DNA of 64,000 nucleotides from Ralstonia pickettii (lineage in GTDB: Bacteria; Pseudomonadota; Gammaproteobacteria; Burkholderiales; Burkholderiaceae). A program made the translations under genes and the position numbers. The notes below the pieces were generated by a model, which had not been told where the DNA came from, did not search any database, and saw nothing but the letters and a program-made list of their open reading frames with translations. Position 1 is the stretch's first letter, and every line of letters begins with the position of its first letter. The DNA lies in NCBI RefSeq assembly GCF_000607165.1, contig NZ_JFZG01000011.1:1-64000 (forward strand), given 5' to 3'. Shown piece by piece: positions 1 to 64,000 of this stretch.

Positions 1-137
1 AAGGCGCCAAGGCCGGCAGCAAGTTTGATCCGTACACCGAAGGCGCGCTGGCCCGTGCCGGCAAGTTCGATACCTACACCGAAGGCGCCAAGGCTGGCAG
101 CAAGTTCGACCCGTACACCGAAGGCGCCGTGGCCTGA
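1..137 (+). CDS. C-terminal end of a secreted-type DPYTEGA repeat protein (5' truncated by window)
   Basis: The reading frame is open from position 3 to a TGA at 135-137. The visible 44 residues are three tandem copies of a degenerate unit built around D-[PT]-Y-T-E-G-A, separated by short Gly/Ala/Lys linkers (AKAGSKF, ARAGKF). The same unit, as DPYTDG, occurs five times in the small exported protein at 30462-30815, so the two genes probably belong to one family. A strong intrinsic terminator follows directly. The start, and any signal peptide, lie left of the window. The function is unknown. I infer an exported small protein only by analogy with the complete homologue next to the metal efflux operon. 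Confidence 0.75.
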   Translation, partial: GAKAGSKFDPYTEGALARAGKFDTYTEGAKAGSKFDPYTEGAVA

Positions 138-158
138 GCCTGGTTCCTCCCGCAAAGA

Positions 159-182
159 CGCCCGCACACTGCGGGCGTTTTT
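159..182 (+). terminator. Intrinsic terminator after the repeat protein
   Basis: CGCCCGCA (159-166) pairs perfectly with TGCGGGCG (170-177) across a 3-nt loop, followed by TTTTT (178-182). The hairpin lies 22 nt after the stop codon. Confidence 0.9.
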
Positions 183-264
183 GTTTGTGTCACCGGGAAG
201 CGCGATGATTGCGAACCGAGTTGCCATTGCGGCGTCTCACTGTCATCGCAACCAGGAAGCCATG

Positions 265-567
265 ATGATTCGTTTCCGTCGTCCGCCCCGCTCCCTTCTG
301 TGCTTTACGCTGGCCGCGGTCGCCATGCTGGCCGGCTGTGCGACCGTAACGCCGGGCCCATTCCAGATCACTGTGCGCGATGCCGACGACACGGTGTTGG
401 AGCAATTCCAGTTCCAGGCCGGCTCGCAGGGGTCGCTGGAGACCGCCATGATCGGCATGTGCCGCGTGTATCCGGAAGCCACCGTCATCGCAGAGCAGCT
501 CTCAACGCACGAGCGCCTGCAGGAACGCTGCAAGCGTTCGTTTGCTTCAATGCTCTCGCCGTCCTGA
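265..567 (+). CDS. Small putative lipoprotein
   Basis: A 100-aa protein with a positively charged N-terminus (MIRFRRPPR), a hydrophobic stretch and a lipobox LAGC around residues 21-24. It should therefore be a lipid-anchored envelope protein. The mature part is short and has three further Cys-free beta-like segments plus two cysteines (MCRV, RCKR). Two adjacent ATGs exist at 262 and 265. AGGAAG at 254-259 is better spaced for 265, but 262 is possible. I do not recognise a family. The next gene follows after 88 bp in the same direction. Confidence 0.6.
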   Translation: MIRFRRPPRSLLCFTLAAVAMLAGCATVTPGPFQITVRDADDTVLEQFQFQAGSQGSLETAMIGMCRVYPEATVIAEQLSTHERLQERCKRSFASMLSPS

Positions 568-655
568 TGCTGCGCTGAAGCGGCTACCATGTCGCCTCAT
601 CGGCTGGCGTTGCCGGCCTTGTGTGAACAATCCCGAGCACGCACCTGAGGCGCAT

Positions 656-1327
656 GTGAACCCGCAAGACAAGTCCTCCGAGATTTCCCAGGTTTCCCGC
701 TTTGCGGCGACACGGCCGCGCCTGCTGTCTGCGTTTGCGCTGGGCGCCGTTGCGGTCGCTGTTGTGCCAGCGCACGGGTGGCTTGCGCGCCTGTTGCTCG
801 GCTGGGACATCGCCGTGTGGGCGTACCTCCTCCTGATCACGGTGATGATGCTGCGCGCAGACCCACACCGCATCCGCGCCGTCGCCCGCCGTGAAGACGA
901 GCGTACCTCGGCCGTGCTGGCGGTGGTCTGCCTCGGTGTGGTGGCCAGCATGGTGGCCATTGCGTTTGAACTCGCGACAGCCAAGTCGGCGGGGCATGCG
1001 CAGACGTCGCACTACGTGTTCACCGGTATCACGGTGCTGGGCGCGTGGCTCATGGTGCCGATGATGTTCACGGTGCACTACGCGCATCTGTATTACCGTG
1101 CGCCCCACGAGCCGCCGCTGCAGTTTCCCGACGAGCAGCTTGACCCCGATTACTGGGATTTCCTCTACTTCTCCTTTACGATCGCGGTCGCCAGTCAGAC
1201 GGCCGATATCGGCATTCGCTCGCGTGCAATGCGGCGAGCGGTGCTGGGGCAATCGCTGCTGTCGTTCTTCTTCAATACGAGCATCCTCGCGCTCTCCATC
1301 AACATTGCTGCCGGCCTGTTTTCATGA
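656..1327 (+). CDS. DUF1345 family membrane protein
   Basis: A 223-aa integral membrane protein with about five hydrophobic segments (roughly residues 22-60, 88-108, 120-142, 170-190 and 197-220). It carries the family's conserved central portion, with a YWDFLYFSFTIAVASQTAD block and an RRAVL segment near the end. I chose the GTG at 656 because GAGG at 647-650 is properly spaced and the residues before it look non-coding. Its stop overlaps the start of the next permease gene in an ATGA junction, so the two are translationally coupled. The biochemical role of DUF1345 proteins is not established. Confidence 0.8.
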   Translation: MNPQDKSSEISQVSRFAATRPRLLSAFALGAVAVAVVPAHGWLARLLLGWDIAVWAYLLLITVMMLRADPHRIRAVARREDERTSAVLAVVCLGVVASMVAIAFELATAKSAGHAQTSHYVFTGITVLGAWLMVPMMFTVHYAHLYYRAPHEPPLQFPDEQLDPDYWDFLYFSFTIAVASQTADIGIRSRAMRRAVLGQSLLSFFFNTSILALSINIAAGLFS

Positions 1328-2361
1328 CGATGCTGCCTCCCGAGCTTTCTCCCAGCGCACCCACTCGCTCCATCAACGCCATCAGCTACGTGCTGGTGGC
1401 GGCCATGATTGCGGCAGTGCTGTGGCTGCATCTGTTGCCGGCCGCGATTGCCGGCTTCCTCGTCTATGCGTTGGCGCGCAAGCTGGAGGCGCGCTTGCGC
1501 GAGCGCAGCAGGCTGTCGCAGCGCGCGAAGGCGACTGCGGTGATCTGCGTGTCCGTGATCGCCGCGCTCATTCTTGCAGGGCTTGGCATCGGGATCGGCC
1601 GCCTGGTGGAGCACGGGCATGGGCTCGAAGGCATGCTCACGCGCATTGCCGACGTGCTCGACAACGTGCGGGAATCGTTGCCGGCGGCGGTGGTCGCTTA
1701 CGTTCCGCAGTCGGTGACTGAGCTGCGCGTCCAGCTCGTGCAGATGATCAAGGAGCACGGCCATCAGGTGTCGACCCTCGGTATCGACGGGTTGCGTGCC
1801 AGCGCACTGATGCTGGTCGGGCTGATCCTGGGGACGATGGTGGCGTGGTCGGACACGCTTGATCCCGAGCACCACAAGCCGCTGGCCGCAGCACTGGTGA
1901 ACCGGCTGAGCCGGCTGACCGACGCATTCGAGGCGGTGGTCTTTGCGCAGGTGAAGATCTCCGCGCTCAACACGGCGCTCGCCGCCATCTACCTGTTGGG
2001 CGCGCTGCCGCTGTTCGGTCAGCACGTGCCGTATTCCAAATCGCTGATCCTGCTGACCTTCGTGGCGGGGCTGATTCCGGTGGCGGGCAACCTCATCTCG
2101 AACACGGCCATCGTGGTGATGAGCGTGACCGCCTCATTGGAGCTGGCGGTGGCGTCGCTCATCTTTCTGGTGGTGGTGCACAAGCTGGAGTACTTCGTGA
2201 ACGCGCGCATCATCGGCAGCCGCATCGATGCGCGCGCGTGGGAACTCATCCTCGCGCTGATCGTGATGGAGGCGCTGTTTGGCGTGGGCGGCGTGATTGC
2301 CGCGCCGGTGGTCTACGCCTATATGAAGCGTGAGTTGACGGACGCCGGGCTGATCGGCTGA
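1324..2361 (+). CDS. AI-2E family (PerM/YdiK-type) transporter
   Basis: 345 aa, the usual family length. The N-terminal half has two hydrophobic helices (residues 18-45 and 75-95), then an amphipathic soluble section (100-150). A C-terminal membrane core follows, ending in the typical E-x-F-V-N-x-R-I-I-G-S-R-I segment and a helix pair with GVGGVIAAPVVYAYMK. Members of this family act as membrane exporters. The substrate cannot be read from sequence, and the autoinducer-2 name is historical. Start ATG 1324 overlaps the DUF1345 stop, which suggests a two-gene operon. Confidence 0.85.
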   Translation: MTMLPPELSPSAPTRSINAISYVLVAAMIAAVLWLHLLPAAIAGFLVYALARKLEARLRERSRLSQRAKATAVICVSVIAALILAGLGIGIGRLVEHGHGLEGMLTRIADVLDNVRESLPAAVVAYVPQSVTELRVQLVQMIKEHGHQVSTLGIDGLRASALMLVGLILGTMVAWSDTLDPEHHKPLAAALVNRLSRLTDAFEAVVFAQVKISALNTALAAIYLLGALPLFGQHVPYSKSLILLTFVAGLIPVAGNLISNTAIVVMSVTASLELAVASLIFLVVVHKLEYFVNARIIGSRIDARAWELILALIVMEALFGVGGVIAAPVVYAYMKRELTDAGLIG

Positions 2362-2437
2362 GACGTTTCTCGCATTGATGTGCTGGGTGACCCGCCAGCG
2401 CCCCCGCGCTGACGGCATCGGCAGAAAAGAGCGCGCC

Positions 2438-2656
2438 CTACGGGACGAGGGGCGCGCAATAACTCGCTGACCGAGAGACGTCAGCGAGCCGAGGGTCGGT
2501 ACACGGGGACGAAGCGGGCGGCGGGCGCGTGGCGTTGCCGGTGACATCCACGGCTTCGGACGTGACGAAGCAGCAGACGACCCGGTCGTCGAGCAAGGCC
2601 TGATAAAAAAGGTCTCCCATCGCGCGGCATAGCGTTCCCGTTAGCAGGATCATCAT
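2438..2656 (-). CDS. Possible small hypothetical protein (72 aa)
   Basis: The supporting evidence is a very strong Shine-Dalgarno on the minus strand (GGGAGGGGAG, reading into 2657-2668) directly before two consecutive ATGs, the first ending at 2656. The product starts MMILLTGTLCRAMGDLFYQALLDD and has a short hydrophobic N-terminus, three cysteines and a Pro/Ser-rich tail. No family is recognised. It lies between the convergent AI-2E gene and the divergent MFS gene. It could be spurious, since downstream codon use is less clear than in its neighbours. Confidence 0.4.
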   Translation of the reverse strand: MMILLTGTLCRAMGDLFYQALLDDRVVCCFVTSEAVDVTGNATRPPPASSPCTDPRLADVSRSASYCAPLVP

Positions 2657-3103
2657 GGCTCCCCTCCCGTGTTGGCCGGTGTGCAGCATCGTGGACGCTG
2701 GTCATCGGTTCAGTTTGCGGATCGTTGTGCGTGTGAAGTTGCTCACGCAGCGGGTTCCGTCAGGCTGTCGGCACTGGCGCCTTGCGCTTGCTTCCGGCGT
2801 CGTGTTGCAGTCCATGCTGGCGAGTATAGAAAGCGTCTCCTGAGCGGCCATGCTCCGAACGGAGTAGCCCCGCGCGCGAAAATGGCTAACACGTTAGCTG
2901 CCTGCCAGGGCAAGCTGGACAAGGGTTTGCGGGAAGAAGGCCGGTGTTTTGGTGGAAATGGCGCCGCGCGGGCTGACGCTTTTGCCCCGACAGCAAATTG
3001 TCTGGTTTGCGTTAATCGTTGTCGAATTTGCGGTAACACGCCTGCACCGTTTAGGCGCAAGATTGAGCGCTTCCTCGCCTCATCCTCGTTACCTCAAACC
3101 ATC
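2657..3103. other. 447-bp gene-free region upstream of the MFS exporter
   Basis: No convincing gene is seen. It contains a small perfect inverted repeat, GCTAAC (2885-2890) and GTTAGC (2893-2898) around a 2-bp centre. This could be an operator for the MFS gene starting at 3104. The rest is ordinary intergenic sequence of lower GC. Confidence 0.35.
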
Positions 3104-4345
3104 ATGCAAACCACCGCAAACGGCACGGCCGCTGCATCGGCAGCCCCCGCCGCGCAGGCCGACAAGACCGGCTTTGGCGTGATTGGCGCCATCAGCTTCG
3201 CGCACTTCCTCAACGACATGATGCAGTCGTTGATCCTGGCGATCTATCCGCTGCTCAAGGGCAACTTCCACCTCGATTTCTCGCAGATCGGGCTGATCAC
3301 GCTCACGTACCAGATCACGGCGTCGCTGCTGCAGCCGATGGTCGGGCTGTATACCGACAAGCATCCGAAGCCGTATTCGCTGTCGGTGGGCATGGGCTTC
3401 ACGCTGGTGGGGCTGGTGCTGCTGTCGGTGGCGCCCAACTTTGGCACCGTGCTGCTGGCGGCGGCGCTGGTGGGCACGGGCTCGTCGATCTTCCATCCGG
3501 AATCGTCGCGCGTGGCGCGTATGGCGTCGGGCGGCCGGCATGGGCTGGCGCAGTCGCTGTTCCAGGTGGGCGGCAATGTGGGCAGCGCGATGGGTCCGCT
3601 GCTCGCGGCAATCATCATCATGCCGTATGGGCAGCACAGCCTGGCGTGGTTCTCGATCGCGGCCCTGATCGCCATCTTCGTGCTTTATCACGTAGGCGGC
3701 TGGTACAAGCGTGAACGTGCCGCAGGCCATGGCCGCAAGGCGGGCGGCCGGGCGCATGCCGCGGTCAGGCTGCCGGGCAAGCAGGTGGCGTTTGCGATGA
3801 CGCTGCTGGTCGTGCTGCTGTTCTCCAAGTACTTCTATCTGGCGAGCCTGAACAGCTATTACACGTTTTTCCTGATCACCAAGTTCCACCTGTCGGCGCA
3901 GACGTCGCAGCTGTTCCTCTTCCTCTTCCTGTTCTCGGTGGCGGTCGGCACGATCGTGGGCGGGCCGATTGGTGATCGGGTGGGCCGCAAGGTCGTGATC
4001 TGGGTGTCGATCCTGGGCGTGGCGCCGTTCACGCTGCTGCTGCCGTACGCCAACCTGTTCTGGACCGCCGTGCTGACGGTGATCATCGGGCTGGTGCTGG
4101 CCTCGGCGTTCTCGGCCATCCTCGTGTATGCGCAGGAGCTGATTCCCGGCAAGGTCGGGATGGTGTCGGGCCTGTTCTTCGGATTCGCGTTCGGGCTGGG
4201 CGGCATTGGCGCCGCGGTGCTCGGCAAGCTGGCTGACGCAACCGACATCTACAACGTCTATCACCTCTGCTCGTTCCTGCCGCTCATCGGCCTGCTGACG
4301 GTGTTCCTGCCGGATATCGAGCGCAAGCGCCAGCAGGCGGCGTAA
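3104..4345 (+). CDS. MFS exporter, fosmidomycin-resistance (Fsr) type
   Basis: 413 aa with about 12 hydrophobic segments. The start of the membrane domain, GVIGAISFAHFLNDMMQSLILAIYP, the TDKHPKPYSL loop and the FHPESSRVAR motif after helix 4 are characteristic of the Fsr branch of the major facilitator superfamily, which are proton-driven drug exporters of the inner membrane. The second half has the usual DRVGRK loop. ATG 3104 is chosen because it precedes a hydrophilic Ala-rich tail leading straight into helix 1. The reading frame stays open upstream, but that part has no membrane character. A hairpin terminator follows. The true substrate is unknown. Confidence 0.85.
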   Translation: MQTTANGTAAASAAPAAQADKTGFGVIGAISFAHFLNDMMQSLILAIYPLLKGNFHLDFSQIGLITLTYQITASLLQPMVGLYTDKHPKPYSLSVGMGFTLVGLVLLSVAPNFGTVLLAAALVGTGSSIFHPESSRVARMASGGRHGLAQSLFQVGGNVGSAMGPLLAAIIIMPYGQHSLAWFSIAALIAIFVLYHVGGWYKRERAAGHGRKAGGRAHAAVRLPGKQVAFAMTLLVVLLFSKYFYLASLNSYYTFFLITKFHLSAQTSQLFLFLFLFSVAVGTIVGGPIGDRVGRKVVIWVSILGVAPFTLLLPYANLFWTAVLTVIIGLVLASAFSAILVYAQELIPGKVGMVSGLFFGFAFGLGGIGAAVLGKLADATDIYNVYHLCSFLPLIGLLTVFLPDIERKRQQAA

Positions 4346-4373
4346 CGCGCCGCATACGGCATACAGACACAGC

Positions 4374-4409
4374 GCGGCGGACGTCCCCTCCAGGACGCTC
4401 CGCCGCTTT
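4374..4409. terminator. Bidirectional terminator between convergent genes
   Basis: GCGGCGGACGTCC (4374-4386) pairs with GGACGCTCCGCCGC (4393-4406) with a single bulged base and a 6-nt loop. On the plus strand TTTGCTTTG follows. It separates the MFS gene from the convergent gene ending at 4420. Confidence 0.7.
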
Positions 4410-4419
4410 GCTTTGGGCG

Positions 4420-5475
4420 TTACTTCTCGATGGCGTGGGTCTGGCCAGGCCACACGCCGGTCATCTCGATCTCGCGCCGGCCGGTCAGCCATTGGCCTAG
4501 CGGGCTGGACCAGTTGAACGAGTAGTTGTCGCTGTTCACCACGCCCTGGAACTTCACGTCCACCTGGATATTGGTGGCGTTGAGCGGGATGTTCGCGACC
4601 GTCTTGGAGATGCCGCCGCTGAGCGAGAACTCGTCGCTGCGCGGGCCTTGCGGCGTGTTGTAGCGCAGCTTGATGTGCGTGACGTAGGTGCAGCCCGGCT
4701 TGTTGTTGAAGTAGATCTCGAAGCCGCCCAGGCGCGTGATCCAGTTCGGGATCAGCAGGTTGCCGTCGAACGAAGCAAACGTGTAGGCCACCGGAATGGG
4801 CGCCGGCGCCTGCTTGCCCGGCTCGAACGGCCACAGGTGCTGATCGACGCTCTTGGTCTGGTTGACCGACACGAACGACCCCTTGCCCGTCGCGCTGCCG
4901 AGCATGTCATGCACGGCACCCGCCGAGCCCGTGATCGAGAACGACGAGTTGTTGTCTTGCGAACCCACGTTCAGCCCGCTGTTGGCCAGGATCACGCTGG
5001 TCACCACGCCGAAGCCCTGCGCGATGTTGCCGCCCGAGCCCATGCTGACCGACTGCGCCTGCTCGGCCAGCCACTTGATTGTCTCGGGTCGCGTGAGCTG
5101 CGTCAGGTCGTTGATGTACGACTCCGAGGCAATGCCGAATTCCGAGGCGATCGACCCGACCGACGAGAACTCCCATTTCACTTCCACGCCCGCGTTGATC
5201 TTGGTGCCGCTTTCAGGATCGGTGGCCGAGCCATCGAGCTTGACGTTGGTCTCCGTGCGGTGGACGTTGTTGGTCGACAGCTTCCATTGATTGGGGACGG
5301 TGCGCGTGTTGACTGCCACGCCCGGCGTTTCCGGCTTGACGGGTGTGAAGTCGCCGGTGTCGGGCGACACAAAACCGACGGCGCCGGGTCTGATGGTGGG
5401 GGCGAGCGTCCAGTTGCCCCAGTAAGCCGCGCGGCCATTGCGGATGAGGTCAGTGAAGGCGCGATTCCATTGCAT
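4420..5475 (-). CDS. Orphan 351-aa hypothetical protein, predicted mostly beta
   Basis: I do not recognise the family. There is no signal peptide or membrane helix, so it is cytosolic or non-classically exported. The N-terminal 50 residues are Trp/Gly/Pro rich (AYWGNWTLAPTIRPGAVGF). The centre (about 60-220) is Ser/Thr/Asn/Gly rich, with alternating polar/hydrophobic residues and stretches such as NAGVEVKWEFSSVGSIASEF. The C-terminal 110 residues look like a beta-sandwich. The single Cys is in GCTYVTHIKLRY. GGAG lies 8 nt before ATG 5475. It is monocistronic, flanked by a terminator and a 183-bp gap. The amphipathic Ser/Gly-rich centre would suit a pore-forming or lectin-like protein, but that is only a guess. 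Confidence 0.7.
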   Translation of the reverse strand: MQWNRAFTDLIRNGRAAYWGNWTLAPTIRPGAVGFVSPDTGDFTPVKPETPGVAVNTRTVPNQWKLSTNNVHRTETNVKLDGSATDPESGTKINAGVEVKWEFSSVGSIASEFGIASESYINDLTQLTRPETIKWLAEQAQSVSMGSGGNIAQGFGVVTSVILANSGLNVGSQDNNSSFSITGSAGAVHDMLGSATGKGSFVSVNQTKSVDQHLWPFEPGKQAPAPIPVAYTFASFDGNLLIPNWITRLGGFEIYFNNKPGCTYVTHIKLRYNTPQGPRSDEFSLSGGISKTVANIPLNATNIQVDVKFQGVVNSDNYSFNWSSPLGQWLTGRREIEMTGVWPGQTHAIEK

Positions 5476-5658
5476 GGTTGCACTCCAGGTGTGAGGTTGT
5501 GCTGCGAGTCAGCGGGGTTGCGCGATGGCCTCCATCGCCGCGTGGCGACGGGCAGGGCGCGAGGGCACTGTCTCAAACAGGCTGGCGCCTGTTAATGCAG
5601 CAGAAGACCTGGGGCAGATGGCATGGGCGCAGGCACGGGCAGGCCGCTCTGTCTGAAA

Positions 5659-6285
5659 TCACGCAAGCCGCGCGAGCCCTAGCGCCAATCCCAACCCGAT
5701 CAGGATCACGCCGATCACGCGGTCCACGATGCGTTGCCGTGCCAGCAGCGAACGTCGCAACGCACCTGACGCAAACACCGCCGCCACCAACGCAAACCAC
5801 ACCGCGTGCGCCGCCGACATGAACACGCCATAGCCGAACTGCGCGGCCAGCGGTGTGCCCGCGTGAACAACCTGCGTGTACGTGCTGACCACGAACAGCG
5901 TCGTTTTTGGATTGAGCGCATTGGTGAGAAATCCCATGCGCAGCGCGGCGAGGGTCGATAGCGTCGGCGTGCTGGTGCCGTGGGCGGTTGCCTCACCGTT
6001 GGGCAATGCCTTGGCCGACAGCGTCTTCCAGCCAATCCACACCAGGTACGCCGCGCCCACCAGCTTGATGCCCTGCAGAAGCGCCGGAGCATGCGCAATC
6101 AGCAGCCCCACGCCAAACATCGTGTAGAACACGTGCACCTGTACGCCCAGCGCAATGCCCAACGCGCAGAGCACGCCGGCGCGCCGCCCATGCAGCAGGC
6201 TGTTGCGCGTGACCATGGCAAAGTCCGCGCCTGGACTGATGACGGCCAGGATAGTGATGACGGCAACAGCAAGGAGTTCGGTCAT
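5659..6285 (-). CDS. LysE/RhtB family amino-acid exporter
   Basis: 208 aa with six hydrophobic segments. It opens with the family signature ISPGADFAMVTRNSL near residues 16-30, continues with GVQVHVFYTMFGVG and then FLTNALNPKTTLF. Members export amino acids or homoserine lactone-type compounds across the inner membrane. Start ATG 6285 is preceded on the minus strand by sequence without a strong Shine-Dalgarno, but the membrane domain begins immediately. It is divergent from the LysR-type gene at 6389, the common arrangement where the regulator controls the exporter. Confidence 0.88.
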   Translation of the reverse strand: MTELLAVAVITILAVISPGADFAMVTRNSLLHGRRAGVLCALGIALGVQVHVFYTMFGVGLLIAHAPALLQGIKLVGAAYLVWIGWKTLSAKALPNGEATAHGTSTPTLSTLAALRMGFLTNALNPKTTLFVVSTYTQVVHAGTPLAAQFGYGVFMSAAHAVWFALVAAVFASGALRRSLLARQRIVDRVIGVILIGLGLALGLARLA

Positions 6286-6388
6286 GTCAGGTGCGCAGTC
6301 GCAAAGTGAGGAAGCGCCGATTCTGGATGGGTCCGTCATCGCTGAAAATCGATTTATGATGCCGTTTTTCGGTGAGAAAATCTGACAG

Positions 6389-7255
6389 ATGACCCTGCCT
6401 CCGCTGAACACCCTGCGTGTGTTTGAAGCTGCCGCCCGGCATGGCAGCTTCGTGCGCGCGGCGCAAGAGTTGCACGTTACGCATGGCGCTGTGAGCCGAC
6501 AGATACGGCAGCTGGAGGCGTCGTTAGGGGTAGCTTTGTTTGAGCGGCGCAACCGCGCGGTCTTCTTGACGCCTGCGGGCGAGCAGTTGCATGCGGCTAG
6601 CACTGATGCGTTCGCGATTCTCACAGATAGCATCGACCGTATTGCCCGTCGGGCCACATCTTCAGCGCTGGTGGTGTCGTGTGAGCCGACGCTGGCGATG
6701 CGGTGGCTGATCCCGCGGCTGTCGCGTTTTCAAGCGCGGCATCCGGCCATCCAGGTGCATCTGTTTGCGGCGGGTGGCCCCATCGATTTCGCACGCACAG
6801 GTGTGGACGTCGCACTACGCCGCGATGACTTTGCATGGCCCGCACACGTGCATGCGGCGCCCATCTGCGATGAGTGGATCGGCCCGGTGCACGCCCCGCA
6901 AGCGGATATCGCCGTGCGCCGACGGCTGCTGCACACGGCCACGCGCCCCGATGCATGGCAGGCATGGTGGCGGGCCAGCGGCATGGTGCGGCCGCGTGGT
7001 CGGTTGCCCGAGGCGCGCTACGAACATTTCTATCTGAGCTTGCAGGCAGCCCTGGCGGGGCAGGGCACGGCCATCGCATCAAAGCTGATGGCCGGTGATG
7101 ACCTGAAAGATGGGCGGCTGATCGCGCCCGAAGGGTTCCGGCGTGACGGCTCGGGCTATTACCTGCTGGCCGATGCGCCTATTGCTGACGACAGCGCGGC
7201 CGGCGCGTGGCTCGCCTGGTTGCGTGAAGAGACGGCCGCCACGCTCGCGGATTAA
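6389..7255 (+). CDS. LysR-type regulator, GcvA-like
   Basis: 288 aa. The N-terminal winged helix-turn-helix (residues 4-63, LPPLNTLRVFEAAARHGSF then GAVSRQIRQLE) is the GcvA/AmpR type. An effector-binding domain (about 88-285) carries the WLIPRLSRFQARHP motif. The 103-bp gap to the divergent LysE gene holds AT-rich half-sites with paired GAAAATC elements (6344-6350 and 6375-6381), where the regulator probably binds. Likely role: activating the exporter in response to its substrate (inference from arrangement). Confidence 0.85.
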   Translation: MTLPPLNTLRVFEAAARHGSFVRAAQELHVTHGAVSRQIRQLEASLGVALFERRNRAVFLTPAGEQLHAASTDAFAILTDSIDRIARRATSSALVVSCEPTLAMRWLIPRLSRFQARHPAIQVHLFAAGGPIDFARTGVDVALRRDDFAWPAHVHAAPICDEWIGPVHAPQADIAVRRRLLHTATRPDAWQAWWRASGMVRPRGRLPEARYEHFYLSLQAALAGQGTAIASKLMAGDDLKDGRLIAPEGFRRDGSGYYLLADAPIADDSAAGAWLAWLREETAATLAD

Positions 7256-7266
7256 CGCACGGCGGC

Positions 7267-7539
7267 TTACGCCGCTGCGTGCCCGCCGCCCAGGATGCCG
7301 CGAATAGCGGCCAGATATGCCTCGCCAACGGCCCGGTTGAGCGGTCGCGCGCGCGGTGTCGCCCGCTTGCGCGGCGGCGGCGTCAGGCCCAGCGTGCGGC
7401 AGACTTCCGACGCATATGGCTGCCCGCGGCCGTCCATGCGCAACACGACTTCGTTCAGCGCCTGTTCACCCAGGCGCTCGCGCAGCCAGAGCACCGTCTG
7501 GCGGTCGTACTCGTTTTCGATGCGGATCAGGTCGTCCAT
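7267..7539 (-). CDS. Small LexA-box-preceded protein of unknown function (90 aa)
   Basis: The protein begins MDDLIRIENEYDRQTVLWL, is charged and mostly helical, has a basic Pro/Arg segment (PPPRKRATPRARP, about 54-66) and ends in a hydrophobic helix (AVGEAYLAAIRGIL). There is no signal peptide. No family is recognised. Two perfect CTGT-N8-ACAG boxes lie 9-43 bp upstream of the start codon, so SOS induction via LexA is the straightforward prediction. The Shine-Dalgarno is weak. A basic central patch would fit nucleic-acid contact, but that is speculation. Confidence 0.75.
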   Translation of the reverse strand: MDDLIRIENEYDRQTVLWLRERLGEQALNEVVLRMDGRGQPYASEVCRTLGLTPPPRKRATPRARPLNRAVGEAYLAAIRGILGGGHAAA

Positions 7540-7547
7540 GGCAAGTG

Positions 7548-7563
7548 CTGTATAAATTTACAG
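7548..7563 (-). promoter_or_regulatory. LexA-type SOS box 1
   Basis: CTGTATAAATTTACAG is a perfect CTGT-N8-ACAG with an all A/T core, the LexA operator form of beta- and gammaproteobacteria. It lies 9 bp upstream of the 90-aa gene starting at 7539. Confidence 0.85.
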
Positions 7564-7566
7564 TTA

Positions 7567-7582
7567 CTGTAAATATATACAG
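7567..7582 (-). promoter_or_regulatory. LexA-type SOS box 2
   Basis: CTGTAAATATATACAG is a second perfect CTGT-N8-ACAG, centred 19 bp from the first (about two helical turns). The sequence between them also forms a palindrome (ATTTACAG-TTA-CTGTAAAT, 7556-7574). Tandem boxes are typical of tightly repressed SOS genes. Confidence 0.85.
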
Positions 7583-7640
7583 GTATCCACAGATTTCAAG
7601 GACGATGTTGCGGGCGCGCTGCATCACCGCGACGGGCGCC

Positions 7641-8555
7641 TCAGTCGACCCGGTACACGCCGTATTCGTCCACCTGCACCCGCCCATCAGTCTGCAGTTC
7701 GGCCAGGTGCTGCGAAATCGTGTGGGTTTCCGCGCTGACGACCCACAACGTCTCGTAGCCCGGGGGATACAGCAGGCGTTGCTCCACCAATTGCGCGAGT
7801 GTCTTGGGGGATTCGCGCAGCATGGCCAGCAGGCGCTGTTCGCGTTCATCGAGCTTGGCCGTATACGCCGCCAGGTCGCGCAGAAAGTGCTCGCGGTCGG
7901 TGTAGACGCCGCGATGGTGCGACGTGACCCACACCTTGGCCGGAATGTCTGGCAGGCGCGCCAAACTGCGGCGGAAATCACGCAGGCTTGAGCAGGCGTC
8001 GCCGTAGTAGGGGCCGAAGCCGGTCAGGTCGATATCGCCGATGAACGCCACGCCTTCGGGCTCGACCAGCAGAACGGTGTGGCCGGCGGTGTGCCCCGGC
8101 ATGTGAAACGCGCGGACGTGCGTATCGCCCAGGTCCCACTGCGCGCCGTCTTCATAGCCCAGCGCATCGGGGCGGGGGGCATAAAAGAACTCGCGCTGCA
8201 GTTTCTCCAGCATGGCCGGGGCGGTTGCCTCGTCCAGGCCGTACGTGGTGACCATGCCGTCCCAGCTGCGGGCGGCGGCCAGATCGGCTTCATGCACGTA
8301 CACCGTCGCGCGGGGCAGCCGGTGCAGACCCGCCATGTGGTCTTCATGCACGTGGCCCATCACCACCAGCTCGGTCGCGTCGAATTCGGGGCCGATGTGG
8401 TTGGAGACGAGCGGTGTGTCGAACGCGGCCAGCGTGTCGGAGCCGCGGATGACGACCTGGTTGCCGTCGGGATATTTCCCGCTTTTCTCGCCAAAGAACA
8501 CCGACACGCGGCCGAAGTCGGCGCGCGCCGTGGTTGCGCGGGGCAGGGTCGCCAT
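7641..8555 (-). CDS. MBL-fold metallo-hydrolase
   Basis: 304 aa. The metallo-beta-lactamase fold is indicated by HVHEDH (residues 68-73), HMPGHTAGHT further on and a GDIDLTG loop carrying the bridging Asp. After about residue 220 comes a helical and winged-helix-like C-terminal part, as in LACTB2-type or glyoxalase-II-like hydrolases. Two metal ions (usually zinc) are expected. The substrate cannot be told. The SDR gene lies directly upstream on the same strand, 29 bp away, so the two are probably co-transcribed. Confidence 0.85.
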   Translation of the reverse strand: MATLPRATTARADFGRVSVFFGEKSGKYPDGNQVVIRGSDTLAAFDTPLVSNHIGPEFDATELVVMGHVHEDHMAGLHRLPRATVYVHEADLAAARSWDGMVTTYGLDEATAPAMLEKLQREFFYAPRPDALGYEDGAQWDLGDTHVRAFHMPGHTAGHTVLLVEPEGVAFIGDIDLTGFGPYYGDACSSLRDFRRSLARLPDIPAKVWVTSHHRGVYTDREHFLRDLAAYTAKLDEREQRLLAMLRESPKTLAQLVEQRLLYPPGYETLWVVSAETHTISQHLAELQTDGRVQVDEYGVYRVD

Positions 8556-8584
8556 CTCGCTTGCTCCGTGTGGCTCGGCCGGTG

Positions 8585-9349
8585 TCAGACCGTCATGCCG
8601 CCATCAACGACGATGCACTCGCCGTTGGTGTAGCTCGCTGCATCCGACACGAGGTAAAGCACCGTGCCGGCCATCTCGCGCGGCTCAGCGTGGCGGCGCA
8701 TCGGAATCTCGCTGATCCACCGGTCATACGTGGCCTTGTCTTCAAACAGGGCACCCGCGAACTTGGTCTTCGTCAGGCCCGGCAGCAGCGCGTTGACGCG
8801 AATGCCGAACGGCCCGCATTCCTTGGCGAAGGCGCGCGTCATGTGGGCCACGGCGGCCTTGGTGATGGAGTAGATGCCCTGCTTGTCGCCCGGGTGCAGC
8901 GCATTGACCGACGCGGTATTGACGATCGCGCCGCCGCCCTGCGCCTTCATCATCTTGCCGGCTTCGACCGACATGAAGAAGTAGCCGCGGATGTTCACCT
9001 CCACGGTCTTCTCATAGGCCGCCAGATCCGTGTCGAGGATGTGGCCGAAGTGCGGGTTGGCCGCCGCGTTGTTGATGAGGATGTCGAGCCGGCCGTGCTT
9101 GCGGCGGATGGTGTCGAACGCCGCCGCAATGTCTTCCATGCGGCCGACGTGGCAGGCGAGGGCTTCTGCTTTGCCGCCGGCTTCGCGGATGCGTTCTGCC
9201 ACGACTTCGCAGTCGGCCAGCTTGCGGCTCGACACGATCACGTGCGCGCCTTGTTCTGCAAGCAGCTTGGCAATCTCTTCGCCAATGCCGCGGCTGGCGC
9301 CGGTGACCAGGGCGATCTTTCCGGTCAGGTCGAACAGGTTCGTGCTCAT
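8585..9349 (-). CDS. SDR family oxidoreductase
   Basis: 254 aa, standard classical short-chain dehydrogenase length. TGASRGIG (residues 17-24) binds NAD(P), NNAA is present, and the catalytic Ser-Tyr-Lys set is TASVNALHPGDKQGIYSITKAA (YxxxK = YSITK). The closing GECIVVDGGMTV is typical. ATG 9349 is preceded by GGAGGAG at ideal spacing. It probably forms an operon with the phosphatase upstream and the MBL hydrolase downstream, all on the minus strand. Substrate unknown. Confidence 0.88.
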   Translation of the reverse strand: MSTNLFDLTGKIALVTGASRGIGEEIAKLLAEQGAHVIVSSRKLADCEVVAERIREAGGKAEALACHVGRMEDIAAAFDTIRRKHGRLDILINNAAANPHFGHILDTDLAAYEKTVEVNIRGYFFMSVEAGKMMKAQGGGAIVNTASVNALHPGDKQGIYSITKAAVAHMTRAFAKECGPFGIRVNALLPGLTKTKFAGALFEDKATYDRWISEIPMRRHAEPREMAGTVLYLVSDAASYTNGECIVVDGGMTV

Positions 9350-9396
9350 GGTGTGCTCCTCCAATGGTTGTGTGTTGTGGGCGTTCGCCTGGGCGA

Positions 9397-10071
9397 TCAG
9401 CCGTATGTCTGGAATGCGCGTCGCGCCGGGTCGTCCAGATGCGGTACGCCGTTGAGGGTGGCCAACTGGAACGATTCGGCGTTGAAGAAATACTGCGAGA
9501 CGCTGCTGTTGCGGATCTGCAGGTTCAGCGCAATGGCGCTGGTGGGCGGTGCGGCCAGCACCTGCTGCGCGGTCACCGCAATGGGGCCGCCGGAACTGAT
9601 CGCCAGCACACGCTGCCCGCCGCCGGCCTGGATGGCCGCGCGCGCATCGGCCACGCGCTGCTGGAAGGCGGCCCAGGTCTCTGGCAGCGGCCCGCGAATC
9701 TTGTCGTCCGACCACAGATGCAGCACCTGCTTGAGCGCCCGGTAGTGATCGCGCATCGAGCCCGACGCCAACTCTGTCAGCTCCGGAAAATCTTCGCCGA
9801 GCGCGGCAAAGAGCCCCTGGAAGTCGTATTCATTCAGCCCGGCGTGCTGCTCATACGTTGTGCCCGACATGCCCATGCCCCGCAGGATGCCGCCGACGGT
9901 CTGCTCATGGCGGCGCAATGTGCCGCAGATGACGCGATCAAAAACGATGTCCTGCCGCGCGAAATATTCGCCGAGCCAGACGCTCTGCTGCTCGCCGCGT
10001 TCGGAGAGCCGATCGTAATCTGCCGCGCCAAACGAGGCTTGTCCGTGCCGTACGAGATAAAGCTCTGCCAT
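9397..10071 (-). CDS. Histidine phosphatase family protein
   Basis: 224 aa. The RHG motif sits at the N-terminus (LVRHGQASFG, residues 6-15). The second catalytic His of canonical members is replaced in the late motif ISSGGPIAV, where a HG pair is usual, so the enzyme may be altered or inactive. A partner Glu can be seen in AGLNEYDFQG. It lies 47 bp upstream of the SDR gene on the same strand. Candidate roles are a phosphoglycerate-mutase-like or SixA-like phosphatase, and the substrate is open. Confidence 0.82.
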   Translation of the reverse strand: MAELYLVRHGQASFGAADYDRLSERGEQQSVWLGEYFARQDIVFDRVICGTLRRHEQTVGGILRGMGMSGTTYEQHAGLNEYDFQGLFAALGEDFPELTELASGSMRDHYRALKQVLHLWSDDKIRGPLPETWAAFQQRVADARAAIQAGGGQRVLAISSGGPIAVTAQQVLAAPPTSAIALNLQIRNSSVSQYFFNAESFQLATLNGVPHLDDPARRAFQTYG

Positions 10072-10328
10072 CGTCTGCTCGCCAAATCAAAGGGGGATCA
10101 GATTAGCGGGGCGTGCATTATTTGTGAAATTTATTCTTTGAATGACCGGTAATGCATGCAATGAATAGTTGGGCCGGTGCTTGATCGCGCCTCCCGGCGC
10201 CACTGCATGACTCGTCTGCCAGGACAAGCTGCGGGTGACACCCGTGCGCCTCGCGCAACATCGCTGCCCCCGCAAGCACCGATCTTGTGTGTAATGGCCG
10301 TTTTGCCACTCCGCTACAAAGGTCCCGT

Positions 10329-11552
10329 ATGAAACCATCCCGCCTTGCCGTTGCTGCGCTGCTGCTGTGTGCCTCAGGTTTGTCCTCCGCTGCCGATGCC
10401 AATCCCAAGGTGCTGTCCGCCGCAGAGGGTTACCGTGGCGACGCACTGCACCTGCTTGAGCGCTTGGTGAATATCGATTCGGGAACGGGCAACGAGGCGG
10501 GGCTCAGCCAGATGGGCAGCATCGTCACCGATGAACTGCGCAAGGCCGGCGCCCAGGTGGAAACGGTGCCCGCCGCGCCGGCAGTGGGCAACAACATCCT
10601 CGCTACCTGGAAGGGCACTGGGAAGACGCGCATTCTGCTGATGGCCCACATGGACACCGTCTTCAAAGACGGCACGGCTCGCGCCAAGCCGTTCGCCATC
10701 AAGGACAAGCGCGCCTACGGCCCCGGCGTGATGGACGACAAGGGCGGCGTGGTGGCGGGTTTGTACGCGATGAAGATTCTGCAGCAGCTCGACTTCAGGC
10801 AGTACGGGCAAGTCACGCTGCTGCTCAACACCAACGAGGAAACCGGCTCAAAGGGCACGCGCGCGTTGATCGAGCGCGAGGCCAAACAGCATGACGTGAC
10901 GCTCAACCTGGAGCCTGGCCGGCCCGCCGATGGGCTGGTCGTGTGGCGCAAGGGCAGCGGCACGGCGGAGATCGACATCAAAGGCAAGGCCGCGCACGCC
11001 GGTGTGGCACCCGAGTCGGGTCGCAACGCCGCCAACGAATTGGCGCACCAGGTGTTGCAGCTCGGCAAGCTGGGCGACAGCGCCAAGCAGACGACCTTCA
11101 ACGTGACCGTGCTCAAGGCGGGCGACGCAACCAACGTCATTCCCGACCATGCAACGGCCTATGCAGACGTGCGCGTGGCCGTGCCGGAGGAGTTCGACCG
11201 CGTGGAACGCGACATGACGCGCGTGTCGGCCAACAAGCTGATCGCCGATACGGAAGTGAAGACCTCGCTGGTGCGCGGCTTCCCCCCGATGCCGCGCAAT
11301 GCCGCGTCGGACCAGCTCGCCGCCAAGGCGCAAGCCATCTACGGTGAGATCGGGCGCAAGCTGACGCTTGAAGGCAGCGGCGGCGCGGCCGATTCCAGCC
11401 TGTCGGCCGGTGTCGGCACGCCCACGCTCGATGGCTTCGGCATCGTTGGCGGCGGCATCCACACGCCGGAGGAATACGCAGAAGTAGAGAGCGTCGTGCC
11501 GCGCCTCTATCTGCTGTCGCGCATGATCATGGAGCTTGCCGCGAGCAAGTAA
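10329..11552 (+). CDS. M20 family metallopeptidase, glutamate carboxypeptidase (CPG2)-like
   Basis: 407 aa with a clear Sec signal peptide (MKPSRLAVAALLLCASGLSSAADA), so it is periplasmic. Di-zinc ligands are visible in MAHMDTVF, GVMDDKGG, NEETGSKG and HTPEEY. The middle insertion (about 200-310) is the dimerisation lid. CPG2-type enzymes remove C-terminal glutamate from folates or peptides. The start ATG 10329 is chosen because it opens the signal peptide. It is monocistronic, with its own terminator. Confidence 0.88.
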   Translation: MKPSRLAVAALLLCASGLSSAADANPKVLSAAEGYRGDALHLLERLVNIDSGTGNEAGLSQMGSIVTDELRKAGAQVETVPAAPAVGNNILATWKGTGKTRILLMAHMDTVFKDGTARAKPFAIKDKRAYGPGVMDDKGGVVAGLYAMKILQQLDFRQYGQVTLLLNTNEETGSKGTRALIEREAKQHDVTLNLEPGRPADGLVVWRKGSGTAEIDIKGKAAHAGVAPESGRNAANELAHQVLQLGKLGDSAKQTTFNVTVLKAGDATNVIPDHATAYADVRVAVPEEFDRVERDMTRVSANKLIADTEVKTSLVRGFPPMPRNAASDQLAAKAQAIYGEIGRKLTLEGSGGAADSSLSAGVGTPTLDGFGIVGGGIHTPEEYAEVESVVPRLYLLSRMIMELAASK

Positions 11553-11582
11553 GCTCCACGCCGGCGGTACGCAACAAAGGGT

Positions 11583-11617
11583 GGGTGACAGAGCGGTGCT
11601 GTCACCCGTTTTGTTTT
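11583..11617 (+). terminator. Intrinsic terminator after the M20 peptidase
   Basis: GGGTGACAG (11583-11591) pairs perfectly with CTGTCACCC (11599-11607) across a 7-nt loop, followed by GTTTTGTTTT. Confidence 0.9.
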
Positions 11618-11777
11618 GCTGGCAGTGCCAGTGCTGGGCGCGGAGTTGGGGCGGCGTCTGCGCATGTGCGCGCGGCAGCGCAAGGCCACACTAGATGTAA
11701 ACGACCACATCCCGCGCCCCGCCTTGCCCGGCCGATGTGCTATCGTCGCCGCCACGAAAAATTAACAAATTCCGGGT

Positions 11778-12899
11778 ATGCACGACGTCGTCATCAGCGG
11801 CACGGGCCTGTGGGTCGCGCCCGAGGTCATCACCAACGAGGAGCTGGTCGCCTCCTACAACGCTTACGCGCAGCTCTACAACGCGCAGCACGCCACGGCG
11901 ATTGCCGCAGGCGAGCTGACGGCGTTGGCGGAGTCGTCGGCGGAGTTCATCGAGAAGGCTTCGGGTATTCGCCAGCGCTACGTGATCGACAAGGCCGGCG
12001 TGCTGGACCCGACGCGTATGCGCCCGCATCTGACGCGGCGCCCCGATGATGCGCTGTCGCTGCAAGCCGAGATTGGCGTGGCGGCCGCGCGCGATGCATT
12101 GGCCGCTGCCGGCCGCGATGCCGCCGACGTCGACATGCTGCTGTGCGCGACGTCCAACTTCCAGCGTCCGTATCCGGCACTGGGCGTAGAGATTCAGAAC
12201 GGCATTGGCGCGGGCGGCTACGCGTTCGACATGAACGTCGCGTGCTCGTCAGCCACATTCGGGCTGGAACAGGCCATCAATGCCGTGCGCAGCGGCACGG
12301 CGCGCGCCGCGCTGGTGGTGAGCCCGGAAATCACCTCCGGCCACCTCGATTGGAAAGACCGCGACTGCCACTTCATCTTCGGTGACGTGTGCACCGCCGT
12401 GTTGGTCGAACGGGCAGAAGACACGCGCTCCGCCGATGCCTGGCGCGTGCTCGGCACCAAATGCGCGACGAGCTTTTCCAACAACATCCGCAACAACGCC
12501 GGCTATCTCTCGCGCAGCGAAGACCGCAACCCGGAGGACCGCGATCAGCTCTTCCGCCAGGAAGGCCGCAAGGTCTTCAAGGAAGTCTGCCCGATGGCCG
12601 CCGAACACATTGCTGGCCATCTGCAGCAACTGGGCCATGTCCCGGCCGACGTGCGCCGCTTCTGGCTGCATCAAGCCAACCTGGCGATGAATCAGCTGAT
12701 CGGCAAGCGCCTGCTTGGGCACGATGCGTCGGCGGACGAGGCGCCGGTCATCCTGGATGAGTTTGCCAACACCGCATCAGCGGGTTCCATCATCGCGTTC
12801 CACCGTCATCGTGCCGACCTGAAGTCCGGCGACCTGGGCATGATCTGCTCGTTTGGTGCGGGCTATTCGATCGGCAGCGTGGCGGTACAGAAGCAGTAA
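11778..12899 (+). CDS. Beta-ketoacyl-ACP synthase III (FabH-like)
   Basis: 373 aa, longer than housekeeping FabH (about 320). The thiolase-fold catalytic triad is visible: Cys156 (MNVACSSATFG), His298 (LHQANLAM) and Asn331 (FANTASAG). Such enzymes condense acyl-CoA with malonyl-ACP to start fatty-acid or specialised acyl-chain synthesis. No other fatty-acid genes are adjacent, so this is likely an accessory KAS III, comparable to the second KAS III (FabW/PA3286-like) of other proteobacteria. It stands alone, preceded by a 160-bp gap and convergent with the next gene. Confidence 0.88.
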   Translation: MHDVVISGTGLWVAPEVITNEELVASYNAYAQLYNAQHATAIAAGELTALAESSAEFIEKASGIRQRYVIDKAGVLDPTRMRPHLTRRPDDALSLQAEIGVAAARDALAAAGRDAADVDMLLCATSNFQRPYPALGVEIQNGIGAGGYAFDMNVACSSATFGLEQAINAVRSGTARAALVVSPEITSGHLDWKDRDCHFIFGDVCTAVLVERAEDTRSADAWRVLGTKCATSFSNNIRNNAGYLSRSEDRNPEDRDQLFRQEGRKVFKEVCPMAAEHIAGHLQQLGHVPADVRRFWLHQANLAMNQLIGKRLLGHDASADEAPVILDEFANTASAGSIIAFHRHRADLKSGDLGMICSFGAGYSIGSVAVQKQ

Positions 12900-12933
12900 T
12901 CGACTGGCGTCGACATCAACCGGCGGGCGACAC

Positions 12934-14046
12934 TCAGGTTTGACCGGGTAGCGTCGCCCCGAAAAAATCCAGCGCCCGGTGCACGGCTTGGGCATGCACC
13001 GCATCACGATCCACGCCGGGGTTGTCGTTGCACAGCAGCGGCACATGGGCGGCACCGCCGGGCAGGCAGGTATCCATGAACGTGTAATGCGACGCGCCTG
13101 GCACCAGCAGCAGATCCGCCTTGGGCAGCAGTTTGGCGACACGGCGCACGTTGGTGTCGATGGGCACGGTGGTATCCGCATCTCCGGCCATCAGAGAGAC
13201 CGGGATGGTGATGTTGCCGAGCGACGTGGCATCCATCGCCATGCCGATTGCAGGCGCCATCGCAAAGACGGCCTTGATGCGTGCATCGCGATAGGACGCA
13301 CCGGAGCGGGCGAGCGATGCTTCCGTTTGCGGTGTCCTTGTTGTGTCAGCTGTGGGGTTGACCTGCGCACGGGCCATCTCTGGCGGATGGCAAATCGCAT
13401 CGGCCTGCGGCGAGCCGCAGAACGCCATGAATGCCGGGACATCCGTGCGCGCGCCGGCCAGCTCCAGCACCGTATACCCGCCCAACGAAAAGCCCACTGC
13501 GCCGATGCGCGTGCGGTCGACATGCGCGCCCAATACGGGATCGGCGAGAACGCCATCCAGTACTTCACTCACATCGGTGGCGCGCTCCCACCACAGCATG
13601 AAGCCGTCGTGCGTGAGCGGTTCCAGCGCCGTGTTGCCCGGGTGGTTCACGCCCGCGACGATGTAGCCGTTCGCTGCCAGCGCAGCGGCCATCCAATCGA
13701 GGCTTCCGGCCGTGCCGCCAGTGCCGTGTGAAAGCACCAGCAGCGGATATTGCGCATGCGTTGACGCGACCGGCGCTTCGCCCGCAGAGGGTTGCATGCG
13801 GAACGGCGACCGGCCTAGTGCATCGATGTTGTGCGAAACCTCCGGCACAGAAACGTCCGCCGGATACCAGACGTTGGTGATGAGCGCGTGCGTGAGCGCC
13901 CCGCGCCAGTGGCGTTCAGCCTGAGGGTGGAACGCGCGGGTGGTTTCGCCCACGTGATAAGGCGTAGCGGACGCGTCTGCCGAACCGGCATAAGCTGCGC
14001 CCATGACGAAGGCCGCCAGCGCGGCGACAAGGCAACGATGCAGCAT
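12934..14046 (-). CDS. Secreted alpha/beta hydrolase (dienelactone/PAF-acetylhydrolase-like)
   Basis: 370 aa with a signal peptide (MLHRCLVAALAAFVMGAAYAGSADA). The fold signature includes an oxyanion HGTGG loop, the nucleophile elbow GFSLGG, a late Asp (GDADTTV) and His (ASHYTF). It is similar in layout to the plant- and bacterial-type dienelactone hydrolase or platelet-activating-factor acetylhydrolase families. The substrate is unknown. The AraC-type gene ends 3 bp upstream on the same strand, so the regulator and hydrolase are probably one transcript. Confidence 0.85.
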   Translation of the reverse strand: MLHRCLVAALAAFVMGAAYAGSADASATPYHVGETTRAFHPQAERHWRGALTHALITNVWYPADVSVPEVSHNIDALGRSPFRMQPSAGEAPVASTHAQYPLLVLSHGTGGTAGSLDWMAAALAANGYIVAGVNHPGNTALEPLTHDGFMLWWERATDVSEVLDGVLADPVLGAHVDRTRIGAVGFSLGGYTVLELAGARTDVPAFMAFCGSPQADAICHPPEMARAQVNPTADTTRTPQTEASLARSGASYRDARIKAVFAMAPAIGMAMDATSLGNITIPVSLMAGDADTTVPIDTNVRRVAKLLPKADLLLVPGASHYTFMDTCLPGGAAHVPLLCNDNPGVDRDAVHAQAVHRALDFFGATLPGQT

Positions 14047-14048
14047 CT

Positions 14049-14888
14049 TTACTCCTTGCGGATGGGGATCATCAGATCGGTCACGCAGGCGCGCGGCGGG
14101 TGGTGCCGCCCTGGGCTGCGATACAACTCAAGCGCCGGCCGGTCGTCCGGATCGAAGCCGTAGCTTGGGAGGCAGCCGCCGTAGAGCGCCTGCATGGTGG
14201 GCGCGATCAGCGCGTAAGGGCCGATCAGCCGGTGGCAAGCGTAGAGGCCGCCTTCGATGCGCATCGGCAGCAAGCGGCCGGTCATGGCGCGCGGCGCATC
14301 GAGGATGACGCCCGCGAAGTACTCGAACGAGCCGGGCGTTTCCGGATCGCCATAGCAGACGCCAATGCGGTCGGGCGCATCCGCCGATTCCATATCGATG
14401 CCGAGCAGTTGCCGCAGCATGACGAACGTCTGACGGATGGTTGCGACGGGGCCGTCGTGGCGCAGGCAGAGTGCGTGCAGAGGCGGCTGCTCGATCAGTT
14501 CGATGGGCGGCAGGTCTGCGGTATCTGCGCTGCGCACATTCAACGCCTGCTGCCGGCTCTGGAACGCGCGCGGGCTTACGCCGGTGAATTCGCGAAAGGC
14601 ACGGGCGAATGCCTGCGGGCTGCCATAGCCGACATTCAGGGCGACATCGGTGACGGAATCTTCTGCGCCGCTCAAACGCCGCGCGGCCTGCGCCAGCCGC
14701 ATGCGCTGGACGGTTTCGAACACGCCTTCACCAGTGAGCGCCCGGTAGATGCGATGAAAGTGAAACGGCGACAGGTGCGCCACCGCCGCCAGGCTCTGCA
14801 CCGTGTGCGGGGCGGCTGGGTCGGCCAGGATCGCTTCGATCACGCGGGCGATGCGGCGGTGGTAGTCGTGTTCAGTGCGCGGCTTCAT
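14049..14888 (-). CDS. AraC family regulator with GyrI-like effector domain
   Basis: 279 aa from ATG 14888 (an in-frame ATG at 14900 adds four residues, and neither has a good Shine-Dalgarno). Two helix-turn-helix units occupy residues 8-110 (VQSLAAVAHLSPFHFHRIYR and DVALNVGYGSPQAFARAFRE). A C-terminal GyrI/SOUL-like small-molecule-binding domain occupies about 125-279 (LCLRHDGPVATI... and LYRSPG). This is the Rob/SoxS-with-sensor layout, as in multidrug-binding regulators. The downstream hydrolase is the obvious target. Confidence 0.85.
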   Translation of the reverse strand: MKPRTEHDYHRRIARVIEAILADPAAPHTVQSLAAVAHLSPFHFHRIYRALTGEGVFETVQRMRLAQAARRLSGAEDSVTDVALNVGYGSPQAFARAFREFTGVSPRAFQSRQQALNVRSADTADLPPIELIEQPPLHALCLRHDGPVATIRQTFVMLRQLLGIDMESADAPDRIGVCYGDPETPGSFEYFAGVILDAPRAMTGRLLPMRIEGGLYACHRLIGPYALIAPTMQALYGGCLPSYGFDPDDRPALELYRSPGRHHPPRACVTDLMIPIRKE

Positions 14889-14954
14889 GCGGCAAAGCAT
14901 AGTCGCCCGGCACGCTTCGCGCGGTGCAGCGATTGCGCAAATGTGCGCGTATGG

Positions 14955-15809
14955 CTATCGCGCGGCCGTGGCCCGCAGGGCGGATGCGAACGTGCGCAGC
15001 GCCTTCTTCGCCACAGGATCGGTCAAGCGGGAATGCAGCACCACGCTGCGCGATGGGAGCCGAGGCAGGCCGAGCGCTTCGCCCATGTCCACCGTGCCCG
15101 GTGGCGCAACGCGGCGGCTGAGCGCCGCCACGGCCAACCCCGCTGCCACGGCTGCCCCGATGGTGGCCACGCCGCCGCCCACAAACACCTCCTGCCAGGC
15201 AATGCCCGCAGCTTCCAGCGTGGCGACTGCCATCTGCCGTATGCGGCACGTGTCAGCTTGATTCGCCAGGCGAATGGGCTCGCCGGCACGGTGCTCGAAG
15301 TCGGGCGCGGCCAGCCAGCCGAACGGTTCTTCCATGAGGACGTCGCCGTCGGTGCGGCGGTTGTCGTGGCGCAGCACGATGGCCGCATCCAACGCGCCGC
15401 TCTCGAAAATCTCGAGGATCTCCCACGAACTGGCGATACGGATCTCCAGCGTCAACGCGGGTTCGGCCAGGCCCATCTGGCGCAGCAGGCGTGGCAGCTC
15501 GGCCCCAACAATGTGATGGCTGATCCCGACCGACAGCCGTCGCCGTTCCAGGCCAAACGCGCCGATCGCGCCGTCGTGCGCGGCCACCAGCTCGCGCGCC
15601 GCTGCCAGAAAGGCTGCGCCATCCTGCGACAGCCGCACGAGGCGCGGCGTGCGTTCCAGAAGCCGGCGGCCGAGTGCATCTTCCAGCCGTTTGATCTTCA
15701 GGCTCACGGCGGATTGCGTGGAGTCCATGGCCTCCGCCGCGCGCGTGAAGCTCTTTAGATCGGCGGTCAGCACGAAAGCCTGGACGGCCTCCAGATCCAG
15801 CATCTTCAT
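14955..15809 (-). CDS. LysR-type regulator
   Basis: 284 aa. The HTH is at residues 4-62 (LEAVQAFVLTADLKSFTRAAEAM, SAVSLKIKRLE), followed by a substrate-binding domain with EIRIASSWEILE and a GGGVATIGAAVAAGLAVAAL stretch. It is divergent from the tautomerase gene at 15913. The 103-bp gap is AT-rich and has TTGAAAT, GATTGAAAT and TTTTTCAATGATCAA elements that would serve as LysR half-sites. Confidence 0.85.
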   Translation of the reverse strand: MKMLDLEAVQAFVLTADLKSFTRAAEAMDSTQSAVSLKIKRLEDALGRRLLERTPRLVRLSQDGAAFLAAARELVAAHDGAIGAFGLERRRLSVGISHHIVGAELPRLLRQMGLAEPALTLEIRIASSWEILEIFESGALDAAIVLRHDNRRTDGDVLMEEPFGWLAAPDFEHRAGEPIRLANQADTCRIRQMAVATLEAAGIAWQEVFVGGGVATIGAAVAAGLAVAALSRRVAPPGTVDMGEALGLPRLPSRSVVLHSRLTDPVAKKALRTFASALRATAAR

Positions 15810-15912
15810 GGCTCAGTCATTTTGAAATCGAATGATTGAAATATCTTAGGATGCCTTTTTTCAATGATCAATGTGAGGCATTCTGTGGTCACTGCAAACC
15901 ACGGAGCCCACC

Positions 15913-16296
15913 ATGCCTCTCGTTCAAGTGTCGCTGCGGCGCGGCAAGCCTGCCGCTTATCACCAGGCCATTTTCGATGGCGTCTATCGCGCGATGCGCG
16001 AGACGTTCAACGTGCCCGAAGACGATCGCTTCATGATGCTCACCGAGCACGACGCGAGCACCTTCAGCGTCAGTCCGACCTACTTCGGCATCGCGCGCAG
16101 CGACGACGTTGTGATCATCCAGATCACCGCCAACAACACGCGCAACCTGGAGCAGAAGCAGGCGCTCTATCGCCGCATCGTCGAGCTGCTGGGCGACAAG
16201 CCCGGCATACGGCCCGAAGATGTGTTCATCAATCTGGTGGAGGTGCTGCCCGAGAACTGGTCGTTCGGCAACGGACTCGCGCAGTACGCGCAATGA
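15913..16296 (+). CDS. Tautomerase family protein
   Basis: 127 aa beginning MPLVQVSLRRGK. The catalytic Pro1 becomes N-terminal after methionine removal, the hallmark of the 4-oxalocrotonate tautomerase/MIF superfamily. At 127 aa it is the longer, duplicated beta-alpha-beta type. A cis-CaaD/MSAD-like internal ending ENWSFGNGLAQYAQ matches the widely distributed tautomerase_2 group. It is probably controlled by the divergent LysR gene. It overlaps a 41-aa membrane ORF by an ATGA junction. Confidence 0.88.
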   Translation: MPLVQVSLRRGKPAAYHQAIFDGVYRAMRETFNVPEDDRFMMLTEHDASTFSVSPTYFGIARSDDVVIIQITANNTRNLEQKQALYRRIVELLGDKPGIRPEDVFINLVEVLPENWSFGNGLAQYAQ

Positions 16297-16418
16297 CGCC
16301 GCGCCAGGCGCTTCTGGCGCACCTGGGCGGCGTGTTGTGGGCGGCAGTGTTGATCGTTGGCGCAGCGGTCATGTTGGCGGCCGTCACGCGCGACGTATTG
16401 CAGAGGCTCAGTCCTTGA
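16293..16418 (+). CDS. Small single-pass membrane protein (41 aa)
   Basis: The ATG at 16293 overlaps the tautomerase stop (ATGA), so it would be translationally coupled. The product is MTPRQALLAH, then a hydrophobic segment of about 22 residues (GGVLWAAVLIVGAAVMLAAV), then TRDVLQRLSP. The positive-inside charge pattern and coupling support a real gene. The 3' end overlaps the convergent SRPBCC gene by 11 bp. No family is known. Confidence 0.5.
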   Translation: MTPRQALLAHLGGVLWAAVLIVGAAVMLAAVTRDVLQRLSP

Positions 16419-17367
16419 GCGAATTGCCGAGCATGTCGAGCAGGAACTGCGTGCCGCGCTCACGCGATCCGGAATCGTCGTAGCCATCCAGGAAGGCGCC
16501 CTGCTCGGTCATCACGAGGTGCGTGCCGCCCGAACCGTCCTTCGGCTCACGCAATTCCAGCGTGGCCAGCGAGGCGGAAATCTTGCGGTCGTCGAGGTGC
16601 ATCACGTACGAATAGACGACGCGCTCGTTGGGGATGACGTCGTGATATAGCGCTTCAAAGCTGGACACGACACCGCTGTCCCACCGGCCCTTGACGACTT
16701 CGCGGCCGCCGGGCGTGGCGTCCATCTCACGCACGAGCAGCGTGTAGCCGTTGCCGCCGGCAAACCACTTGGCCTTGGCGGCAGGGTCGGTCAGCGCCTT
16801 GAATACGCGTGAGCGTGGTGCGTCGTATGTGCGCTCCACCGTAAAGGTCGCATGCACGACCGAACGCTGAATGCCCTCGGCCAGCGGGATGCTTGCGGCT
16901 TCGCGCTCGAGCTTGTCGAGCGTCTGCTTCCAGCCTTCGGGCGCGCCCTTGATCATCATTTCGGCAATCGGGGCGAGCGGCGTGTGGGTTTGCGTGACTT
17001 CCATGCGTGTGCCACCGCATTCCTCAGCAAAGGTGACGACGGTGTGGGCGTTCATCAGCGGGCGGTTGTCGCCGTCCACGACGTTCATGTCGATCACCAG
17101 GCGCGCGTTGGGCACGATCTCAAGAAAGTGGCCGCGCGACCAGTGGTCTTGCCCCTCGGGCGAGCGCATGCATACGTCGAACTTGCCGCCCACGCGAAAC
17201 TCCACCGTCGCGTCGGGCACCGTGAAGTGCGTCGGGCAGAACCAGCGCTTGATGTGGTCGGCGGTGCTCCAGGCCTTGAAGACCCAGTCGCGGGATACGG
17301 GGAAGGTGCGCGAGATCACGAGGGGGCGCAGGGTCGTGCCGGCGGGGCTGTCAATGGTCGTCGTCAT
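16408..17367 (-). CDS. Tandem SRPBCC (AHSA1-type) domain protein
   Basis: 319 aa made of two consecutive AHSA1/START-like domains. One covers about 15-160 (FPVSRDWVFKAWSTADHIKRWFCP to MIKGAPEGWKQTLDKLE). The second covers 170-310 (FTVERTYDAPRSRVFKALTDPAAKAKWF to EQGAFLDGYDDSGSRERGTQFLLDML). These domains form hydrophobic ligand cavities. Single-domain versions are commonly encoded next to ArsR repressors, so this is a fusion of what are usually two genes. Its start overlaps the ArsR gene by 17 bp, indicating a tight operon. Confidence 0.85.
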   Translation of the reverse strand: MTTTIDSPAGTTLRPLVISRTFPVSRDWVFKAWSTADHIKRWFCPTHFTVPDATVEFRVGGKFDVCMRSPEGQDHWSRGHFLEIVPNARLVIDMNVVDGDNRPLMNAHTVVTFAEECGGTRMEVTQTHTPLAPIAEMMIKGAPEGWKQTLDKLEREAASIPLAEGIQRSVVHATFTVERTYDAPRSRVFKALTDPAAKAKWFAGGNGYTLLVREMDATPGGREVVKGRWDSGVVSSFEALYHDVIPNERVVYSYVMHLDDRKISASLATLELREPKDGSGGTHLVMTEQGAFLDGYDDSGSRERGTQFLLDMLGNSLKD

Positions 17368-17707
17368 GTACGTCTCCTTGGGTTTTGAGGGTGTCCAGAT
17401 AGGCGCCGAGGCGGTCGAAGTGCTGTTCCCACTCCAGGCGCCGCTGGTTGATCCACTGCTCTGCGAGGCTCAGCGCCTCGGGTTCGATACGGCAAGTACG
17501 CACGCGGCCCACCTTTTCCGATCGCACGAGACCGGAGTTCTCCAGCACTGAGAGGTGCTGCATCACGGCAGGCAACGAGATATCGAGGGGTTGGGCGAGT
17601 TCGCTCACAGACGCAGGCCCGCGCACAAGCTGCACCAGCATTGCGCGCCGGTTGCCGTCTGCCAGCGCCTGGAAGGCGAGATCGAGGGAGGTGTCATTGT
17701 TAAGCAT
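17351..17707 (-). CDS. ArsR family (SRPBCC-linked) transcriptional regulator
   Basis: 118 aa winged helix: LAFQALADGNRRAMLVQLVRGPASVSEL then LDISLPAVMQHLSVLENSGLV, the PhlF-less ArsR type found upstream of SRPBCC genes. There is no metal-binding Cys pair, so it is not a metal sensor. A perfect TTAACTAT/ATAGTTAA inverted repeat directly upstream (17712-17738) is its likely autoregulatory operator. Confidence 0.88.
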   Translation of the reverse strand: MLNNDTSLDLAFQALADGNRRAMLVQLVRGPASVSELAQPLDISLPAVMQHLSVLENSGLVRSEKVGRVRTCRIEPEALSLAEQWINQRRLEWEQHFDRLGAYLDTLKTQGDVHDDDH

Positions 17708-17711
17708 GTGG

Positions 17712-17738
17712 TTAACTATAGCGACCCTGAATAGTTAA
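17712..17738 (-). promoter_or_regulatory. Probable ArsR operator
   Basis: TTAACTAT (17712-17719) and ATAGTTAA (17731-17738) form a perfect 8-bp inverted repeat with an 11-bp spacer. It is centred about 18 bp upstream of the ArsR start codon, where it would block the promoter. Confidence 0.65.
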
Positions 17739-17773
17739 GCAAGTACTTTATCTTTGCGTCGTTGACACGTCGG

Positions 17774-17802
17774 TTGACAAGCCGATTTAGTTCGCATACA
17801 AA
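17774..17802 (+). promoter_or_regulatory. Predicted sigma-70 promoter of the hydrolase-marR-echA operon
   Basis: TTGACA (17774-17779), a 17-bp gap, then TACAAA (17797-17802). The -10 lies at the inner edge of the left arm of the 19-bp inverted repeat, so binding there would block RNA polymerase. Confidence 0.5.
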
Positions 17803-17832
17803 GTAAAAAATTCGTATGCGAACTAAATCGGC
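17781..17832 (+). promoter_or_regulatory. Perfect 19-bp inverted repeat, probable MarR operator
   Basis: The left arm 17781-17799 (GCCGATTTAGTTCGCATAC) and right arm 17814-17832 are perfect reverse complements, separated by a 14-bp A-rich spacer. It overlaps the predicted -10 and runs to within 3 bp of the ATG at 17836. No Shine-Dalgarno is visible, so the arm also occupies the ribosome-binding region. Confidence 0.75.
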
Positions 17833-17835
17833 GCA

Positions 17836-18723
17836 ATGAACAGCACACCCCAAACCATTCCCGCCACCGACGGCTACCCGCTGGGCGCCATGCTCTGGAC
17901 GGCCGCTGGCACGCCGCAGGGCGTGGTGGTCATGCATCCGGCCACGGGCGTGCCGCAACGCATCTATCAAGCCTTTGCCAAGTTCCTGGCGGAACGCGGG
18001 TTTCATGCCATCACGTATGACTACCGCGGCATCGGTGCATCCCGACCGAAGAGCCTGCGCCGCTTTGCTGCCCGCATGCGCGATTGGGCGCTGCTCGACG
18101 CCGAAGGCGTGATGCGATGGGCAAGGGCACGTTACCCGGCGCTGTCGCAACTGGCAGTCGGGCATTCGGTGGGCGGCCACGCCATCGGCCTGTGCTGTGC
18201 AGACTGGGATGTCGCGGGCGTTGTTCAGGTGGCCTGCCACACGGGCAACTCGCGCTTCATCCGCCAACGCGGCGAACGCTGGCGCGTGGAGCTGATCCTG
18301 CGCGGCGTTGGGCCACTGATGGCGCGGCTGATTGGCTACGTACCCGGCAAGCGCCTGGGTCTGGGCGAAGACCTGCCCGGCGGCGTCGCCATCGAATGGG
18401 GCGCATGGGCCGGCATGCAGCGCTACTTTTTCGATGACCCGACGCTCGGCGCCATCGAGCGCTTCAACCGCGTGACGCATCCCGTGCTCGTCTACGGTTT
18501 TGACGACGACCCGTGGGCCACGCCCGCCGCCATCAACGCGTTGACGATGCACTTCACGAACACGTGGGTCGAGCGCCGGCAGATTGCGCCCGCGCAGGCC
18601 GGCGGCGCGGTGGGGCACATGGGCTTCTTCCGCGCGCAGTTTGCTGCCACGCTGTGGCCAGGTCTGGTGGATTGGCTGAGCGAGCGCGCTGCAACCACGC
18701 GCCCTGAAGCGGTGGCTGCATGA
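17836..18723 (+). CDS. Alpha/beta hydrolase (YdeN/serine aminopeptidase-like)
   Basis: 295 aa cytosolic alpha/beta hydrolase. The oxyanion region is MHPATGV, the nucleophile elbow is VGHSVGGHA, and the late acid/base region is GFDDDPW and GHMGFF. It is the first gene of a three-gene operon in which each gene overlaps the next by ATGA: hydrolase, MarR regulator, enoyl-CoA hydratase. It begins immediately after a perfect 19-bp inverted repeat and lacks an obvious Shine-Dalgarno. An esterase or thioesterase in degradation of an acyl or aromatic compound is plausible. Confidence 0.85.
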   Translation: MNSTPQTIPATDGYPLGAMLWTAAGTPQGVVVMHPATGVPQRIYQAFAKFLAERGFHAITYDYRGIGASRPKSLRRFAARMRDWALLDAEGVMRWARARYPALSQLAVGHSVGGHAIGLCCADWDVAGVVQVACHTGNSRFIRQRGERWRVELILRGVGPLMARLIGYVPGKRLGLGEDLPGGVAIEWGAWAGMQRYFFDDPTLGAIERFNRVTHPVLVYGFDDDPWATPAAINALTMHFTNTWVERRQIAPAQAGGAVGHMGFFRAQFAATLWPGLVDWLSERAATTRPEAVAA

Positions 18724-19154
18724 CCGCACCAGACCGTCGCCTTGTCTATCTGATCAGCGTAGGGCAACGACGCTTGCAGCGCTGGATTCAAACGCGCACC
18801 GCGGAGGGCGTGACCGCAGCGCAATCCGGCCTGCTGTTCTTCCTGGAGAAGAACGACGGCGCGTTGATGCGCGAAGCCGGCGCCGCGTTGGATCTCGGCC
18901 CCTCCGCCATGAGTGGCTTGGTCGATCGCACCGCCGACGCCGGCCTGATCGAGCGCCGCGCCGATGCCAAGGATGGCCGCGCGTGGCAGCTCAGGATTAC
19001 GCCCGCCGGCCGTGAAGCCTTGGCACAAACACGCACCGGCCTGGCCGAACTGAACGCGCGGCTGACCGAAGGTTTTACCGACGCTGAGATCGATGTTGTC
19101 GCACGCTGGCTCGCCAGCCTGCAAAGCAAATTCCCCACCGGAGACGAGCAATGA
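18720..19154 (+). CDS. MarR family transcriptional regulator
   Basis: 144 aa. The winged helix includes AAQSGLLFFLEKNDGALMREAGAALDLGPSAMSGLVDRTADAGLI and the wing RRADAKDGRAWQLRITPAGREAL. It is embedded in the operon it probably represses. The 19-bp inverted repeat upstream of the operon is long for MarR but has the right position. The ligand may be an acyl-CoA or aromatic substrate of the flanking enzymes (inference). Confidence 0.88.
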   Translation: MTAPDRRLVYLISVGQRRLQRWIQTRTAEGVTAAQSGLLFFLEKNDGALMREAGAALDLGPSAMSGLVDRTADAGLIERRADAKDGRAWQLRITPAGREALAQTRTGLAELNARLTEGFTDAEIDVVARWLASLQSKFPTGDEQ

Positions 19155-19930
19155 CTGAACACATCCAGAGCCGCACCGCCGATGGCGTGCTGACGCTCAC
19201 CCTGGCACGCGCTGACAAGAAGAACGCCATGACCGATGCGATGTATGGCGCGCTGGCCGATGCGCTGGACGCCGCCGAGCGTGACAAGACCGTGCGCGTG
19301 GTGCTGCTGCGCGCTGAAGGCGACATGTTCTCCGCCGGCAACGACATCGGCGAATTCGCATCGATTGCCATGTCGGGCGGCAAGGGCGATGGCGAGCGCA
19401 ACGTCATCCGCTTCCTGCATGCACTGGCGGGCGCCACGCGCCCGCTGGTGGCAGCAGTGCAGGGCCGCGCGGTCGGCATCGGCACAACCATGCTGCTCCA
19501 TTGCGACTTCGTGCTCTTGGCGGACAACGCGCAGCTTTCCACGCCGTTCGTCAATCTGGCGCTGGTGCCTGAGGCGGCATCGAGCCTGCTGATGCCCGCG
19601 CGCCTGGGCCATGTGCGCGCGTTCGAGATGTTCGCGCTGGGCGATGCGGTGAGCGCGGAATCGGCACTCGCATGGGGCTTGGCGAATCGGGTGGTGCCGT
19701 TGTATCAGCTCGGCACGGAGGCGGAGGCCATTGCGGCGCGGTTGGCGCGCCAGCCGCTGGGCGCCCTGACCGAAACCAAGCGCCTGATGCGCGATGCCGA
19801 ACTGCTCAAGCAGCGGATGGATGTCGAGAGCGCCTGCTTTGCGCAGCGCTTGAAATCTCCGGAGGCGCATGAAGCCTTCCGGGCGTTTGTCGATCGACGG
19901 CCGCCCAATTTCAACGCCGTGGCGCACTGA
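19151..19930 (+). CDS. Enoyl-CoA hydratase/isomerase family protein
   Basis: 259 aa crotonase-fold enzyme. The oxyanion hole motifs are SAGNDIGEF and GRAVGIGTTMLLHCDFVLL, and the start VLTLTLARADKKNAMTDAMY is typical. Position-specific acid residues cannot be assigned to hydratase rather than isomerase from sequence alone. It is the last gene of the operon and is followed by a strong terminator. A role in beta-oxidation-like degradation with the upstream hydrolase is likely. Confidence 0.87.
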   Translation: MTEHIQSRTADGVLTLTLARADKKNAMTDAMYGALADALDAAERDKTVRVVLLRAEGDMFSAGNDIGEFASIAMSGGKGDGERNVIRFLHALAGATRPLVAAVQGRAVGIGTTMLLHCDFVLLADNAQLSTPFVNLALVPEAASSLLMPARLGHVRAFEMFALGDAVSAESALAWGLANRVVPLYQLGTEAEAIAARLARQPLGALTETKRLMRDAELLKQRMDVESACFAQRLKSPEAHEAFRAFVDRRPPNFNAVAH

Positions 19931-19949
19931 GCGCGGCGGTGTCTCCTTC

Positions 19950-19976
19950 GGCGGCCCTGGTCCGGCCGCCTTTTTT
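19950..19976 (+). terminator. Intrinsic terminator of the hydrolase-marR-echA operon
   Basis: GGCGGCC (19950-19956) pairs perfectly with GGCCGCC (19964-19970) over a 7-nt loop, followed by TTTTTT (19971-19976). Confidence 0.9.
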
Positions 19977-19979
19977 CAT

Positions 19980-20912
19980 TCAAACCGCCAATCGCCCCTG
20001 CGTGGCCGCCACGGAAATCGTCGCTTCCATGCCGGCGGTAAAGCGCAGGTAATCGGCTTCCATGCCGTCGGAAAAGATCACGCCGTTCTCAGGCATGCGC
20101 GAGCGCAGCTTGAGCGGTTGATCCGCATCCACATGCCCGAACACGAGCGTGGCCTGCGATGCACGGCTCGGAAACGGCTCGCGCACGGCGAACGTCAGTT
20201 GCGGAGCGTCCCACGGTTCGGGCGCGTAGTGGAAGTCATCGCCGCCCGCATGCATGGCGCGCGCGACACCCATCGAGCCGGTCACGATGCTCTTCAGCCA
20301 CGCGGTCGAACCCAACCCCGTGGCGACGATGATCCCCGACGACGATTGCGCTTCGCGCCGGTCGCCTACCTCGATTTCGTACAGCGCAGACGCATGCGTG
20401 CGTGGCCCGATGAAGAGATCGTTGACGGCACGCAGCACCTGCCCGTCGGACAGACGTGCTTCGGCCATCGTCACGGCCTTGGTGGGGCGCTTGTCGCGTG
20501 CCACGTCGGTCAGCACGGTGCCGAGGTCTTTCGGCTCAAAGGGCAGTAGCACGCCGTCCCAGCGGCCGGGCTCGGGGTTCAGGCCGATCAGCGGCTGGCC
20601 GTCGAGATACTTCATCGAGTTGGCGACCAGCCCGTCTTGGCCGAGTGCCACCACGATGTCGTCCGGCGCAAAGATGAAGTTGGGCAGGTAGCCGCGGTCC
20701 ACCACCTGGTAGCGGCCCCACGTTTCCAGCGCGCGCACCGTGATCTCCAGGCTGCGCGCGTAGGCGGCGTTCTCGGCCAGGTAGTCGGAAAAATCGGCGC
20801 CCAGGTGTTCGAGATAGAACTTCGCCTGCGCCAGCGTGTGGTGGCGCGCCACCAGCTCTTCAAGCCGGGTGCGGCGCGTCACCAGCACGACCTTGCGGCC
20901 ATCGGTGCTCAT
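19980..20912 (-). CDS. NAD kinase-like (DAGK/NADK superfamily) protein
   Basis: 310 aa. The C-terminal half has the NAD-kinase-like SGIIVATGLGSTAWLKSI glycine loop and a closing segment IFSDGMEADYLRFTAG. The N-terminal half has DDIVVALGQDGLVANSMKYLDGQPLIGLNPEP, corresponding to GGDG-type substrate recognition but with GQDG in place of GGDG. It may phosphorylate NAD or a related compound. The neighbouring NrtR regulator supports an NAD link. It overlaps the SPFH gene by 4 bp, so the two are coupled. It is distinct from housekeeping NadK in length and motif detail. Confidence 0.75.
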   Translation of the reverse strand: MSTDGRKVVLVTRRTRLEELVARHHTLAQAKFYLEHLGADFSDYLAENAAYARSLEITVRALETWGRYQVVDRGYLPNFIFAPDDIVVALGQDGLVANSMKYLDGQPLIGLNPEPGRWDGVLLPFEPKDLGTVLTDVARDKRPTKAVTMAEARLSDGQVLRAVNDLFIGPRTHASALYEIEVGDRREAQSSSGIIVATGLGSTAWLKSIVTGSMGVARAMHAGGDDFHYAPEPWDAPQLTFAVREPFPSRASQATLVFGHVDADQPLKLRSRMPENGVIFSDGMEADYLRFTAGMEATISVAATQGRLAV

Positions 20913-21958
20913 GATGCAGCCCTGCCTGTGGTGCCGATTGTGCCGGTGGAGGCGTTCATCAGCCCTTGCAGCAGTTCTGGCGATACGTTGAGCTGGCCGA
21001 TGCGTTCGGCACGTTCGGCAATGCCGCCAAAGGCCTGTGCGATGAGCTGACCAGGCTGCATGCCGGCCGCAGCAAGCACGTTGACGATGCGCGGGTCGGC
21101 CTTTTCCAGCGCCTGCATGACGGCGGCCACGCGATAGGCCTCGGCTTCGGCCAGCGTGCGGCTGTTCTCGGCTTGGCCGGCCACGAAGGCCTTGCGCTGA
21201 CCTTCGAGTTCCACATCGGCGGCCATCTGCTCGTTGCGCAGGGCATTCTCCTTGCGCATCAAGGTGGCCTTGGCTTCCATCTGCGTCTCGCGAATCTGGC
21301 GCTTCTTCTGCTCGACGGCGATGTCGGTGTCCAGCTCGTTCTGGCGGATGGCGCGTTCGTTTTCCACGGCCGACATGCGGCGCAAATAGACGGCGTCGTC
21401 CGCGGCCTTGAGGTTGGACTCGCGTGCCTCGGCTTCCAGCGCGCGGGCGATGTCGGGCGTCGGCTTGACCGCCATGACCGACACGCCCAGGATCTCCAGC
21501 CCCAACGCTGCAATTTCAGGCTGTGCAGCCAGTTCAGCTTGTGCGGTGCGCGCGATGGCCGCCGATGCGCGCAGCGCCGCCTTCAGTTCCATCGCCTGCA
21601 CGGCCTGCTGCACGATCACCTCCACTTGCTGCGCCACGCGGTCGCCCAAACGCTTCGGGTCTTCCGATACATAGCTCTGGCCATTCTTGGCGAGCGAGAA
21701 ATCCATCATCGCGGCGGTGCGGCGCGGGTCGCTGATGCGGTACGTCACCTGGCCCTGCACGGTCACGCTCTGGAAATCGGCCGTCACCAGCTCAAGGATG
21801 AACGGGCGGTCCTGGCTGGCCACCGGCACGGCCACCAGCGTGGTCGTCGGGCCGTAATAGAAGAACGACAGGCCCGAGCCTTCGCGCACAACCTTGCCGG
21901 CACGGAACTGCATGAGGTGAACGGTGGGCTGCGACTTGATGAAACGGATGCCAAACAT
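20909..21958 (-). CDS. SPFH/Band 7 domain protein
   Basis: 349 aa. The SPFH domain occupies about 20-190 (FRAGKVVREGSGLSFFYYGPTTTLVAVPV, VTYRISDPRRTAAMMDF). A long charged coiled coil (about 195-275, EAEARESNLKAADDAVYLRRMS..., KKRQIRETQMEAKATL) follows, then a short tail. No transmembrane N-terminus is seen, unusual for prohibitin/HflK types, so it may form a cytosolic or peripheral ring. Start ATG 21958 is backed by GGGGGTC at good spacing. It is first in an operon with the NADK-like gene and divergent from nrtR. Confidence 0.85.
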   Translation of the reverse strand: MFGIRFIKSQPTVHLMQFRAGKVVREGSGLSFFYYGPTTTLVAVPVASQDRPFILELVTADFQSVTVQGQVTYRISDPRRTAAMMDFSLAKNGQSYVSEDPKRLGDRVAQQVEVIVQQAVQAMELKAALRASAAIARTAQAELAAQPEIAALGLEILGVSVMAVKPTPDIARALEAEARESNLKAADDAVYLRRMSAVENERAIRQNELDTDIAVEQKKRQIRETQMEAKATLMRKENALRNEQMAADVELEGQRKAFVAGQAENSRTLAEAEAYRVAAVMQALEKADPRIVNVLAAAGMQPGQLIAQAFGGIAERAERIGQLNVSPELLQGLMNASTGTIGTTGRAAS

Positions 21959-21979
21959 GATGACCCCCTTTGTGTTGTG

Positions 21980-22017
21980 AGTTGTACAGTACAACTTGTA
22001 TGGGTTGGACAATACAA
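21980..22017. promoter_or_regulatory. Probable NrtR operators between nrtR and the SPFH operon
   Basis: AGTTGTAC (21980-21987) and GTACAACT (21989-21996) form a perfect palindrome around one base. TTGTAT (21996-22001) and ATACAA (22012-22017) form a second, overlapping inverted pair. The TTGTA/TACAA half-sites resemble the T-G-T-A-rich sites described for NrtR. They sit in the 96-bp divergent promoter gap. Confidence 0.65.
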
Positions 22018-22054
22018 CTTACTATTGAGGCCGTCAAGAAATTTGTGACCCGCC

Positions 22055-22789
22055 ATGGCCACCCGATCTTCCGTCAAGACCTTTCCGCTACCGTTCACCA
22101 CTGTGGATGTCGTCATCTTCACGGTGCTGGATGACGTATTGCGCGTGCTGCTCGTTCAGCGGCCCAATGCCGAAGGGGAGCCCTTTCCCGGCGCATGGGC
22201 GCTGCCCGGCGGATATGTCGATACGGCCGTCGATGCCACGCTGGAAGACTGCGCGCGCCGCAAGCTGCTGGAGAAGACTGGCGTGGGCAGCCCGTATTTG
22301 GAGCAGTTGGGCAGTTGGGGCGGGGCCACGCGCGACCCGCGCGGCTGGTCGGCCACGCATGTCTACTTTGCGTTGATACCTGCGCAGGGCGTCGTGCTTG
22401 CCAAGGGCGCCAATGCGGCCGACGTGGCGTGGTATGCGGTGGACGACGTACTGCGCGCACCTGAACTGGCCTTCGACCACGCGGCAATCCTGCGCACTGC
22501 CGTCGAGCGTTTGCGCAGCAAGGTCGAATACACATCGTTGCCGGCGTTTTTGCTGGCCGAGCCGTTCTCGCTACCGCAGTTGCAGCGCATGTACGAGATC
22601 GTGCTCGGTCGCCCGGTCGATAAAAGCGGCTTCCGCACCCGAATGCTGTCGGCCAATTTTCTGGAAGAGGCGGGTTTGGCAGAAGGCGATTCGTATCGCC
22701 CCGCCAAGGGCTACCGCCTGATTGACCGCAGCGCGCCGGTCGTCTTCCCGCGCACCTTCAGCCCGCGCGCGGGGGATTCAAATACCTGA
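22055..22789 (+). CDS. nrtR: NrtR-type Nudix transcriptional regulator
   Basis: 244 aa. The N-terminal Nudix-like domain (about 12-145) has the family layout VDVVIFTVLDDVLRVLLVQRP, WALPGGYVD and a degenerate Nudix box (ARRKLLEKTGVGS lacks the REXXEE core), typical of NrtR where hydrolase activity is lost. The C-terminal winged helix (about 155-230) has LPAFLLAEPFSLPQLQRMYE and GFRTRMLSANFLEEAG. NrtR proteins repress NAD biosynthesis genes and respond to ADP-ribose-type ligands. Here it is divergent from the SPFH/NADK-like pair. Confidence 0.88.
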   Translation: MATRSSVKTFPLPFTTVDVVIFTVLDDVLRVLLVQRPNAEGEPFPGAWALPGGYVDTAVDATLEDCARRKLLEKTGVGSPYLEQLGSWGGATRDPRGWSATHVYFALIPAQGVVLAKGANAADVAWYAVDDVLRAPELAFDHAAILRTAVERLRSKVEYTSLPAFLLAEPFSLPQLQRMYEIVLGRPVDKSGFRTRMLSANFLEEAGLAEGDSYRPAKGYRLIDRSAPVVFPRTFSPRAGDSNT

Positions 22790-22833
22790 GCGGGGTAACG
22801 GGTGCCGTGACACAGGGGGGGCAGCGCACCAGG

Positions 22834-23271
22834 CTAAGGTTGTTCGTCGTCTTCCAAAGAAAATCGCTGCGCCGCGCGCGTGCCGTTGCGCACGGTCTCG
22901 TCAACCACTCCGCGGTGCACGAGCTTGTGTCCGCGGTCGGGCGCTACCGTTGGCTGTCCGTGGCTGCGGCGGCTGTCGATGCCGGCAATCGGCGCTTCCG
23001 GATCAGGCTCGGGCCTGGTGTTGGCCAGCGACGCGTTGGAATAGATGACGTTGTCTTGCCACAGCGATGAGTCTTTGACCGCCGCCTGGCTTTTGCCGTC
23101 CGTGTCGATCGTGCTGCCGGAGGCTTCGGTGCCGGCGGCGTCTACAGAGCGGATGCGCTGTGATGCCTGCTGCACGGGGTCGGCCGGGCTGGGGCCTTGA
23201 ACATAGGTGGTGCCTGCCTTGCCGGCTTCTTGCAGCGGCGGGCGGGCAGAACGGAACTTGTCGTAGGGCAT
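22834..23271 (-). CDS. Hydrophilic, probably disordered hypothetical protein
   Basis: 145 aa beginning MPYDKFRSARPPLQEAGKAG, with AGGAG at proper distance from ATG 23271. The composition is Pro/Ser/Asp/Arg/Gln rich and lacks cysteine and any hydrophobic segment, so it is probably largely disordered and cytosolic. No family is recognised. It lies between nrtR and the MocR gene on the minus strand. Confidence 0.65.
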   Translation of the reverse strand: MPYDKFRSARPPLQEAGKAGTTYVQGPSPADPVQQASQRIRSVDAAGTEASGSTIDTDGKSQAAVKDSSLWQDNVIYSNASLANTRPEPDPEAPIAGIDSRRSHGQPTVAPDRGHKLVHRGVVDETVRNGTRAAQRFSLEDDEQP

Positions 23272-23345
23272 GACGTGCTCCTGAGTGGGGCTCCTGAGTG
23301 AGAGCAGACGGCAAACCTGCCGCAACCGTCATGCCAGCGCAGCGT

Positions 23346-24764
23346 CTATGCGCGCTTGCGGGTGGCCCGTTTGCCTGCCTCCTGCAGGAACGCCACCGCA
23401 CGCGGTTCCGTTGCGTACGCGCTATTGATGCGCACCCATGGCGATACCTCCAGGTTCGGGCGGAAGTAATGCCCGGGCGCCAACGTCACGCCGTGCTTTT
23501 CGGCGGTGGCCGCCAGATCGCGCGAGTCCTCAACATGCGGCACACGTGCCCACAGGAAGTTGCCGCCAGAGGGATGGTGAAACACTTCCCAGCCCGCATC
23601 GGCCAGCACATCGAGCGACGCGATGACGGAGTCACCCGCGCGCTGGCGCAGCCGCTCCACATATTTGCGATAGGCGCCGCGCTCCAGCAACGTGCTCACC
23701 ACGGCCTCGGCAAAACGCGAGCCGCCCACGCTGGTGAGCATCTTCACGTTGGTCAGGTCATGCACCAGCTCGCGCTTGGCAATCAGGTAGCCCACCGGCA
23801 GCGATGCCGACACCGTCTTCGAAAATCCGCCCACGTAGATCACCTGGTCGAGCTGGTCCAGCGTTGCAAGCCGCGCGGTGGGGTCGGCCTGCAGGTCGGC
23901 AAAGATGTCGTCTTCCAGAAACGTGAAGCCGTGGCGCCGCGCCAGCTCAAGCAGCCGAAACGCGACCGGTGGCGACACGACCGAGCCGGTCGGGTTCTGC
24001 AGCACGCTGTTGATGAAGAACAGCTTGGGCCGGTGTTCGCGCAGCATCGCTTCTGTGACTTCCACGTCGGGCCCATCGCTTCTGCGCGGAATGCCGACCA
24101 GCTTCACACCATGCAAACGCAGTAGGCCGAACACGGTGTAGTAGCCCGGGTCTTCCACAAACACCGTGTCGCCGGGTTTGAGCAGGTGCCGCATCACAAG
24201 GTCGATCGCCTGGCTCGTGCCGGCGGTGATCAACACATTGGGCAGTTCCGCCTGGATACCAAGCTGGCGTGCTCGCATCATGACCTGATGGCGCAGCGCC
24301 ATGTTGCCAAGCGGCGAGGAGTAGTCGATCACCGCGTGTGTATCGGTGCGAGACACCTGGCGGATGGCCTGCGTCAGGCCGTCGACATCGCGCCAGTCGG
24401 CCGGCACAAAGCCGCCGCCGAGCTTGAGCATGCCGTCGGGGTAACTGAACTGCTCGAAGATGTGTTTGGACTCAGCCTCTGCGCGGCGCGGGTCTGACCA
24501 GCCGCGCCCGTCGCGCCCGGTCAGGTTGCTCTCGGCCACGTAGAAGCCCGAGCCGTGGCGCGAGTCCAGCAGGCCCAGGGAGACCAATCGATCATAGGCT
24601 TCGATCACGGGGAAGCGGCTGATGCCGTAGTCGGCCGCCAGTTGCCGGATCGACGGCAGCTTGGCGCCGGGGCGCACGTCGTTGTCTCGGATCCATGCCT
24701 GCACGCCGGCCACGATCTGGTCGGCAATCGGTACGCGGGTGGTGGCATCGATGAGAAGTTTCAT
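23346..24764 (-). CDS. MocR family regulator (GntR HTH plus aminotransferase-like domain)
   Basis: 472 aa. A GntR-type winged helix (residues 8-75, IADQIVAGVQAWIRDNDVRPGAKLPSIRQLAADYGISR) is joined by a linker to a fold-type-I PLP-binding domain. The PLP-lysine is in GGFSKTVSASLPVGYL, and the PLP-contacting NPTG and GTSQAID motifs are intact. MocR proteins sense PLP adducts of amino compounds. CTGTTCAG direct repeats 10 bp apart upstream (24808-24825), with a CTGAACAG inverted copy at 24790, look like its own operator. Confidence 0.88.
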   Translation of the reverse strand: MKLLIDATTRVPIADQIVAGVQAWIRDNDVRPGAKLPSIRQLAADYGISRFPVIEAYDRLVSLGLLDSRHGSGFYVAESNLTGRDGRGWSDPRRAEAESKHIFEQFSYPDGMLKLGGGFVPADWRDVDGLTQAIRQVSRTDTHAVIDYSSPLGNMALRHQVMMRARQLGIQAELPNVLITAGTSQAIDLVMRHLLKPGDTVFVEDPGYYTVFGLLRLHGVKLVGIPRRSDGPDVEVTEAMLREHRPKLFFINSVLQNPTGSVVSPPVAFRLLELARRHGFTFLEDDIFADLQADPTARLATLDQLDQVIYVGGFSKTVSASLPVGYLIAKRELVHDLTNVKMLTSVGGSRFAEAVVSTLLERGAYRKYVERLRQRAGDSVIASLDVLADAGWEVFHHPSGGNFLWARVPHVEDSRDLAATAEKHGVTLAPGHYFRPNLEVSPWVRINSAYATEPRAVAFLQEAGKRATRKRA

Positions 24765-24789
24765 GGCGTGAAGGCTGATCTGGAAGCTT

Positions 24790-24825
24790 CTGAACAGATG
24801 CGAGCAACTGTTCAGTACTGTTCAG
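24790..24825 (-). promoter_or_regulatory. MocR-type operator cluster at its own promoter
   Basis: CTGAACAG (24790-24797), then CTGTTCAG twice (24808-24815, 24818-24825) with a 10-bp repeat step, as in published MocR direct-repeat sites. It lies 26-61 bp upstream of the MocR start codon. Confidence 0.65.
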
Positions 24826-24904
24826 GCATTGTAGCCAAACGCGCCGGAACGCGATGGTGCGGATCGCCACGCGGCGGGCCGCATTCTCCGCGGGACGATG
24901 CGCC

Positions 24905-24942
24905 GGGCTGGCTCCGTGAAAAAGGGGAGCCGGCCCTTTCTT
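24905..24942 (+). terminator. Terminator-like hairpin upstream of the M20 gene
   Basis: GGGCTGGCTCC (24905-24915) pairs with GGAGCCGGCCC (24926-24936) apart from one G-T pair, with a 10-nt A-rich loop and then TTTCTTTC. No plus-strand gene ends just before it. It may be an attenuator in the leader of the gene at 25067 or the end of an unannotated short RNA. Confidence 0.45.
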
Positions 24943-25066
24943 TCGCGCGTTTTGAGGCCGCATTCGGAAGCCCACCGAATACAAGCGACTGCGGCGATAC
25001 TGGCGCCTTACGCCCGGCGCATACAAATCGGGCGAAGGCCATGCACCTTCAAAGGAGAGGAGACAA

Positions 25067-26581
25067 ATGCGTACGTCGTTCAAGCGTCGTGGAGCCGTCA
25101 TCGGGCGGCTGTTGCGCCTGGCCATTGCGGTTGTGGTGTTGGTGGCCGCTTACGTGGCGTTCAACACGTGGCGGCACAGCTCGCGCCAGCTCGATGTGCC
25201 CGCTGTCACGCCGGTCGCAGTGGACGGGCCGGCCGCTGCGGCGCACCTGGCCGAAGCCGTACGCGCACGCACCGTATCGAGCGCGACCGATGCGCAACTG
25301 AACGCCGATCAGTTCCGCCAGTTGCACGCCATGCTCGAGGCGCGCTATCCCAAGGCACATGCCGTGCTGCAGCGTGAGCAAGTGGGCGACTTTGCGTTGC
25401 TCTACACCTGGAAGGGCTCCGACCCGTCGCTAAAGCCCGTCATGCTGATGGCGCACCAGGACGTCGTGCCCATCGCCCCCGGCACCGAAGGCGACTGGAC
25501 CCAGCCGCCCTTCGACGGCGTGGTGAAAGACGGCATGGTCTGGGGCCGGGGCGCGTGGGACGACAAGGGCAACCTGATCTCGCAGATGGAGGCCATCGAG
25601 TTGCTGGCCGCGAGCGGCTTCAAGCCGCGCCGCACCATCCACCTGGCCTTTGGCGCCGACGAGGAAGTGGGCGGCGAGCGCGGTGCCAAGCAGATCGCCG
25701 CGTTGCTCAAGTCGCGCGGTGAGCGTCTCGACTTCGTGATCGACGAAGGCCTGTTGATTACCGAAGGCGTGCTGCCGGGGCTCACCAAACCAGCGGCGCT
25801 GATCGGCGTGGCAGAGAAGGGCTTTCTCTCCGTGCAACTCAAGGTCGGGGCCACGCCGGGGCATTCGTCGATGCCGCCGCCGCACGGGCAGAGCGCCATC
25901 GCCATGATGAGCGCCACGCTCAAGCGGCTGGATGACGATCAATTGCCCGCCGGCATTCGCGGTGTTGCACAGGAGATGTTTGCAACGCTAGCGCCAGAGA
26001 TGCAGGGTTTCAGCCGCGTGGCGCTGTCCAACCTGTGGCTGTTCGGGCCGCTGGTGCAGAAGCAGCTGGAAGCGTCGGCCAGTTCCAACGCCATGCTGCG
26101 CACCACCACTGCGCTGACCATCGTGCAGGCCGGCAACAAGGACAACGTGCTGCCCGGCCGCGCCGAGGCGACGGTCAACTTCCGTCTGCTACCCGGCGAC
26201 ACCATCGCCTCCGTTACCGCGCACGTGGAAGATGCCGCCAAGGCGGCCGCGCCCAACGGCAAGTTCGAACTGAGCCGGCTGCCCGGTTCGAGCGAGGCCT
26301 CGCCGGTGTCGCCCACGCAATCGGCGTCGTATCAGTTGATCAACAAGACGGTGCGCGAGCTGTTTCCGGGCACGGTCGTGGCGCCCGGGCTGATGATCGG
26401 GGCGACCGATTCGCGCCACATGATCGAGATTGCCGACCATGTCTATCGGTTCTCGCCGGTGCGCGCCAAGCCGGAAGACTTGCCGCGCTTTCACGGCACC
26501 AACGAGCGGATCACCGAGGCCAACCTGGTGGAGCTGATCCGGTTCTACCACCGGTTGGTGCAGCAGGCAGCCGGGGCTTGA
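25067..26581 (+). CDS. M20 family peptidase, PM20D1/carboxypeptidase S-like
   Basis: 504 aa with an N-terminal signal anchor (LLRLAIAVVVLVAAYVAF, residues 15-32). Metal ligands are in MAHQDVVP, GAWDDKGN, GADEEVGG and an ADEH-like C-terminal TDSRHMIEIA. The family hydrolyses or forms N-acyl amino acids, or cleaves small peptides with C-terminal glycine. It is envelope-facing. It ends 3 bp before the convergent TauD-like gene. Confidence 0.88.
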   Translation: MRTSFKRRGAVIGRLLRLAIAVVVLVAAYVAFNTWRHSSRQLDVPAVTPVAVDGPAAAAHLAEAVRARTVSSATDAQLNADQFRQLHAMLEARYPKAHAVLQREQVGDFALLYTWKGSDPSLKPVMLMAHQDVVPIAPGTEGDWTQPPFDGVVKDGMVWGRGAWDDKGNLISQMEAIELLAASGFKPRRTIHLAFGADEEVGGERGAKQIAALLKSRGERLDFVIDEGLLITEGVLPGLTKPAALIGVAEKGFLSVQLKVGATPGHSSMPPPHGQSAIAMMSATLKRLDDDQLPAGIRGVAQEMFATLAPEMQGFSRVALSNLWLFGPLVQKQLEASASSNAMLRTTTALTIVQAGNKDNVLPGRAEATVNFRLLPGDTIASVTAHVEDAAKAAAPNGKFELSRLPGSSEASPVSPTQSASYQLINKTVRELFPGTVVAPGLMIGATDSRHMIEIADHVYRFSPVRAKPEDLPRFHGTNERITEANLVELIRFYHRLVQQAAGA

Positions 26582-26583
26582 TG

Positions 26584-27540
26584 TCAGTGCGAGGCCGCCA
26601 GCAGCGTGTCGATGTGCGCGTCGTTGGTGGCTTCGGGGCGGCGCAGTTGCGTGCTGCGGCTGCCGTCTACTGAGATGGCTGTGTCGCCGTGCACGGTCAC
26701 GCGGCGTACCAGGCGCGGCTGGTTGCCGTAATCGTTGATGGCGTAGTGCTGCGTGGCACGGTTGTCCCAGATGGCGACGTCGTGCTGGCGCCATTGCCAG
26801 CGCACGGTGTTGTCGAGCCGCGTCACGCGATTCTGCAGTAACTCGAACAGCCGCGTCGATTCGCTGCCCGCCACGCCGGTGAAGCGCTTGACGAAGTGGC
26901 CGAGCAGCAGGGCGCGTTCGCTGGTCTCGGGGTGCACGTGCACCACCGGGTGCGAGGCTTCATATACCGAGGCGGTAAATACCTCGTGGTGATGCCGCAG
27001 GCGCGCACCGTCGATCTGCGTGCGCTCGGCGCCGTAGTCGTAATCGTTGGTGTGCACGGCCCAGAGTTGCTCGGCAAGCTGCTTGAGCGGGTCGGGCAAC
27101 AGCTCGTAGGCGCGGGCGGTGTTGGCCCAGACGGTGTCGCCGCCGTAAGCGGGAATCGTCACCGCGCGCAGGATCGATACCTTCGGAAACGCATCCAGAA
27201 ACGTCACGTCGGTGTGCCAGGAATCGGCGCGGCCGCCGCCCTTTGACGCGTCGAGTTCAAACAGTTGCGTGCCGGTGGGCGCCGGCACGGTCGGGTGGGC
27301 GACGATGCGGCCGAAGCGCTTGCCGAAGGCCTGGTGCCGGTCGTCGTCCAGATGCTGCTGGTCGCGAAAGAACAACACCTTGTATTTGAGCAGCGCGGCA
27401 TACAGGCTCGCGAACGCGTCTTCCGTCAGTTCCGCGCCAAGCTTGAGATCGAGAACCTCCCCGCCGATGTGGCCGGCCACCCGGCGTACGCGCAGGGCGC
27501 CAAACGTGGGGTCGATGGCGGCGTTGTGGTCGTGTGGCAT
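26584..27540 (-). CDS. TauD/TfdA family alpha-ketoglutarate dioxygenase
   Basis: 318 aa. The iron ligands are the His-x-Asp of SWHTDVTF and the distal His of TQHYAINDYG. The 2-oxoglutarate arginine follows in GNQPRLVRRVTVHG. The family oxidises taurine, alkyl sulfates, phenoxyacetates or related acids. ATG 27540 is preceded by CGGAG. It is divergent from the DUF2917 gene. The shared intergenic region carries the same CTGTTCA repeats as the MocR promoter, so it may be MocR-controlled. Confidence 0.87.
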   Translation of the reverse strand: MPHDHNAAIDPTFGALRVRRVAGHIGGEVLDLKLGAELTEDAFASLYAALLKYKVLFFRDQQHLDDDRHQAFGKRFGRIVAHPTVPAPTGTQLFELDASKGGGRADSWHTDVTFLDAFPKVSILRAVTIPAYGGDTVWANTARAYELLPDPLKQLAEQLWAVHTNDYDYGAERTQIDGARLRHHHEVFTASVYEASHPVVHVHPETSERALLLGHFVKRFTGVAGSESTRLFELLQNRVTRLDNTVRWQWRQHDVAIWDNRATQHYAINDYGNQPRLVRRVTVHGDTAISVDGSRSTQLRRPEATNDAHIDTLLAASH

Positions 27541-27642
27541 GGCGGCTCCGGCAGGAATGGCGATGGACCATGCTAGCCAGCCGGCGCCCAACGGAAAACG
27601 AACGGTTTGACATATCCAAATGCAGTTCTGTCCGTCATTGCA

Positions 27643-27716
27643 CTGAACTGTTCGCGAAAGATGCTGAACAGTTCAGCCAAACTGTTCACAACTGTTCATG
27701 TCAACGGCTTGAACTG
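27643..27716. promoter_or_regulatory. Second CTGTTCA repeat cluster (putative MocR regulon site)
   Basis: CTGAACTG (27643-27650), the palindrome CTGAACAGTTCAG (27664-27676), CTGTTCA at 27682-27688 and again at 27692-27698 (10-bp step), then TTGAACTG (27709-27716). It lies between the divergent TauD-like and DUF2917 genes and copies the MocR promoter architecture. Confidence 0.65.
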
Positions 27717-27792
27717 CCGCGCAAGATGGAACCGTGCCGATCCGCAGTCCCCATAAAAATCCACCACGAACCCCGGCACAGGAGTCTCAATC

Positions 27793-28155
27793 ATGCGCGA
27801 AATCAGAATCTTCGAACTGGACCGGCCGGGCGTGCCGGTGAGCTGGCGGTCGGCACGGGCCCAAACCATCGCCGCACAAGCCGGGCTGTTGTGGGTCACG
27901 CAAGAGCATCAGCGGCAGGACATCTGGCTCAAGCCAGGCCAGTCGATCGATGTACCGGCGGGCGTGCGCTTCTGGCTCTCCGGTGAACCGGTCGAAGGTA
28001 CGCCGGCGCGCTTTGCCGTGACCGAAGACATCAACGCCCCGCGCCGCCTGCTGCGCTTCATCGGTCTGCTGGTGGTGGCTGCGTATCGGCAGATTCTGCG
28101 TGACGACGGGCAGGATGCTGCGCGTACGCCGTCGGCACAGCGGATTGGCACCTAA
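27793..28155 (+). CDS. DUF2917 family protein
   Basis: 120 aa: the family's cupin-like small domain, recognised by LRxxxAQTIAAQAGLLWVTQEHQRQDIWLKPGQSIDVPAG (residues 22-58). A hydrophobic helix (ATLLRFIGLLVV) and a C-terminal charged tail follow. DUF2917 proteins are common in Burkholderiaceae and have no proven function. It is preceded by the CTGTTCA operator cluster and ends 8 bp before the convergent sensor kinase gene. Confidence 0.85.
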   Translation: MREIRIFELDRPGVPVSWRSARAQTIAAQAGLLWVTQEHQRQDIWLKPGQSIDVPAGVRFWLSGEPVEGTPARFAVTEDINAPRRLLRFIGLLVVAAYRQILRDDGQDAARTPSAQRIGT

Positions 28156-28163
28156 GCCGTGCG

Positions 28164-29594
28164 TCAAGCCGGAAACACGAGCCGGAACTCGGTCCGCCCA
28201 CCCGGCGGGCTGCTGGCCTGTACGCTACCGCCGTGCAGGTCCATGATGGTTTTGACGATAGCCAATCCCAGGCCAGTGGACTGGCTTGATTGCGCGCCGG
28301 ATTGCGCACCAGATTGCGCCCGCGAGGGGTCGCCCCGGTAGAACCGCTCGAACAGAAGCGGCAGGGCGGGGGCCGGAATGCCTGCCCCGGGGTTGCCCAC
28401 GGTAATTGCGATGCCCTGCGGCATCAACTCGATCGCTACGTCGATGCGCGCTCCGGCGGGCGTGTGACGTAGCGCGTTGTCGAGCAGGTTGTTGATCGCC
28501 CGGCGCAGCAACGTGGCGTCCGCGCGCAGTTGCGCATCGCCGCGCACGTCGATGGTGATGTCACGATCAGCCGCCACCGCCTCGAAGTAGTCGACCAGCA
28601 CTTGCACCTCGTGGCGCGCATCCAGCGGCGCGATGGACAGCGCCACACGGGCATGGTCGGCGCGTGCCAGGAACAGCATGTCTTCGATCATGTGCGACAG
28701 GCGCGCGTATTCCTCCAGGTTGGATTCGAGCACGCTGCGGTATTCCTCGACCGTGCGCGGGTGGGCGAGCGTGACTTCTGTCTGGCCTACCAGGTTGGCC
28801 AGCGGCGTGCGGAAATCATGCGCCAGGTCTGCCGAGAACTGCGAGAGCCGCGCAAAGCCATCCTGCAGGCGCGTGAGCATGGCGTTGAGTGAAGCCAGCA
28901 AGTCGGCCAACTCACGCGGCGCCCCCTGCAGCGTGAGACGCGTATCGAGCTGGCTCGGCACCACGGCCGCTGCCTGATTGCCGATGCGTGCCAACCCGCG
29001 CAGCGTGCCGCGCACGAGCAGCAGGCTCAGCAGCGCCACCGCAGCCACACCGCCAAGCACTGCAAACACGATGTGGCGCTGGTACTTGGTGAGCAGTGCC
29101 GCGCGGCTGTCGCCATCCTGCGCCACCAGCACGATGACTTTTGCGGTGTTCTGCCCCAGCCATGCCTCCGCGGCTACGGCGCGCGATGCCATGCCCGTCA
29201 TCGACGTCCATGTGTGTACGGCAGACTCCGATGGCGATACCGCAGCCTCAACCACGGGCGGCATCGTCACCTGTTCGCCCTCGGGGTTCACCTCAACCAG
29301 CGTGCGGCCTTCGGGCGTGGCAATGCGCAGGATCAACCCATCGTGGCCCGACACCACATCGGTGTAGCGGTGCGCGGTGCGCGCCAGATCGTCGGCGTTG
29401 AGCGCCTCGCTGGCCAGGTGGCGCAGTTGCGTGATCTTGCCGAGCAGCATCGCATCGTCAGCCACGCGCAGTTGCGCGTTGAGCGCGAAGTACAGATACG
29501 TGCCGGCTGCCGTGAGCGTGACCGATGCCACCACCACAAACGCCAGCACGAGCCTGCCGGCAAGCGACGCGGGCCAGCGCATCAGCGGCCTCAT
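28164..29594 (-). CDS. Heavy-metal-type sensor histidine kinase (CzcS/CusS/IrlS family)
   Basis: 476 aa inner-membrane kinase. Transmembrane helices lie at about 14-34 and 176-198, with a periplasmic sensor of about 140 residues between. A HAMP domain follows, then the phospho-acceptor box SADLAHDFRTPLANL, and an ATPase domain with NNLLDNALRHT, GNPGAGIP and TGLGLAIVKTIM. An SGAQ/SAQ repeat (RAQSGAQSGAQSSQS) expands the loop before the G2 box, with a matching DNA repeat at 28290-28330. Its start overlaps the response regulator stop by ATGA. It is probably the metal sensor for the adjacent efflux operon. Confidence 0.88.
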   Translation of the reverse strand: MRPLMRWPASLAGRLVLAFVVVASVTLTAAGTYLYFALNAQLRVADDAMLLGKITQLRHLASEALNADDLARTAHRYTDVVSGHDGLILRIATPEGRTLVEVNPEGEQVTMPPVVEAAVSPSESAVHTWTSMTGMASRAVAAEAWLGQNTAKVIVLVAQDGDSRAALLTKYQRHIVFAVLGGVAAVALLSLLLVRGTLRGLARIGNQAAAVVPSQLDTRLTLQGAPRELADLLASLNAMLTRLQDGFARLSQFSADLAHDFRTPLANLVGQTEVTLAHPRTVEEYRSVLESNLEEYARLSHMIEDMLFLARADHARVALSIAPLDARHEVQVLVDYFEAVAADRDITIDVRGDAQLRADATLLRRAINNLLDNALRHTPAGARIDVAIELMPQGIAITVGNPGAGIPAPALPLLFERFYRGDPSRAQSGAQSGAQSSQSTGLGLAIVKTIMDLHGGSVQASSPPGGRTEFRLVFPA

Positions 29595-30268
29595 CAGCGA
29601 TCCACCGCGTCCAGCACGTAGCCCATGCCGCGCAACGTGTGGATCAGCTTGTGCTCGAACGGGTCGTCCACCTTGGCGCGCAGCCGCCGGATCGACACAT
29701 CCACCACGTTGGTGTTGCTGTCGAAATTCACATCCCACACCTGAGAGGCGATCAGCGATCGCGATAGCACCTCCCCCGTGCGGCGCGCCAGCAGATGCAG
29801 CAGCGCGTATTCCTTGGCGGTCAGGTCGATGCGTTGTCCTGCACGCGTGACGCGGCGCTTGATCGTGTCGATCGTCAGGTCGGCAATTTCGAGGATCTCG
29901 CTTTCGCGCAGCGGGCCGCGCCGCAGAATGGTGCGCACGCGCGCCACCAGCTCGGCAAAGGCGAAGGGTTTGACGAGGTAATCGTCTGCGCCCAGTTCGA
30001 GGCCTTTCAGGCGGTCGGCCAGTTCGTCGCGTGCGGTCAGGCACAGCACCGGCGTGCTCTTGCGGCGGCGCAGTTCCTGCAGCACCTGCCAGCCGTCCAT
30101 GCCCGGCAGCATGACGTCCAGCACGATCAGGTCGTAGTCATGCTCCATGGCCTGGAACAGACCATCGGGGCCCGTGCGGGCAAGGTCAGCCACAAAGCCG
30201 GATTCCGTCAGGCCCTTGAGCAGGTAGTCGCCCGCTTTGGGCTCGTCTTCAACAATCAGCAGTCGCAT
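29594..30268 (-). CDS. OmpR-family response regulator (CusR/CopR/CzcR type)
   Basis: 224 aa. The receiver domain has the phospho-acceptor Asp51 ([10 protein letters not shown]), the DE pair VEDE and Lys in YLVKPFAF. The OmpR-type winged helix (about 128-222) ends in GMGYVLDA. This is the heavy-metal response regulator branch (cusR/copR/irlR). The palindrome 30342-30363, 74 bp upstream of its start, matches the box type recognised by CusR, so this protein probably binds it and activates both itself and the divergent efflux operon. Confidence 0.88.
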
Positions 30269-30341
30269 GATGAAAAGTGGCGTGCGCTTGATGCATCCGC
30301 CAGTGCCGCCACGATATGCCAAAACCCCAGATGGCGGCACA

Positions 30342-30363
30342 AAGATGACAAGTTTGTCATCTT
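30342..30363. promoter_or_regulatory. CusR-like 22-bp palindrome between the two-component and efflux operons
   Basis: AAGATGACAA (30342-30351), GT, TTGTCATCTT (30354-30363) is a perfect inverted repeat. Its ATGACAA-N2-TTGTCAT core equals the published CusR/CopR-type box. It lies 74 bp from the regulator start and 99 bp from the repeat-protein start. Confidence 0.8.
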
Positions 30364-30461
30364 CGAGTCATGCCCGCGTGGTGCACCGCTCCCTAGACTG
30401 GCCCCACTGACATCGCCCCCTTTCCTGTTTGCTGATGTCAGGCCTTTTGAAGGAGATTCTC

Positions 30462-30815
30462 ATGGCGATTCGATTCCAACGTGTGCTTCCCCTGGCTGCA
30501 CTGGCCGCAATGCTGGCAACCGGCACGGCCGTGGCCGCGCAAGACAATCACGATGCCTGCTGCGCTCCGCAGATCAAATCGATGTCCGCACCGCTGGCCA
30601 AGGCCGGCGCGCGTGACCCGTACACCGATGGCGCCAAGTCCGGTACGCGTGACCCCTACACCGATGGCGGCAAAACCGGCGCCCGCGATCCTTACACGGA
30701 CGGTGCAGCGCAAACGGTGCTCGATGCCCGCGTCGGCGCTCGCGACCCTTACACCGATGGGAGCCTGAGCAGCCCGCGCAGCCCGGATCCGTACACCGAC
30801 GGCGCGATTGCGTAA
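30462..30815 (+). CDS. Small exported DPYTDG-repeat protein at the head of the efflux operon
   Basis: 117 aa. A signal peptide (residues 1-26, MAIRFQRVLPLAALAAMLATGTAVAA) is followed by a short HDACC cysteine pair and then five DPYTDG units spaced 10-19 residues, mostly with a preceding basic G-A/T-R. It is a probable periplasmic protein. AAGGAG sits 8 nt before ATG 30462. The stop TAA overlaps the next start (TAATG), so it is coupled to the CzcC homologue. The same repeat appears in the gene at the left edge of the window. A metal-binding or envelope stress role is plausible. No reported function is recognised. Confidence 0.8.
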   Translation: MAIRFQRVLPLAALAAMLATGTAVAAQDNHDACCAPQIKSMSAPLAKAGARDPYTDGAKSGTRDPYTDGGKTGARDPYTDGAAQTVLDARVGARDPYTDGSLSSPRSPDPYTDGAIA

Positions 30816-32086
30816 TGCCTCGCTTCCAGCGTGCCGGGGCGGCTCTCATCTGCCTTTTGGCTGCCCCGTTGGCCACCGCAGCGGTGACTGACCCCGTCGC
30901 TCCGGTGGCGCTTTCTATGCCCGGCGGGCCTGCGGCTGCGTCGTCCGAACGCGTGACGCTGCAGCAAGCCGTTGAACGCGCGGTGCAGTCGCATCCGGCG
31001 CTGGCCGCAGCGGGCTATGAAGTGGCCGCCAGTGAAGGGGCGCTCGATCAGGCCCGCCGGCTGCGCAATCCCGAAGCCGCCTTCACGACAGAAGACGTTC
31101 GCCGCGACCGAGCCACGATGACGGCGCAACTGAATATCCCATTGGAACTGGGCGGCAAGCGCGGTGCACGCACGCGCGCCGCAGAAATCGCCCGAGACGC
31201 CACGGCGCAAGATGCCGCCGTGCTGCAGGCCGAGCTGCGTGCGGATGTCACACGAGCCTTTTTCGATTTGGTGATTGCGCAGGAGCGCCTGGGGCTCGCG
31301 CAGGCGTCGGATGCATTGGCCGCCCAGGCTGAATCCGCAGCCGCGCGTCGCGTGCAGGCGGGCAAGGTGTCACCGGTGGAGCAGACCAAGGCTGGCGTGG
31401 CACGTGCCAGTGCTGCCATCGAACTGCGTGACGCGAAAGCTGAGTTGCTGGTCGCCCAGCGCGCATTGGCGGCCTTCTGGGGCATCGCTTCCATCGCGCC
31501 CGAAGCCGACGGTAGTGCGGAGACGTTGCCCGTCGTGCCGCCCGAAGCGCGGCAAGCCACTGGCACCCTGGAAAACACGCCCCGCGCCATCCGCGCCCGT
31601 CTGGAGATCGACCGGCGCCAAGCGCTCGCCAACGTGGAACGCAGCAAGCGCGTGCCCGATGTGACGCTCACGGTGGGCGCCAAGCGCGACAGCGCCGCGA
31701 ACAACAACATGGCGGTGCTCGGCATTGCCGTGCCTTTGCCGCTGTTCGACCGCAACCAGGGCAGCCAGCTCGAAGCACAGCGTTTGGCCGACAAGGCGTT
31801 TGAAGACTATCGCGCCCTGCAGCTTGAGCAGAACGCCACGCTTGCGCAGGACGTGGCGCGGCTCGACGCGGCCCGCGCCGCCGTGCAGTCGCTGCGGCAA
31901 GACGTGTTGCCCGGTGCGCAGCGCGCGTATCACGCCGCACGCATTGGCTTTGATGCCGGCAAATTCAATTTCCTCGATGTGCTGGACGCCCAGCGCACCC
32001 TGTTCCAGGCGCGCGCGCAATACCTGGCTGCGCTGTCCCGCGCGCATCAGGCGGCCGCCGGTATCGATCGCATCCTCGGCCGGTAG
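30815..32086 (+). CDS. czcC: CzcC-like TolC-family outer-membrane efflux protein
   Basis: 423 aa with a signal peptide ending near TAAVTD and two long helical hairpins. The family TolC signatures are visible: VERAVQSHPALAAAG, LRNPEAAFTTEDV, LGGKRGARTRAAE, RVPDVTLTVGAKRD and LDVLDAQRTLFQARAQYLAALSRAHQAA. It should be the outer-membrane channel of a CzcCBA-type tripartite efflux pump. It is coupled to the repeat protein upstream and 24 bp from the next gene. Confidence 0.88.
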   Translation: MPRFQRAGAALICLLAAPLATAAVTDPVAPVALSMPGGPAAASSERVTLQQAVERAVQSHPALAAAGYEVAASEGALDQARRLRNPEAAFTTEDVRRDRATMTAQLNIPLELGGKRGARTRAAEIARDATAQDAAVLQAELRADVTRAFFDLVIAQERLGLAQASDALAAQAESAAARRVQAGKVSPVEQTKAGVARASAAIELRDAKAELLVAQRALAAFWGIASIAPEADGSAETLPVVPPEARQATGTLENTPRAIRARLEIDRRQALANVERSKRVPDVTLTVGAKRDSAANNNMAVLGIAVPLPLFDRNQGSQLEAQRLADKAFEDYRALQLEQNATLAQDVARLDAARAAVQSLRQDVLPGAQRAYHAARIGFDAGKFNFLDVLDAQRTLFQARAQYLAALSRAHQAAAGIDRILGR

Positions 32087-32110
32087 TGCGGCCTCTTTCT
32101 TTCTGCTGAC

Positions 32111-33301
32111 ATGACACTTCCACCGCAACAACGGCGCGCCATCGCGCTCATCGTCGTGCTTGGGGCGCTGGCCGCTGCCGGGCTGTGGTTCGGCATGGGT
32201 GCGCGCCAGGCTGCGACGTCCGAGGCCGAGGCGGCACCTGCACCGGCCGCCACCGAGCAGGCCGAGGCGTCCCACGCCGAAACGCTTGCCATGACGGCCG
32301 ACGCCATCGCCAATGCAAAGATCGGCGTGGAAACCGTAGGTGCCGCCGAGCTGCGAACAGAGGTTGTCCTGCCCGGCGAAATTCGCCTGAACGAAGATCG
32401 CACCGCGCACGTGGTGCCGCGCGTGGCGGGCGTCGCCGAGAAGGTAGCGGTGGAGCTGGGCCAACCGGTGGCACGCGGCCAACTGCTGGCCGTGCTGTCC
32501 AGCCCCGCGCTGTCGGATCAACGCAGCGAACTACAGGCGGCCCAGCAACGCCTTGCACTCGCGCAGGAAACGCACGCGCGCGAAAAGCGCTTGTGGGAGC
32601 AAGGCATTGCCGCCGAACAGGATTACCAGCAGGCGCGTACATCGCTACAGGAAGCCCGCATTGCGGCGGACAACGCCCGCCAGAAGCTGACGGCCATTGG
32701 TGCCGCACCGGCGGGTTCAGCGTTGAATCGCTTCGAGCTGCGTGCGCCGTTTGATGGCGTGGTGGTCGCCAAGCATTTGTCGCAGGGCGAAGCGGTGCAG
32801 GCAGAAACGGCCGTCTTTACCGTGGCTGATCTGCGCACCGTGTGGGCGGATTTCTCCGTTACTGCCAAGGATCTGGAGGCGGTCACCGCCAACGCCTTGG
32901 CCACCGTGCGCGGCACGGCCACCGGCACCGCTGTGCAAGGCAAGGTCTCGTACGTTGGCGCCTTGCTGGGCGAGCAGACCCGCACCGCGCCCGCCCGCGT
33001 GACGCTCGACAACCCCAAGCTGGCATGGCGCCCGGGCATGTTCGTCAACGTGTCGGTTGAATCGGGACGTGTGCAGGTGCCCGTGGCGGTGCGCGCCGAT
33101 GCCGTGCAGACCGTGGATGACAAGCCATCGGTATTCGTGCCCGTGCCGACCGGCTTTGAAGTGCGTCCCGTCAAGACAGGCCGCACTGACGGTACCTGGA
33201 CGGAAATCCTGGAGGGCCTGCCCGCCGGCACGCACTACGCCGCAGCCAACAGCTACGTGCTGAAGGCCGAAGCCGGCAAGTCCGCCGACCACGGTCACTA
33301 A
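32111..33301 (+). CDS. czcB: CzcB-like periplasmic adaptor (membrane fusion) protein
   Basis: 396 aa. An N-terminal signal anchor (about 11-30) is followed by a flexible A/E-rich linker, then the lipoyl/hairpin part (VVPRVAGVAEKVAVELGQPVARGQLLAVLSSPAL to SALNRFELRAPFDGVVVAKHLSQGEAV) and a beta-barrel region. It ends with a His (DHGH) tail. It should couple the RND pump to the outer-membrane factor. The CzcC gene ends 24 bp before and the CzcA gene starts 11 bp after. Confidence 0.88.
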   Translation: MTLPPQQRRAIALIVVLGALAAAGLWFGMGARQAATSEAEAAPAPAATEQAEASHAETLAMTADAIANAKIGVETVGAAELRTEVVLPGEIRLNEDRTAHVVPRVAGVAEKVAVELGQPVARGQLLAVLSSPALSDQRSELQAAQQRLALAQETHAREKRLWEQGIAAEQDYQQARTSLQEARIAADNARQKLTAIGAAPAGSALNRFELRAPFDGVVVAKHLSQGEAVQAETAVFTVADLRTVWADFSVTAKDLEAVTANALATVRGTATGTAVQGKVSYVGALLGEQTRTAPARVTLDNPKLAWRPGMFVNVSVESGRVQVPVAVRADAVQTVDDKPSVFVPVPTGFEVRPVKTGRTDGTWTEILEGLPAGTHYAAANSYVLKAEAGKSADHGH

Positions 33302-33312
33302 AAGGAGGCGTC

Positions 33313-36300
33313 ATGTTTGAACGCCTCTTGCGCACCGTCATCGCTCAGCGCTGGCTGGTGCAGCTGGCCGTGCTGGCGGCCGCCGCGTTTGGCGTGTACA
33401 GCTACACGCGCCTGTCCATCGATGCGGTGCCTGACATCACCAACGTGCAGGTGCAGATCAACACCCCGGCGCCGGGTTACTCGCCGTTGGAGACCGAGCA
33501 GCGCATCACCTATGCGCTGGAAACCGCCATGGCTGGCTTGCCGAAGCTGGAGCAGACGCGCTCGCTCTCGCGCTACGGCCTGTCGCAGGTGACGGTGATC
33601 TTCAAGGAAGGCACCGACATCTACTTCGCGCGCCAACTGGTGAGCGAGCGCCTGCAGGCTGCGAAGGAGCAATTGCCCGATGGCATTTCGCCAAGCATGG
33701 GGCCCGTTTCCACTGGCCTGGGCGAAATCTACCTGTGGACGGTGGAGGCCGATGCCAACGCACGCAAGCCCGACGGCACTGTCTACACCCCCGCAGATTT
33801 GCGCGAGTTGCAGGACTGGGTGATCCGTCCGCAGATCCGCAACGTGCCGGGCGTGACGGAAGTGAACACCATCGGCGGCTTCGCAAAGGAATTCCTGGTG
33901 GCAACAAGCCCGGAACGCCTGGCTTCGTACAAGCTCACCTTGGCCGATGTGGTGGCAGCGCTTGAGCGCAACAATGCAAACATCGGCGCCGGTTATATCG
34001 AACGCAAGGGTGAGCAATACCTTGTGCGCGCGCCCGGGCAGTTGCGCGATGCGGCCGACATCGGCAACGTGGTGCTCGCCAGCCCCAACGGCACGCCGGT
34101 GCGCTTGCGTGACGTCGCCACCATCGAAAGCGGCAGTGAGCTGCGCACGGGCGCCGCCACCAGCAACGGGCGCGAGGTTGTGCTTGGCACGGCGTTTCTG
34201 TTGGTGGGTGAGAACAGCCGCACCGTTTCGCAGGCCGTGGACAAGCGCATGCTGGAAATTCGCAAGACGCTGCCGGCGGGCGTTCGCGTGGAGTCTGTGT
34301 ACGACCGTACGGTGCTTGTCGACAAGGCCATCGCCACGGTCAAGAAAAACCTGCTGGAAGGCGCCATTTTGGTGATGGCGGTGCTGTTCCTCTTCCTGGG
34401 CAACCTGCGTGCAGCCGTGTTGACGGCGTTGGTGATTCCGCTGTCGATGCTGATGACGTTCAGCGGCATGGTGTCGGCCAAGGTGAGCGCCAACCTGATG
34501 AGTCTTGGCGCGCTGGACTTCGGCATCATCGTTGACGGCGCCGTGGTGATCGTCGAGAACTGCGTGCGGCGCCTTGCGCATGCGCAGGAATCGCGCGGTC
34601 GGCCGCTCACGCGCGCCGAGCGTTTCGATGAGGTGTTTGAAGCGGCCCGCGAGGCACGCCGCCCACTGCTGTATGGCCAGCTCATCATCATGGTGGTGTA
34701 CCTGCCGATCTTTGCGCTCTCGGGTGTAGAGGGCAAGATGTTCCACCCGATGGCGATCACGGTGGTGCTGGCCTTGGCGGCGGCCATGATCCTCTCCATC
34801 ACGTTTGTGCCGGCGGCCGTGGCCTTGTTCATTGGCGAGCGCGTGGCCGAGAAAGAGAACCGCCTGATGGGTTGGGCGCGCCGCATGTACGCGCCGTTGC
34901 TCGAACGCGTCTTGGCCGCGCCGGCCGTGGTTTTGACGTTTGCAGCGGTGGCCGTATCGGTCTCGCTGGTGGCGGCCACCCGCCTGGGCGCGGAGTTCGT
35001 CCCCAACCTGAACGAGGGCGATCTTTCCATTCAGGCGATGCGCGTGCCGGGCACGGGCCTCGCGCAATCGCTGGACATGCAGATGCAGATCGAGCGCGCG
35101 CTCAAGGCGAAGTTTCCCGAGATCGAGCGTGTCTTCGCGCGCACCGGCACGGCGGAAGTCGCGACCGACGTGATGCCGCCCAGCATCTCCGACGGCTACA
35201 TCATGCTCAAGCCCGAGCGTGACTGGCCCGCCGGCCCCGATGGCAAACGCCGCAACCGTGACCAGTTGCTCGCCGACATTCGTGCCACGGTGGAAGCACT
35301 GCCCGGCAATGCATACGAGTTCTCGCAGCCGATTCAGTTGCGCTTCAACGAACTGATCTCCGGCGTTCGCAGCGATGTGGCGGTCAAGCTCTTCGGCGAC
35401 GACATGGGCGTGCTGGAAGCGCAGGCCAGGATGATTGCAGCGCAGCTCGGCAAGCTGACAGGCGCAACGGAGGTGAAGATCGAACAGACCGGCGGACTGC
35501 CTTTCCTGAACGTCGACATCGATCGTGACAAGGCTGCACGCTACGGCCTCTCCATCGGGGCGATTCAGGACACGGTGTCCGCGGCCATCGGCGGCAAGGA
35601 TGCGGGCACGGTATTCCAGGGCGACCGTCGTTTCGGCATTGTCGTGCGCCTGCCGGAAACCTCACGCAGCGACCCCGCTGCGCTGGGCCGCTTGCCGTTG
35701 GCGTTGCCAAACGGTCAGGGCTACGTGCCGCTGTCGGATGTCGCTACGCTCAATGAAGTCACGGGCCCCAACCAGGTCAGCCGCGAAGATGGCAAGCGCC
35801 GCATCGTCGTCAGTGCCAATGTGCGCGGGCGCGACATTGCCTCCTTTGTTGAAGAAGCGCAGGCAGTGCTCGATGCGCAGGTGCGTCTGCCGGCCGGTTA
35901 CTGGATGGCGTGGGGCGGGCAGTTCGAGCAGTTGCAGTCGGCTACCGAGCGCCTGCAGATCGTGGTGCCGCTGGCGCTGGCCATGGTGCTCACGCTGCTG
36001 TTCATGATGTTCGGCAACCTGAAGGATGGTTTGCTCGTGTTCTCGGGCATTCCGTTCGCACTGTCGGGCGGGATTCTGGCGCTGGCGCTGCGCGGCATTC
36101 CGCTGTCGATTTCAGCGGCGGTGGGTTTCATCGCGCTGTCGGGCGTGGCGGTGCTCAACGGGCTGGTGATGCTGAGCTTTATCCGCAGCCTGCGCGAGAG
36201 TGGCCAGTCGGTCGACGAGGCGGTGCGTGAGGGTGCGCTCACACGCTTGCGCCCCGTGCTGATGACGGCGCTAGTGGCGTCGCTCGGTTTCGTGCCGATG

Positions 36301-36492
36301 GCGCTGGCAACCGGCACGGGCGCGGAGGTGCAGCGTCCGCTGGCGACGGTGGTGATCGGGGGGATTCTGTCGTCGACGGCGCTGACGCTGCTGGTGCTGC
36401 CGGTGCTGTACCGGCTGGCCTATCGACGGGAGGATGGGCGAGAAGGCGCCACGGCGCAGGCAGATTCGGCAGTGCCGTCCGCTGCGCCGTGA
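33313..36492 (+). CDS. czcA: CzcA-like heavy-metal RND efflux pump
   Basis: 1059 aa, full length. The proton-relay helix 4 motif DFGIIVDGAVVIVEN places Asp402, Asp408 and Glu415 at the same positions as the essential residues of CzcA. This is the D-x5-D divalent-cation type (Zn/Co/Cd or Ni), not the copper/silver CusA type (AIGxMVDAx). Twelve membrane segments and two large periplasmic loops are visible (SLSRYGLSQVTVIF, ETSRSDPAALGRLPLAL). AGGAGG lies 7 nt before the start. It completes a predicted CzcCBA pump controlled by the upstream two-component system. Confidence 0.9.
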   Translation: MFERLLRTVIAQRWLVQLAVLAAAAFGVYSYTRLSIDAVPDITNVQVQINTPAPGYSPLETEQRITYALETAMAGLPKLEQTRSLSRYGLSQVTVIFKEGTDIYFARQLVSERLQAAKEQLPDGISPSMGPVSTGLGEIYLWTVEADANARKPDGTVYTPADLRELQDWVIRPQIRNVPGVTEVNTIGGFAKEFLVATSPERLASYKLTLADVVAALERNNANIGAGYIERKGEQYLVRAPGQLRDAADIGNVVLASPNGTPVRLRDVATIESGSELRTGAATSNGREVVLGTAFLLVGENSRTVSQAVDKRMLEIRKTLPAGVRVESVYDRTVLVDKAIATVKKNLLEGAILVMAVLFLFLGNLRAAVLTALVIPLSMLMTFSGMVSAKVSANLMSLGALDFGIIVDGAVVIVENCVRRLAHAQESRGRPLTRAERFDEVFEAAREARRPLLYGQLIIMVVYLPIFALSGVEGKMFHPMAITVVLALAAAMILSITFVPAAVALFIGERVAEKENRLMGWARRMYAPLLERVLAAPAVVLTFAAVAVSVSLVAATRLGAEFVPNLNEGDLSIQAMRVPGTGLAQSLDMQMQIERALKAKFPEIERVFARTGTAEVATDVMPPSISDGYIMLKPERDWPAGPDGKRRNRDQLLADIRATVEALPGNAYEFSQPIQLRFNELISGVRSDVAVKLFGDDMGVLEAQARMIAAQLGKLTGATEVKIEQTGGLPFLNVDIDRDKAARYGLSIGAIQDTVSAAIGGKDAGTVFQGDRRFGIVVRLPETSRSDPAALGRLPLALPNGQGYVPLSDVATLNEVTGPNQVSREDGKRRIVVSANVRGRDIASFVEEAQAVLDAQVRLPAGYWMAWGGQFEQLQSATERLQIVVPLALAMVLTLLFMMFGNLKDGLLVFSGIPFALSGGILALALRGIPLSISAAVGFIALSGVAVLNGLVMLSFIRSLRESGQSVDEAVREGALTRLRPVLMTALVASLGFVPMALATGTGAEVQRPLATVVIGGILSSTALTLLVLPVLYRLAYRREDGREGATAQADSAVPSAAP

Positions 36493-36501
36493 CGGCGGTG
36501 C

Positions 36502-36936
36502 TTATTCCGCTTGCAGTGCGGCGATGATCTTTTCGGCGTGGGCCTTGAGCTTGTCGCTGTCGGCCTGCACGCGGGCGTGCGGTTGCAGCGGGGTATCGCT
36601 GTAGCGCGGCAGCACGTGAAAGTGCACGTGCGGCACCGTCTGCCCGGCAGCGCTGCCGTTGAGTTGGAAGACCGCGATACCCGGCGGCGTAAACGCAGTA
36701 CGCACGGCGCGCGCCAGCTTGCGCGTGGTGCGGATGGCGGCCGACGCGGCATCGTCCGACAGGTCGAACAGCTCGGCCGCGCCTTCCTTGGGCAGCACGA
36801 GCACGTGACCGTCGGCCTGCGGCATGATGTCCATGAAAGCGATGGTGTGGTCGTCTTCGTACACCTTGATGCAAGGCAGTTCGCCGCGCAGGATCTTGGC
36901 GAAGATGTTCTGGTTGTCGTAAGTCGCGTCAGGCAT
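36502..36936 (-). CDS. HIT family protein
   Basis: 144 aa. The HIT motif is HVHFHVLPR, preceded by NGSAAGQTVP. The N-terminal half matches HINT-type nucleotide hydrolases (NIFAKILRGELPCIKVYEDDHTIAFMDIMPQADGH). It hydrolyses a nucleotide phosphoramidate or related substrate in the cytosol. ATG 36936 is preceded by a GGAG-like sequence. It is convergent with czcA, 9 bp apart, and unrelated in function. Confidence 0.88.
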   Translation of the reverse strand: MPDATYDNQNIFAKILRGELPCIKVYEDDHTIAFMDIMPQADGHVLVLPKEGAAELFDLSDDAASAAIRTTRKLARAVRTAFTPPGIAVFQLNGSAAGQTVPHVHFHVLPRYSDTPLQPHARVQADSDKLKAHAEKIIAALQAE

Positions 36937-37031
36937 GGGTGTCTCCAGTAAGCGGGAAATGCACGGGAAAGCGCTGCGCGAAAGTATATAGGCGACCGGC
37001 GGCGACGCGCGTGGCGCAGGTTTGGCACAGA

Positions 37032-38477
37032 TCAAGCCGGCCTGTCGTCAACCGACAGCGGCGCAGCCACGTGTTCTAGCGGCTTGCGTTCGGCAGCCGT
37101 CCCCCAGCAAGCCTGCACAGCGGCAGCAAGCAGCATCAGCACCGCGCCGAATGCGTAGCCACCGAACACGGCACCGCGCGAGTGCGTATCGATCAGCCAG
37201 CCGAACAGCGCAGGCCCGGCCACGCCGCCAAGCCCCGTGCCCACGGCATAGAACAGCGCGATAGCCAGCGCGCGCACCTCCAGCGGAAAGGTTTCGCTCA
37301 CCGTCAGGTACGCCGAGCTGGCGGCGGCCGACGCAAAGAAGAACACCACGGTCCACGCGATGGTTTGTGTAGTGCCATCCAGCACACCCGCCTTGAACAG
37401 CGCGCCACTGACTAGCAAGAGCACCCCGCTGATGGCGTAGGTCGCGGCAATCATCGTGCGCCGGCCGACCACGTCAAACAGCCGCCCAAGCAGCAGCGGC
37501 CCAAGAAAATTGCCCAGCGCGAACGGCAGCAGGTATGTGCCGACCTTCGTTGCGGGCACGTCATAGAAATCCGTCAGCACCAGCGCGTAGGTGAAGAAAA
37601 TCGCGTTGTAGAAAAACGCCTGCGCCGCCATCAGCGCGAGGCCCACCAGCGCGCGTTGCCGGTGCTGCACGAACAGCACGCGTGCGACTTCCATCAAGCG
37701 TGGATGGCCGCGGCGGCGCATGCGCAATGCGGGCAGCGGAGCGGTATCGAAGCGATGGCCGCGTGTGGCGATTTCGCTTTCGATGTTCTGCACGATGGTC
37801 TGCGCTTCTTCGTGCCGGCCGCGCGTGATGAGCCAGCGTGGGCTTTCCGGAATCCAGAAACGCATCACCAGAATGATGAGCCCCAGCAGGGCGCCGATGA
37901 AGAAGCACAGCCGCCAGCCGGTATCGATGCTCATGTGCGCTGGGTCCAGCAGCCACAACGATGCACCTGCGCCCAACGCGGCACCGATCCAGAACGTGCC
38001 GTTGATGGCGAGGTCGGTCCAGCCGCGCACGCGTGCCGGCGTCAGTTCTTGAATGGTCGAGTTGATGGCCGCGTATTCGCCGCCGATGCCTGCGCCTGTG
38101 AGCACGCGAAACACGACGAGGCTGGCGAAGCTCCACGAAAATGCCGTGGCCAGCGTGGCCAGGATGTAGACGCCCAACGTGATGAAGAACAGCTTGCGGC
38201 GGCCCAGTCGATCCGTCATCCAGCCGAACAGCAGTGCGCCGAACACCGCACCGACCAGGTAGGCGCTGCTGGCAATGCCTACCTGCGCGTTGGTGAGATG
38301 CAGCGTGGGGCTTTGCTTGAGCGCGCCGGCCACGGCGCCGGCCAGCGTCACCTCCAGGCCGTCGAGCAACCATGTAATGCCCAGCGCAATGACCACGCGC
38401 GTGTGAAAGCGGCTCCACGGCAGGCGATCGAGCCGGCCGGGCAGGTCGGATGTATGAAAGGCTGGCGATTCGGGCAT
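37032..38477 (-). CDS. MFS transporter (sugar/metabolite-proton symporter type)
   Basis: 481 aa with 12 membrane segments. It has the MFS motif A, GWMTDRLGRRKLFF, after helix 2, its second copy GRLFDVVGRRTMIAA after helix 8, and the R-G-x4-D-G-L-E first-helix signature (ITWLLDGLEVTLAG) of the sugar porter-like group. A PESPRWL motif follows helix 6. The hydrophilic ends are short. Substrate unknown. The TetR-type gene starts 42 bp upstream on the same strand and could be co-transcribed. Confidence 0.88.
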   Translation of the reverse strand: MPESPAFHTSDLPGRLDRLPWSRFHTRVVIALGITWLLDGLEVTLAGAVAGALKQSPTLHLTNAQVGIASSAYLVGAVFGALLFGWMTDRLGRRKLFFITLGVYILATLATAFSWSFASLVVFRVLTGAGIGGEYAAINSTIQELTPARVRGWTDLAINGTFWIGAALGAGASLWLLDPAHMSIDTGWRLCFFIGALLGLIILVMRFWIPESPRWLITRGRHEEAQTIVQNIESEIATRGHRFDTAPLPALRMRRRGHPRLMEVARVLFVQHRQRALVGLALMAAQAFFYNAIFFTYALVLTDFYDVPATKVGTYLLPFALGNFLGPLLLGRLFDVVGRRTMIAATYAISGVLLLVSGALFKAGVLDGTTQTIAWTVVFFFASAAASSAYLTVSETFPLEVRALAIALFYAVGTGLGGVAGPALFGWLIDTHSRGAVFGGYAFGAVLMLLAAAVQACWGTAAERKPLEHVAAPLSVDDRPA

Positions 38478-38518
38478 CGCGGCGCACTCAAAGTCGAATG
38501 CGCTCGATGCAGCACGAA

Positions 38519-39184
38519 TTATTCCCGCGACGGCGCCGCCGAACCTTCAGACGGTGCGCCCGCGAGCAGTGTGTCTTCAAAGAAGCGGCGGCGCGCGTCC
38601 TTGTCGGGTTTGCTGCCCTGGTGCCAGAGCGTGGCCTCCGATAGCTGGTAGGCGTACAGCATGAAGGCGCGCGCCTTGGCGTCCTTGCGCGCAAAGCCGA
38701 TCGCCTGGAAATGCTGGACGTAATAGTCCATACGATGCTCGTCGACGGCTTCGACGGCTTCTTGCGCCATCGGGTCGCGCCGCGCCCAGGCACGGATAGC
38801 AAATTCGATCATGGCCGTGCGGCGGGCGCTGCGTCCGCGAAACGGCAGCGCGAGCAGATCGCGCACGAGCCCCTGCACCGACGGATTTTGCCGCTCCAGC
38901 TTGGGACCCACGCGCGTGCGCTCGCTCCAGTCCTGCAATACCTGGTGCAGCAGGTCGTCGCGGTTCTTGAAGTGCCAGTAGAAGCTGCCGCGCGTAACGT
39001 CCAACTGCTTGGCGAGCACGTCCACGCGCACGGCATCAATGCTCTTTGTCACGAGCAGATCGGTGGCGGCGCGCACCCAGTCGTCAGGCGTGAGCTGTGC
39101 ACGCGGCGCGGCGGGGGAGGCGGAATCGGCATCGACTGCGACGGCTTCGTCGTGTTCGTCGATCTGCGGGGATGACTTTGGCAT
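38519..39184 (-). CDS. TetR family transcriptional regulator
   Basis: 221 aa. An N-terminal HTH (about 32-75, DDWVRAATDLLVTKSIDAVRVDVLAKQLDVTRGSFYWHFKNRDDLL) is followed by a ligand-binding helical domain. An unusual acidic-polar N-terminal tail of about 28 residues precedes the HTH (IDEHDEAVAVDADSASPAAP). ATG 39184 has no good Shine-Dalgarno, so the start is uncertain. A probable operator lies at 39285-39308, in the gap to the divergent binding-protein gene. Confidence 0.85.
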   Translation of the reverse strand: MPKSSPQIDEHDEAVAVDADSASPAAPRAQLTPDDWVRAATDLLVTKSIDAVRVDVLAKQLDVTRGSFYWHFKNRDDLLHQVLQDWSERTRVGPKLERQNPSVQGLVRDLLALPFRGRSARRTAMIEFAIRAWARRDPMAQEAVEAVDEHRMDYYVQHFQAIGFARKDAKARAFMLYAYQLSEATLWHQGSKPDKDARRRFFEDTLLAGAPSEGSAAPSRE

Positions 39185-39284
39185 GAAGGCGGATTCTAGC
39201 CCCGCTGACGAGGCTGTCCAGCGCTTAAATCGTGCTGAGGCCCCCAGGTTTGCGCGGGTTGACACGGCAACAAACGCACTCCTA

Positions 39285-39308
39285 CCATGCACATACGTTT
39301 GTGTATGG
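39285..39308. promoter_or_regulatory. Probable TetR-family operator
   Basis: CCATGCACA (39285-39293) and TGTGTATGG (39300-39308) form an 8/9 matching inverted repeat with a 6-bp centre (TACGTT). This is the size and spacing usual for TetR/AcrR operators. It lies 101 bp from the TetR start and 106 bp from the divergent ABC binding-protein start. Confidence 0.5.
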
Positions 39309-39413
39309 AAGGATCGAGCTACCGTAAGCCTTGGTTTGCGGTTTAGTGCAAGAACCATGCTCGACGATGCCTTCTGCACGGCGTCAAACGATAAGACATC
39401 AGGAGACATTTGC

Positions 39414-40670
39414 ATGAAGGCATTCCGACTCGCGCTGTGCGCGGCGGCAGCAGTTGGCACATTCGCGGGCGCATTTTGCCCGAGCACCGTCCACGCCGAG
39501 ACCGTCAAGATCGCGTGGATCGATCCGCTATCCGGGCTGATGGGGGCGCTTGGCCAGAACCAGCTGCGCAGCTGGCAATACGCGGCCGATCTGGCCAACC
39601 AGCAGAACTGGAGCGGCAACGGCACCAAGTTTGAAGTGGTTGGCTTTGACAACAAGGTTTCGCCGCAAGAGAGCCTGACGATCCTCAAGCAGATCACCGA
39701 CCAGGGCATCCGCTACGTCGCGCAGGGCGACGGCTCCAGCGTGGGCATGGCGCTGCAGGACGCCATCGCCAAGTACAACGACCGCAATCCGGGCAAGGAG
39801 ATCATCTATCTCAACTACGCCGCGGTCGATCCGGACATGACGAACAACAAGTGCAACTACTGGCACTTCCGTCTGGACGCCAACTCCGACATGAAGATGG
39901 AGGCCCTGACGAGCTATCTCGCCAAGGACCAGAACATCAAGAAGGTCTACCTGCTGAACCAGAACTACTCGTTCGGCCACCAGGTGGCGCGCGCGGCCAA
40001 GGAATACCTCAAGCGCAAGCGTCCGGACATCCAGGTGGTGGGGGAAGATCTGCACCCGCTCGCGCAGGTGAAGGACTTCTCGCCGTATGTCGCGAAGATT
40101 CGTGCTTCCGGCGCCGATACGGTCATCACCGGCAACTGGGGGAGCGATCTGGCACTGCTGATCCGCGCATCGAAGGATGCGGGGCTGACCACCAATTTCT
40201 ATACGTACTATGCAGGCACCACCGGTGTGCCCACGGCGATGGGGGCCTCCGGCGCAGACCGCGTGAAGGTCATCAGCTACTTCGCGCCGAACGACGGCAA
40301 CCCGAAGACGAGCGCCGTGCTCGACGGCTTCAAGAAGAAGTACAACGACGACTTCTTCAACGCTGATGTCTACACCGGCATCGCCTTCCTGGCCAAGGCC
40401 ATCAAGACCAGCGGTTCTGCCGAGCCTGCCAAGGTGGCCAAGGTGATGGAAGGCATGACGGTCGATGGCCTCAATGGCCCGATCGAAATGCGCAAGACCG
40501 ACCACCAGGCGCAGCAGACGCTGTACGTGACCACCTGGGTGAAGGCCGACGGCAAAAAGATCAAGTACGACCAGGAAAACACCGGCTATGGCTGGCGTAC
40601 CGACGTCACGCTGGAGCCGCACCTTGCGGCCCAGCCGACGTCGTGCCAGATGAAGCGTCCGGCGTCGTAA
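39414..40670 (+). CDS. ABC transporter substrate-binding protein, branched-chain amino acid type
   Basis: 418 aa with a signal peptide (MKAFRLALCAAAAVGTFAGAFCPSTVHA) and the Peripla_BP_6 fold (VKIAWIDPLSGLMGALGQNQLRSWQYAADLANQQN; YSFGHQVARAAKEYL). LivK/UrtA-like, it binds amino acids, urea or aromatic acids in the periplasm. AGGAGA sits before ATG 39414. No permease or ATPase genes are adjacent, so it is an orphan binding protein using a transporter encoded elsewhere. A stem-loop follows the stop. Confidence 0.87.
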   Translation: MKAFRLALCAAAAVGTFAGAFCPSTVHAETVKIAWIDPLSGLMGALGQNQLRSWQYAADLANQQNWSGNGTKFEVVGFDNKVSPQESLTILKQITDQGIRYVAQGDGSSVGMALQDAIAKYNDRNPGKEIIYLNYAAVDPDMTNNKCNYWHFRLDANSDMKMEALTSYLAKDQNIKKVYLLNQNYSFGHQVARAAKEYLKRKRPDIQVVGEDLHPLAQVKDFSPYVAKIRASGADTVITGNWGSDLALLIRASKDAGLTTNFYTYYAGTTGVPTAMGASGADRVKVISYFAPNDGNPKTSAVLDGFKKKYNDDFFNADVYTGIAFLAKAIKTSGSAEPAKVAKVMEGMTVDGLNGPIEMRKTDHQAQQTLYVTTWVKADGKKIKYDQENTGYGWRTDVTLEPHLAAQPTSCQMKRPAS

Positions 40671-40679
40671 CCGCGTGAT

Positions 40680-40713
40680 GGTGGTGTTCCCGGCCTAGAC
40701 CGGGGACACCACC
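40680..40713. terminator. Long hairpin at the end of convergent genes
   Basis: GGTGGTGTTCCCGG (40680-40693) pairs with CCGGGGACACCACC (40700-40713) apart from one G-T wobble, with a 6-nt loop. The plus strand lacks a U-tract. It straddles the stop of the convergent dehydrogenase gene (40695-40697) and may act as a bidirectional terminator. Confidence 0.55.
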
Positions 40714-41627
40714 CCCGTGCCCGCCAGGTGCCCACGGGCGTTCTCTAGAAAGCGATCCACCGTGGCCTGCACCGATTCCGGCGACCAGCCGGCAATGTGC
40801 GGCGTCAGCACGACCTGCTCCAGATCCAGCAGCCCGGCCGGCGGCTTGGGCTCGCTCTCATACACATCCAGCCCCGCGCCCCCCAGCTTGCCTGAGCGGA
40901 TGGCCGCTTCCAGCGCCGCCGTATCCACCACGCTGCCGCGCGCGATGTTGACCACGTAGCCGTTCGGGCCCAGCGCTTCCAGGATCGTCTGGTTGACGAG
41001 GTGCTTGGTCTGCGCGCCGCCCGGCGTGGCAACGATCAGAAAGTCGGCCCACTCGGCCATGTCCTTGAGCGCGTCGAAGTAGCGGTACGACACCCCGTCG
41101 CGTGGCTTGCGGTTGTGATAACCGATCTGCATGTCGAAGCCCGCAGCACGGCGTGCGATCTGCAGCCCGATGGTGCCCAGACCAACGATGCCCAGGCGCT
41201 TGCCGCAAACACCCGGTTGCAGCGGAATGTCGTCGCGCCAGACGCCGTTGCGTGTGGATCGATCCAGCTTGGGAATCCCTCGCACGGTGGCCAGCAGCAA
41301 GCCAAAGGCGTGGTCGGCCACGCAGGCGTCGTTGGTGCCGGCGCCGTTGGCAACCGCTACGCCACGGGCGCGGGCGGCCTCCACATCGATGTTCTCGTAG
41401 CCAGCGCCCAGCGCGCAGGCCAGTTCCAGCTTGGGCATCGCGGCAATTTCCGCTCCGGTCAGGCCCGTCGAGCCATTGGTCAGCACGATGCGAACTGCTT
41501 GCCCGTCGCGCGCGATGGCGGCATCGCGTTCGGCGCGGGTCGGTGCATGGATGACGTGAAAATGTTCAGCGATCTGCGCCACGTTATCGGGCGTCATCGC
41601 AATGAGGAGCAGCAGGGTCGGTTGCAT
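40695..41627 (-). CDS. D-2-hydroxyacid dehydrogenase (GhrB/hydroxypyruvate reductase-like)
   Basis: 310 aa. The catalytic Arg-Glu-His set is ARGSVVDTAALEAAI (Arg), VYESEPKPP (Glu) and LTPHIAGW (His). The NAD(P)-binding GLGTIGLQIARRAAG occurs near 150. It probably reduces glyoxylate or hydroxypyruvate or oxidises a D-hydroxyacid. The chosen ATG 41627 has no obvious Shine-Dalgarno and a longer form starting at 41663 cannot be excluded. The gene lies convergent to the binding-protein gene. Confidence 0.87.
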   Translation of the reverse strand: MQPTLLLLIAMTPDNVAQIAEHFHVIHAPTRAERDAAIARDGQAVRIVLTNGSTGLTGAEIAAMPKLELACALGAGYENIDVEAARARGVAVANGAGTNDACVADHAFGLLLATVRGIPKLDRSTRNGVWRDDIPLQPGVCGKRLGIVGLGTIGLQIARRAAGFDMQIGYHNRKPRDGVSYRYFDALKDMAEWADFLIVATPGGAQTKHLVNQTILEALGPNGYVVNIARGSVVDTAALEAAIRSGKLGGAGLDVYESEPKPPAGLLDLEQVVLTPHIAGWSPESVQATVDRFLENARGHLAGTGVVSPV

Positions 41628-41899
41628 GGTCAGGAGAGGAGGCGGGCCGCATGAATGGGGCAAGGCCCCGTCGGCAAGGAGGTGCGTCGCACGGCGCTTG
41701 GCGATGATAACGTGCGCCCCGCCGCCTTGCTGAAAGCCACGGCCGTCATGCGGTTACACCCCGTTACCGATGAGCGGGTTTGGTTGCACGGGTTTGTAGG
41801 GCTGCGGCATAGACTTTGCGGCAAGAGGCGCATGGCCGCAGGCCGCAGAGCAGACTGCTGGTCCGGCCCAGACGCCTTGTTCACAAGACGGGATTGATC

Positions 41900-42613
41900 A
41901 TGCAAGCAACGAACAAGTCGGACCGTGCAGGGCGCGTAGCGCGTTGGGTGACAGTGGCCACATTGGCTGCCGTGGCAGCGGGGCTGACAGGCTGCGTGAC
42001 GGCGCCGGCGTACCCCGGTTATGGCGCGGGCTATGGCGCGGGTTATGCCGCGGGCAGCAATGCTTACGGCAACAGCACCGGCCCGACCACCTACAGCAGC
42101 GGCTATGCCAGCGGGTACGACAACACGTATAACAACGGCTACGGCAGCTATGATCCGAACGCGCCGCAGCCCTATCCGCAGCAGCCGGCGCCGACCTATT
42201 CGCAGCCACAGCCGACTTACTCGCAACCGAACTATTCGCCGTATCCGAACAACGGCGATCAGTCTTATCAAGCGCCCGCGGATAACCGGTACGGCGTTGT
42301 TGAATACGTCGAAGCGGTGCCCGTGCGCGGCCAGTCGAGCGGCGTAGGTGCGGTACTCGGCGGTGTGGTGGGCGGCTTGCTTGGTCACCAGGTTGGTGGC
42401 GGCCGCGGCAACACCGTGGCCACCATCGGCGGCGCGGTGGCGGGCGCCATGGCGGGCAACGCCGTGGAAGGCAATACGGTGGTCGGCCAGACTTATCGCG
42501 TGACCATGCGGCTGAACGACAACTCGCGCGTGACGCTCACGCAAAACAACCCGAACGGATTGCGCGTGGGTGATCGCGCCCGCATCGAAAACAACATGGC
42601 AGTGCCTTACTAG
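41900..42613 (+). CDS. Glycine-zipper lipoprotein (YcfJ/SlyB-like)
   Basis: 237 aa. A basic N-terminus and hydrophobic helix lead to a lipobox (LTGC, residues 29-32). A long low-complexity Tyr/Gly/Pro/Gln/Ser-rich linker follows (about 33-125, with repeats like GYGAGY, YSQPQP and YPNNGDQ). A glycine-zipper membrane segment (GVGAVLGGVVGGLLGHQVGGG, about 148-168) precedes a second zipper (TIGGAVAGAMAGNAV) and a C-terminal beta part typical of Rickettsia 17-kDa-antigen-like proteins. An outer-membrane lipoprotein is expected, with unknown function. Confidence 0.85.
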   Translation: MQATNKSDRAGRVARWVTVATLAAVAAGLTGCVTAPAYPGYGAGYGAGYAAGSNAYGNSTGPTTYSSGYASGYDNTYNNGYGSYDPNAPQPYPQQPAPTYSQPQPTYSQPNYSPYPNNGDQSYQAPADNRYGVVEYVEAVPVRGQSSGVGAVLGGVVGGLLGHQVGGGRGNTVATIGGAVAGAMAGNAVEGNTVVGQTYRVTMRLNDNSRVTLTQNNPNGLRVGDRARIENNMAVPY

Positions 42614-42692
42614 CCACATCCTGCATGGGGCCGCCCGCGTGGGCTTCAGAAACGGAGCGGGTCGGCCGATATAGCGGAGGCAATAACCCGCC

Positions 42693-44540
42693 GTGACTGC
42701 CATGCTCAATCGACTTTCCATCCGTTTCCGACTCAACGCAGCGCTGGCGCTGCTCGCTTTGCTGCTGGCGATTACCGGCACCATTGGCGTGATCGGGATG
42801 CGCGCCTCCGACGCGAATATCAATGAGGTCTACACCAATCAGCTCGCTTCGGCGTCGCTGATGGGCAAGGCGCAGCTGAATGCAGCGATCGTGCGTACGA
42901 CGCTTGATCGGGCGGTCTTCCATCCGGATGCGGCCGACGTGCCGGCCATCATCGAAAAGGCCAACGCTTACCGCGCCAAGTCTGAGGGGGCGTGGAAGCA
43001 ATACAAGGCGCTGCCCATGAACGCGGAGGAAGCACGCCTGGCCGCCGACGTTGAAGCCAAGCGCACAGCGTTGTTCCGCGATGGCGTCGAACCGCTGATG
43101 AGCGCCCTGCGCGCGCACGATACCGCCGCCGCAGATAAAGTGGTCATGACCATCATCCCGCCGCAGTTCGTGGCACTGTCTGCTGCTGTGGACGCACTGG
43201 ATCGCAGCCAGGCCGAGCAGGCCAAGACCGCCTACGAAGGCGCGGTCGCCCGCTCGCACGCGTTTCTGATGCTGATCGTTGGCGCCATCGTGGTGGGCAT
43301 TGCTGCGGCACTGGGCTGCGCATTCGGTCTGCACCGCGCGATTTCGGTGCCGCTGTCGAAGATGCTGGGCCACTTCAGCGCGATCTCGAACGGCAACCTG
43401 ACCGAGCGCATTACCGTCAGCAGTAAGGACGAAATGGGCGCGCTCACGCAAGGTCTCATCGACATGCAGCACGGGCTGATCCGTACCATCGTGACGATGC
43501 GCGGCGGCAGCGAATCCATCGCCAGCGCCACCAAGCAGATTGCGGCCGGCAACATGGATCTGTCGCAACGCACGGAAGAACAGGCCTCGTCGCTGGAAGA
43601 AACCGCGTCGAGCATGGAAGAGCTGACCAGCATCGTGCGCCAGAACGCCGATAACGCACGACAGGCCAGCCAGCTTGCGGGCAACGCGTCGGACATCGCC
43701 GTCAAGGGCGGTGAGGTGGTGGGCCGCGTGATCGAGACGATGTCGGGCATCAACGACAGCAGCAAGAAGATCGCCGACATCATCGGCGTGATTGAAGGCA
43801 TTGCGTTTCAGACCAACATCCTCGCGTTGAATGCGGCGGTGGAAGCCGCTCGCGCAGGCGAACAGGGGCGCGGTTTTGCGGTGGTGGCGGGTGAGGTGCG
43901 CAGCCTGGCGCAGCGCTCGGCCACGGCGGCCAAGGAGATCAAGGAGTTGATCAGCGATTCGGTTGGCCGTGTTGAGAACGGCTCGACGCTGGTGACCGAG
44001 GCTGGCGCGGTGATTGACGAAGTGGTTGTGGCAGTCAAGCGCGTGACCGACATCATGGGCGAAATCAGTTCCGCATCGGACGAACAAAGCGCCGGTATCG
44101 AGCAAGTCAACCAGGCCGTCACGCAGATGGACGAAGTGACCCAGCAGAACGCCGCGCTGGTGGAAGAGGCAGCGGCTGCTGCGCAATCGCTGGAAGAGCA
44201 GGCCGGCGTGCTGCGTGAAGCGGTGGCGTCGTTCCGCTTGCCGGCGGCCGGTGCTCACGCTGAGCCCGTGATGGCGCCCGTGGCCGCAAAGGCGGCGCCC
44301 GCTGCGTCGGCTACATCGGCCGCATTGACCGTTTCCAGCCCGGTCGCTAAACCGGTTGCACGCAGACCTGCCGTGGCGACGGCGCGTGCGGCCGGCAAGC
44401 GCCCCGCTGCGCAGGTCAAGTCGGCCGCTGTGCCAGTTCAAAGCGCGAAGGTAGCGCCTGCCGTGGCAGCCGAGCCCAAACCTGGCAAGCTTGCCTTGGC
44501 TGCGGCCTCCAGCGATGCCGACGACTGGGAACAGTTCTGA
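42693..44540 (+). CDS. Methyl-accepting chemotaxis protein with CheR-tether
   Basis: 615 aa. A GTG start at 42693 is backed by GGAGG 12 nt upstream. TM1 is at about 13-36 and TM2 at about 192-213, with a four-helix ligand-binding periplasmic domain between. HAMP (about 215-270) is followed by the signalling hairpin with the conserved tip [36 protein letters not shown] Pro/Ala/Lys-rich flexible linker of about 90 residues ends in a W-x-x-F tether (DDWEQF), the type that binds CheR/CheB, as in Tsr/Tar. The attractant is unknown. A terminator follows. Confidence 0.9.
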
Positions 44541-44567
44541 CGCACAAGCCGACACACTCCTCCCAAC

Positions 44568-44597
44568 AAGCCGCGCCCTGAGCGCGGCTTTGTGTTT
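44568..44597 (+). terminator. Intrinsic terminator of the chemoreceptor gene
   Basis: AAGCCGCGC (44568-44576) pairs perfectly with GCGCGGCTT (44582-44590) across a 5-nt loop, followed by TGTGTTT. Confidence 0.85.
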
Positions 44598-45282
44598 CAG
44601 CGCTGTAACCGATTTGCTGGATTGCTTGGGCCGATGTTGTCAGCCCGGGCTGCGATTCGCGCAGCAACGTCGTGCGCGCGTGGCAAGACAACCCGGCCGG
44701 TACGCCTGCGGCCTGCCGTTCGTCATGCCGATCCTTTGCGCATAAGGCTTCGCAACCCGCCCCATGTTGCGCACCGCCGCGCATGGGGCAACATCCCACC
44801 GTGCCTGTCAGACGGGCTGCCTGCTCGCCTAACCCAAACACCCTGCACTTGATCGTTCAACGCCTCCGTCATTCGTAGGGAGGCCTTGTACGCTGCCCGG
44901 ACGACTGTCCCACCCCATCGGATGGCGTTGCATGCCGTGGCGTTGATATTGCTCCCCCCACCGCCCGCGTCTTGCGTTCACCCATGCAACAACCCGGCGC
45001 ACCCGGCACGTGTCTGAAGGCGTATGTGGTGCGTTGCACCGCATAACCGCGCGCCTCGGCGGGCGTTGGTATGGTCCTCGCGTTCCTCCTCGCGGGAAGC
45101 AGGCTAGAGGGCGACGCATCCACCCGATCGACAGCAGGTAAGCGGGACGGATGCCACGGCGCAAAGCGGTTGCGCCGGACGTCGAAGAAGACCTTTGGGG
45201 GAAGCATGAGTGCCACAGCGCAAGGCGGGGGGTACGCCGGACACTGGCGACGCGCCCGTAGGGTGGGAGCAGGGGAGCAGCC
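44598..45282. other. 685-bp gene-free leader region before the Nfr-type glycan cluster
   Basis: No convincing gene is seen on either strand. It holds nested inverted repeats, GCCCCATG (44759-44766)/CATGGGGC (44782-44789) and ATGTTGC (44764-44770)/GCAACAT (44788-44794), and a sigma-54-like promoter candidate at 44938-44953. The region ends in the strong Shine-Dalgarno AGGGGAG (45272-45278) of the nfrB-like gene. It is likely a regulatory and long 5' leader region. Confidence 0.6.
44938..44953 (+). promoter_or_regulatory. Candidate sigma-54 promoter for the glycan cluster
   Basis: TGGCGTTGATATTGCT has the TGGC and TTGCT elements with the required GG-N10-GC spacing. The mid part (GTTG in place of ACGN) deviates from the consensus. 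It lies 330 bp upstream of the first gene. The inverted repeat 44764-44794 is about 150 bp further up, a plausible enhancer-binding position. Confidence 0.4.
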
Positions 45283-47394
45283 ATGAGCGATCTGCCATGG
45301 GAGCTTTACCTGGCATTGCTCAATACCTTGACGGTGGCGACCACGCTCGTCATCTTCATCAGCACCGCCGACGATTTCTTCCTGGATGCCTTCTACTGGG
45401 TGCGGGAGCTGTGGCTCTGGCCGCAGCGTGGGCGCACGCCGGTCACGATCTCGGCGCAATCGCTGCGCGAGCGCGAAGAGCAATGGCTCGCCATCATGGT
45501 GCCGGCGTGGAAGGAGTACGACGTCATCGCCAAGATGGTCGAGAACACCCTGGCGACGATGGAGTACACGCGCTTCATCATCTTTGCCGGCGCGTACCGC
45601 AACGATGCGGAGACCACCACCGAAGTCGAGCGCATGGTGCGCCGCTATCCCGGCCGCGTGGTGCGCGCAGCCGTCACGCACGATGGCCCGACGTGCAAGG
45701 CCGACTGCCTGAACACCATCATCCAGACCATCATCCGGCACGAGGCAGGCCACGGCATCCGCTTTGCCGGCGTGATCATGCATGACTGTGAAGACGTGAT
45801 CCACCCGCTGGAGCTGAAGTACTTCAACTACTTCATCCGCGATCAGGATCTGGTGCAGTTGCCGGTGCTATCGCTTGAGCGCAAGTGGTACGAGTGGGTG
45901 GCCGGTACGTACATGGATGACTTTTCCGAGACGCACCAGAAAGACCTGGTGGCGCGCCAGGCACTAACCGGCACGGTGCCTGGGGCCGGTGTTGCGCTGT
46001 GCTACAGCCGCCGCGCGATCGAAGCGGTGATGAAGGTGCGCGGCGATTCTCCGTTCAACACCAGCACGCTCACCGAAGACTACGACTTCAGTTTCCGACT
46101 GCGGGAACTCGGCATGCGTGAAGCATTCGTGCATTTCCCGATCTGCGAGAACGCAGAACCGGTTGAAGACGCCCAGGGCAAGACACGCACACGCTGGCGC
46201 TTTGGGCGGCGCAAGGGCGCACGCCCGCAACTGCTGGCCACGCGCGAGTACTTTCCGAGCACGTTCCGCACGGCGTACCGCCAGCGCGCGCGCTGGGTGC
46301 TCGGCATTGCGTTTCAGGGTTGGTTGCAGATGGGCTGGAACGGCAACCTCATCACCCGCTACATGTTCTTCCGGGACCGCAAGGGCGTGCTGACGGCCCT
46401 GTTCTCGATCCTGGCCTACGTGCTGTCGCTGAACTATCTGGCGCTAGCCGCGTTGATGTCAAAAGGCTTGGTCACCATTCCGGACGGCACGTTCGTGGTC
46501 GGCAGCATCTGGATGCAGGATCTGTTGGCTGTGAATGCGGCGCTGCTCGTCAATCGGCTGGCGCAGCGCGTGTACTTTGTCGGGCGGCTCAACGGCCCGC
46601 TGCAAGGCGTGCTGTGTTTGCCCAGGCTGGTGGTGAACAACTTCATCAACTTTTTCTCGGTATGCCGCGCGTGGAAGATCTTCCTGATCTACTGCCTGAC
46701 CGGCAAGCCTATCGCCTGGGACAAGACGCAGCACACCTATCTGTCGAACGACGCACTGGGCCGTACGCGCTGCAAGCTGGGCGAGACGCTCATCAAGTGG
46801 GAAGTGCTCACGCAGGAGCAGTTGGATGCCGCACTCGCCATCCAGCGCCAAACCGGACGCCGGCTTGGGCAAGTGCTGATCGAGCAGGGCCTGGTGACGC
46901 CCGATACGCTGGCCGATGCATTGGCCGAGCAGGTCGACCTGCCGCGCGTGAGCCTGACCAACGTCGTGCTCGGTGCGCTTGCCGATTGCCTGCCGCGTGA
47001 CTTGGCAGTACGGCATCACGTGGTGCCGTTCTCGATTGGCGAAGACGGCTCGCTCAACATCGCCGTGTCGGAGTTGCCCGACGGCGCAGTGCTGGAAGAG
47101 CTGGCCCATGCGGCCGGCCGCAAGGTCGCGTGCTTCATGGCGTGCGATCACGAAATGTCGGCCGAGCTGGCGCAGATGGCCGACCCCAACCGCCGTACCA
47201 CGGTCGTGTTTGGCCCGGCGGCGCATTCGGCCATGCTGGCCGTCGAATCCATGACGGGCGCCGGCCCAGGTGTTGCAGCCGGCACGGCACCCGCACCCGA
47301 GGCTTCCACCATCCCCCCGATTCCTGTGCCGCCGGACCTGCCCCCTGGGCCAGACCCGCGGCCGAACCCATCTGTTGCGGGAGGTGTGGCATGA
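45283..47394 (+). CDS. nfrB: NfrB-like glycosyltransferase with C-terminal MshEN (c-di-GMP-type) domain
   Basis: 703 aa. An N-terminal helix (about 10-30) leads to a GT2-type catalytic domain: the acidic HDCED motif at 167-171, the TED motif at 264-266 and Q-R-x-R-W at 334-338, as in processive beta-glycan synthases. A membrane region follows (about 365-475). The C-terminal part contains two 24-residue MshEN repeats. One is at 498-521 (K-L-G-E-T-L start, less canonical). The other is at 527-550 (R-L-G-x-x-L, G, L-x-x-A-L-x-x-Q, canonical). This two-part layout matches bacteriophage N4 adsorption protein B (NfrB), the c-di-GMP-responsive glycan polymerase of E. coli. It is coupled to the nfrA-like gene by an ATGA overlap. 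Confidence 0.85.
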   Translation: MSDLPWELYLALLNTLTVATTLVIFISTADDFFLDAFYWVRELWLWPQRGRTPVTISAQSLREREEQWLAIMVPAWKEYDVIAKMVENTLATMEYTRFIIFAGAYRNDAETTTEVERMVRRYPGRVVRAAVTHDGPTCKADCLNTIIQTIIRHEAGHGIRFAGVIMHDCEDVIHPLELKYFNYFIRDQDLVQLPVLSLERKWYEWVAGTYMDDFSETHQKDLVARQALTGTVPGAGVALCYSRRAIEAVMKVRGDSPFNTSTLTEDYDFSFRLRELGMREAFVHFPICENAEPVEDAQGKTRTRWRFGRRKGARPQLLATREYFPSTFRTAYRQRARWVLGIAFQGWLQMGWNGNLITRYMFFRDRKGVLTALFSILAYVLSLNYLALAALMSKGLVTIPDGTFVVGSIWMQDLLAVNAALLVNRLAQRVYFVGRLNGPLQGVLCLPRLVVNNFINFFSVCRAWKIFLIYCLTGKPIAWDKTQHTYLSNDALGRTRCKLGETLIKWEVLTQEQLDAALAIQRQTGRRLGQVLIEQGLVTPDTLADALAEQVDLPRVSLTNVVLGALADCLPRDLAVRHHVVPFSIGEDGSLNIAVSELPDGAVLEELAHAAGRKVACFMACDHEMSAELAQMADPNRRTTVVFGPAAHSAMLAVESMTGAGPGVAAGTAPAPEASTIPPIPVPPDLPPGPDPRPNPSVAGGVA

Positions 47395-49124
47395 CACACG
47401 AGAGAGTCAACCGTTTAACCGTGCGCCATCTGCGCTGGCCGATTGCTGCGGCAGTGTGGGCGTTGTGTCATGGCGTATCACTGGCAGAGCAGCCTGCGCC
47501 GTTGCAGCCCGATGCCTACTTTCGCGCCGATCGCGCTTATCACGCCATCGATGGCAACAAGCTCGACGATGCCGAAGCCGCCACGCGTGCGGCATTGGCC
47601 GTGCAGCCTGACAGCCTGCAACTGAACCTGCTGCTGCTGGATGTGCTCACCCGCAAGGGCCAGTTGGATGCGGCACGCGCGCAGGCCGATGCGTTGCTGC
47701 AGAAGTATCCCGACGAGCCACGCGTGTACGCCCAGCACGGGTTCCTGGCGCAGAAGGCCAACGACCCCGCCGTCGCTGAACGAGACTTTGCGCGCGCCGT
47801 GCAAGGCACCGACTGGACCGCGCAGGAGCAGCGCAACCTGCATCTGGCCTGGTCGGACAGCGCGTATTCCGCCAAGCATCCGCAGGCTGCCCTCGATGCG
47901 CTCAGCGGCATGAAGGACAACCCCGATGCCGACGTGCAAGTGCGTCTCGCGCAGTCACGCCTGCAATTGGGCGACCGGGATGGCGCAATGCAGGCTGCCA
48001 CGCTGGCCGCCGAACACGCTACGGACCCGGCGCGCCAGCGCTACGCCAAGGCGCTGCTCGCCCAGGCGATGGCGCCCGAAGCGCAGGCTGCGCCCACGTC
48101 CGCCAATGATCCGCGCGTGATCGGCCAGCGTGAGTTGAACGAGGCTTACAGCCATCTGCGTGCGCGTGACGACCGCGCTGCATTGGCAGCGTTCCAGCGC
48201 GGCTTCGCCACGGGCGAGGGTAACTGGACCCACTACGCCGATGCCGCCTACGCAGCAAAGCGGCTGGGCGACAACCCGACTGCCATCAAGCTCTTCCGAG
48301 AGAGCCTCGACCATGCCGACGCCGATGCCAACAGCGACCGCGGTGGCAATGGAGACGACCGCCTTCCACCGGATCGCCGCTTCGGCTACCGGCGTGAAGT
48401 CGAGCAGATGCAGCGCACGTTCGGCATGGTTCTCTCTGGCGCGTATCAAACGTCTGCATTCGGTTTGCCCAACACGGTGAGCGCGGGGCAGGCTGGCGCA
48501 GAGGTGTACTGGCAACCGCCCGGTATCGGCTACCGCGACGGCAGCATCTTCCAGCTCTTCGTACGCGGCTACGACAGCGTGTACGACCGCAACGGCAACA
48601 CGGGTCTGCCGACCGCGCAGGGCTCGGTGGGCGCACGCTACAAGCCGATCAAGGACATCAACCTGGTGTTCACCGCCGAGCGTCTCTTCCGCATCGGGCA
48701 ACTGACCACCAACGATACTTTGCTGCGCATCGGCTTCTCGACCGACCAGGGGCTCGACCTGCAGGTCACCAAGCCGCGCTGGCAGACGTGGCAGGTGTTT
48801 GGCGAGGGCGCGTACTTCCTCAACCAGGGCCGCATGATCGTCAGCACGGAAATGCGCTACGGACACACGTGGTTACTTAACTCGATCAGCGATCGCCTGA
48901 CGGTCTATCCGCATATCGTGCTGGCGGGCGATCACGACAACAAGGCGATCGATCAGCGGCTCGCACTGGGTGTCGGCCCAGGCATCAACTTCCGCTACTG
49001 GTTTCGCGAGTCGCACTACGCAGCGCCGGCCAGTTGGCTGGATTTGACCGTGCAATACCGCTTGCCATTGACGCACGCGGATCGAGCAAAGGGGGTGGTC
49101 GCGCGAGCCATTCTTTGGTTCTAA
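47391..49124 (+). CDS. nfrA: NfrA-like outer-membrane TPR/beta-barrel protein
   Basis: 577 aa, much shorter than E. coli NfrA (about 990). A signal peptide (ends near VSLAEQPA, about 32) is followed by helical TPR-like repeats (about 40-310: AYHAIDGNKLDDAEAATRAALAVQPDS, LDVLTRKGQLDAARAQADALLQKYP, AYSHLRARDDRAALAAFQRGFATG, AAKRLGDNPTAIKLFRESLD). An outer-membrane beta-barrel domain comes last (about 335-577), closing in an aromatic C-terminal Phe (ILWF) as in Bam substrates. It probably guides the glycan through the outer membrane. Its ATG overlaps the nfrB stop and GGGAGG precedes it. A 248-bp gap follows. Confidence 0.82.
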   Translation: MTHERVNRLTVRHLRWPIAAAVWALCHGVSLAEQPAPLQPDAYFRADRAYHAIDGNKLDDAEAATRAALAVQPDSLQLNLLLLDVLTRKGQLDAARAQADALLQKYPDEPRVYAQHGFLAQKANDPAVAERDFARAVQGTDWTAQEQRNLHLAWSDSAYSAKHPQAALDALSGMKDNPDADVQVRLAQSRLQLGDRDGAMQAATLAAEHATDPARQRYAKALLAQAMAPEAQAAPTSANDPRVIGQRELNEAYSHLRARDDRAALAAFQRGFATGEGNWTHYADAAYAAKRLGDNPTAIKLFRESLDHADADANSDRGGNGDDRLPPDRRFGYRREVEQMQRTFGMVLSGAYQTSAFGLPNTVSAGQAGAEVYWQPPGIGYRDGSIFQLFVRGYDSVYDRNGNTGLPTAQGSVGARYKPIKDINLVFTAERLFRIGQLTTNDTLLRIGFSTDQGLDLQVTKPRWQTWQVFGEGAYFLNQGRMIVSTEMRYGHTWLLNSISDRLTVYPHIVLAGDHDNKAIDQRLALGVGPGINFRYWFRESHYAAPASWLDLTVQYRLPLTHADRAKGVVARAILWF

Positions 49125-49372
49125 GTCAGTCCTGGATTCAAGCAGACCCCAGTCAGAGGTGTCGCAGATGAAACGTTTTTGACCGCCGAGGGAAACGGGT
49201 AACAAAGAGGAGTTGCAGCGGCATCCGAAGGATGGCGTCGCAGCGCCATGGCGAGTCAAAGCGGGACAGTTGGCACGGCCTTCGCTCAATGGCGAAGTCT
49301 GCGCCGACGTCAGAAGCGACACGTTCGTCGTCGCGCTTTTGCATGCGCCGATGCAGACGACTGGGGGGAATC

Positions 49373-50632
49373 ATGACAGGGAAAATTTTGACCGTGTTCG
49401 GCACGCGCCCGGAGGCCATCAAGATGGCGCCGCTGGTGCAGGCATTGCAGGCCGAGGCAGGCTTTACCTCGGCGGTGTGCGTGAGCGCGCAGCACCGGCA
49501 GATGCTGGATCAAGTGCTGGAACTCTTCGGCATCGTGCCGGAGTTTGACCTCAACCTGATGCGGCCTGGGCAGACGTTATCCGACATCACGTCCAACGTG
49601 TTGGGCGGCATCGACGGCGTGCTCGATGCCTACAAGCCCGATGCCGTGCTCGTCCACGGCGACACGACGACCACGCTGGCGGCAAGCCTCGCGGCGTTCT
49701 ACCGACGCATTCCGGTCGGGCATGTGGAAGCAGGCTTGCGTACCGGCAACATCTGGTCGCCATGGCCGGAAGAGCTGAACCGGCGCGTCACCGATTCCGT
49801 GACGACCTGGCACTTCGCGCCCACGGCCGAATCGCGCCAGAACCTGCTGGACGAGGGCATCGACCCGGAGCAGGTCACGCTGACCGGCAACACCGTCATC
49901 GATGCGCTGCTGGCCGTGAAGCAGCGGCTGGACGACGACGCCACGCTGTCAGCCCAGATGGCGGCGCGCTATCCGTTCCTGGAGGCCGGGCGTCGGATGA
50001 TCCTGGTGACGGGCCATCGCCGCGAGAACTTCGGCGAGCCGTTCGAGAACTTCTGCGTTGCGCTGCGCCTGCTGGCGGCGCGTCATCCGGATGTGCAGGT
50101 TGTGTATCCGGTGCACCTGAACCCGAACGTGCAGCAGCCGGTCAACGCCATCCTTTCCGGCCACGACAACGTTCACCTGATTGCGCCGCAGGACTACCTG
50201 CCGTTCGTCTACCTGATGGATCGGGCGTACCTGATCGTTACCGATTCAGGCGGCATTCAGGAAGAGGCGCCCGCGCTGGGCAAACCGGTGCTGGTGACGC
50301 GCGACACCACCGAGCGGCCGGAGGCCGTGGCATCGGGCACCGCGCGGCTGGTCGGCACCGATACGCAACGCATCGTCGATGAAGCAGAAACGCTGCTCAA
50401 CAACGCCGCCGAATACGAGCGCATGGCGCAAGCCCACAACCCTTATGGCGACGGCCAGGCCTGCCGGCGCATTGTCGATGCGCTGAAGAAGGCCTTTGCC
50501 ACGCAGCCGCAGAAGGTGGCGCGCGGTCCGCAACTCATTCGCAAACCGGCCACCGAGGCCGAAATCATCGATCTGGAAGCGGCGCGTGCCACCGCGCAAG
50601 GGTCGTCAACGCAGCACCGCCTGAACGGTTAG
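49373..50632 (+). CDS. wecB: UDP-N-acetylglucosamine 2-epimerase (non-hydrolysing)
   Basis: 419 aa, about 40 residues longer than E. coli WecB due to an extra C-terminal tail ([21 protein letters not shown]...). The GT-B fold motifs include [63 protein letters not shown] and [19 protein letters not shown]. It makes UDP-ManNAc from UDP-GlcNAc in the cytosol, supplying precursor for the adjacent polymerase. GGGGGG precedes ATG 49373. Another wecB copy may exist in the genome for other surface sugars. Confidence 0.93.
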
Positions 50633-50641
50633 GAGGCTTTG

Positions 50642-51094
50642 ATGAAAGCGAAGCAAATCGGGGGCGGCGTGTTGGTTGCCTCCGCACTTGTTGCCGGGTG
50701 GCTGATCGTGACGCCGCCGTGGGCTGGTGATGGCGGCGTACCCGCCATCGTGACCGGCGCGACGGGCCAGGGCAGCCCCAGTATCGACACAGACAAGAAA
50801 GCCCCAGCGCCCGCGTCGTCCAGGGCGACCGCCACGGCTGCGCCACCCATGCAGCCCACCGTTGTGGCAGCAGTCACACCCAGGCCCGTGACTGGAGGCG
50901 CGCGCGCCTACGGCTACGGCGTCATGGATGAGAACGGACAGGTCATTCCACCGCCACGCACGGCAGTGATGACCGAAGTCCGCCCCGGCACGCCGGAAAA
51001 CGAGACGGCAGGTACAGACCGTGGCCACGATCGTGGCCCCAACTTCAACCTCGGGCTCTACCGCCAAGCGGACGGCTCGTTCTATCGCCCATGA
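50642..51094 (+). CDS. Small anchored hypothetical protein in the glycan cluster
   Basis: 150 aa. AGGAGG lies 5 nt before ATG 50642. An N-terminal hydrophobic anchor (about 7-25, IGGGVLVASALVAGWLIVT) is followed by an Ala/Pro/Thr-rich linker and a C-terminal globular-looking portion (GARAYGYGVMDENGQVIPPPRTAV, PNFNLGLYRQADGSFYRP). No family is recognised. The position between wecB and the deacetylase-like gene, with stop/start overlap by ATGA at 51091, points to a periplasmic component of the glycan machinery. Confidence 0.7.
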   Translation: MKAKQIGGGVLVASALVAGWLIVTPPWAGDGGVPAIVTGATGQGSPSIDTDKKAPAPASSRATATAAPPMQPTVVAAVTPRPVTGGARAYGYGVMDENGQVIPPPRTAVMTEVRPGTPENETAGTDRGHDRGPNFNLGLYRQADGSFYRP

Positions 51095-51117
51095 TTGTCA
51101 TGAGTCGGAGAGTCATC

Positions 51118-52830
51118 ATGAAGACATTGCTACGTAAGTTCCTGTGCGCGCTCGTCTTTGCGGGCGGCCTGCTCGGCATCTCGCTGACAGCGCCAGCGCA
51201 GGCTGCCACCTGCACGATCGGGCTCGGGTCCATCTGCGTGACGGTGGCGGGAACGACAACCAGTACGCCAGCCCCGATGCTGGTGCTGTACGACGCCCCG
51301 CCAAACGACCAGTACACCAACCTGGGCAAGGCGTACGCGATCATGCTGTACAACCTGCTCGCGCACTTCAACACCACCATCACGATGCTGCCCGTGCAGA
51401 ACTACACGGCTGGCATGACCGAGCAGTACACCGCCATCTTCTACATGGGGAGTTACTACAACAACCCCATACCGGCGGCGTTCCTGTCGGATGTGACCAC
51501 CACGCAGAAGACCGTGGTCTGGTTCAAGTACAACCTGTGGGAACTTGCCTGGAACGCGGCGTATCCGTTCACCTCGCGTTACGGCATCAATTTTGTCGGT
51601 CTGCGCGGCATGAACTCGGCACCGTCGGCCACTACACCAAATCCGGGGTTCTTCGATACGGTGTCGTACAAGAGCCAGACCATGACCAAGTACTACGCCT
51701 TCAATGCCACGACCGGCGCCATCAGCGCTGATCCGGACATTGGCGTGACCTCGGTGGCTGATCCCACCAAGGCGAGCAGTGTGGTGACGATCACCAATTC
51801 CGTTACGCAGGAGACCGCCCCGTACATCATGCACTCGGGCAACTTCTGGTACGTGGCCGACATGCCGTTCTCGTATATCGGCCCACGCGACCGCTACCTG
51901 GCGATGTGCGACATGCTGCATGACATCCTGGGTACCAATGCGCCCACCCTGCACCGCGCGCTGGTGCGCCTGGAAGATGTCAACGCCACCAACACCGTGA
52001 AGTCCATCAACACGCTGACGGACTATCTGTACAGCTTGAAGATTCCGTTCTCGATCGCCACCATCCCGCTGTACACGGACCCGAACGGCGTCTACAACGG
52101 CGGCGTGTCGCAGACGATCCACCTGGTCAACGCGACGGGGCTCAAATCAGCGCTCAACCATGCGTTGCCACGTGGGGGGAAGATCCTGATGCACGGCTAC
52201 ACGCACCAGTACAGCAACATCCCGAACCTTATCAACGCGGTCAGCGCGAACGACTTCGAGTTCTGGCTCGCTACGCAGAACCGGCCTGTGAACGAAGATT
52301 CAACGCAATGGGCAGCAGGGCGATTGTCTTCCGGGCTGCTGGAGTTCCAGCTCAATGGCTACGCGCCGTTCGCCTGGGAGGCGCCGCACTATCAATCGTC
52401 TCCGCTGTCGATCAAGGCCGTGCCGCAGTACTTCAAGAACACCTACCAGCGCGTGGTGTATTACACATCGGATAACCCGCAGACCTTGAACTCGACCACC
52501 GCAGGACATGATTTTTCGGTTGGCCAGTTCTTCCCCTACATCATTCAGAAGGACTACTACAACCAGCGCATCATTCCGGAAAACCTGGGCAACGTGGAAT
52601 ACAACATCTGCAATATCGATCCGTCGTCATGCCTGACGTACACCGCACAGGACATCCTGACCAACGCGACGTATGCACAGGTGGTACGCGACGGCTTTGC
52701 CTCGTTCTTCTTCCATCCGTTCTGGCTGGAGCCCGATCTTGGCACGCCGGGCTATACCGACTTCCAGACCATCATCACAGGTATCACCAGCATGGGGTAC
52801 ACCTGGGTTGACGCTAGCACGGTGAAGTGA
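51118..52830 (+). CDS. DUF2334 polysaccharide deacetylase-like protein
   Basis: 570 aa with a signal peptide (MKTLLRKFLCALVFAGGLLGISLTAPAQA). GGAG lies 7 nt before ATG 51118 (an alternative ATG at 51091 overlaps the previous stop). The C-terminal half carries the DUF2334 (NodB-like, metal-dependent deacetylase) motifs: Asp287 in RLEDVNA, and His359/His363 in HGYTHQY. The N-terminal third is an unknown beta-rich region (VVWFKYNLWELAW, MNSAPSATTPNPG). It would deacetylate the exported glycan, as PgaB or IcaB does in PNAG pathways (inference). Confidence 0.8.
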   Translation: MKTLLRKFLCALVFAGGLLGISLTAPAQAATCTIGLGSICVTVAGTTTSTPAPMLVLYDAPPNDQYTNLGKAYAIMLYNLLAHFNTTITMLPVQNYTAGMTEQYTAIFYMGSYYNNPIPAAFLSDVTTTQKTVVWFKYNLWELAWNAAYPFTSRYGINFVGLRGMNSAPSATTPNPGFFDTVSYKSQTMTKYYAFNATTGAISADPDIGVTSVADPTKASSVVTITNSVTQETAPYIMHSGNFWYVADMPFSYIGPRDRYLAMCDMLHDILGTNAPTLHRALVRLEDVNATNTVKSINTLTDYLYSLKIPFSIATIPLYTDPNGVYNGGVSQTIHLVNATGLKSALNHALPRGGKILMHGYTHQYSNIPNLINAVSANDFEFWLATQNRPVNEDSTQWAAGRLSSGLLEFQLNGYAPFAWEAPHYQSSPLSIKAVPQYFKNTYQRVVYYTSDNPQTLNSTTAGHDFSVGQFFPYIIQKDYYNQRIIPENLGNVEYNICNIDPSSCLTYTAQDILTNATYAQVVRDGFASFFFHPFWLEPDLGTPGYTDFQTIITGITSMGYTWVDASTVK

Positions 52831-52832
52831 CG

Positions 52833-53720
52833 ATGTGCCGGATGCGCTTGTTACTGGCGACTGTCATGCTGGCATTGAGCGCATCCTCTGAGGCCGCAGG
52901 GTCGGTGGGCGCCATGCCCGCCGGCCCTGTGCCGTTGTATGGCGTGACGGTTGACGCTGTGGACAACGTGCCTGCCGTGGTGGACGCGCTGTCGCACCTC
53001 TCGCGCACGCCCACGGTGCGCGTCGTCTTTGATGAAGGCATGGACGCGCCGCATTACGTTGGGGCGGTGGCGGCCATCCGGGACGTCGCGTATGTGATGG
53101 GCGAACTGGTGGATTCCTCCACACTCAAGCAATACACCACACCGCAACTGCGCGAGCGTGCCGCCGCTTACCTGCACACGCTCGGCAGCAATGTCGACGT
53201 CTGGGAAATCGGCAACGAGATCAACGGCGAGTGGACCGGCCCCACACGCGACGTGATCGACAAGACCATGGCGGCCTATGAAGTCATCAGAGCCGGCGGC
53301 GGCCGCACGGCGCTCACGCTGTACTACAACGAGGGCTGCGCCGAGCAGCCGTCACGCGCGATGTTCGAGTGGGTGCAACGTAATGTGCCGCTGCGCTTGC
53401 GCGATGGGCTCGACTACGTCTTCATCAGCTTCTATGAAGACGATTGCAAGATCGCACCGCCCGATTGGAACGCAGTGTTCACCAGGCTAGGCGGACTGTT
53501 TCCGCACGCCGCTTTGGGGTTTGGAGAAGTCGGGACGCGGCATGCCGTACGCAAGCCGGCGCTCGTCGCGCACTACTACGGGCTCGCGGTCACGCATCCT
53601 CGCTTTGTCGGCGGCTACTTCTGGTGGTACTTCCGGCAAGACATGGTGCCGCGCTCAAGGCCGCTATGGCGCAGCCTCGATGCGGCGTTCCTGAGCATGC
53701 CCGTGGCGGTCAGCCGCTAG
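52833..53720 (+). CDS. Secreted clan-A-type glycoside hydrolase
   Basis: 295 aa. A signal peptide (MCRMRLLLATVMLALSASSEA) is followed by a TIM-barrel-like sequence. The conserved acid/base is Glu129 in IGNEING and the nucleophile is Glu232 in GFGEVG, the pattern of GH5/GH39/GH53-like clan A enzymes. GGTGAAGTGACG before the start is a poor Shine-Dalgarno, and an earlier GTG at 52827 overlapping the previous stop is possible. As part of the cluster, it probably trims or cleaves the glycan, as many exopolysaccharide operons include a hydrolase. It overlaps the convergent mscS gene by 11 bp. Confidence 0.75.
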   Translation: MCRMRLLLATVMLALSASSEAAGSVGAMPAGPVPLYGVTVDAVDNVPAVVDALSHLSRTPTVRVVFDEGMDAPHYVGAVAAIRDVAYVMGELVDSSTLKQYTTPQLRERAAAYLHTLGSNVDVWEIGNEINGEWTGPTRDVIDKTMAAYEVIRAGGGRTALTLYYNEGCAEQPSRAMFEWVQRNVPLRLRDGLDYVFISFYEDDCKIAPPDWNAVFTRLGGLFPHAALGFGEVGTRHAVRKPALVAHYYGLAVTHPRFVGGYFWWYFRQDMVPRSRPLWRSLDAAFLSMPVAVSR

Positions 53721-54843
53721 CTCGCGCGCTGACGCGTTGGGTGTTAGCCGTTGATTTGCGGTCTGCCAGGTCTTCGGGTTCAACCGGCTCGCCGTCACGA
53801 CGCACCAGCTGGATCGTGCGCGTGGGCAGCGCGAACGAGGTACCGAGATTCTCCAGCCCTTCCAGGATCGTCAGGTTGATGCGCTGCTGGATGTCCATGT
53901 ACAGGTTGAAGTCCGGATCGGTCACGAAATACACGACCTCGAAGTTCAGAGCGTTCTCGCCAAACTCCTTGAAGTGCGCGCGATCAAACCGCGTGTTGCC
54001 GGCGGCTTCCACCGCACGGCGCACGATGTCCGGAATTTTCTGCAGCTGCGCGGCGCGCGCATCGTAGGTCACCCCGAAGGTGAAGACGATGCGTCGTTCC
54101 GACATCCGTTTGTAATTGTGAATCGTGCTCTTGAGCAGCGCCGTGTTGGAAGCGATGATCTCTTCGCCCGACAGGCTGCGGATGCGTGTGGTCTTGAGGC
54201 CCACGTGCTGCACCGTGCCGGCAATCGATTCGAAGACGATGAAGTCTCCGATCTCGAACGGCTTATCCAGCCCGATGGCGAGCGAGGCAAACAGGTCACT
54301 CAGGATGCTTTGCACTGCCAGCGCCACCGCCACGCCGCCCACACCCAGGCTGGCAACGAAGGCCGTGATGTTGACGCCCACGTTGGCCAGAATGGCCAGC
54401 AGCAGCATTGACCACAGCGCAAACCGCAGCACCCACGCGGTCATTGATGTGATCACGGGGTTGCGCGTGGCGTGGGTCTGCGTCGACAGCCGGTCACGCG
54501 CCCATAGCTTCACGCCGCGATTGAGCCACAGGGCAATCTGGAAACCGATGATGACGAACCAGATGTGGTCGAGCTTGTTGGCAATGCGCGTTGGCAGATC
54601 GATGAAGTACGAACCAGCGAGCAATGCGGCCAGCGCAATGAACACCGGATGCGTATCGCGTAGCACCGCCGTGACGAGAATGTCGAAGCGGTAGCCCGTC
54701 CGGCGGGCACGCGCGTCAAACCGGTTGCAGATCAGGTGCAAGACGCTGGACAGCAACACATATGCAGCGATTACTGTCAATGCGGCGGCGGCCCAATCGC
54801 GGGCCGGCACGCGCAGGAAGGTGTGGGCGTTGAGCCACTCCAT
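53710..54843 (-). CDS. MscS-type mechanosensitive channel
   Basis: 377 aa with about four membrane segments. The last forms the pore (FALWSMLLLAILANVGVNITAFVASLGVGGVAVALAVQSILSDLFASLAIGLDKPFEIGDFI) with the family's Gly/Ala packing and the cage start RIRSLSGEEIIASNTALL. The cytosolic beta part and C-terminal domain follow. GGAG lies 6 nt before ATG 54843 (an in-frame ATG at 54849 is possible). It relieves hypo-osmotic pressure. Its relation to the glycan cluster, if any, is only positional. Confidence 0.85.
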   Translation of the reverse strand: MEWLNAHTFLRVPARDWAAAALTVIAAYVLLSSVLHLICNRFDARARRTGYRFDILVTAVLRDTHPVFIALAALLAGSYFIDLPTRIANKLDHIWFVIIGFQIALWLNRGVKLWARDRLSTQTHATRNPVITSMTAWVLRFALWSMLLLAILANVGVNITAFVASLGVGGVAVALAVQSILSDLFASLAIGLDKPFEIGDFIVFESIAGTVQHVGLKTTRIRSLSGEEIIASNTALLKSTIHNYKRMSERRIVFTFGVTYDARAAQLQKIPDIVRRAVEAAGNTRFDRAHFKEFGENALNFEVVYFVTDPDFNLYMDIQQRINLTILEGLENLGTSFALPTRTIQLVRRDGEPVEPEDLADRKSTANTQRVSARASG

Positions 54844-54897
54844 GGACATCTCCGTGCAGATAACACGGATGCTGCGCCGCACATAGCGTGCCTGCCC

Positions 54898-55914
54898 TTA
54901 CTGCCGCAGCGTTGCCTTCGGCTCGGCGTCGGTCGGCACGCACACGCGGTTGCGGCCCTGTCGCTTGGCTTCCATCAGGCCGAGATCGGCATCGGCCAAA
55001 AGGCGTGCCAGGTCTTGCCCGGGGCGCAGCGGTGCGGCGCCCACGCTCACTGTCAGCGGCCCCACGGGCGTTTGCGTGCCGGCCACCGCCGTCTTGAGCC
55101 TGTCCACCACGGCAAGCGCGCCGGTCAGGCCGCAGCCCGGCAGCAGCACAGCAAACTCGTCACCGCCCAGACGGCCGAACAGGTCAGCCGGGCGCAGCAC
55201 GCCGGCCAGCGCATCGGACAGCGCGACGAGTGCCTCGTCGCCGGCGGCATGTCCCCACGTATCGTTGATGGATTTGAAGTGATCGACGTCGAGGTAGAGC
55301 GCGCACAGCGGCTCGGCATGATGCTGCGCACGTTCGACCGCAAAGGTGCCCAGTTCGAAGAAGCGTTGCCGCGCGAGCATACCGGTCAGGTGGTCGGTGT
55401 TGGCGCGATCGGCCAGGCTGCGTTCGGCCGCAAAGTGCCGCGCCATGGCGCGCAGCAGGTAGTGGTGAATGACGGCGGCCGCAGCAATGCAGATTGGCAG
55501 ATAGAGCACCAGCCCCAGCCAGCCGTGGTGGATTGCTGTGGCGGGTTCTGGCGCGATCAGCAGGGCAACGATAGGCCCGGCCGTGCACAGCGCCATGGCG
55601 ATGCAGAAATCGCGCCGGTTGAGCCACGCGGGGCTGGTGGCAAGCGGCATCAGATAGAACGCCGGCAGGACCCATTGGAGCCCTGCCTGATGGCCGAACG
55701 CGATGATGGCCACTTCCTCTGCCAGCAGGTGCGTGAGCGCCAGCAGCCCCCACATGCCGGTGTGCCGATACCGCTGTGCGACCACCACGATCGCCATCAG
55801 CAGCAGGAGCAGCGCGAGCAGCGGCCCCGGCCGATGCAGCAGCCCGACTGACCAGCCCAGCACGATTGCGAAGGCGTAACCGAGCACGCCGCATTTGCTC
55901 AGCGCGATGATCAT
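54898..55914 (-). CDS. Membrane-bound diguanylate cyclase (GGDEF)
   Basis: 338 aa from ATG 55914. A longer form (start in the 56000 region) is possible because the reading frame stays open upstream to 56175. Five or six hydrophobic segments (a MASE-like sensor) precede a GGDEF domain (about 180-335). The domain has the active-site motif RLGGDEFAVL and an I-site R-P-A-D five residues before it, so product inhibition should be intact. It makes c-di-GMP. Located 1.2 kb from an MshEN-containing NfrB homologue, it is a candidate to feed that receptor. Confidence 0.85.
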   Translation of the reverse strand: MIIALSKCGVLGYAFAIVLGWSVGLLHRPGPLLALLLLLMAIVVVAQRYRHTGMWGLLALTHLLAEEVAIIAFGHQAGLQWVLPAFYLMPLATSPAWLNRRDFCIAMALCTAGPIVALLIAPEPATAIHHGWLGLVLYLPICIAAAAVIHHYLLRAMARHFAAERSLADRANTDHLTGMLARQRFFELGTFAVERAQHHAEPLCALYLDVDHFKSINDTWGHAAGDEALVALSDALAGVLRPADLFGRLGGDEFAVLLPGCGLTGALAVVDRLKTAVAGTQTPVGPLTVSVGAAPLRPGQDLARLLADADLGLMEAKRQGRNRVCVPTDAEPKATLRQ

Positions 55915-56140
55915 CGGCACAAAATGGCGCGCCTGATAGTCACGCGAGGGTGTGCGTGCGTCGGGCAGGTCGGAGGCGGTAGGCAGGTTCGCGCTCAAGG
56001 CAGGGCAAGAGAGACCCTCTGGCGCGACGGGATGATGCGGGCGCGGGCGGGGCCGAATTGCGCAACAAAGCGCGCATTCTAATGGCGGCAGGCAACCCCG
56101 TGCGCGGATTTTTAGTGGGGGGAATCCCGCAATGTGTGTC

Positions 56141-57460
56141 TCAGCCTGCCAGCACTTGCCACACCAGCCACACATTGGCGACGCTGATGACGATGAATAG
56201 CCCCCACGCCAGCCAAGACGTTAACCGACTGTTAACAAATACCCCCATCAGCGTGCGATCGCCCGTCATGCGGATCAGCGGAAGCATCGCAAACGGCAGT
56301 TGCAGGCCGAGCACCACCTGGCTGATGACAAGCAGTTTGCCGATGGCGTGGTCGCCCAGCATCGCCACGCCGATGAACGCGGGGATCAGCGCCAGTGCCC
56401 GCGTGATCAACCGCCGCTGCCAGCAGGGGATGCGCAAGTCGAGGAACCCCTCCATCAGGACCTGCCCCGCGATGGTGCCGGTAAAGGTCGAGCTTTGCCC
56501 CGCCGCCAGCAACGCGATGCCAAACAGCAGCCCGGCCAGCGCCGTTCCGACGATGGGCTCCAGCAGGTGGTAGGCGTCTTCGATGTCGGCCACGTTCTGA
56601 TGGCCGTGCGCGTTGAATGCCGCTGCCGCCAGGATCAGGATCGCGCCGTTCACGAGCAGCGCGAGGCTCAGCGACGCGATGGTGTCCAGCCGCGACAGGC
56701 CGATTGCCTCGCGCTTGGCATCCTCGGTGTTCGCCGTCATGCGCGTCTGCACGATGGACGAGTGCAGGTACAGGTTGTGCGGCATCACCGTGGCGCCGAG
56801 GATGCCGATGGCCAGATACAGCGGCTCGCGCTGGCTCACGGCCTGCCACGAGGGCATCAACCCGGCCGCTACCGAAGGCCAGTGCGGCTTGATGAGCACG
56901 AGTTCAACGAAGTAGCACAGCCCAATCGTGAGAATGAGCCCCAGCACGATGGCTTCCAGTTGGCGGAAGTTTTTGCCCTTCAGGCCCAGCACGATCAGCG
57001 TGTCCAGCGCGGTGAGCGCCACGCCCCAAAGGATCGGCACGCCCAGCAGCAGGTGGAAGGCCAGCGCGCAGCCCAGTACCTCAGCCAGGTCGCACGCAAT
57101 GATGGACAGCTCTGCCAGCAGCCATTGCACGCGCAATGCGCCAGGCTGATAGCGGTTGCGAGAGGCGCGCGCCAGGTCCATGCCGGTGACGATGCCCAGT
57201 CGTGCCGACAGGCACTGCAGCACCATGGCCGCCAGGCTGGAGAGCACGACCACGAACAGCAACGCATAGCCGTAACGTGAACCGGCTTCAATGTCGGTCG
57301 CCCAGTTGCCCGGGTCCATATAGCCGACCGACACCAGCAGCCCCGGCCCCGCAAAGCGCAGCAGCTTCTTCCACAGCGGCAGGCCGGGCGGCACGGCGAC
57401 GGTGCCGCGCACCTCGGATGGACAGAACGGCGCGGTGGCGGTCGTGGGCAGGCGGAACAT
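56141..57460 (-). CDS. mntH: Nramp family Mn(II)/Fe(II) transporter
   Basis: 439 aa with 11 hydrophobic segments. The signature SVGYMDPGNWATDI (DPGN, metal-binding Asp and Asn) is in helix 1. GATVMPHNLYLHS (MPHN, Met and His metal ligands) is in helix 6. It imports manganese or iron with protons across the inner membrane. There is no clear Fur or MntR box, although a small GGAATTCCGGAAT repeat is near its start. The diguanylate cyclase gene follows on the same strand, and its alternative N-terminus would overlap mntH. Confidence 0.92.
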   Translation of the reverse strand: MFRLPTTATAPFCPSEVRGTVAVPPGLPLWKKLLRFAGPGLLVSVGYMDPGNWATDIEAGSRYGYALLFVVVLSSLAAMVLQCLSARLGIVTGMDLARASRNRYQPGALRVQWLLAELSIIACDLAEVLGCALAFHLLLGVPILWGVALTALDTLIVLGLKGKNFRQLEAIVLGLILTIGLCYFVELVLIKPHWPSVAAGLMPSWQAVSQREPLYLAIGILGATVMPHNLYLHSSIVQTRMTANTEDAKREAIGLSRLDTIASLSLALLVNGAILILAAAAFNAHGHQNVADIEDAYHLLEPIVGTALAGLLFGIALLAAGQSSTFTGTIAGQVLMEGFLDLRIPCWQRRLITRALALIPAFIGVAMLGDHAIGKLLVISQVVLGLQLPFAMLPLIRMTGDRTLMGVFVNSRLTSWLAWGLFIVISVANVWLVWQVLAG

Positions 57461-57692
57461 GCGCGTGTGACTAAGGAAAACGCAATCGGAATTCCGGAAT
57501 GATAGCTAAACGCCACGCTGCACGCCTGGAACCGCGCCCGATATGTGTTGGTGGGGCGACTTTCTCGTCACGTGTCTCCACACATTTAAGGCAAAGCTCA
57601 GTCCGTTGCGGTAGATTTCGAGCTTCGCCGGCGCCTGTTTCCACGCGCCGGTTGTCCGTTTACCGTCATTACCGCCGCCGAGACTCCCGCGC

Positions 57693-58370
57693 ATGAACGC
57701 CATCCTCCTTATCGAAGACGATTTGCCGTTGGGCACGGCGCTGGCCCGCGCGCTGCGTCAGGCCGGCTACAACGCGACCTGGGTGCGCCGCCTGGTCGAC
57801 GCGCAGAAATGGATCACCACCAACACCTTCGAAGCCATCGTGCTCGATCTCGGGTTGCCCGATGGTGAGGGCCATACCTTCCTGGAAGAACTGCGGGCCG
57901 CGCACAGCGACGTGCCTGTCATCATTGCCAGCGCGCGCGATGCGCTGTCGGAACGTCTCAAGGGGCTGGATTCCGGCGCGGATGACTTTCTCGTCAAGCC
58001 GTTCCCCGTGGATGAGCTCATCGCCCGCCTGCGCGCCGTGCTGCGTCGGCATGCGGGGCAGAGCACCAACCAGTGGAACGTCGGCAACCTGGTGGTGGAG
58101 CCCTCGCAGAAGCGCGTGACGCAAGAGGGCCAGGTCATCGAACTCACGCCGCGCGAATACCAACTGCTGCTTGAACTTGTGCGCCGCGCGCACCGCTGGG
58201 TGCCGCGCGAAACGCTCATGGACGCGCTCTACCGTGAGGGCGACAGCGTGAGCGCCAACGCGCTGGAAGTCGTCATCCACCACCTGCGCCGCAAGCTCGG
58301 CAACGAAACCATCCAGACCATTCGCGGTGTCGGCTACATGATCGGCGGCAACCGCGGGGCCGCCCAATGA
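57693..58370 (+). CDS. OmpR-family response regulator (QseB/TctD-like)
   Basis: 225 aa. The receiver has Asp52 (IVLDLGLPDG), the IEDD acidic pair and FLVKPF. A winged helix follows (VIELTPREYQLLLELVRRAHRWVPRETLMDALYREGDSVSANALEVVIHHLRRKLG, then IRGVGYMIG). It couples by ATGA overlap to the kinase at 58367. It is a QseBC/TctDE/PmrAB-type system, and the signal cannot be read. Confidence 0.88.
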   Translation: MNAILLIEDDLPLGTALARALRQAGYNATWVRRLVDAQKWITTNTFEAIVLDLGLPDGEGHTFLEELRAAHSDVPVIIASARDALSERLKGLDSGADDFLVKPFPVDELIARLRAVLRRHAGQSTNQWNVGNLVVEPSQKRVTQEGQVIELTPREYQLLLELVRRAHRWVPRETLMDALYREGDSVSANALEVVIHHLRRKLGNETIQTIRGVGYMIGGNRGAAQ

Positions 58371-59854
58371 AGCTGGCGGTTCCAGCCATCCTGCGGGTTC
58401 GCTCACTGTCGTTCCGCCTGTATGTGCTGATCCTGCTCGCGCTGGTGTTGATGCTGCTGGTGCAGCTCGTCATCGCGCATCTGGAAATCTCGCGCACCAA
58501 CAGCCGCCAGGTGGTGAGCGACCTGCGCATGTCGGCGCAGGCCTATGCGGACCTCACCACGCTCAACATGGACGACGTGCCGCGCCGCGAAGAATTCCTG
58601 CGCCGGCTCACCGACATCAAGCTGGGCCTGTCGCTGCCCAACATCCTGCCGGGCGAATTCCGCTACGTGCTGTGCGATCGTGCCGGCCACGTCATCACCG
58701 CCTTCCCCGGTGCCCCCACCATGCCGTGCGGCAAGGCGCACGACACCGTCGTCGAGATCATGCTGGAGGGCAAGCCGTGGCGCAGCTATACGGTCGACAG
58801 CGTCGACGGCAAGATCTCGGCCACCGTGGCGCAGCCCCTGACCGCGTACGAGCGCGCCATTCGCGACCTGTTCGAGGAGGTGGCGGTGGCGCTGGCCATT
58901 CTGGCGAGCGCGTTGATGGTGATGGTTGGTTGGGCAGCGCACCAGGGTCTCAAGCCGCTGCGCACGCTCACGCGCCAGGTTGAGGCGCGTGACTCTGCCG
59001 ACCTCGACCCCGTGCAGAGCGTCGAGCACGCCGAGCTGAAACCGCTGGTCGATGCCTTGAACGGGCTGTTCGCGCGTGTGCGTCGCGGCATCGAGGCGGA
59101 CCGCCGTTTCTTTGCCGATGCCGCGCACGAACTGCGCACGCCGCTAGCCGCCATTCAGGCGCAGGCGTATGTCGTGTCGCATTCCGATAGCGAAGACGAT
59201 CGTTCTACCGCGCTGCGTGAGTTCGACCGCGGCATTTCACGCGCAACGCAGTCACTCGCCAAGCTGCTTGCCATTGCGCGGCTGGATGCGCGCCGCGTGG
59301 AGGCGCAGCTTGCCCAGGGCGCGTTGTCGGACCTGGCGGGCTGTGCACGCAGCGGCGTGATCCAGCAGGCCTCGCGCGCAGAGCGTCGCAACATCACGCT
59401 GTCGTACGACGGCGCCAACCAGGCGTGGGTGTCGGTTTCGCATGAAGACGCTGCGACGCTGGTGGAAAACGTACTCGACAACGCCGTGCGCGAAACGCCC
59501 AACGGCGGCGAGGTGCGCTTGGCCGTCAAGCGCATCGAGCAGGCGGGCGTGCCGATGGTCGAGCTGCGCATTGAAGACTCCGGCCCCGGTATCCCGCCCG
59601 ACGAGCGCGATCGCGTATTCGAGCGCTTCTACCGTCCGCGCACCAGCCAGTCGCAGGGCAGCGGCCTGGGCTTGGCGATCGTGCGCCGTATCGTGGAATT
59701 GGGGAATGGCTCGGTGGCCATCGAAGACGGCCTCGCCCATGCGGACGGCAGAGGCTGCGCGATCGTGATCCGCCTGCCGGCGCTGGATTCCGCGCCCGAG
59801 CCGATCGAGCCCGACGATGCGCCTCCCGGCATGGCCGACACGCCCAGCCACTGA
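58367..59854 (+). CDS. Sensor histidine kinase (QseC/TctE-like)
   Basis: 495 aa. Membrane helices lie at about 16-42 and 176-200, with a sensor of about 130 residues between (MDDVPRREEFLRRLTDIKLGLSLPN..., CDRAGHVITAFPGAP). HAMP is followed by the phospho-acceptor ADAAHELRTPLAAIQAQ. The ATPase domain has ENVLDNAVRETPNGG, EDSGPGIPPDERDRVFERFYRP and GSGLGLAIVRRIVELG. It pairs with the preceding regulator. The C-terminus is acidic and Pro-rich (PEPIEPDDAPPGM). Confidence 0.88.
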   Translation: MKLAVPAILRVRSLSFRLYVLILLALVLMLLVQLVIAHLEISRTNSRQVVSDLRMSAQAYADLTTLNMDDVPRREEFLRRLTDIKLGLSLPNILPGEFRYVLCDRAGHVITAFPGAPTMPCGKAHDTVVEIMLEGKPWRSYTVDSVDGKISATVAQPLTAYERAIRDLFEEVAVALAILASALMVMVGWAAHQGLKPLRTLTRQVEARDSADLDPVQSVEHAELKPLVDALNGLFARVRRGIEADRRFFADAAHELRTPLAAIQAQAYVVSHSDSEDDRSTALREFDRGISRATQSLAKLLAIARLDARRVEAQLAQGALSDLAGCARSGVIQQASRAERRNITLSYDGANQAWVSVSHEDAATLVENVLDNAVRETPNGGEVRLAVKRIEQAGVPMVELRIEDSGPGIPPDERDRVFERFYRPRTSQSQGSGLGLAIVRRIVELGNGSVAIEDGLAHADGRGCAIVIRLPALDSAPEPIEPDDAPPGMADTPSH

Positions 59855-59891
59855 TTGGCGCGCGCTGGCCGTGCCGTCCACCGGCCGCTGA

Positions 59892-60503
59892 TCAGTAACC
59901 GACCGTGAAGCGCTGGCGCGGGTGCGCCGGCTTTTCGGTTTCGTCGAGGAAGGCGATGGCGTAATCCTCCATCGAAATCCACGGCTTGCCATTGGCATCC
60001 ACCAGCAGCGAATCCTTGCCGACGCGGAAGTGGCCCGTGCGCTCGCCCGGCTCGAAGATGGCCGACGGCGACACGAACGTCCAGTTCAGCTCGGTTTCTT
60101 TGCGCAGCGCGTTTAGGAAATCACGCCCGGCCGACGCCTCGTCAAAGTACTCCTTGGGGAACTGCGGCGTGTCGATCAGTGCCACGCCCGGGGCCACTTC
60201 CAGGCTGCCGGCGCCACCCACCACCAGCAGGCGAGGCACGGCCGCCTTCTTCACCGCACCGACGATCTGGTCGGCGCTAGCCTGCAGAAAGCGCACCGTG
60301 CTGTAGGCCACATCGTTGCCAGCGAGTGCGGCCACGAGGCCAGCCTGGTCGGCCACATCCACATCTTTGGCGGTCAACCCCGCACGTGCAGGCAGCTTGG
60401 ACGCCGTGCGCGCAATGGCTGTCACCTGGTGGCCGCGGCGCAGTGCTTCGTCGATCAGGCGGGTGCCCACGCGCCCCGTGGCGCCGATGATTGCGATCTT
60501 CAT
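59892..60503 (-). CDS. NAD(P)-dependent oxidoreductase (NmrA-like SDR)
   Basis: 203 aa atypical SDR. The N-terminal nucleotide-binding GATGRVGTRLIDEALRRGHQV and the NmrA/flavin-reductase-like layout lead to a short C-terminal domain. AAGGAG sits 6 nt before ATG 60503. It lies downstream of the Rrf2 regulator gene on the same strand. The 99-bp gap includes a 9-bp perfect inverted repeat that is probably the operator. A role in oxidative or quinone stress is possible. Confidence 0.85.
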   Translation of the reverse strand: MKIAIIGATGRVGTRLIDEALRRGHQVTAIARTASKLPARAGLTAKDVDVADQAGLVAALAGNDVAYSTVRFLQASADQIVGAVKKAAVPRLLVVGGAGSLEVAPGVALIDTPQFPKEYFDEASAGRDFLNALRKETELNWTFVSPSAIFEPGERTGHFRVGKDSLLVDANGKPWISMEDYAIAFLDETEKPAHPRQRFTVGY

Positions 60504-60542
60504 AGTCAACTCCTTATGGAATGGTTTGAGCGGTTAAAACGT

Positions 60543-60569
60543 TATATGTAATTAATGCAGTTACATATA
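60543..60569 (-). promoter_or_regulatory. Probable operator upstream of the oxidoreductase
   Basis: TATATGTAA (60543-60551) and TTACATATA (60561-60569) form a perfect 9-bp inverted repeat with a 9-bp spacer. It starts 40 bp upstream of the start codon at 60503, where a repressor would block the promoter. The neighbouring Rrf2 protein is the natural candidate. Confidence 0.65.
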
Positions 60570-60602
60570 GGGGTAAAAAAATAGGCCGACGTAGTGGCCT
60601 GG

Positions 60603-61040
60603 CTAGGCTCGACGGCGGCGGCGTTGTGCGTGTCCCACCTCGTTGAGGATGCTGGCGATGGTTTGCGCGGCAAGCTCGGCTTCCAACGCGGCTTGCGCGC
60701 GCTCCGTCACGCGCTCCAGTACGCCGGTGATCTCGCGGCCGACCTCGCACGCCGGGTTGGGTGCATTGGGCGGCAGCGCAATCAGCACCGGAGATTCCAC
60801 CACACGAAAGACGTCCAGCAGCGTGATGCGGTCTGCCGGTCGTGCCAGCGTGGCGCCGCCCGTCGCGCCCATCTGCGAGGTCACGAAACCGGCTTCAGCC
60901 AGCTGCGCCACCAGACGCCGGATGAGCGCGGGGTTGGTTCCCACGCTGCCCGCGATCAGCGACGACGGCACCGGCCCCTCCGCGCTGGCAAGCAGGGTGA
61001 GGATATGCACGGCGACGGCGAAGCGGCTGCTGGTGGACAT
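60603..61040 (-). CDS. Rrf2 family transcriptional regulator
   Basis: 145 aa. The N-terminal winged helix includes SSRFAVAVHILTLLASAEGPVPSSLIAGSVGTNPALIRRLVAQLAEAGFV, the YwnA/CymR-type Rrf2 form. Only one cysteine is present (ACEVG), so there is no [2Fe-2S] cluster set as in IscR or NsrR. A perfect inverted repeat (61054-61080) lies 13 bp before ATG 61040 and may be its own operator, different in sequence from the one at 60543. Confidence 0.85.
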   Translation of the reverse strand: MSTSSRFAVAVHILTLLASAEGPVPSSLIAGSVGTNPALIRRLVAQLAEAGFVTSQMGATGGATLARPADRITLLDVFRVVESPVLIALPPNAPNPACEVGREITGVLERVTERAQAALEAELAAQTIASILNEVGHAQRRRRRA

Positions 61041-61053
61041 GGTGGTGAATGCA

Positions 61054-61080
61054 AAAGTGTAACCATGGTAGATACACTTT
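61054..61080 (-). promoter_or_regulatory. Inverted repeat upstream of the Rrf2 gene
   Basis: AAAGTGTA (61054-61061) and TACACTTT (61073-61080) are perfect reverse complements with an 11-bp spacer that itself contains CCATGG. It is positioned as an autoregulatory site for the Rrf2 gene. Confidence 0.55.
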
Positions 61081-61113
61081 GACGCGCGGTCAACCCCGTG
61101 GCACGCGTGCGCT

Positions 61114-61758
61114 TCAGAAGGCGGAGGCCAGTGCGGTGGCCCGTGCTTTGGCATCTGCTTTGGCGGCCGCCAGCACATCGGGCGTGGTGAGCGTGGGCGC
61201 TGCACTGATCTCGGCCACGTCTTCAATGCCCAGGAAGCGCAGCCAGCGGCGCAGATAAGGTTTCTGGAAATCGTCCGGCGATTCGCTCGCGCCTTCGGTG
61301 TGCGCGGCGTAAGCACCGGCGCTGGCGTAGATGAGGGCCGCCTTCTTGCCCGAGAGCAGCGCCTGATAGCCCGTGGCCGGCGACCAACTCCAGTTCTGCC
61401 CCGGCAGCGTCACCACATCAATGAAGTGCTTGAGCCGATAGGGCACTCCAAAATTCCACATCGGTACAGAGAATAGATAGTGGTCTGCCGCGTTGAAACG
61501 CTGCGACAGCGCCACCGCGCGCTGCCATTGCGCCTGCTGTTCCGCCGTGGCGTTCTGGGTGCGCAGGACTGCAAACTTGGCGCCGATCATGTCGGCGTCG
61601 AATTCGGGCAGGTCGATGCCCTTGCTCCACAAGTCGATCGTGTCGATCTCGTGGCCTGGGTGCGCGGTGCGGTAGGCGTCGAGAAACTGCTTTGCCACGT
61701 CGATGGAATGGGACAGCGCTTTCATGGGCGAGGCTTCGATATAGAGCAGGCGGGTCAT
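61114..61758 (-). CDS. azoR: FMN-dependent NADH-azoreductase
   Basis: 214 aa flavodoxin-like fold: LLYIEASPMKALSHSIDVAKQFLDAYR (FMN phosphate loop), the PMWNFGVPYRLKHFIDVVTLPG motif and the ASAGAY loop typical of AcpD/AzoR. It reduces azo dyes or, more probably in vivo, quinones with NADH. GGAG precedes ATG 61758. It is the second gene after the SugE-like gene on the minus strand, behind a divergent HxlR regulator. Confidence 0.9.
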   Translation of the reverse strand: MTRLLYIEASPMKALSHSIDVAKQFLDAYRTAHPGHEIDTIDLWSKGIDLPEFDADMIGAKFAVLRTQNATAEQQAQWQRAVALSQRFNAADHYLFSVPMWNFGVPYRLKHFIDVVTLPGQNWSWSPATGYQALLSGKKAALIYASAGAYAAHTEGASESPDDFQKPYLRRWLRFLGIEDVAEISAAPTLTTPDVLAAAKADAKARATALASAF

Positions 61759-61778
61759 GATGGGCTCCAGGTGCGGTC

Positions 61779-62108
61779 TTACGCCGCGTTGAAGAAATTG
61801 AGGCCGACGGTGCCTGCAATCACCAGCCCGATGCAGGCCAGGCGCGCGGGCTGCATGCTCTCGCCAAACAGCACGATGCCGAGCACGGTCACCCCCACCG
61901 AGCCGATGCCCGTCCAGACCGCATAGGCGGTGCCGGCGGGCAGGCCGCGCATGGCATGCGTAAGCAGGAAGACGCTGGCAAGCGCCGTCACGATGCCGAG
62001 CACGCTGGGGATGGGGCGCGTCCACCCCTGCGCGAACTTGAGCGAGATCGCCATGGCGATCTCCACTGCGCCGGCTGCCAGCAGCCAAAGCCAAGCGGTT
62101 TGAAGCAT
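61779..62108 (-). CDS. sugE: SMR family transporter, SugE/Gdx-like
   Basis: 109 aa with four helices. The central Glu16 (GAVEIAMA) is the membrane-embedded SMR carboxylate. GTAYAVWTGIGSVGVTVLGIVLFGES matches the SugE/Gdx branch, which exports guanidinium or quaternary ammonium compounds in exchange for protons. A GGGAGG Shine-Dalgarno precedes ATG 62108. It is first in a predicted operon with azoR, divergent from the HxlR-type gene. I see no guanidine riboswitch in its leader. Confidence 0.85.
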   Translation of the reverse strand: MLQTAWLWLLAAGAVEIAMAISLKFAQGWTRPIPSVLGIVTALASVFLLTHAMRGLPAGTAYAVWTGIGSVGVTVLGIVLFGESMQPARLACIGLVIAGTVGLNFFNAA

Positions 62109-62203
62109 GGAGCCTCCCAGGGGAATGTCCGCTGCCCGGGCGGCAAGCGGATGCGTTGCGATGCACCCAGAGTAAGGATGGGGCGACGCGGCAACAAGTA
62201 CGC

Positions 62204-62213
62204 ACCTCGAGGT
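62204..62213. promoter_or_regulatory. Palindrome between sugE-azoR and the HxlR gene
   Basis: ACCTCGAGGT is a perfect 10-bp palindrome with outer AGT (62197-62199) and ACT (62218-62220) also symmetric about the centre. It is a candidate HxlR site 96 bp upstream of sugE. Confidence 0.4.
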
Positions 62214-62348
62214 AACCACTAGGAACGGTGCGGGTATGGCGCGTGGGCCATCGTTCCTCGTTGCGCATGTGCTTCACCCCGGCCGCGTTGCGGGGCGGCA
62301 CGATTGGCGGTACGGTCACGCGTATCCCAATCGTGTTCCGGAGGCCCC

Positions 62349-62750
62349 ATGGCGGACAACATGGCCCCGTCCTCATCTCCATCGCCGGAAGGCCGCCCTG
62401 AAGGCACCACTGGCGCTTGCCCTTCCACGCGCGCGCTGGAACTGGTGGCCGGCAAATGGGCGCTGCGCATCTTCCCGGCACTGGAAAACGGCCCCGTGCG
62501 CAACAACGAAGTCCTGCGCCGCGTGGGCGACGGCATCTCGCAGAAAATGCTCACGCAAACACTGCGCGAGCTGGAAGCCAACGGCCTCATCCTGCGCACC
62601 ATCTACGACAGCGTTCCGCCGCACGTCGAATACCGGCTCAGCCCGCTGGGCGAATCCCTCAACCGCACGCTCGTCGGCTTGGACGACTGGGTGCGCGCGC
62701 ATTGGCCCGAAATGGAACGGATTCGAAAAAGCCAGGTCGATTCCGATTGA
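62349..62750 (+). CDS. HxlR family transcriptional regulator
   Basis: 133 aa winged helix: ALELVAGKWALRIFPALENGPVRNNEVLRRVGDGISQKMLTQTLRELEANGLI and the wing HVEYRLSPLGESL. HxlR proteins often sense electrophiles or quinones via cysteine. Here the only Cys (TGACPSTRA, near residue 24) is at the N-terminus, the position used by YodB-type sensors. It is divergent from sugE-azoR, fitting a quinone/electrophile response. GGAGG precedes ATG 62349. Confidence 0.87.
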   Translation: MADNMAPSSSPSPEGRPEGTTGACPSTRALELVAGKWALRIFPALENGPVRNNEVLRRVGDGISQKMLTQTLRELEANGLILRTIYDSVPPHVEYRLSPLGESLNRTLVGLDDWVRAHWPEMERIRKSQVDSD

Positions 62751-62814
62751 CATCTGCGCGATCTGCCGGACGTTGTGTGCAGATGCAGCATTTTTCCGAT
62801 AGTATTCGGGGCCC

Positions 62815-63342
62815 ATGTTTGTGACGACTCTCTTCTCTGCCTTGCCGACGTTGTCTCGCGCCACTGCGCGGGGCGTGCTGTCGCGCGTGCGCGGCGTACG
62901 TTGGATCGTCACGATCTGGTGCCTGTTGTTTACGGTCTCGGTGTTCTCGGCCACGCATTTCCCTGATGGCCAGGCTGCGGACGACGCGCTGGAAGCCATC
63001 GAAGCCGTGGTCGACGATATCCCGGGCGATGCACTGCCGGCAGCCAAATCCAACAAGGGTTTCGAGCGCGCCATCAAGGTCGCACTCGGCAAGGCGGTCA
63101 AGCAGCCTGGCCAGTGCTTCAGCGTTGAACATTGGGTTGCGCATGCATCCGATGCGCCGGACATGCCCACGAGCAGCGCCGCCGCCCCTGATCACCCCAG
63201 CGATGCGCCGGAACTCTGGCTGCCGCCGCCGCCCATGGCGTTGATGCCCGGCTTGCGTGTCGCGCGCGTCCGCGTCTCTCTTCCCCCGTTCCAGGCTGGC
63301 CCCACGCCGGCCCCCATGCTGCGTCCGCCCGCACGCGCCTGA
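62815..63342 (+). CDS. Hypothetical membrane-anchored protein upstream of the second efflux locus
   Basis: 175 aa. A basic N-terminus is followed by one hydrophobic segment (about 30-47, WIVTIWCLLFTVSVFSAT). An acidic helix comes next (DDALEAIEAVVDDIPGDALP), then a His/Pro-rich tail (SVEHWVAHASDAPDMP). It is the first gene before a CzcC-type gene, the position held by CzcI in czc operons. CzcI similarity is weak, however, so no family is claimed. A small hairpin TCCGGC-ATTC-GCCGGA (63345-63360) follows the stop. Confidence 0.6.
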   Translation: MFVTTLFSALPTLSRATARGVLSRVRGVRWIVTIWCLLFTVSVFSATHFPDGQAADDALEAIEAVVDDIPGDALPAAKSNKGFERAIKVALGKAVKQPGQCFSVEHWVAHASDAPDMPTSSAAAPDHPSDAPELWLPPPPMALMPGLRVARVRVSLPPFQAGPTPAPMLRPPARA

Positions 63343-63455
63343 TCTCCGGCATTCGCCGGAAACCATCCCTTTGAGTTGCTAGTGCTGCGCCAACTGGTCT
63401 GTTGACCGGCTGGACGTTCGCGCTTGCCTGTTCTTCTTTTTCAGGATGATTTCGG

Positions 63456-64000
63456 ATGTTGTCCAATCAGGATGCGGCCACCCCGCGCCCCGCAGCGGGT
63501 GCGCGCGCGTCGCGACGTGCTGTTCTTTCCGCTGTGCTGGCTGCAATTGCCGTCCACGCCAACGCCGCGCCCCCGGCACCTTCGCCACGTGGTGCCCAGA
63601 CCGGCACCGCACGGGCTGACGAGGCGCTCCCGCAGCCGCGCTACACCTTGCCGCAGTTGCTGGAGCTGGCCCGCGCCAACCACCCGGCGCTCGCCGCTTC
63701 GCAGGCCCAGGTGCAGGCTGCGCAGGCGGGCATCGCCACTGCGCGCGCTTGGCCCAACCCCGAGGTGGAAGCCATGGCCGGCCGCCAGCGTGCCCGCGTG
63801 CCGGGTGCGGCGGAAGGCCGCACGAATAGCGTGTCGATCACGCAAAAGCTCGATTTGCCGTGGCAGCGCGCCGCTCGCAAGCAAGCCGCCGATGCTGCGT
63901 ACGAAGCGTCGCAGGCGACCGCCCGATCCCAGGCGCGCGATGTGGAAGCCGATCTCAAGCTGCGTTTCTACGACGTGGTGCGCCGCGAGGCCGAACAACG
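63456..64000 (+). CDS. CzcC-like TolC-family outer-membrane efflux protein (3' truncated by window)
   Basis: The first 181 residues are visible. After a leader with an atypical N-terminal region (MLSNQDAATPRPAAGARASRRAVLSAVLAAIAVHANAAPP, signal-like) come the TolC signatures LPQLLELARANHPALAASQAQVQAAQAGIATARAWPNPEVEAMAGRQ and KLDLPWQRAARKQAADAAYEA. It is a second outer-membrane factor, distinct from that at 30815. The adaptor and RND pump genes are probably right of the window. The frame is open to the last base. Confidence 0.8.
   Translation, partial: MLSNQDAATPRPAAGARASRRAVLSAVLAAIAVHANAAPPAPSPRGAQTGTARADEALPQPRYTLPQLLELARANHPALAASQAQVQAAQAGIATARAWPNPEVEAMAGRQRARVPGAAEGRTNSVSITQKLDLPWQRAARKQAADAAYEASQATARSQARDVEADLKLRFYDVVRREAEQ

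Follow-up and report, generated by a model that had tools for sequence, protein, structure and literature searches.

Six genes in the same orientation occupy positions 45283-53720 on the forward (+) strand of the window, the 64,000-nucleotide stretch of Ralstonia pickettii DNA analysed here. They encode, in order, NfrB, NfrA, WecB, a small anchored protein, a DUF2334 protein and a TIM-barrel protein, and the open reading frames and family assignments agree with the six co-directional genes described in an earlier note on this DNA. The features of the locus are as follows.

45283..47394, + strand: nfrB, 703 aa, a GT2 polysaccharide synthase with a C-terminal MshEN domain
46765..47193, + strand: MshEN-type putative c-di-GMP-binding region of NfrB, residues about 495-637
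47391..49124, + strand: nfrA, ATG start, 577 aa, predicted short outer-membrane TPR/barrel exporter
49125..49372, + strand: nfrA-wecB intergenic region of 248 bp, conserved, a possible promoter or leader
49373..50632, + strand: wecB, non-hydrolysing UDP-GlcNAc 2-epimerase, predicted to make UDP-ManNAc
50639..51094, + strand: gene 4, small protein with an N-terminal hydrophobic segment and a Pro/Ala-rich linker, proposed partner of gene 5
51091..52830, + strand: gene 5, secreted DUF2334 protein, start at 51091, 51100 or 51118
52827..53720, + strand: gene 6, GTG start, secreted clan GH-A-like TIM barrel, predicted glycoside hydrolase

The overlap of nfrB and nfrA by a shared ATGA, the exporter overlap of Nfr systems, was confirmed (nfrA ATG at 47391, nfrB end at 47394). 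The earlier note also had the later genes overlapping or lying within 25 bp of each other, which holds for the other junctions, but nfrA and wecB are spaced by 248 bp (49125-49372). In each of 13 other genomes of the genus this gap aligns as a single long stretch at 77-95 % identity; the match is limited to 32 bases in G006, none was found in G012, and co-transcription may extend across the gap. A riboswitch in the gap was considered and rejected, since Rfam gave nothing up to E 5 and covariation was absent (term about 0). The six-gene set occurs in the same order in 15 of the 16 genus genomes, its own genome counted (contig ends cut G006 inside nfrB and G001 inside both nfrB and gene 6), and is beyond chance. 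The 16th genome, G012, is a single negative without nfrB, both gene 6 copies and the long DUF2334 gene.

The reading of the first gene as an NfrB-like GT2 was upheld by matches to PRK15489 and NF012033 (1150 bits each), PF13641, PF05157 and NF053729. NfrB keeps DCED (the DxD motif, aligned with its E. coli counterpart), TED, QRARW (QxxRW) and the LG of both MshEN motifs; GT2 motifs followed by a C-terminal MshEN domain make it, as judged from the sequence, an Nfr-type synthase. The C-terminal MshEN repeats described earlier resolve into one region that carries two LG motifs (NF053729, E 4.5e-19 at residues 498-550; PF05157, E 2e-11 at 552-635). Control of E. coli NfrB by c-di-GMP has been shown by others, according to published passages on the system, and the conserved motifs suggest that NfrB here may also bind c-di-GMP. 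A GGDEF gene at 54898-56175 (- strand) was tried as a diguanylate cyclase wired to the operon and dropped. It turned up close to nfr in 12 of the 15 Ralstonia loci inspected, the exceptions being L042 and the early-ending L120 and L127, and was left out of the evidence because unrelated neighbours are equally present near nfr and 10 non-Ralstonia loci gave a single partial match (39 % over 122 aa).

NfrA matches NfrA_C (PF13283, E 5e-47) and TPR models and, at 577 aa against 990 aa in E. coli, is indeed much shorter than its counterpart. WecB (TIGR00236, E 7e-155, 516 bits), which in Nfr systems is linked or elsewhere in the genome, is encoded within the cluster as had been claimed. The ManNAc of the Nfr polymer is postulated, without chemical proof, in the literature passages on it, and NfrB here shares only 39 % identity with its E. 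coli counterpart, so it might use another UDP-HexNAc while WecB supplies a second pathway. A polymer not based on ManNAc is nevertheless unlikely, given that wecB is present in most mapped nfr loci (exceptions L058, L063 (contig end), L176 and L178) and that linkage of nfrB and wecB is already published as a rule in passages of PMC8669469.

Gene 4 matched no significant family in profile searches. Wherever a Ralstonia DUF2334 copy could be checked, linked to nfr or not, a similar open reading frame lies directly upstream of it, and one also occurs in L148, L174, L178 and L179; none was detected in the Trinickia and Dyella loci or in L176, L177 and L173. Gene 5 belongs to DUF2334 (PF10096, E 6e-41), and the deacetylase-like character assigned to it by the earlier note is borne out by that family and, in the predicted structure (pLDDT only 74), by a fold resembling NDST1 and CE4 enzymes. 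Human NDST1 was the closest Foldseek match (E 2.3e-11, TM 0.37, 11 % identity in the structural alignment), with CE4 deacetylases further down. Gene 5 has a putative D-H-H metal triad (D287, H359, H363) and a predicted (β/α) barrel, with a D-to-H spacing of 72, near the 69 of NDST1, and E286 occupies the general-base position, which is Asp in characterised enzymes. These four residues are kept in 27 of 27 members, and the presumed general-acid position is H533 in 24 of them and Asp in 3. Human NDST1 and fungal Agd3 (CE18) appear to share with the gene 5 model an N-terminal non-catalytic domain followed by a (β/α) deacetylase domain with the triad, whereas gene 5 has no sulfotransferase domain, Glu in place of the base Asp and low sequence identity to them; Agd3, with a spacing of 132 unlike that of gene 5, was not among the 50 Foldseek matches listed. 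Gene 5 is predicted to be a metal-dependent polysaccharide N-deacetylase with an N-terminal flavodoxin/GATase-like domain. Shorter DUF2334 proteins are present in all 16 genus genomes, long paralogues lie away from nfr in four Ralstonia genomes, and other genomes have extra copies.

Clan GH-A enzymes have a (β/α)8 barrel in which the acid/base Glu follows an Asn at the end of strand 4 and the nucleophile Glu lies on strand 7. Gene 6 has no Pfam or NCBIfam match and was placed in no named GH family by these models, and its structure is predicted with pLDDT 91. Glycosidases of clan GH-A families lead its Foldseek list, which matched no single GH family and also contains non-glycosidase TIM barrels such as KDO8P synthase. 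The modelled barrel carries Glu at both positions, E131 and E234, in 45 of 45 members, and N130 in 44 of 45. The earlier description as a clan-A-type glycoside hydrolase stands as regards predicted fold and two invariant Glu residues, with activity predicted, and gene 6 would represent a clan GH-A-like glycoside hydrolase outside known families. Weak matches were found to GH53 in 6 of 45 members (best E 4e-4) and to an oxidoreductase C-terminal model in 12 of 45 (best E 6e-4). A relationship to GH113 found no support, a search of 50,697 phage records at an E cut-off of 1e-3 returned nothing for gene 6, and profiles of genes 5 and 6 gave chance-level matches only against the sequences of solved structures.

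Genes 5 and 6 follow nfr beyond the genus. Among 200 Burkholderiaceae genomes gene 6 is present in 33, counts that are not independent since these fall in 3 of 25 genera; long DUF2334 proteins occur in the same 33 and in G343, and NfrB occurs in 65. Of the 33 with gene 6, 32 have NfrB, the remaining one being G006, whose NfrB is only a contig-end fragment. The proposal that nfrBA co-occurs with the DUF2334 and hydrolase genes in related genomes was further supported outside Ralstonia, where 1.8-2.7 kb separate gene 6 from an NfrB gene in 18 of 18 cases (that of G418 reading with one internal stop) and DUF2334 is within 1.2-1.9 kb of that NfrB gene in 17 of 18. Genes 5 and 6 flank an E. coli-type wecB-nfrB-nfrA-ybcH cluster in 10 of 13 Rhodanobacteraceae loci (Dyella, Rhodanobacter), and the link to nfr is found in two separate clades of gene 6. 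A Comamonadaceae plasmid has DUF2334 inside its nfr operon, and on a Streptomyces plasmid DUF2334 adjoins wecB, a GT2 gene and a GH113 gene. BLASTP found neither gene 5 nor gene 6 in the stretches retrieved around the 13 other NfrB genes of 300 genomes of the order.

Genes 5 and 6 could instead act on another surface glycan, or on foreign glycans in scavenging or predation, with nfr as a mere neighbour. All 10 second Ralstonia paralogues of gene 6 stand away from nfr, as do the copies at 2 of 13 Rhodanobacteraceae loci and at 15 of 18 further distant loci, several of which are on short contigs; members without nfr nearby lie on Bdellovibrionota, Bacteroidota and Actinomycetota contigs, and L051 has a further gene 4-5 copy adjoining mobilisation genes. 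Such a role is decidedly unlikely for the genes considered here, as the linkage recurs across several gene arrangements and two types of NfrB, gene 6 never lies beside the second NfrB copy that is present in 9 of the 18 non-Ralstonia cases, and none of the 33 family genomes has gene 6 without NfrB (the G006 fragment counted).

Absence of the modification and cleavage enzymes from the E. coli locus, as stated in the earlier note, is correct for DUF2334 and gene 6, but that note left unmentioned ybcH, which follows nfrBA in E. coli and encodes a DUF4434 protein of 296 aa, similar in size to gene 6 and unrelated in sequence. DUF4434 exceeded the cut-off in none of the 16 genus genomes (two weak matches), and the YbcH third gene of E. 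coli-type Nfr systems was found in none of them. YbcH is described in passages of PMC8669469 as a putative scaffold, non-essential in E. coli, and its absence was not taken as defining because its role there is partly dispensable. Gene 6 might then be a non-catalytic periplasmic scaffold that replaces YbcH in the Ralstonia operon, leaving gene 5 alone to modify the polymer; G343, which after nfrB-nfrA-wecB-gene 4-DUF2334 has a YbcH-like gene on the opposite strand at the place of gene 6 in Ralstonia, would fit such a replacement. This is improbable in view of the two invariant Glu residues of gene 6, the presence of YbcH alongside gene 6 in Dyella and Rhodanobacter loci and of a weak YbcH-like gene in Trinickia and g12 loci (Pfam E 0.009 for the one tested), and the rejection of homology by BLASTP and by hhalign (probability 0.3 %).

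Compared with the E. coli NfrB-NfrA-YbcH/WecB system (NGR, N4 glycan receptor), the Ralstonia locus shares a c-di-GMP-type MshEN GT2 synthase, an NfrA_C exporter and WecB for UDP-ManNAc, and differs in lacking ybcH, in carrying wecB within the cluster and in adding gene 4 and the DUF2334 and GH-A-like genes. Another kind of Nfr locus contains BcsB-like and AlgX-type genes, an alginate-type acetylation cluster published for Simplicispira, and has wecB, nfrB and nfrA in common with the Ralstonia locus; the examples mapped here have BcsB-like together with DUF4434-like or AlgX-type genes, and neither DUF2334 nor gene 6 was found in them. With Pel (PelA) and PNAG (PgaB) the Ralstonia locus would share a secreted deacetylase and a glycoside hydrolase for a synthase-made polymer; in Ralstonia the two are encoded apart and belong to other families (DUF2334 and the unassigned GH-A-like barrel), where Pel and PNAG have fused domains.

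The locus is probably an Nfr-type synthase-dependent exopolysaccharide pathway with its own polymer-processing module, in which a ManNAc-type polymer is partly deacetylated and cut in the periplasm. WecB would supply UDP-ManNAc, c-di-GMP at the MshEN domain would switch on NfrB, and NfrB would polymerise UDP-ManNAc across the inner membrane. Gene 5, paired with the anchored gene 4 protein, would strip some N-acetyl groups in the periplasm, gene 6 would cleave the chain there, either clearing misdirected polymer or setting its length, and NfrA would export the product through the outer membrane. This pathway reading, first put forward in the earlier note, is strengthened because genes 5 and 6 accompany nfr repeatedly, their predicted folds fit and their active-site residues are kept. 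The analysis shows gene content and order, conserved residues, predicted folds and the recurring link to nfr; the sugar and substrate, deacetylation, cleavage and their order, c-di-GMP binding and control here, and co-transcription are inferred.

Other well-studied polymers of this c-di-GMP-controlled, synthase-dependent kind (Pel, PNAG, alginate, cellulose) come with their own hydrolase or lyase, and in many cases with a modifying enzyme as well. No host hydrolase or deacetylase is described for Nfr in the literature passages on it. Somewhat more tentatively than the pathway itself, at a little under even chances, Nfr-type polymers may be matured in several lineages by a dedicated module that combines a bacterial protein related in fold to the heparan-sulfate N-deacetylase (DUF2334 with its small partner) and a new clan GH-A hydrolase family acting on mannosamine polymers, yielding a poly-mannosamine that is partly cationic and under c-di-GMP control, in parallel with Pel and PNAG. 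If true, Nfr would gain both a host hydrolase and a host deacetylase, a candidate glycosidase family would have an expected substrate and DUF2334 a testable function, and enzymes would be at hand to help solve the chemistry of the glycan that N4 uses as its receptor. Host deacetylation could also take away acetyl groups that are read by N4-type phages, and mobile gene 4-5 copies could spread this acetyl-removal trait.

The interval 45283-53720 holds six genes, all on the + strand; the earlier note had described them as co-directional, and its naming of the first as an NfrB with GT2 and MshEN domains was borne out by profile searches.

gene 1, + strand: nfrB; best NCBIfam model PRK15489 (1150 bits), with matches to GT2 and MshEN domains and to the MshE-related c-di-GMP motif model
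gene 2, + strand: nfrA; short NfrA (NfrA_C, E 5e-47)
gene 3, + strand: wecB; WecB
gene 4, + strand: 151 aa; no significant family match
gene 5, + strand: DUF2334 protein
gene 6, + strand: no model matched in Pfam and NCBIfam searches

The NfrB encoded here shares 39% identity with its E. coli counterpart and retains DCED, TED, QRARW and the LG pairs in both MshEN motifs. The nfrB/nfrA junction is an ATGA overlap; the description of the later genes as overlapping or within 25 bp is correct at the remaining junctions and wrong at nfrA-wecB, where the spacing is 248 bp. Thirteen other genomes of the genus each have a single long match to this gap (49125-49372), at 77-95% identity, further matches being short and weak; stems were predicted in the gap without covariation and without an Rfam match. 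Two genes downstream of the operon and convergent to it lies a GGDEF protein gene (54898-56175, - strand), which is near nfr in 12 of the 15 Ralstonia loci examined, with unrelated neighbours kept alongside.

The earlier note had proposed a search for the set across Burkholderiaceae, and the set was recovered there. The same six-gene order is present in 15 of 16 genus genomes, the window's own included; two of the 15 are cut by contig ends, G006 within nfrB and G001 within nfrB and gene 6. The one negative genome (G012) lacks NfrB, gene 6 and the long, gene 5-type DUF2334 protein. Of 200 Burkholderiaceae genomes searched, 33 have gene 6 (E 1e-20), those 33 and G343 have the long DUF2334 (E 1e-40), and 65 have NfrB (E 1e-60). 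Thirty-two of the gene 6 genomes are among these 65; the 33rd is G006, where NfrB is a contig-end fragment. Outside Ralstonia, gene 6 lies 1.8-2.7 kb from NfrB in 18/18 gene 6 genomes (in G418 this NfrB has one internal stop), and DUF2334 lies 1.2-1.9 kb from the gene 6-linked NfrB in 17, the exception being G396 (200 kb). A second NfrB, present in nine of these 18, is never adjacent to gene 6. Fisher's test gave p ~1e-19 when G006 is scored as positive and 8e-18 when it is not, but relatedness among the genomes and the restriction of gene 6 to 3 of 25 genera make the varied linkage weightier than the p values.

A second, diverged gene 6 paralogue (L105 9762-10757 and orthologues) is carried by 15/15 nfr-bearing genus genomes and is absent from the nfr-less one. 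It adjoins a gene that we take to be galU-like in four of five loci mapped (L105, L106, L111, L112); this neighbour was not seen in L110, a short contig. Three genus genomes (G004, G005, G013) have a second NfrB, with wecB and a 732-aa ORF upstream, the latter BcsB-like in L107, the sole locus tested.

Some findings count against the linkage. Across the order, NfrB (E 1e-60) was found in 14 of 300 genomes, and in the stretches covered around the 13 loci other than the window's neither DUF2334 nor gene 6 was found by BLASTP, some of these stretches being limited by contig ends. These loci include ones with a DUF4434-like gene (L057, L059, L063), an AlgX-type gene (L062) or YbcH (L064-L069). A BcsB-like gene immediately precedes nfrB in L057, L058, L059 and L060, and also in L107 and L183.

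When gene 6 was used to scan GTDB genomes, with nfr ignored in selection, 58 loci were obtained. Ten Ralstonia loci were nfr-linked, second Ralstonia paralogues had nfr nearby in 0/10, and other Burkholderiaceae loci had nfrB, nfrA, wecB and DUF2334 in 7/7. In Rhodanobacteraceae, gene 6 and DUF2334 flank an E. coli-type wecB-nfrB-nfrA-ybcH in 10 of 13 loci; of the remainder, L149 has nfrA and ybcH only, and L143 and L165 have none. Some part of the set was present in three of the 18 other loci and none in 15; L130 (Hyalangium) reads nfrB-wecB-DUF2334-gene 6, L123 has nfrA and a YbcH-like gene near gene 6, and L133 a DUF2334 fragment. Of 12 genomes examined, 10 have an NfrB-like match and those of L122 and L123 have none; in a Frateuria (L165) and a Pseudobdellovibrio (L125) the match lies in another part of the genome than gene 6.

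Six arrangements include gene 6 (ARRANGEMENTS): those of Ralstonia, Trinickia with L161, the g12 genomes, L148, Dyella/Rhodanobacter and Hyalangium. Trinickia and L161 have DUF2334-wecB-nfrB-nfrA-YbcH-like with gene 6 convergent; in the g12 genomes gene 6 is convergent with nfrBA, and DUF2334 and a YbcH-like gene are divergent. Two further arrangements have DUF2334 without gene 6, namely G343 (nfrB-nfrA-wecB-like-gene4-DUF2334, with a YbcH-like gene on the opposite strand) and a Comamonadaceae plasmid (wecB-nfrB-small-DUF2334-TPR/NfrA-DUF4434). On a Streptomyces plasmid, wecB and DUF2334 stand with a GH113 gene (PF22612, E 4e-58) and a GT2 gene left unmatched by the NfrB profile. In the gene 6 tree, two clades are nfr-linked (that of Ralstonia, and Dyella with Trinickia and the second Ralstonia paralogue) and well-supported branches force at least four changes of nfr label, although the deep forks are weak and long branches come together; the association was therefore probably made more than once.

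Also counting against the linkage, DUF2334 is found apart from nfr in L051 and L053-L056, and as second copies in the Burkholderiaceae survey. Gene 4 accompanies the unlinked Ralstonia gene 5 wherever checkable (L051, L053, L054, L055), and gene 5 on a Burkholderia vietnamiensis plasmid (L174) and in L148, L178 and L179; it was not detected in Trinickia or Dyella loci. The extra gene 4-gene 5 copy at L051 8749-10971 (G015:C5), with nfr not nearby, looks mobile; its stretch contains a relaxase-like/LPD7 protein and a lactonase-type propeller. The L174 pair of gene-4-like and DUF2334 genes lies in a region with two diguanylate cyclase genes, and integrase and AbiE genes are near.

The gene 6 model (pLDDT 91) has eight strands, with E131 directly after strand 4 and E234 within strand 7. 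Foldseek matched yeast Gas2 (E 1e-7), heparanase, GH5, beta-glucuronidase, GH1 and GH35 enzymes, all of which belong to clan GH-A. Among the matches listed, TM is at most about 0.65 and no one family stands out; barrels that are not glycosidases are present too, KDO8P synthase being one. The top match of the gene 5 model (pLDDT 74) was human NDST1 (E 2e-11, TM 0.37), followed by GMP synthase and others like it, by ArnD and CE4 deacetylases, and by ThuA-like proteins; the amidotransferase-like entries are taken to match the predicted N-terminal domain. E286, D287, H359 and H363 are kept in 27/27 gene 5 sequences and H533 in 24/27. The residues in use are D319, D320, H389, H393 and H529 for NDST1, whose deacetylase domain was assigned via homology to Agd3 (PMC10864358), and D377, D378, H510, H514 and H668 for Agd3 (PMC7229062); the D-to-H distance of 72 in gene 5 stands beside 69 for NDST1 and 132 for Agd3. 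A comparable deacetylase is present in PelA (PMC12022489).

E. coli K-12 has the order nfrB-nfrA-ybcH, and its YbcH is a DUF4434 protein of 296 aa. By BLASTP neither gene 5 nor gene 6 resembles YbcH; for gene 6 profile comparison likewise showed no similarity, and its reading as a YbcH homologue was rejected. Junkermeier and Hengge (PMC8669469) had already published the NfrB-WecB linkage, and described pseudomonads with DGC linkage and, in Simplicispira, an alginate-type acetyltransferase cluster; in the main text of that survey the words 'Ralstonia', 'hydrolase' and 'deacetyl' do not occur, and its section 11 makes no mention of a BcsB-like accessory of nfr loci. Sellner et al. (PMC8669472) postulated a ManNAc polymer and stated that WecB-requiring phages bear glycan deacetylase tailspikes. 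Titles and abstract openings of open-licence PMC literature gave no treatment of nfr combined with DUF2334/deacetylase and a glycoside hydrolase; a paper that came up for NfrB with Ralstonia mentions the genus for a phage only.

Genes 5 and 6 are linked to nfr; their activities and the identity of the sugar we infer. Manno-active enzymes occur among the fold matches and neighbours, namely GH5 mannanases and, in Streptomyces, GH113; these fit a ManNAc backbone, short of proof. The locus encodes a new form of Nfr pathway, accompanied by a plausible processing module that is repeatedly linked to nfr, and the strongest new points are a candidate GH-A hydrolase family (gene 6) and the predicted assignment of the DUF2334 protein (gene 5).
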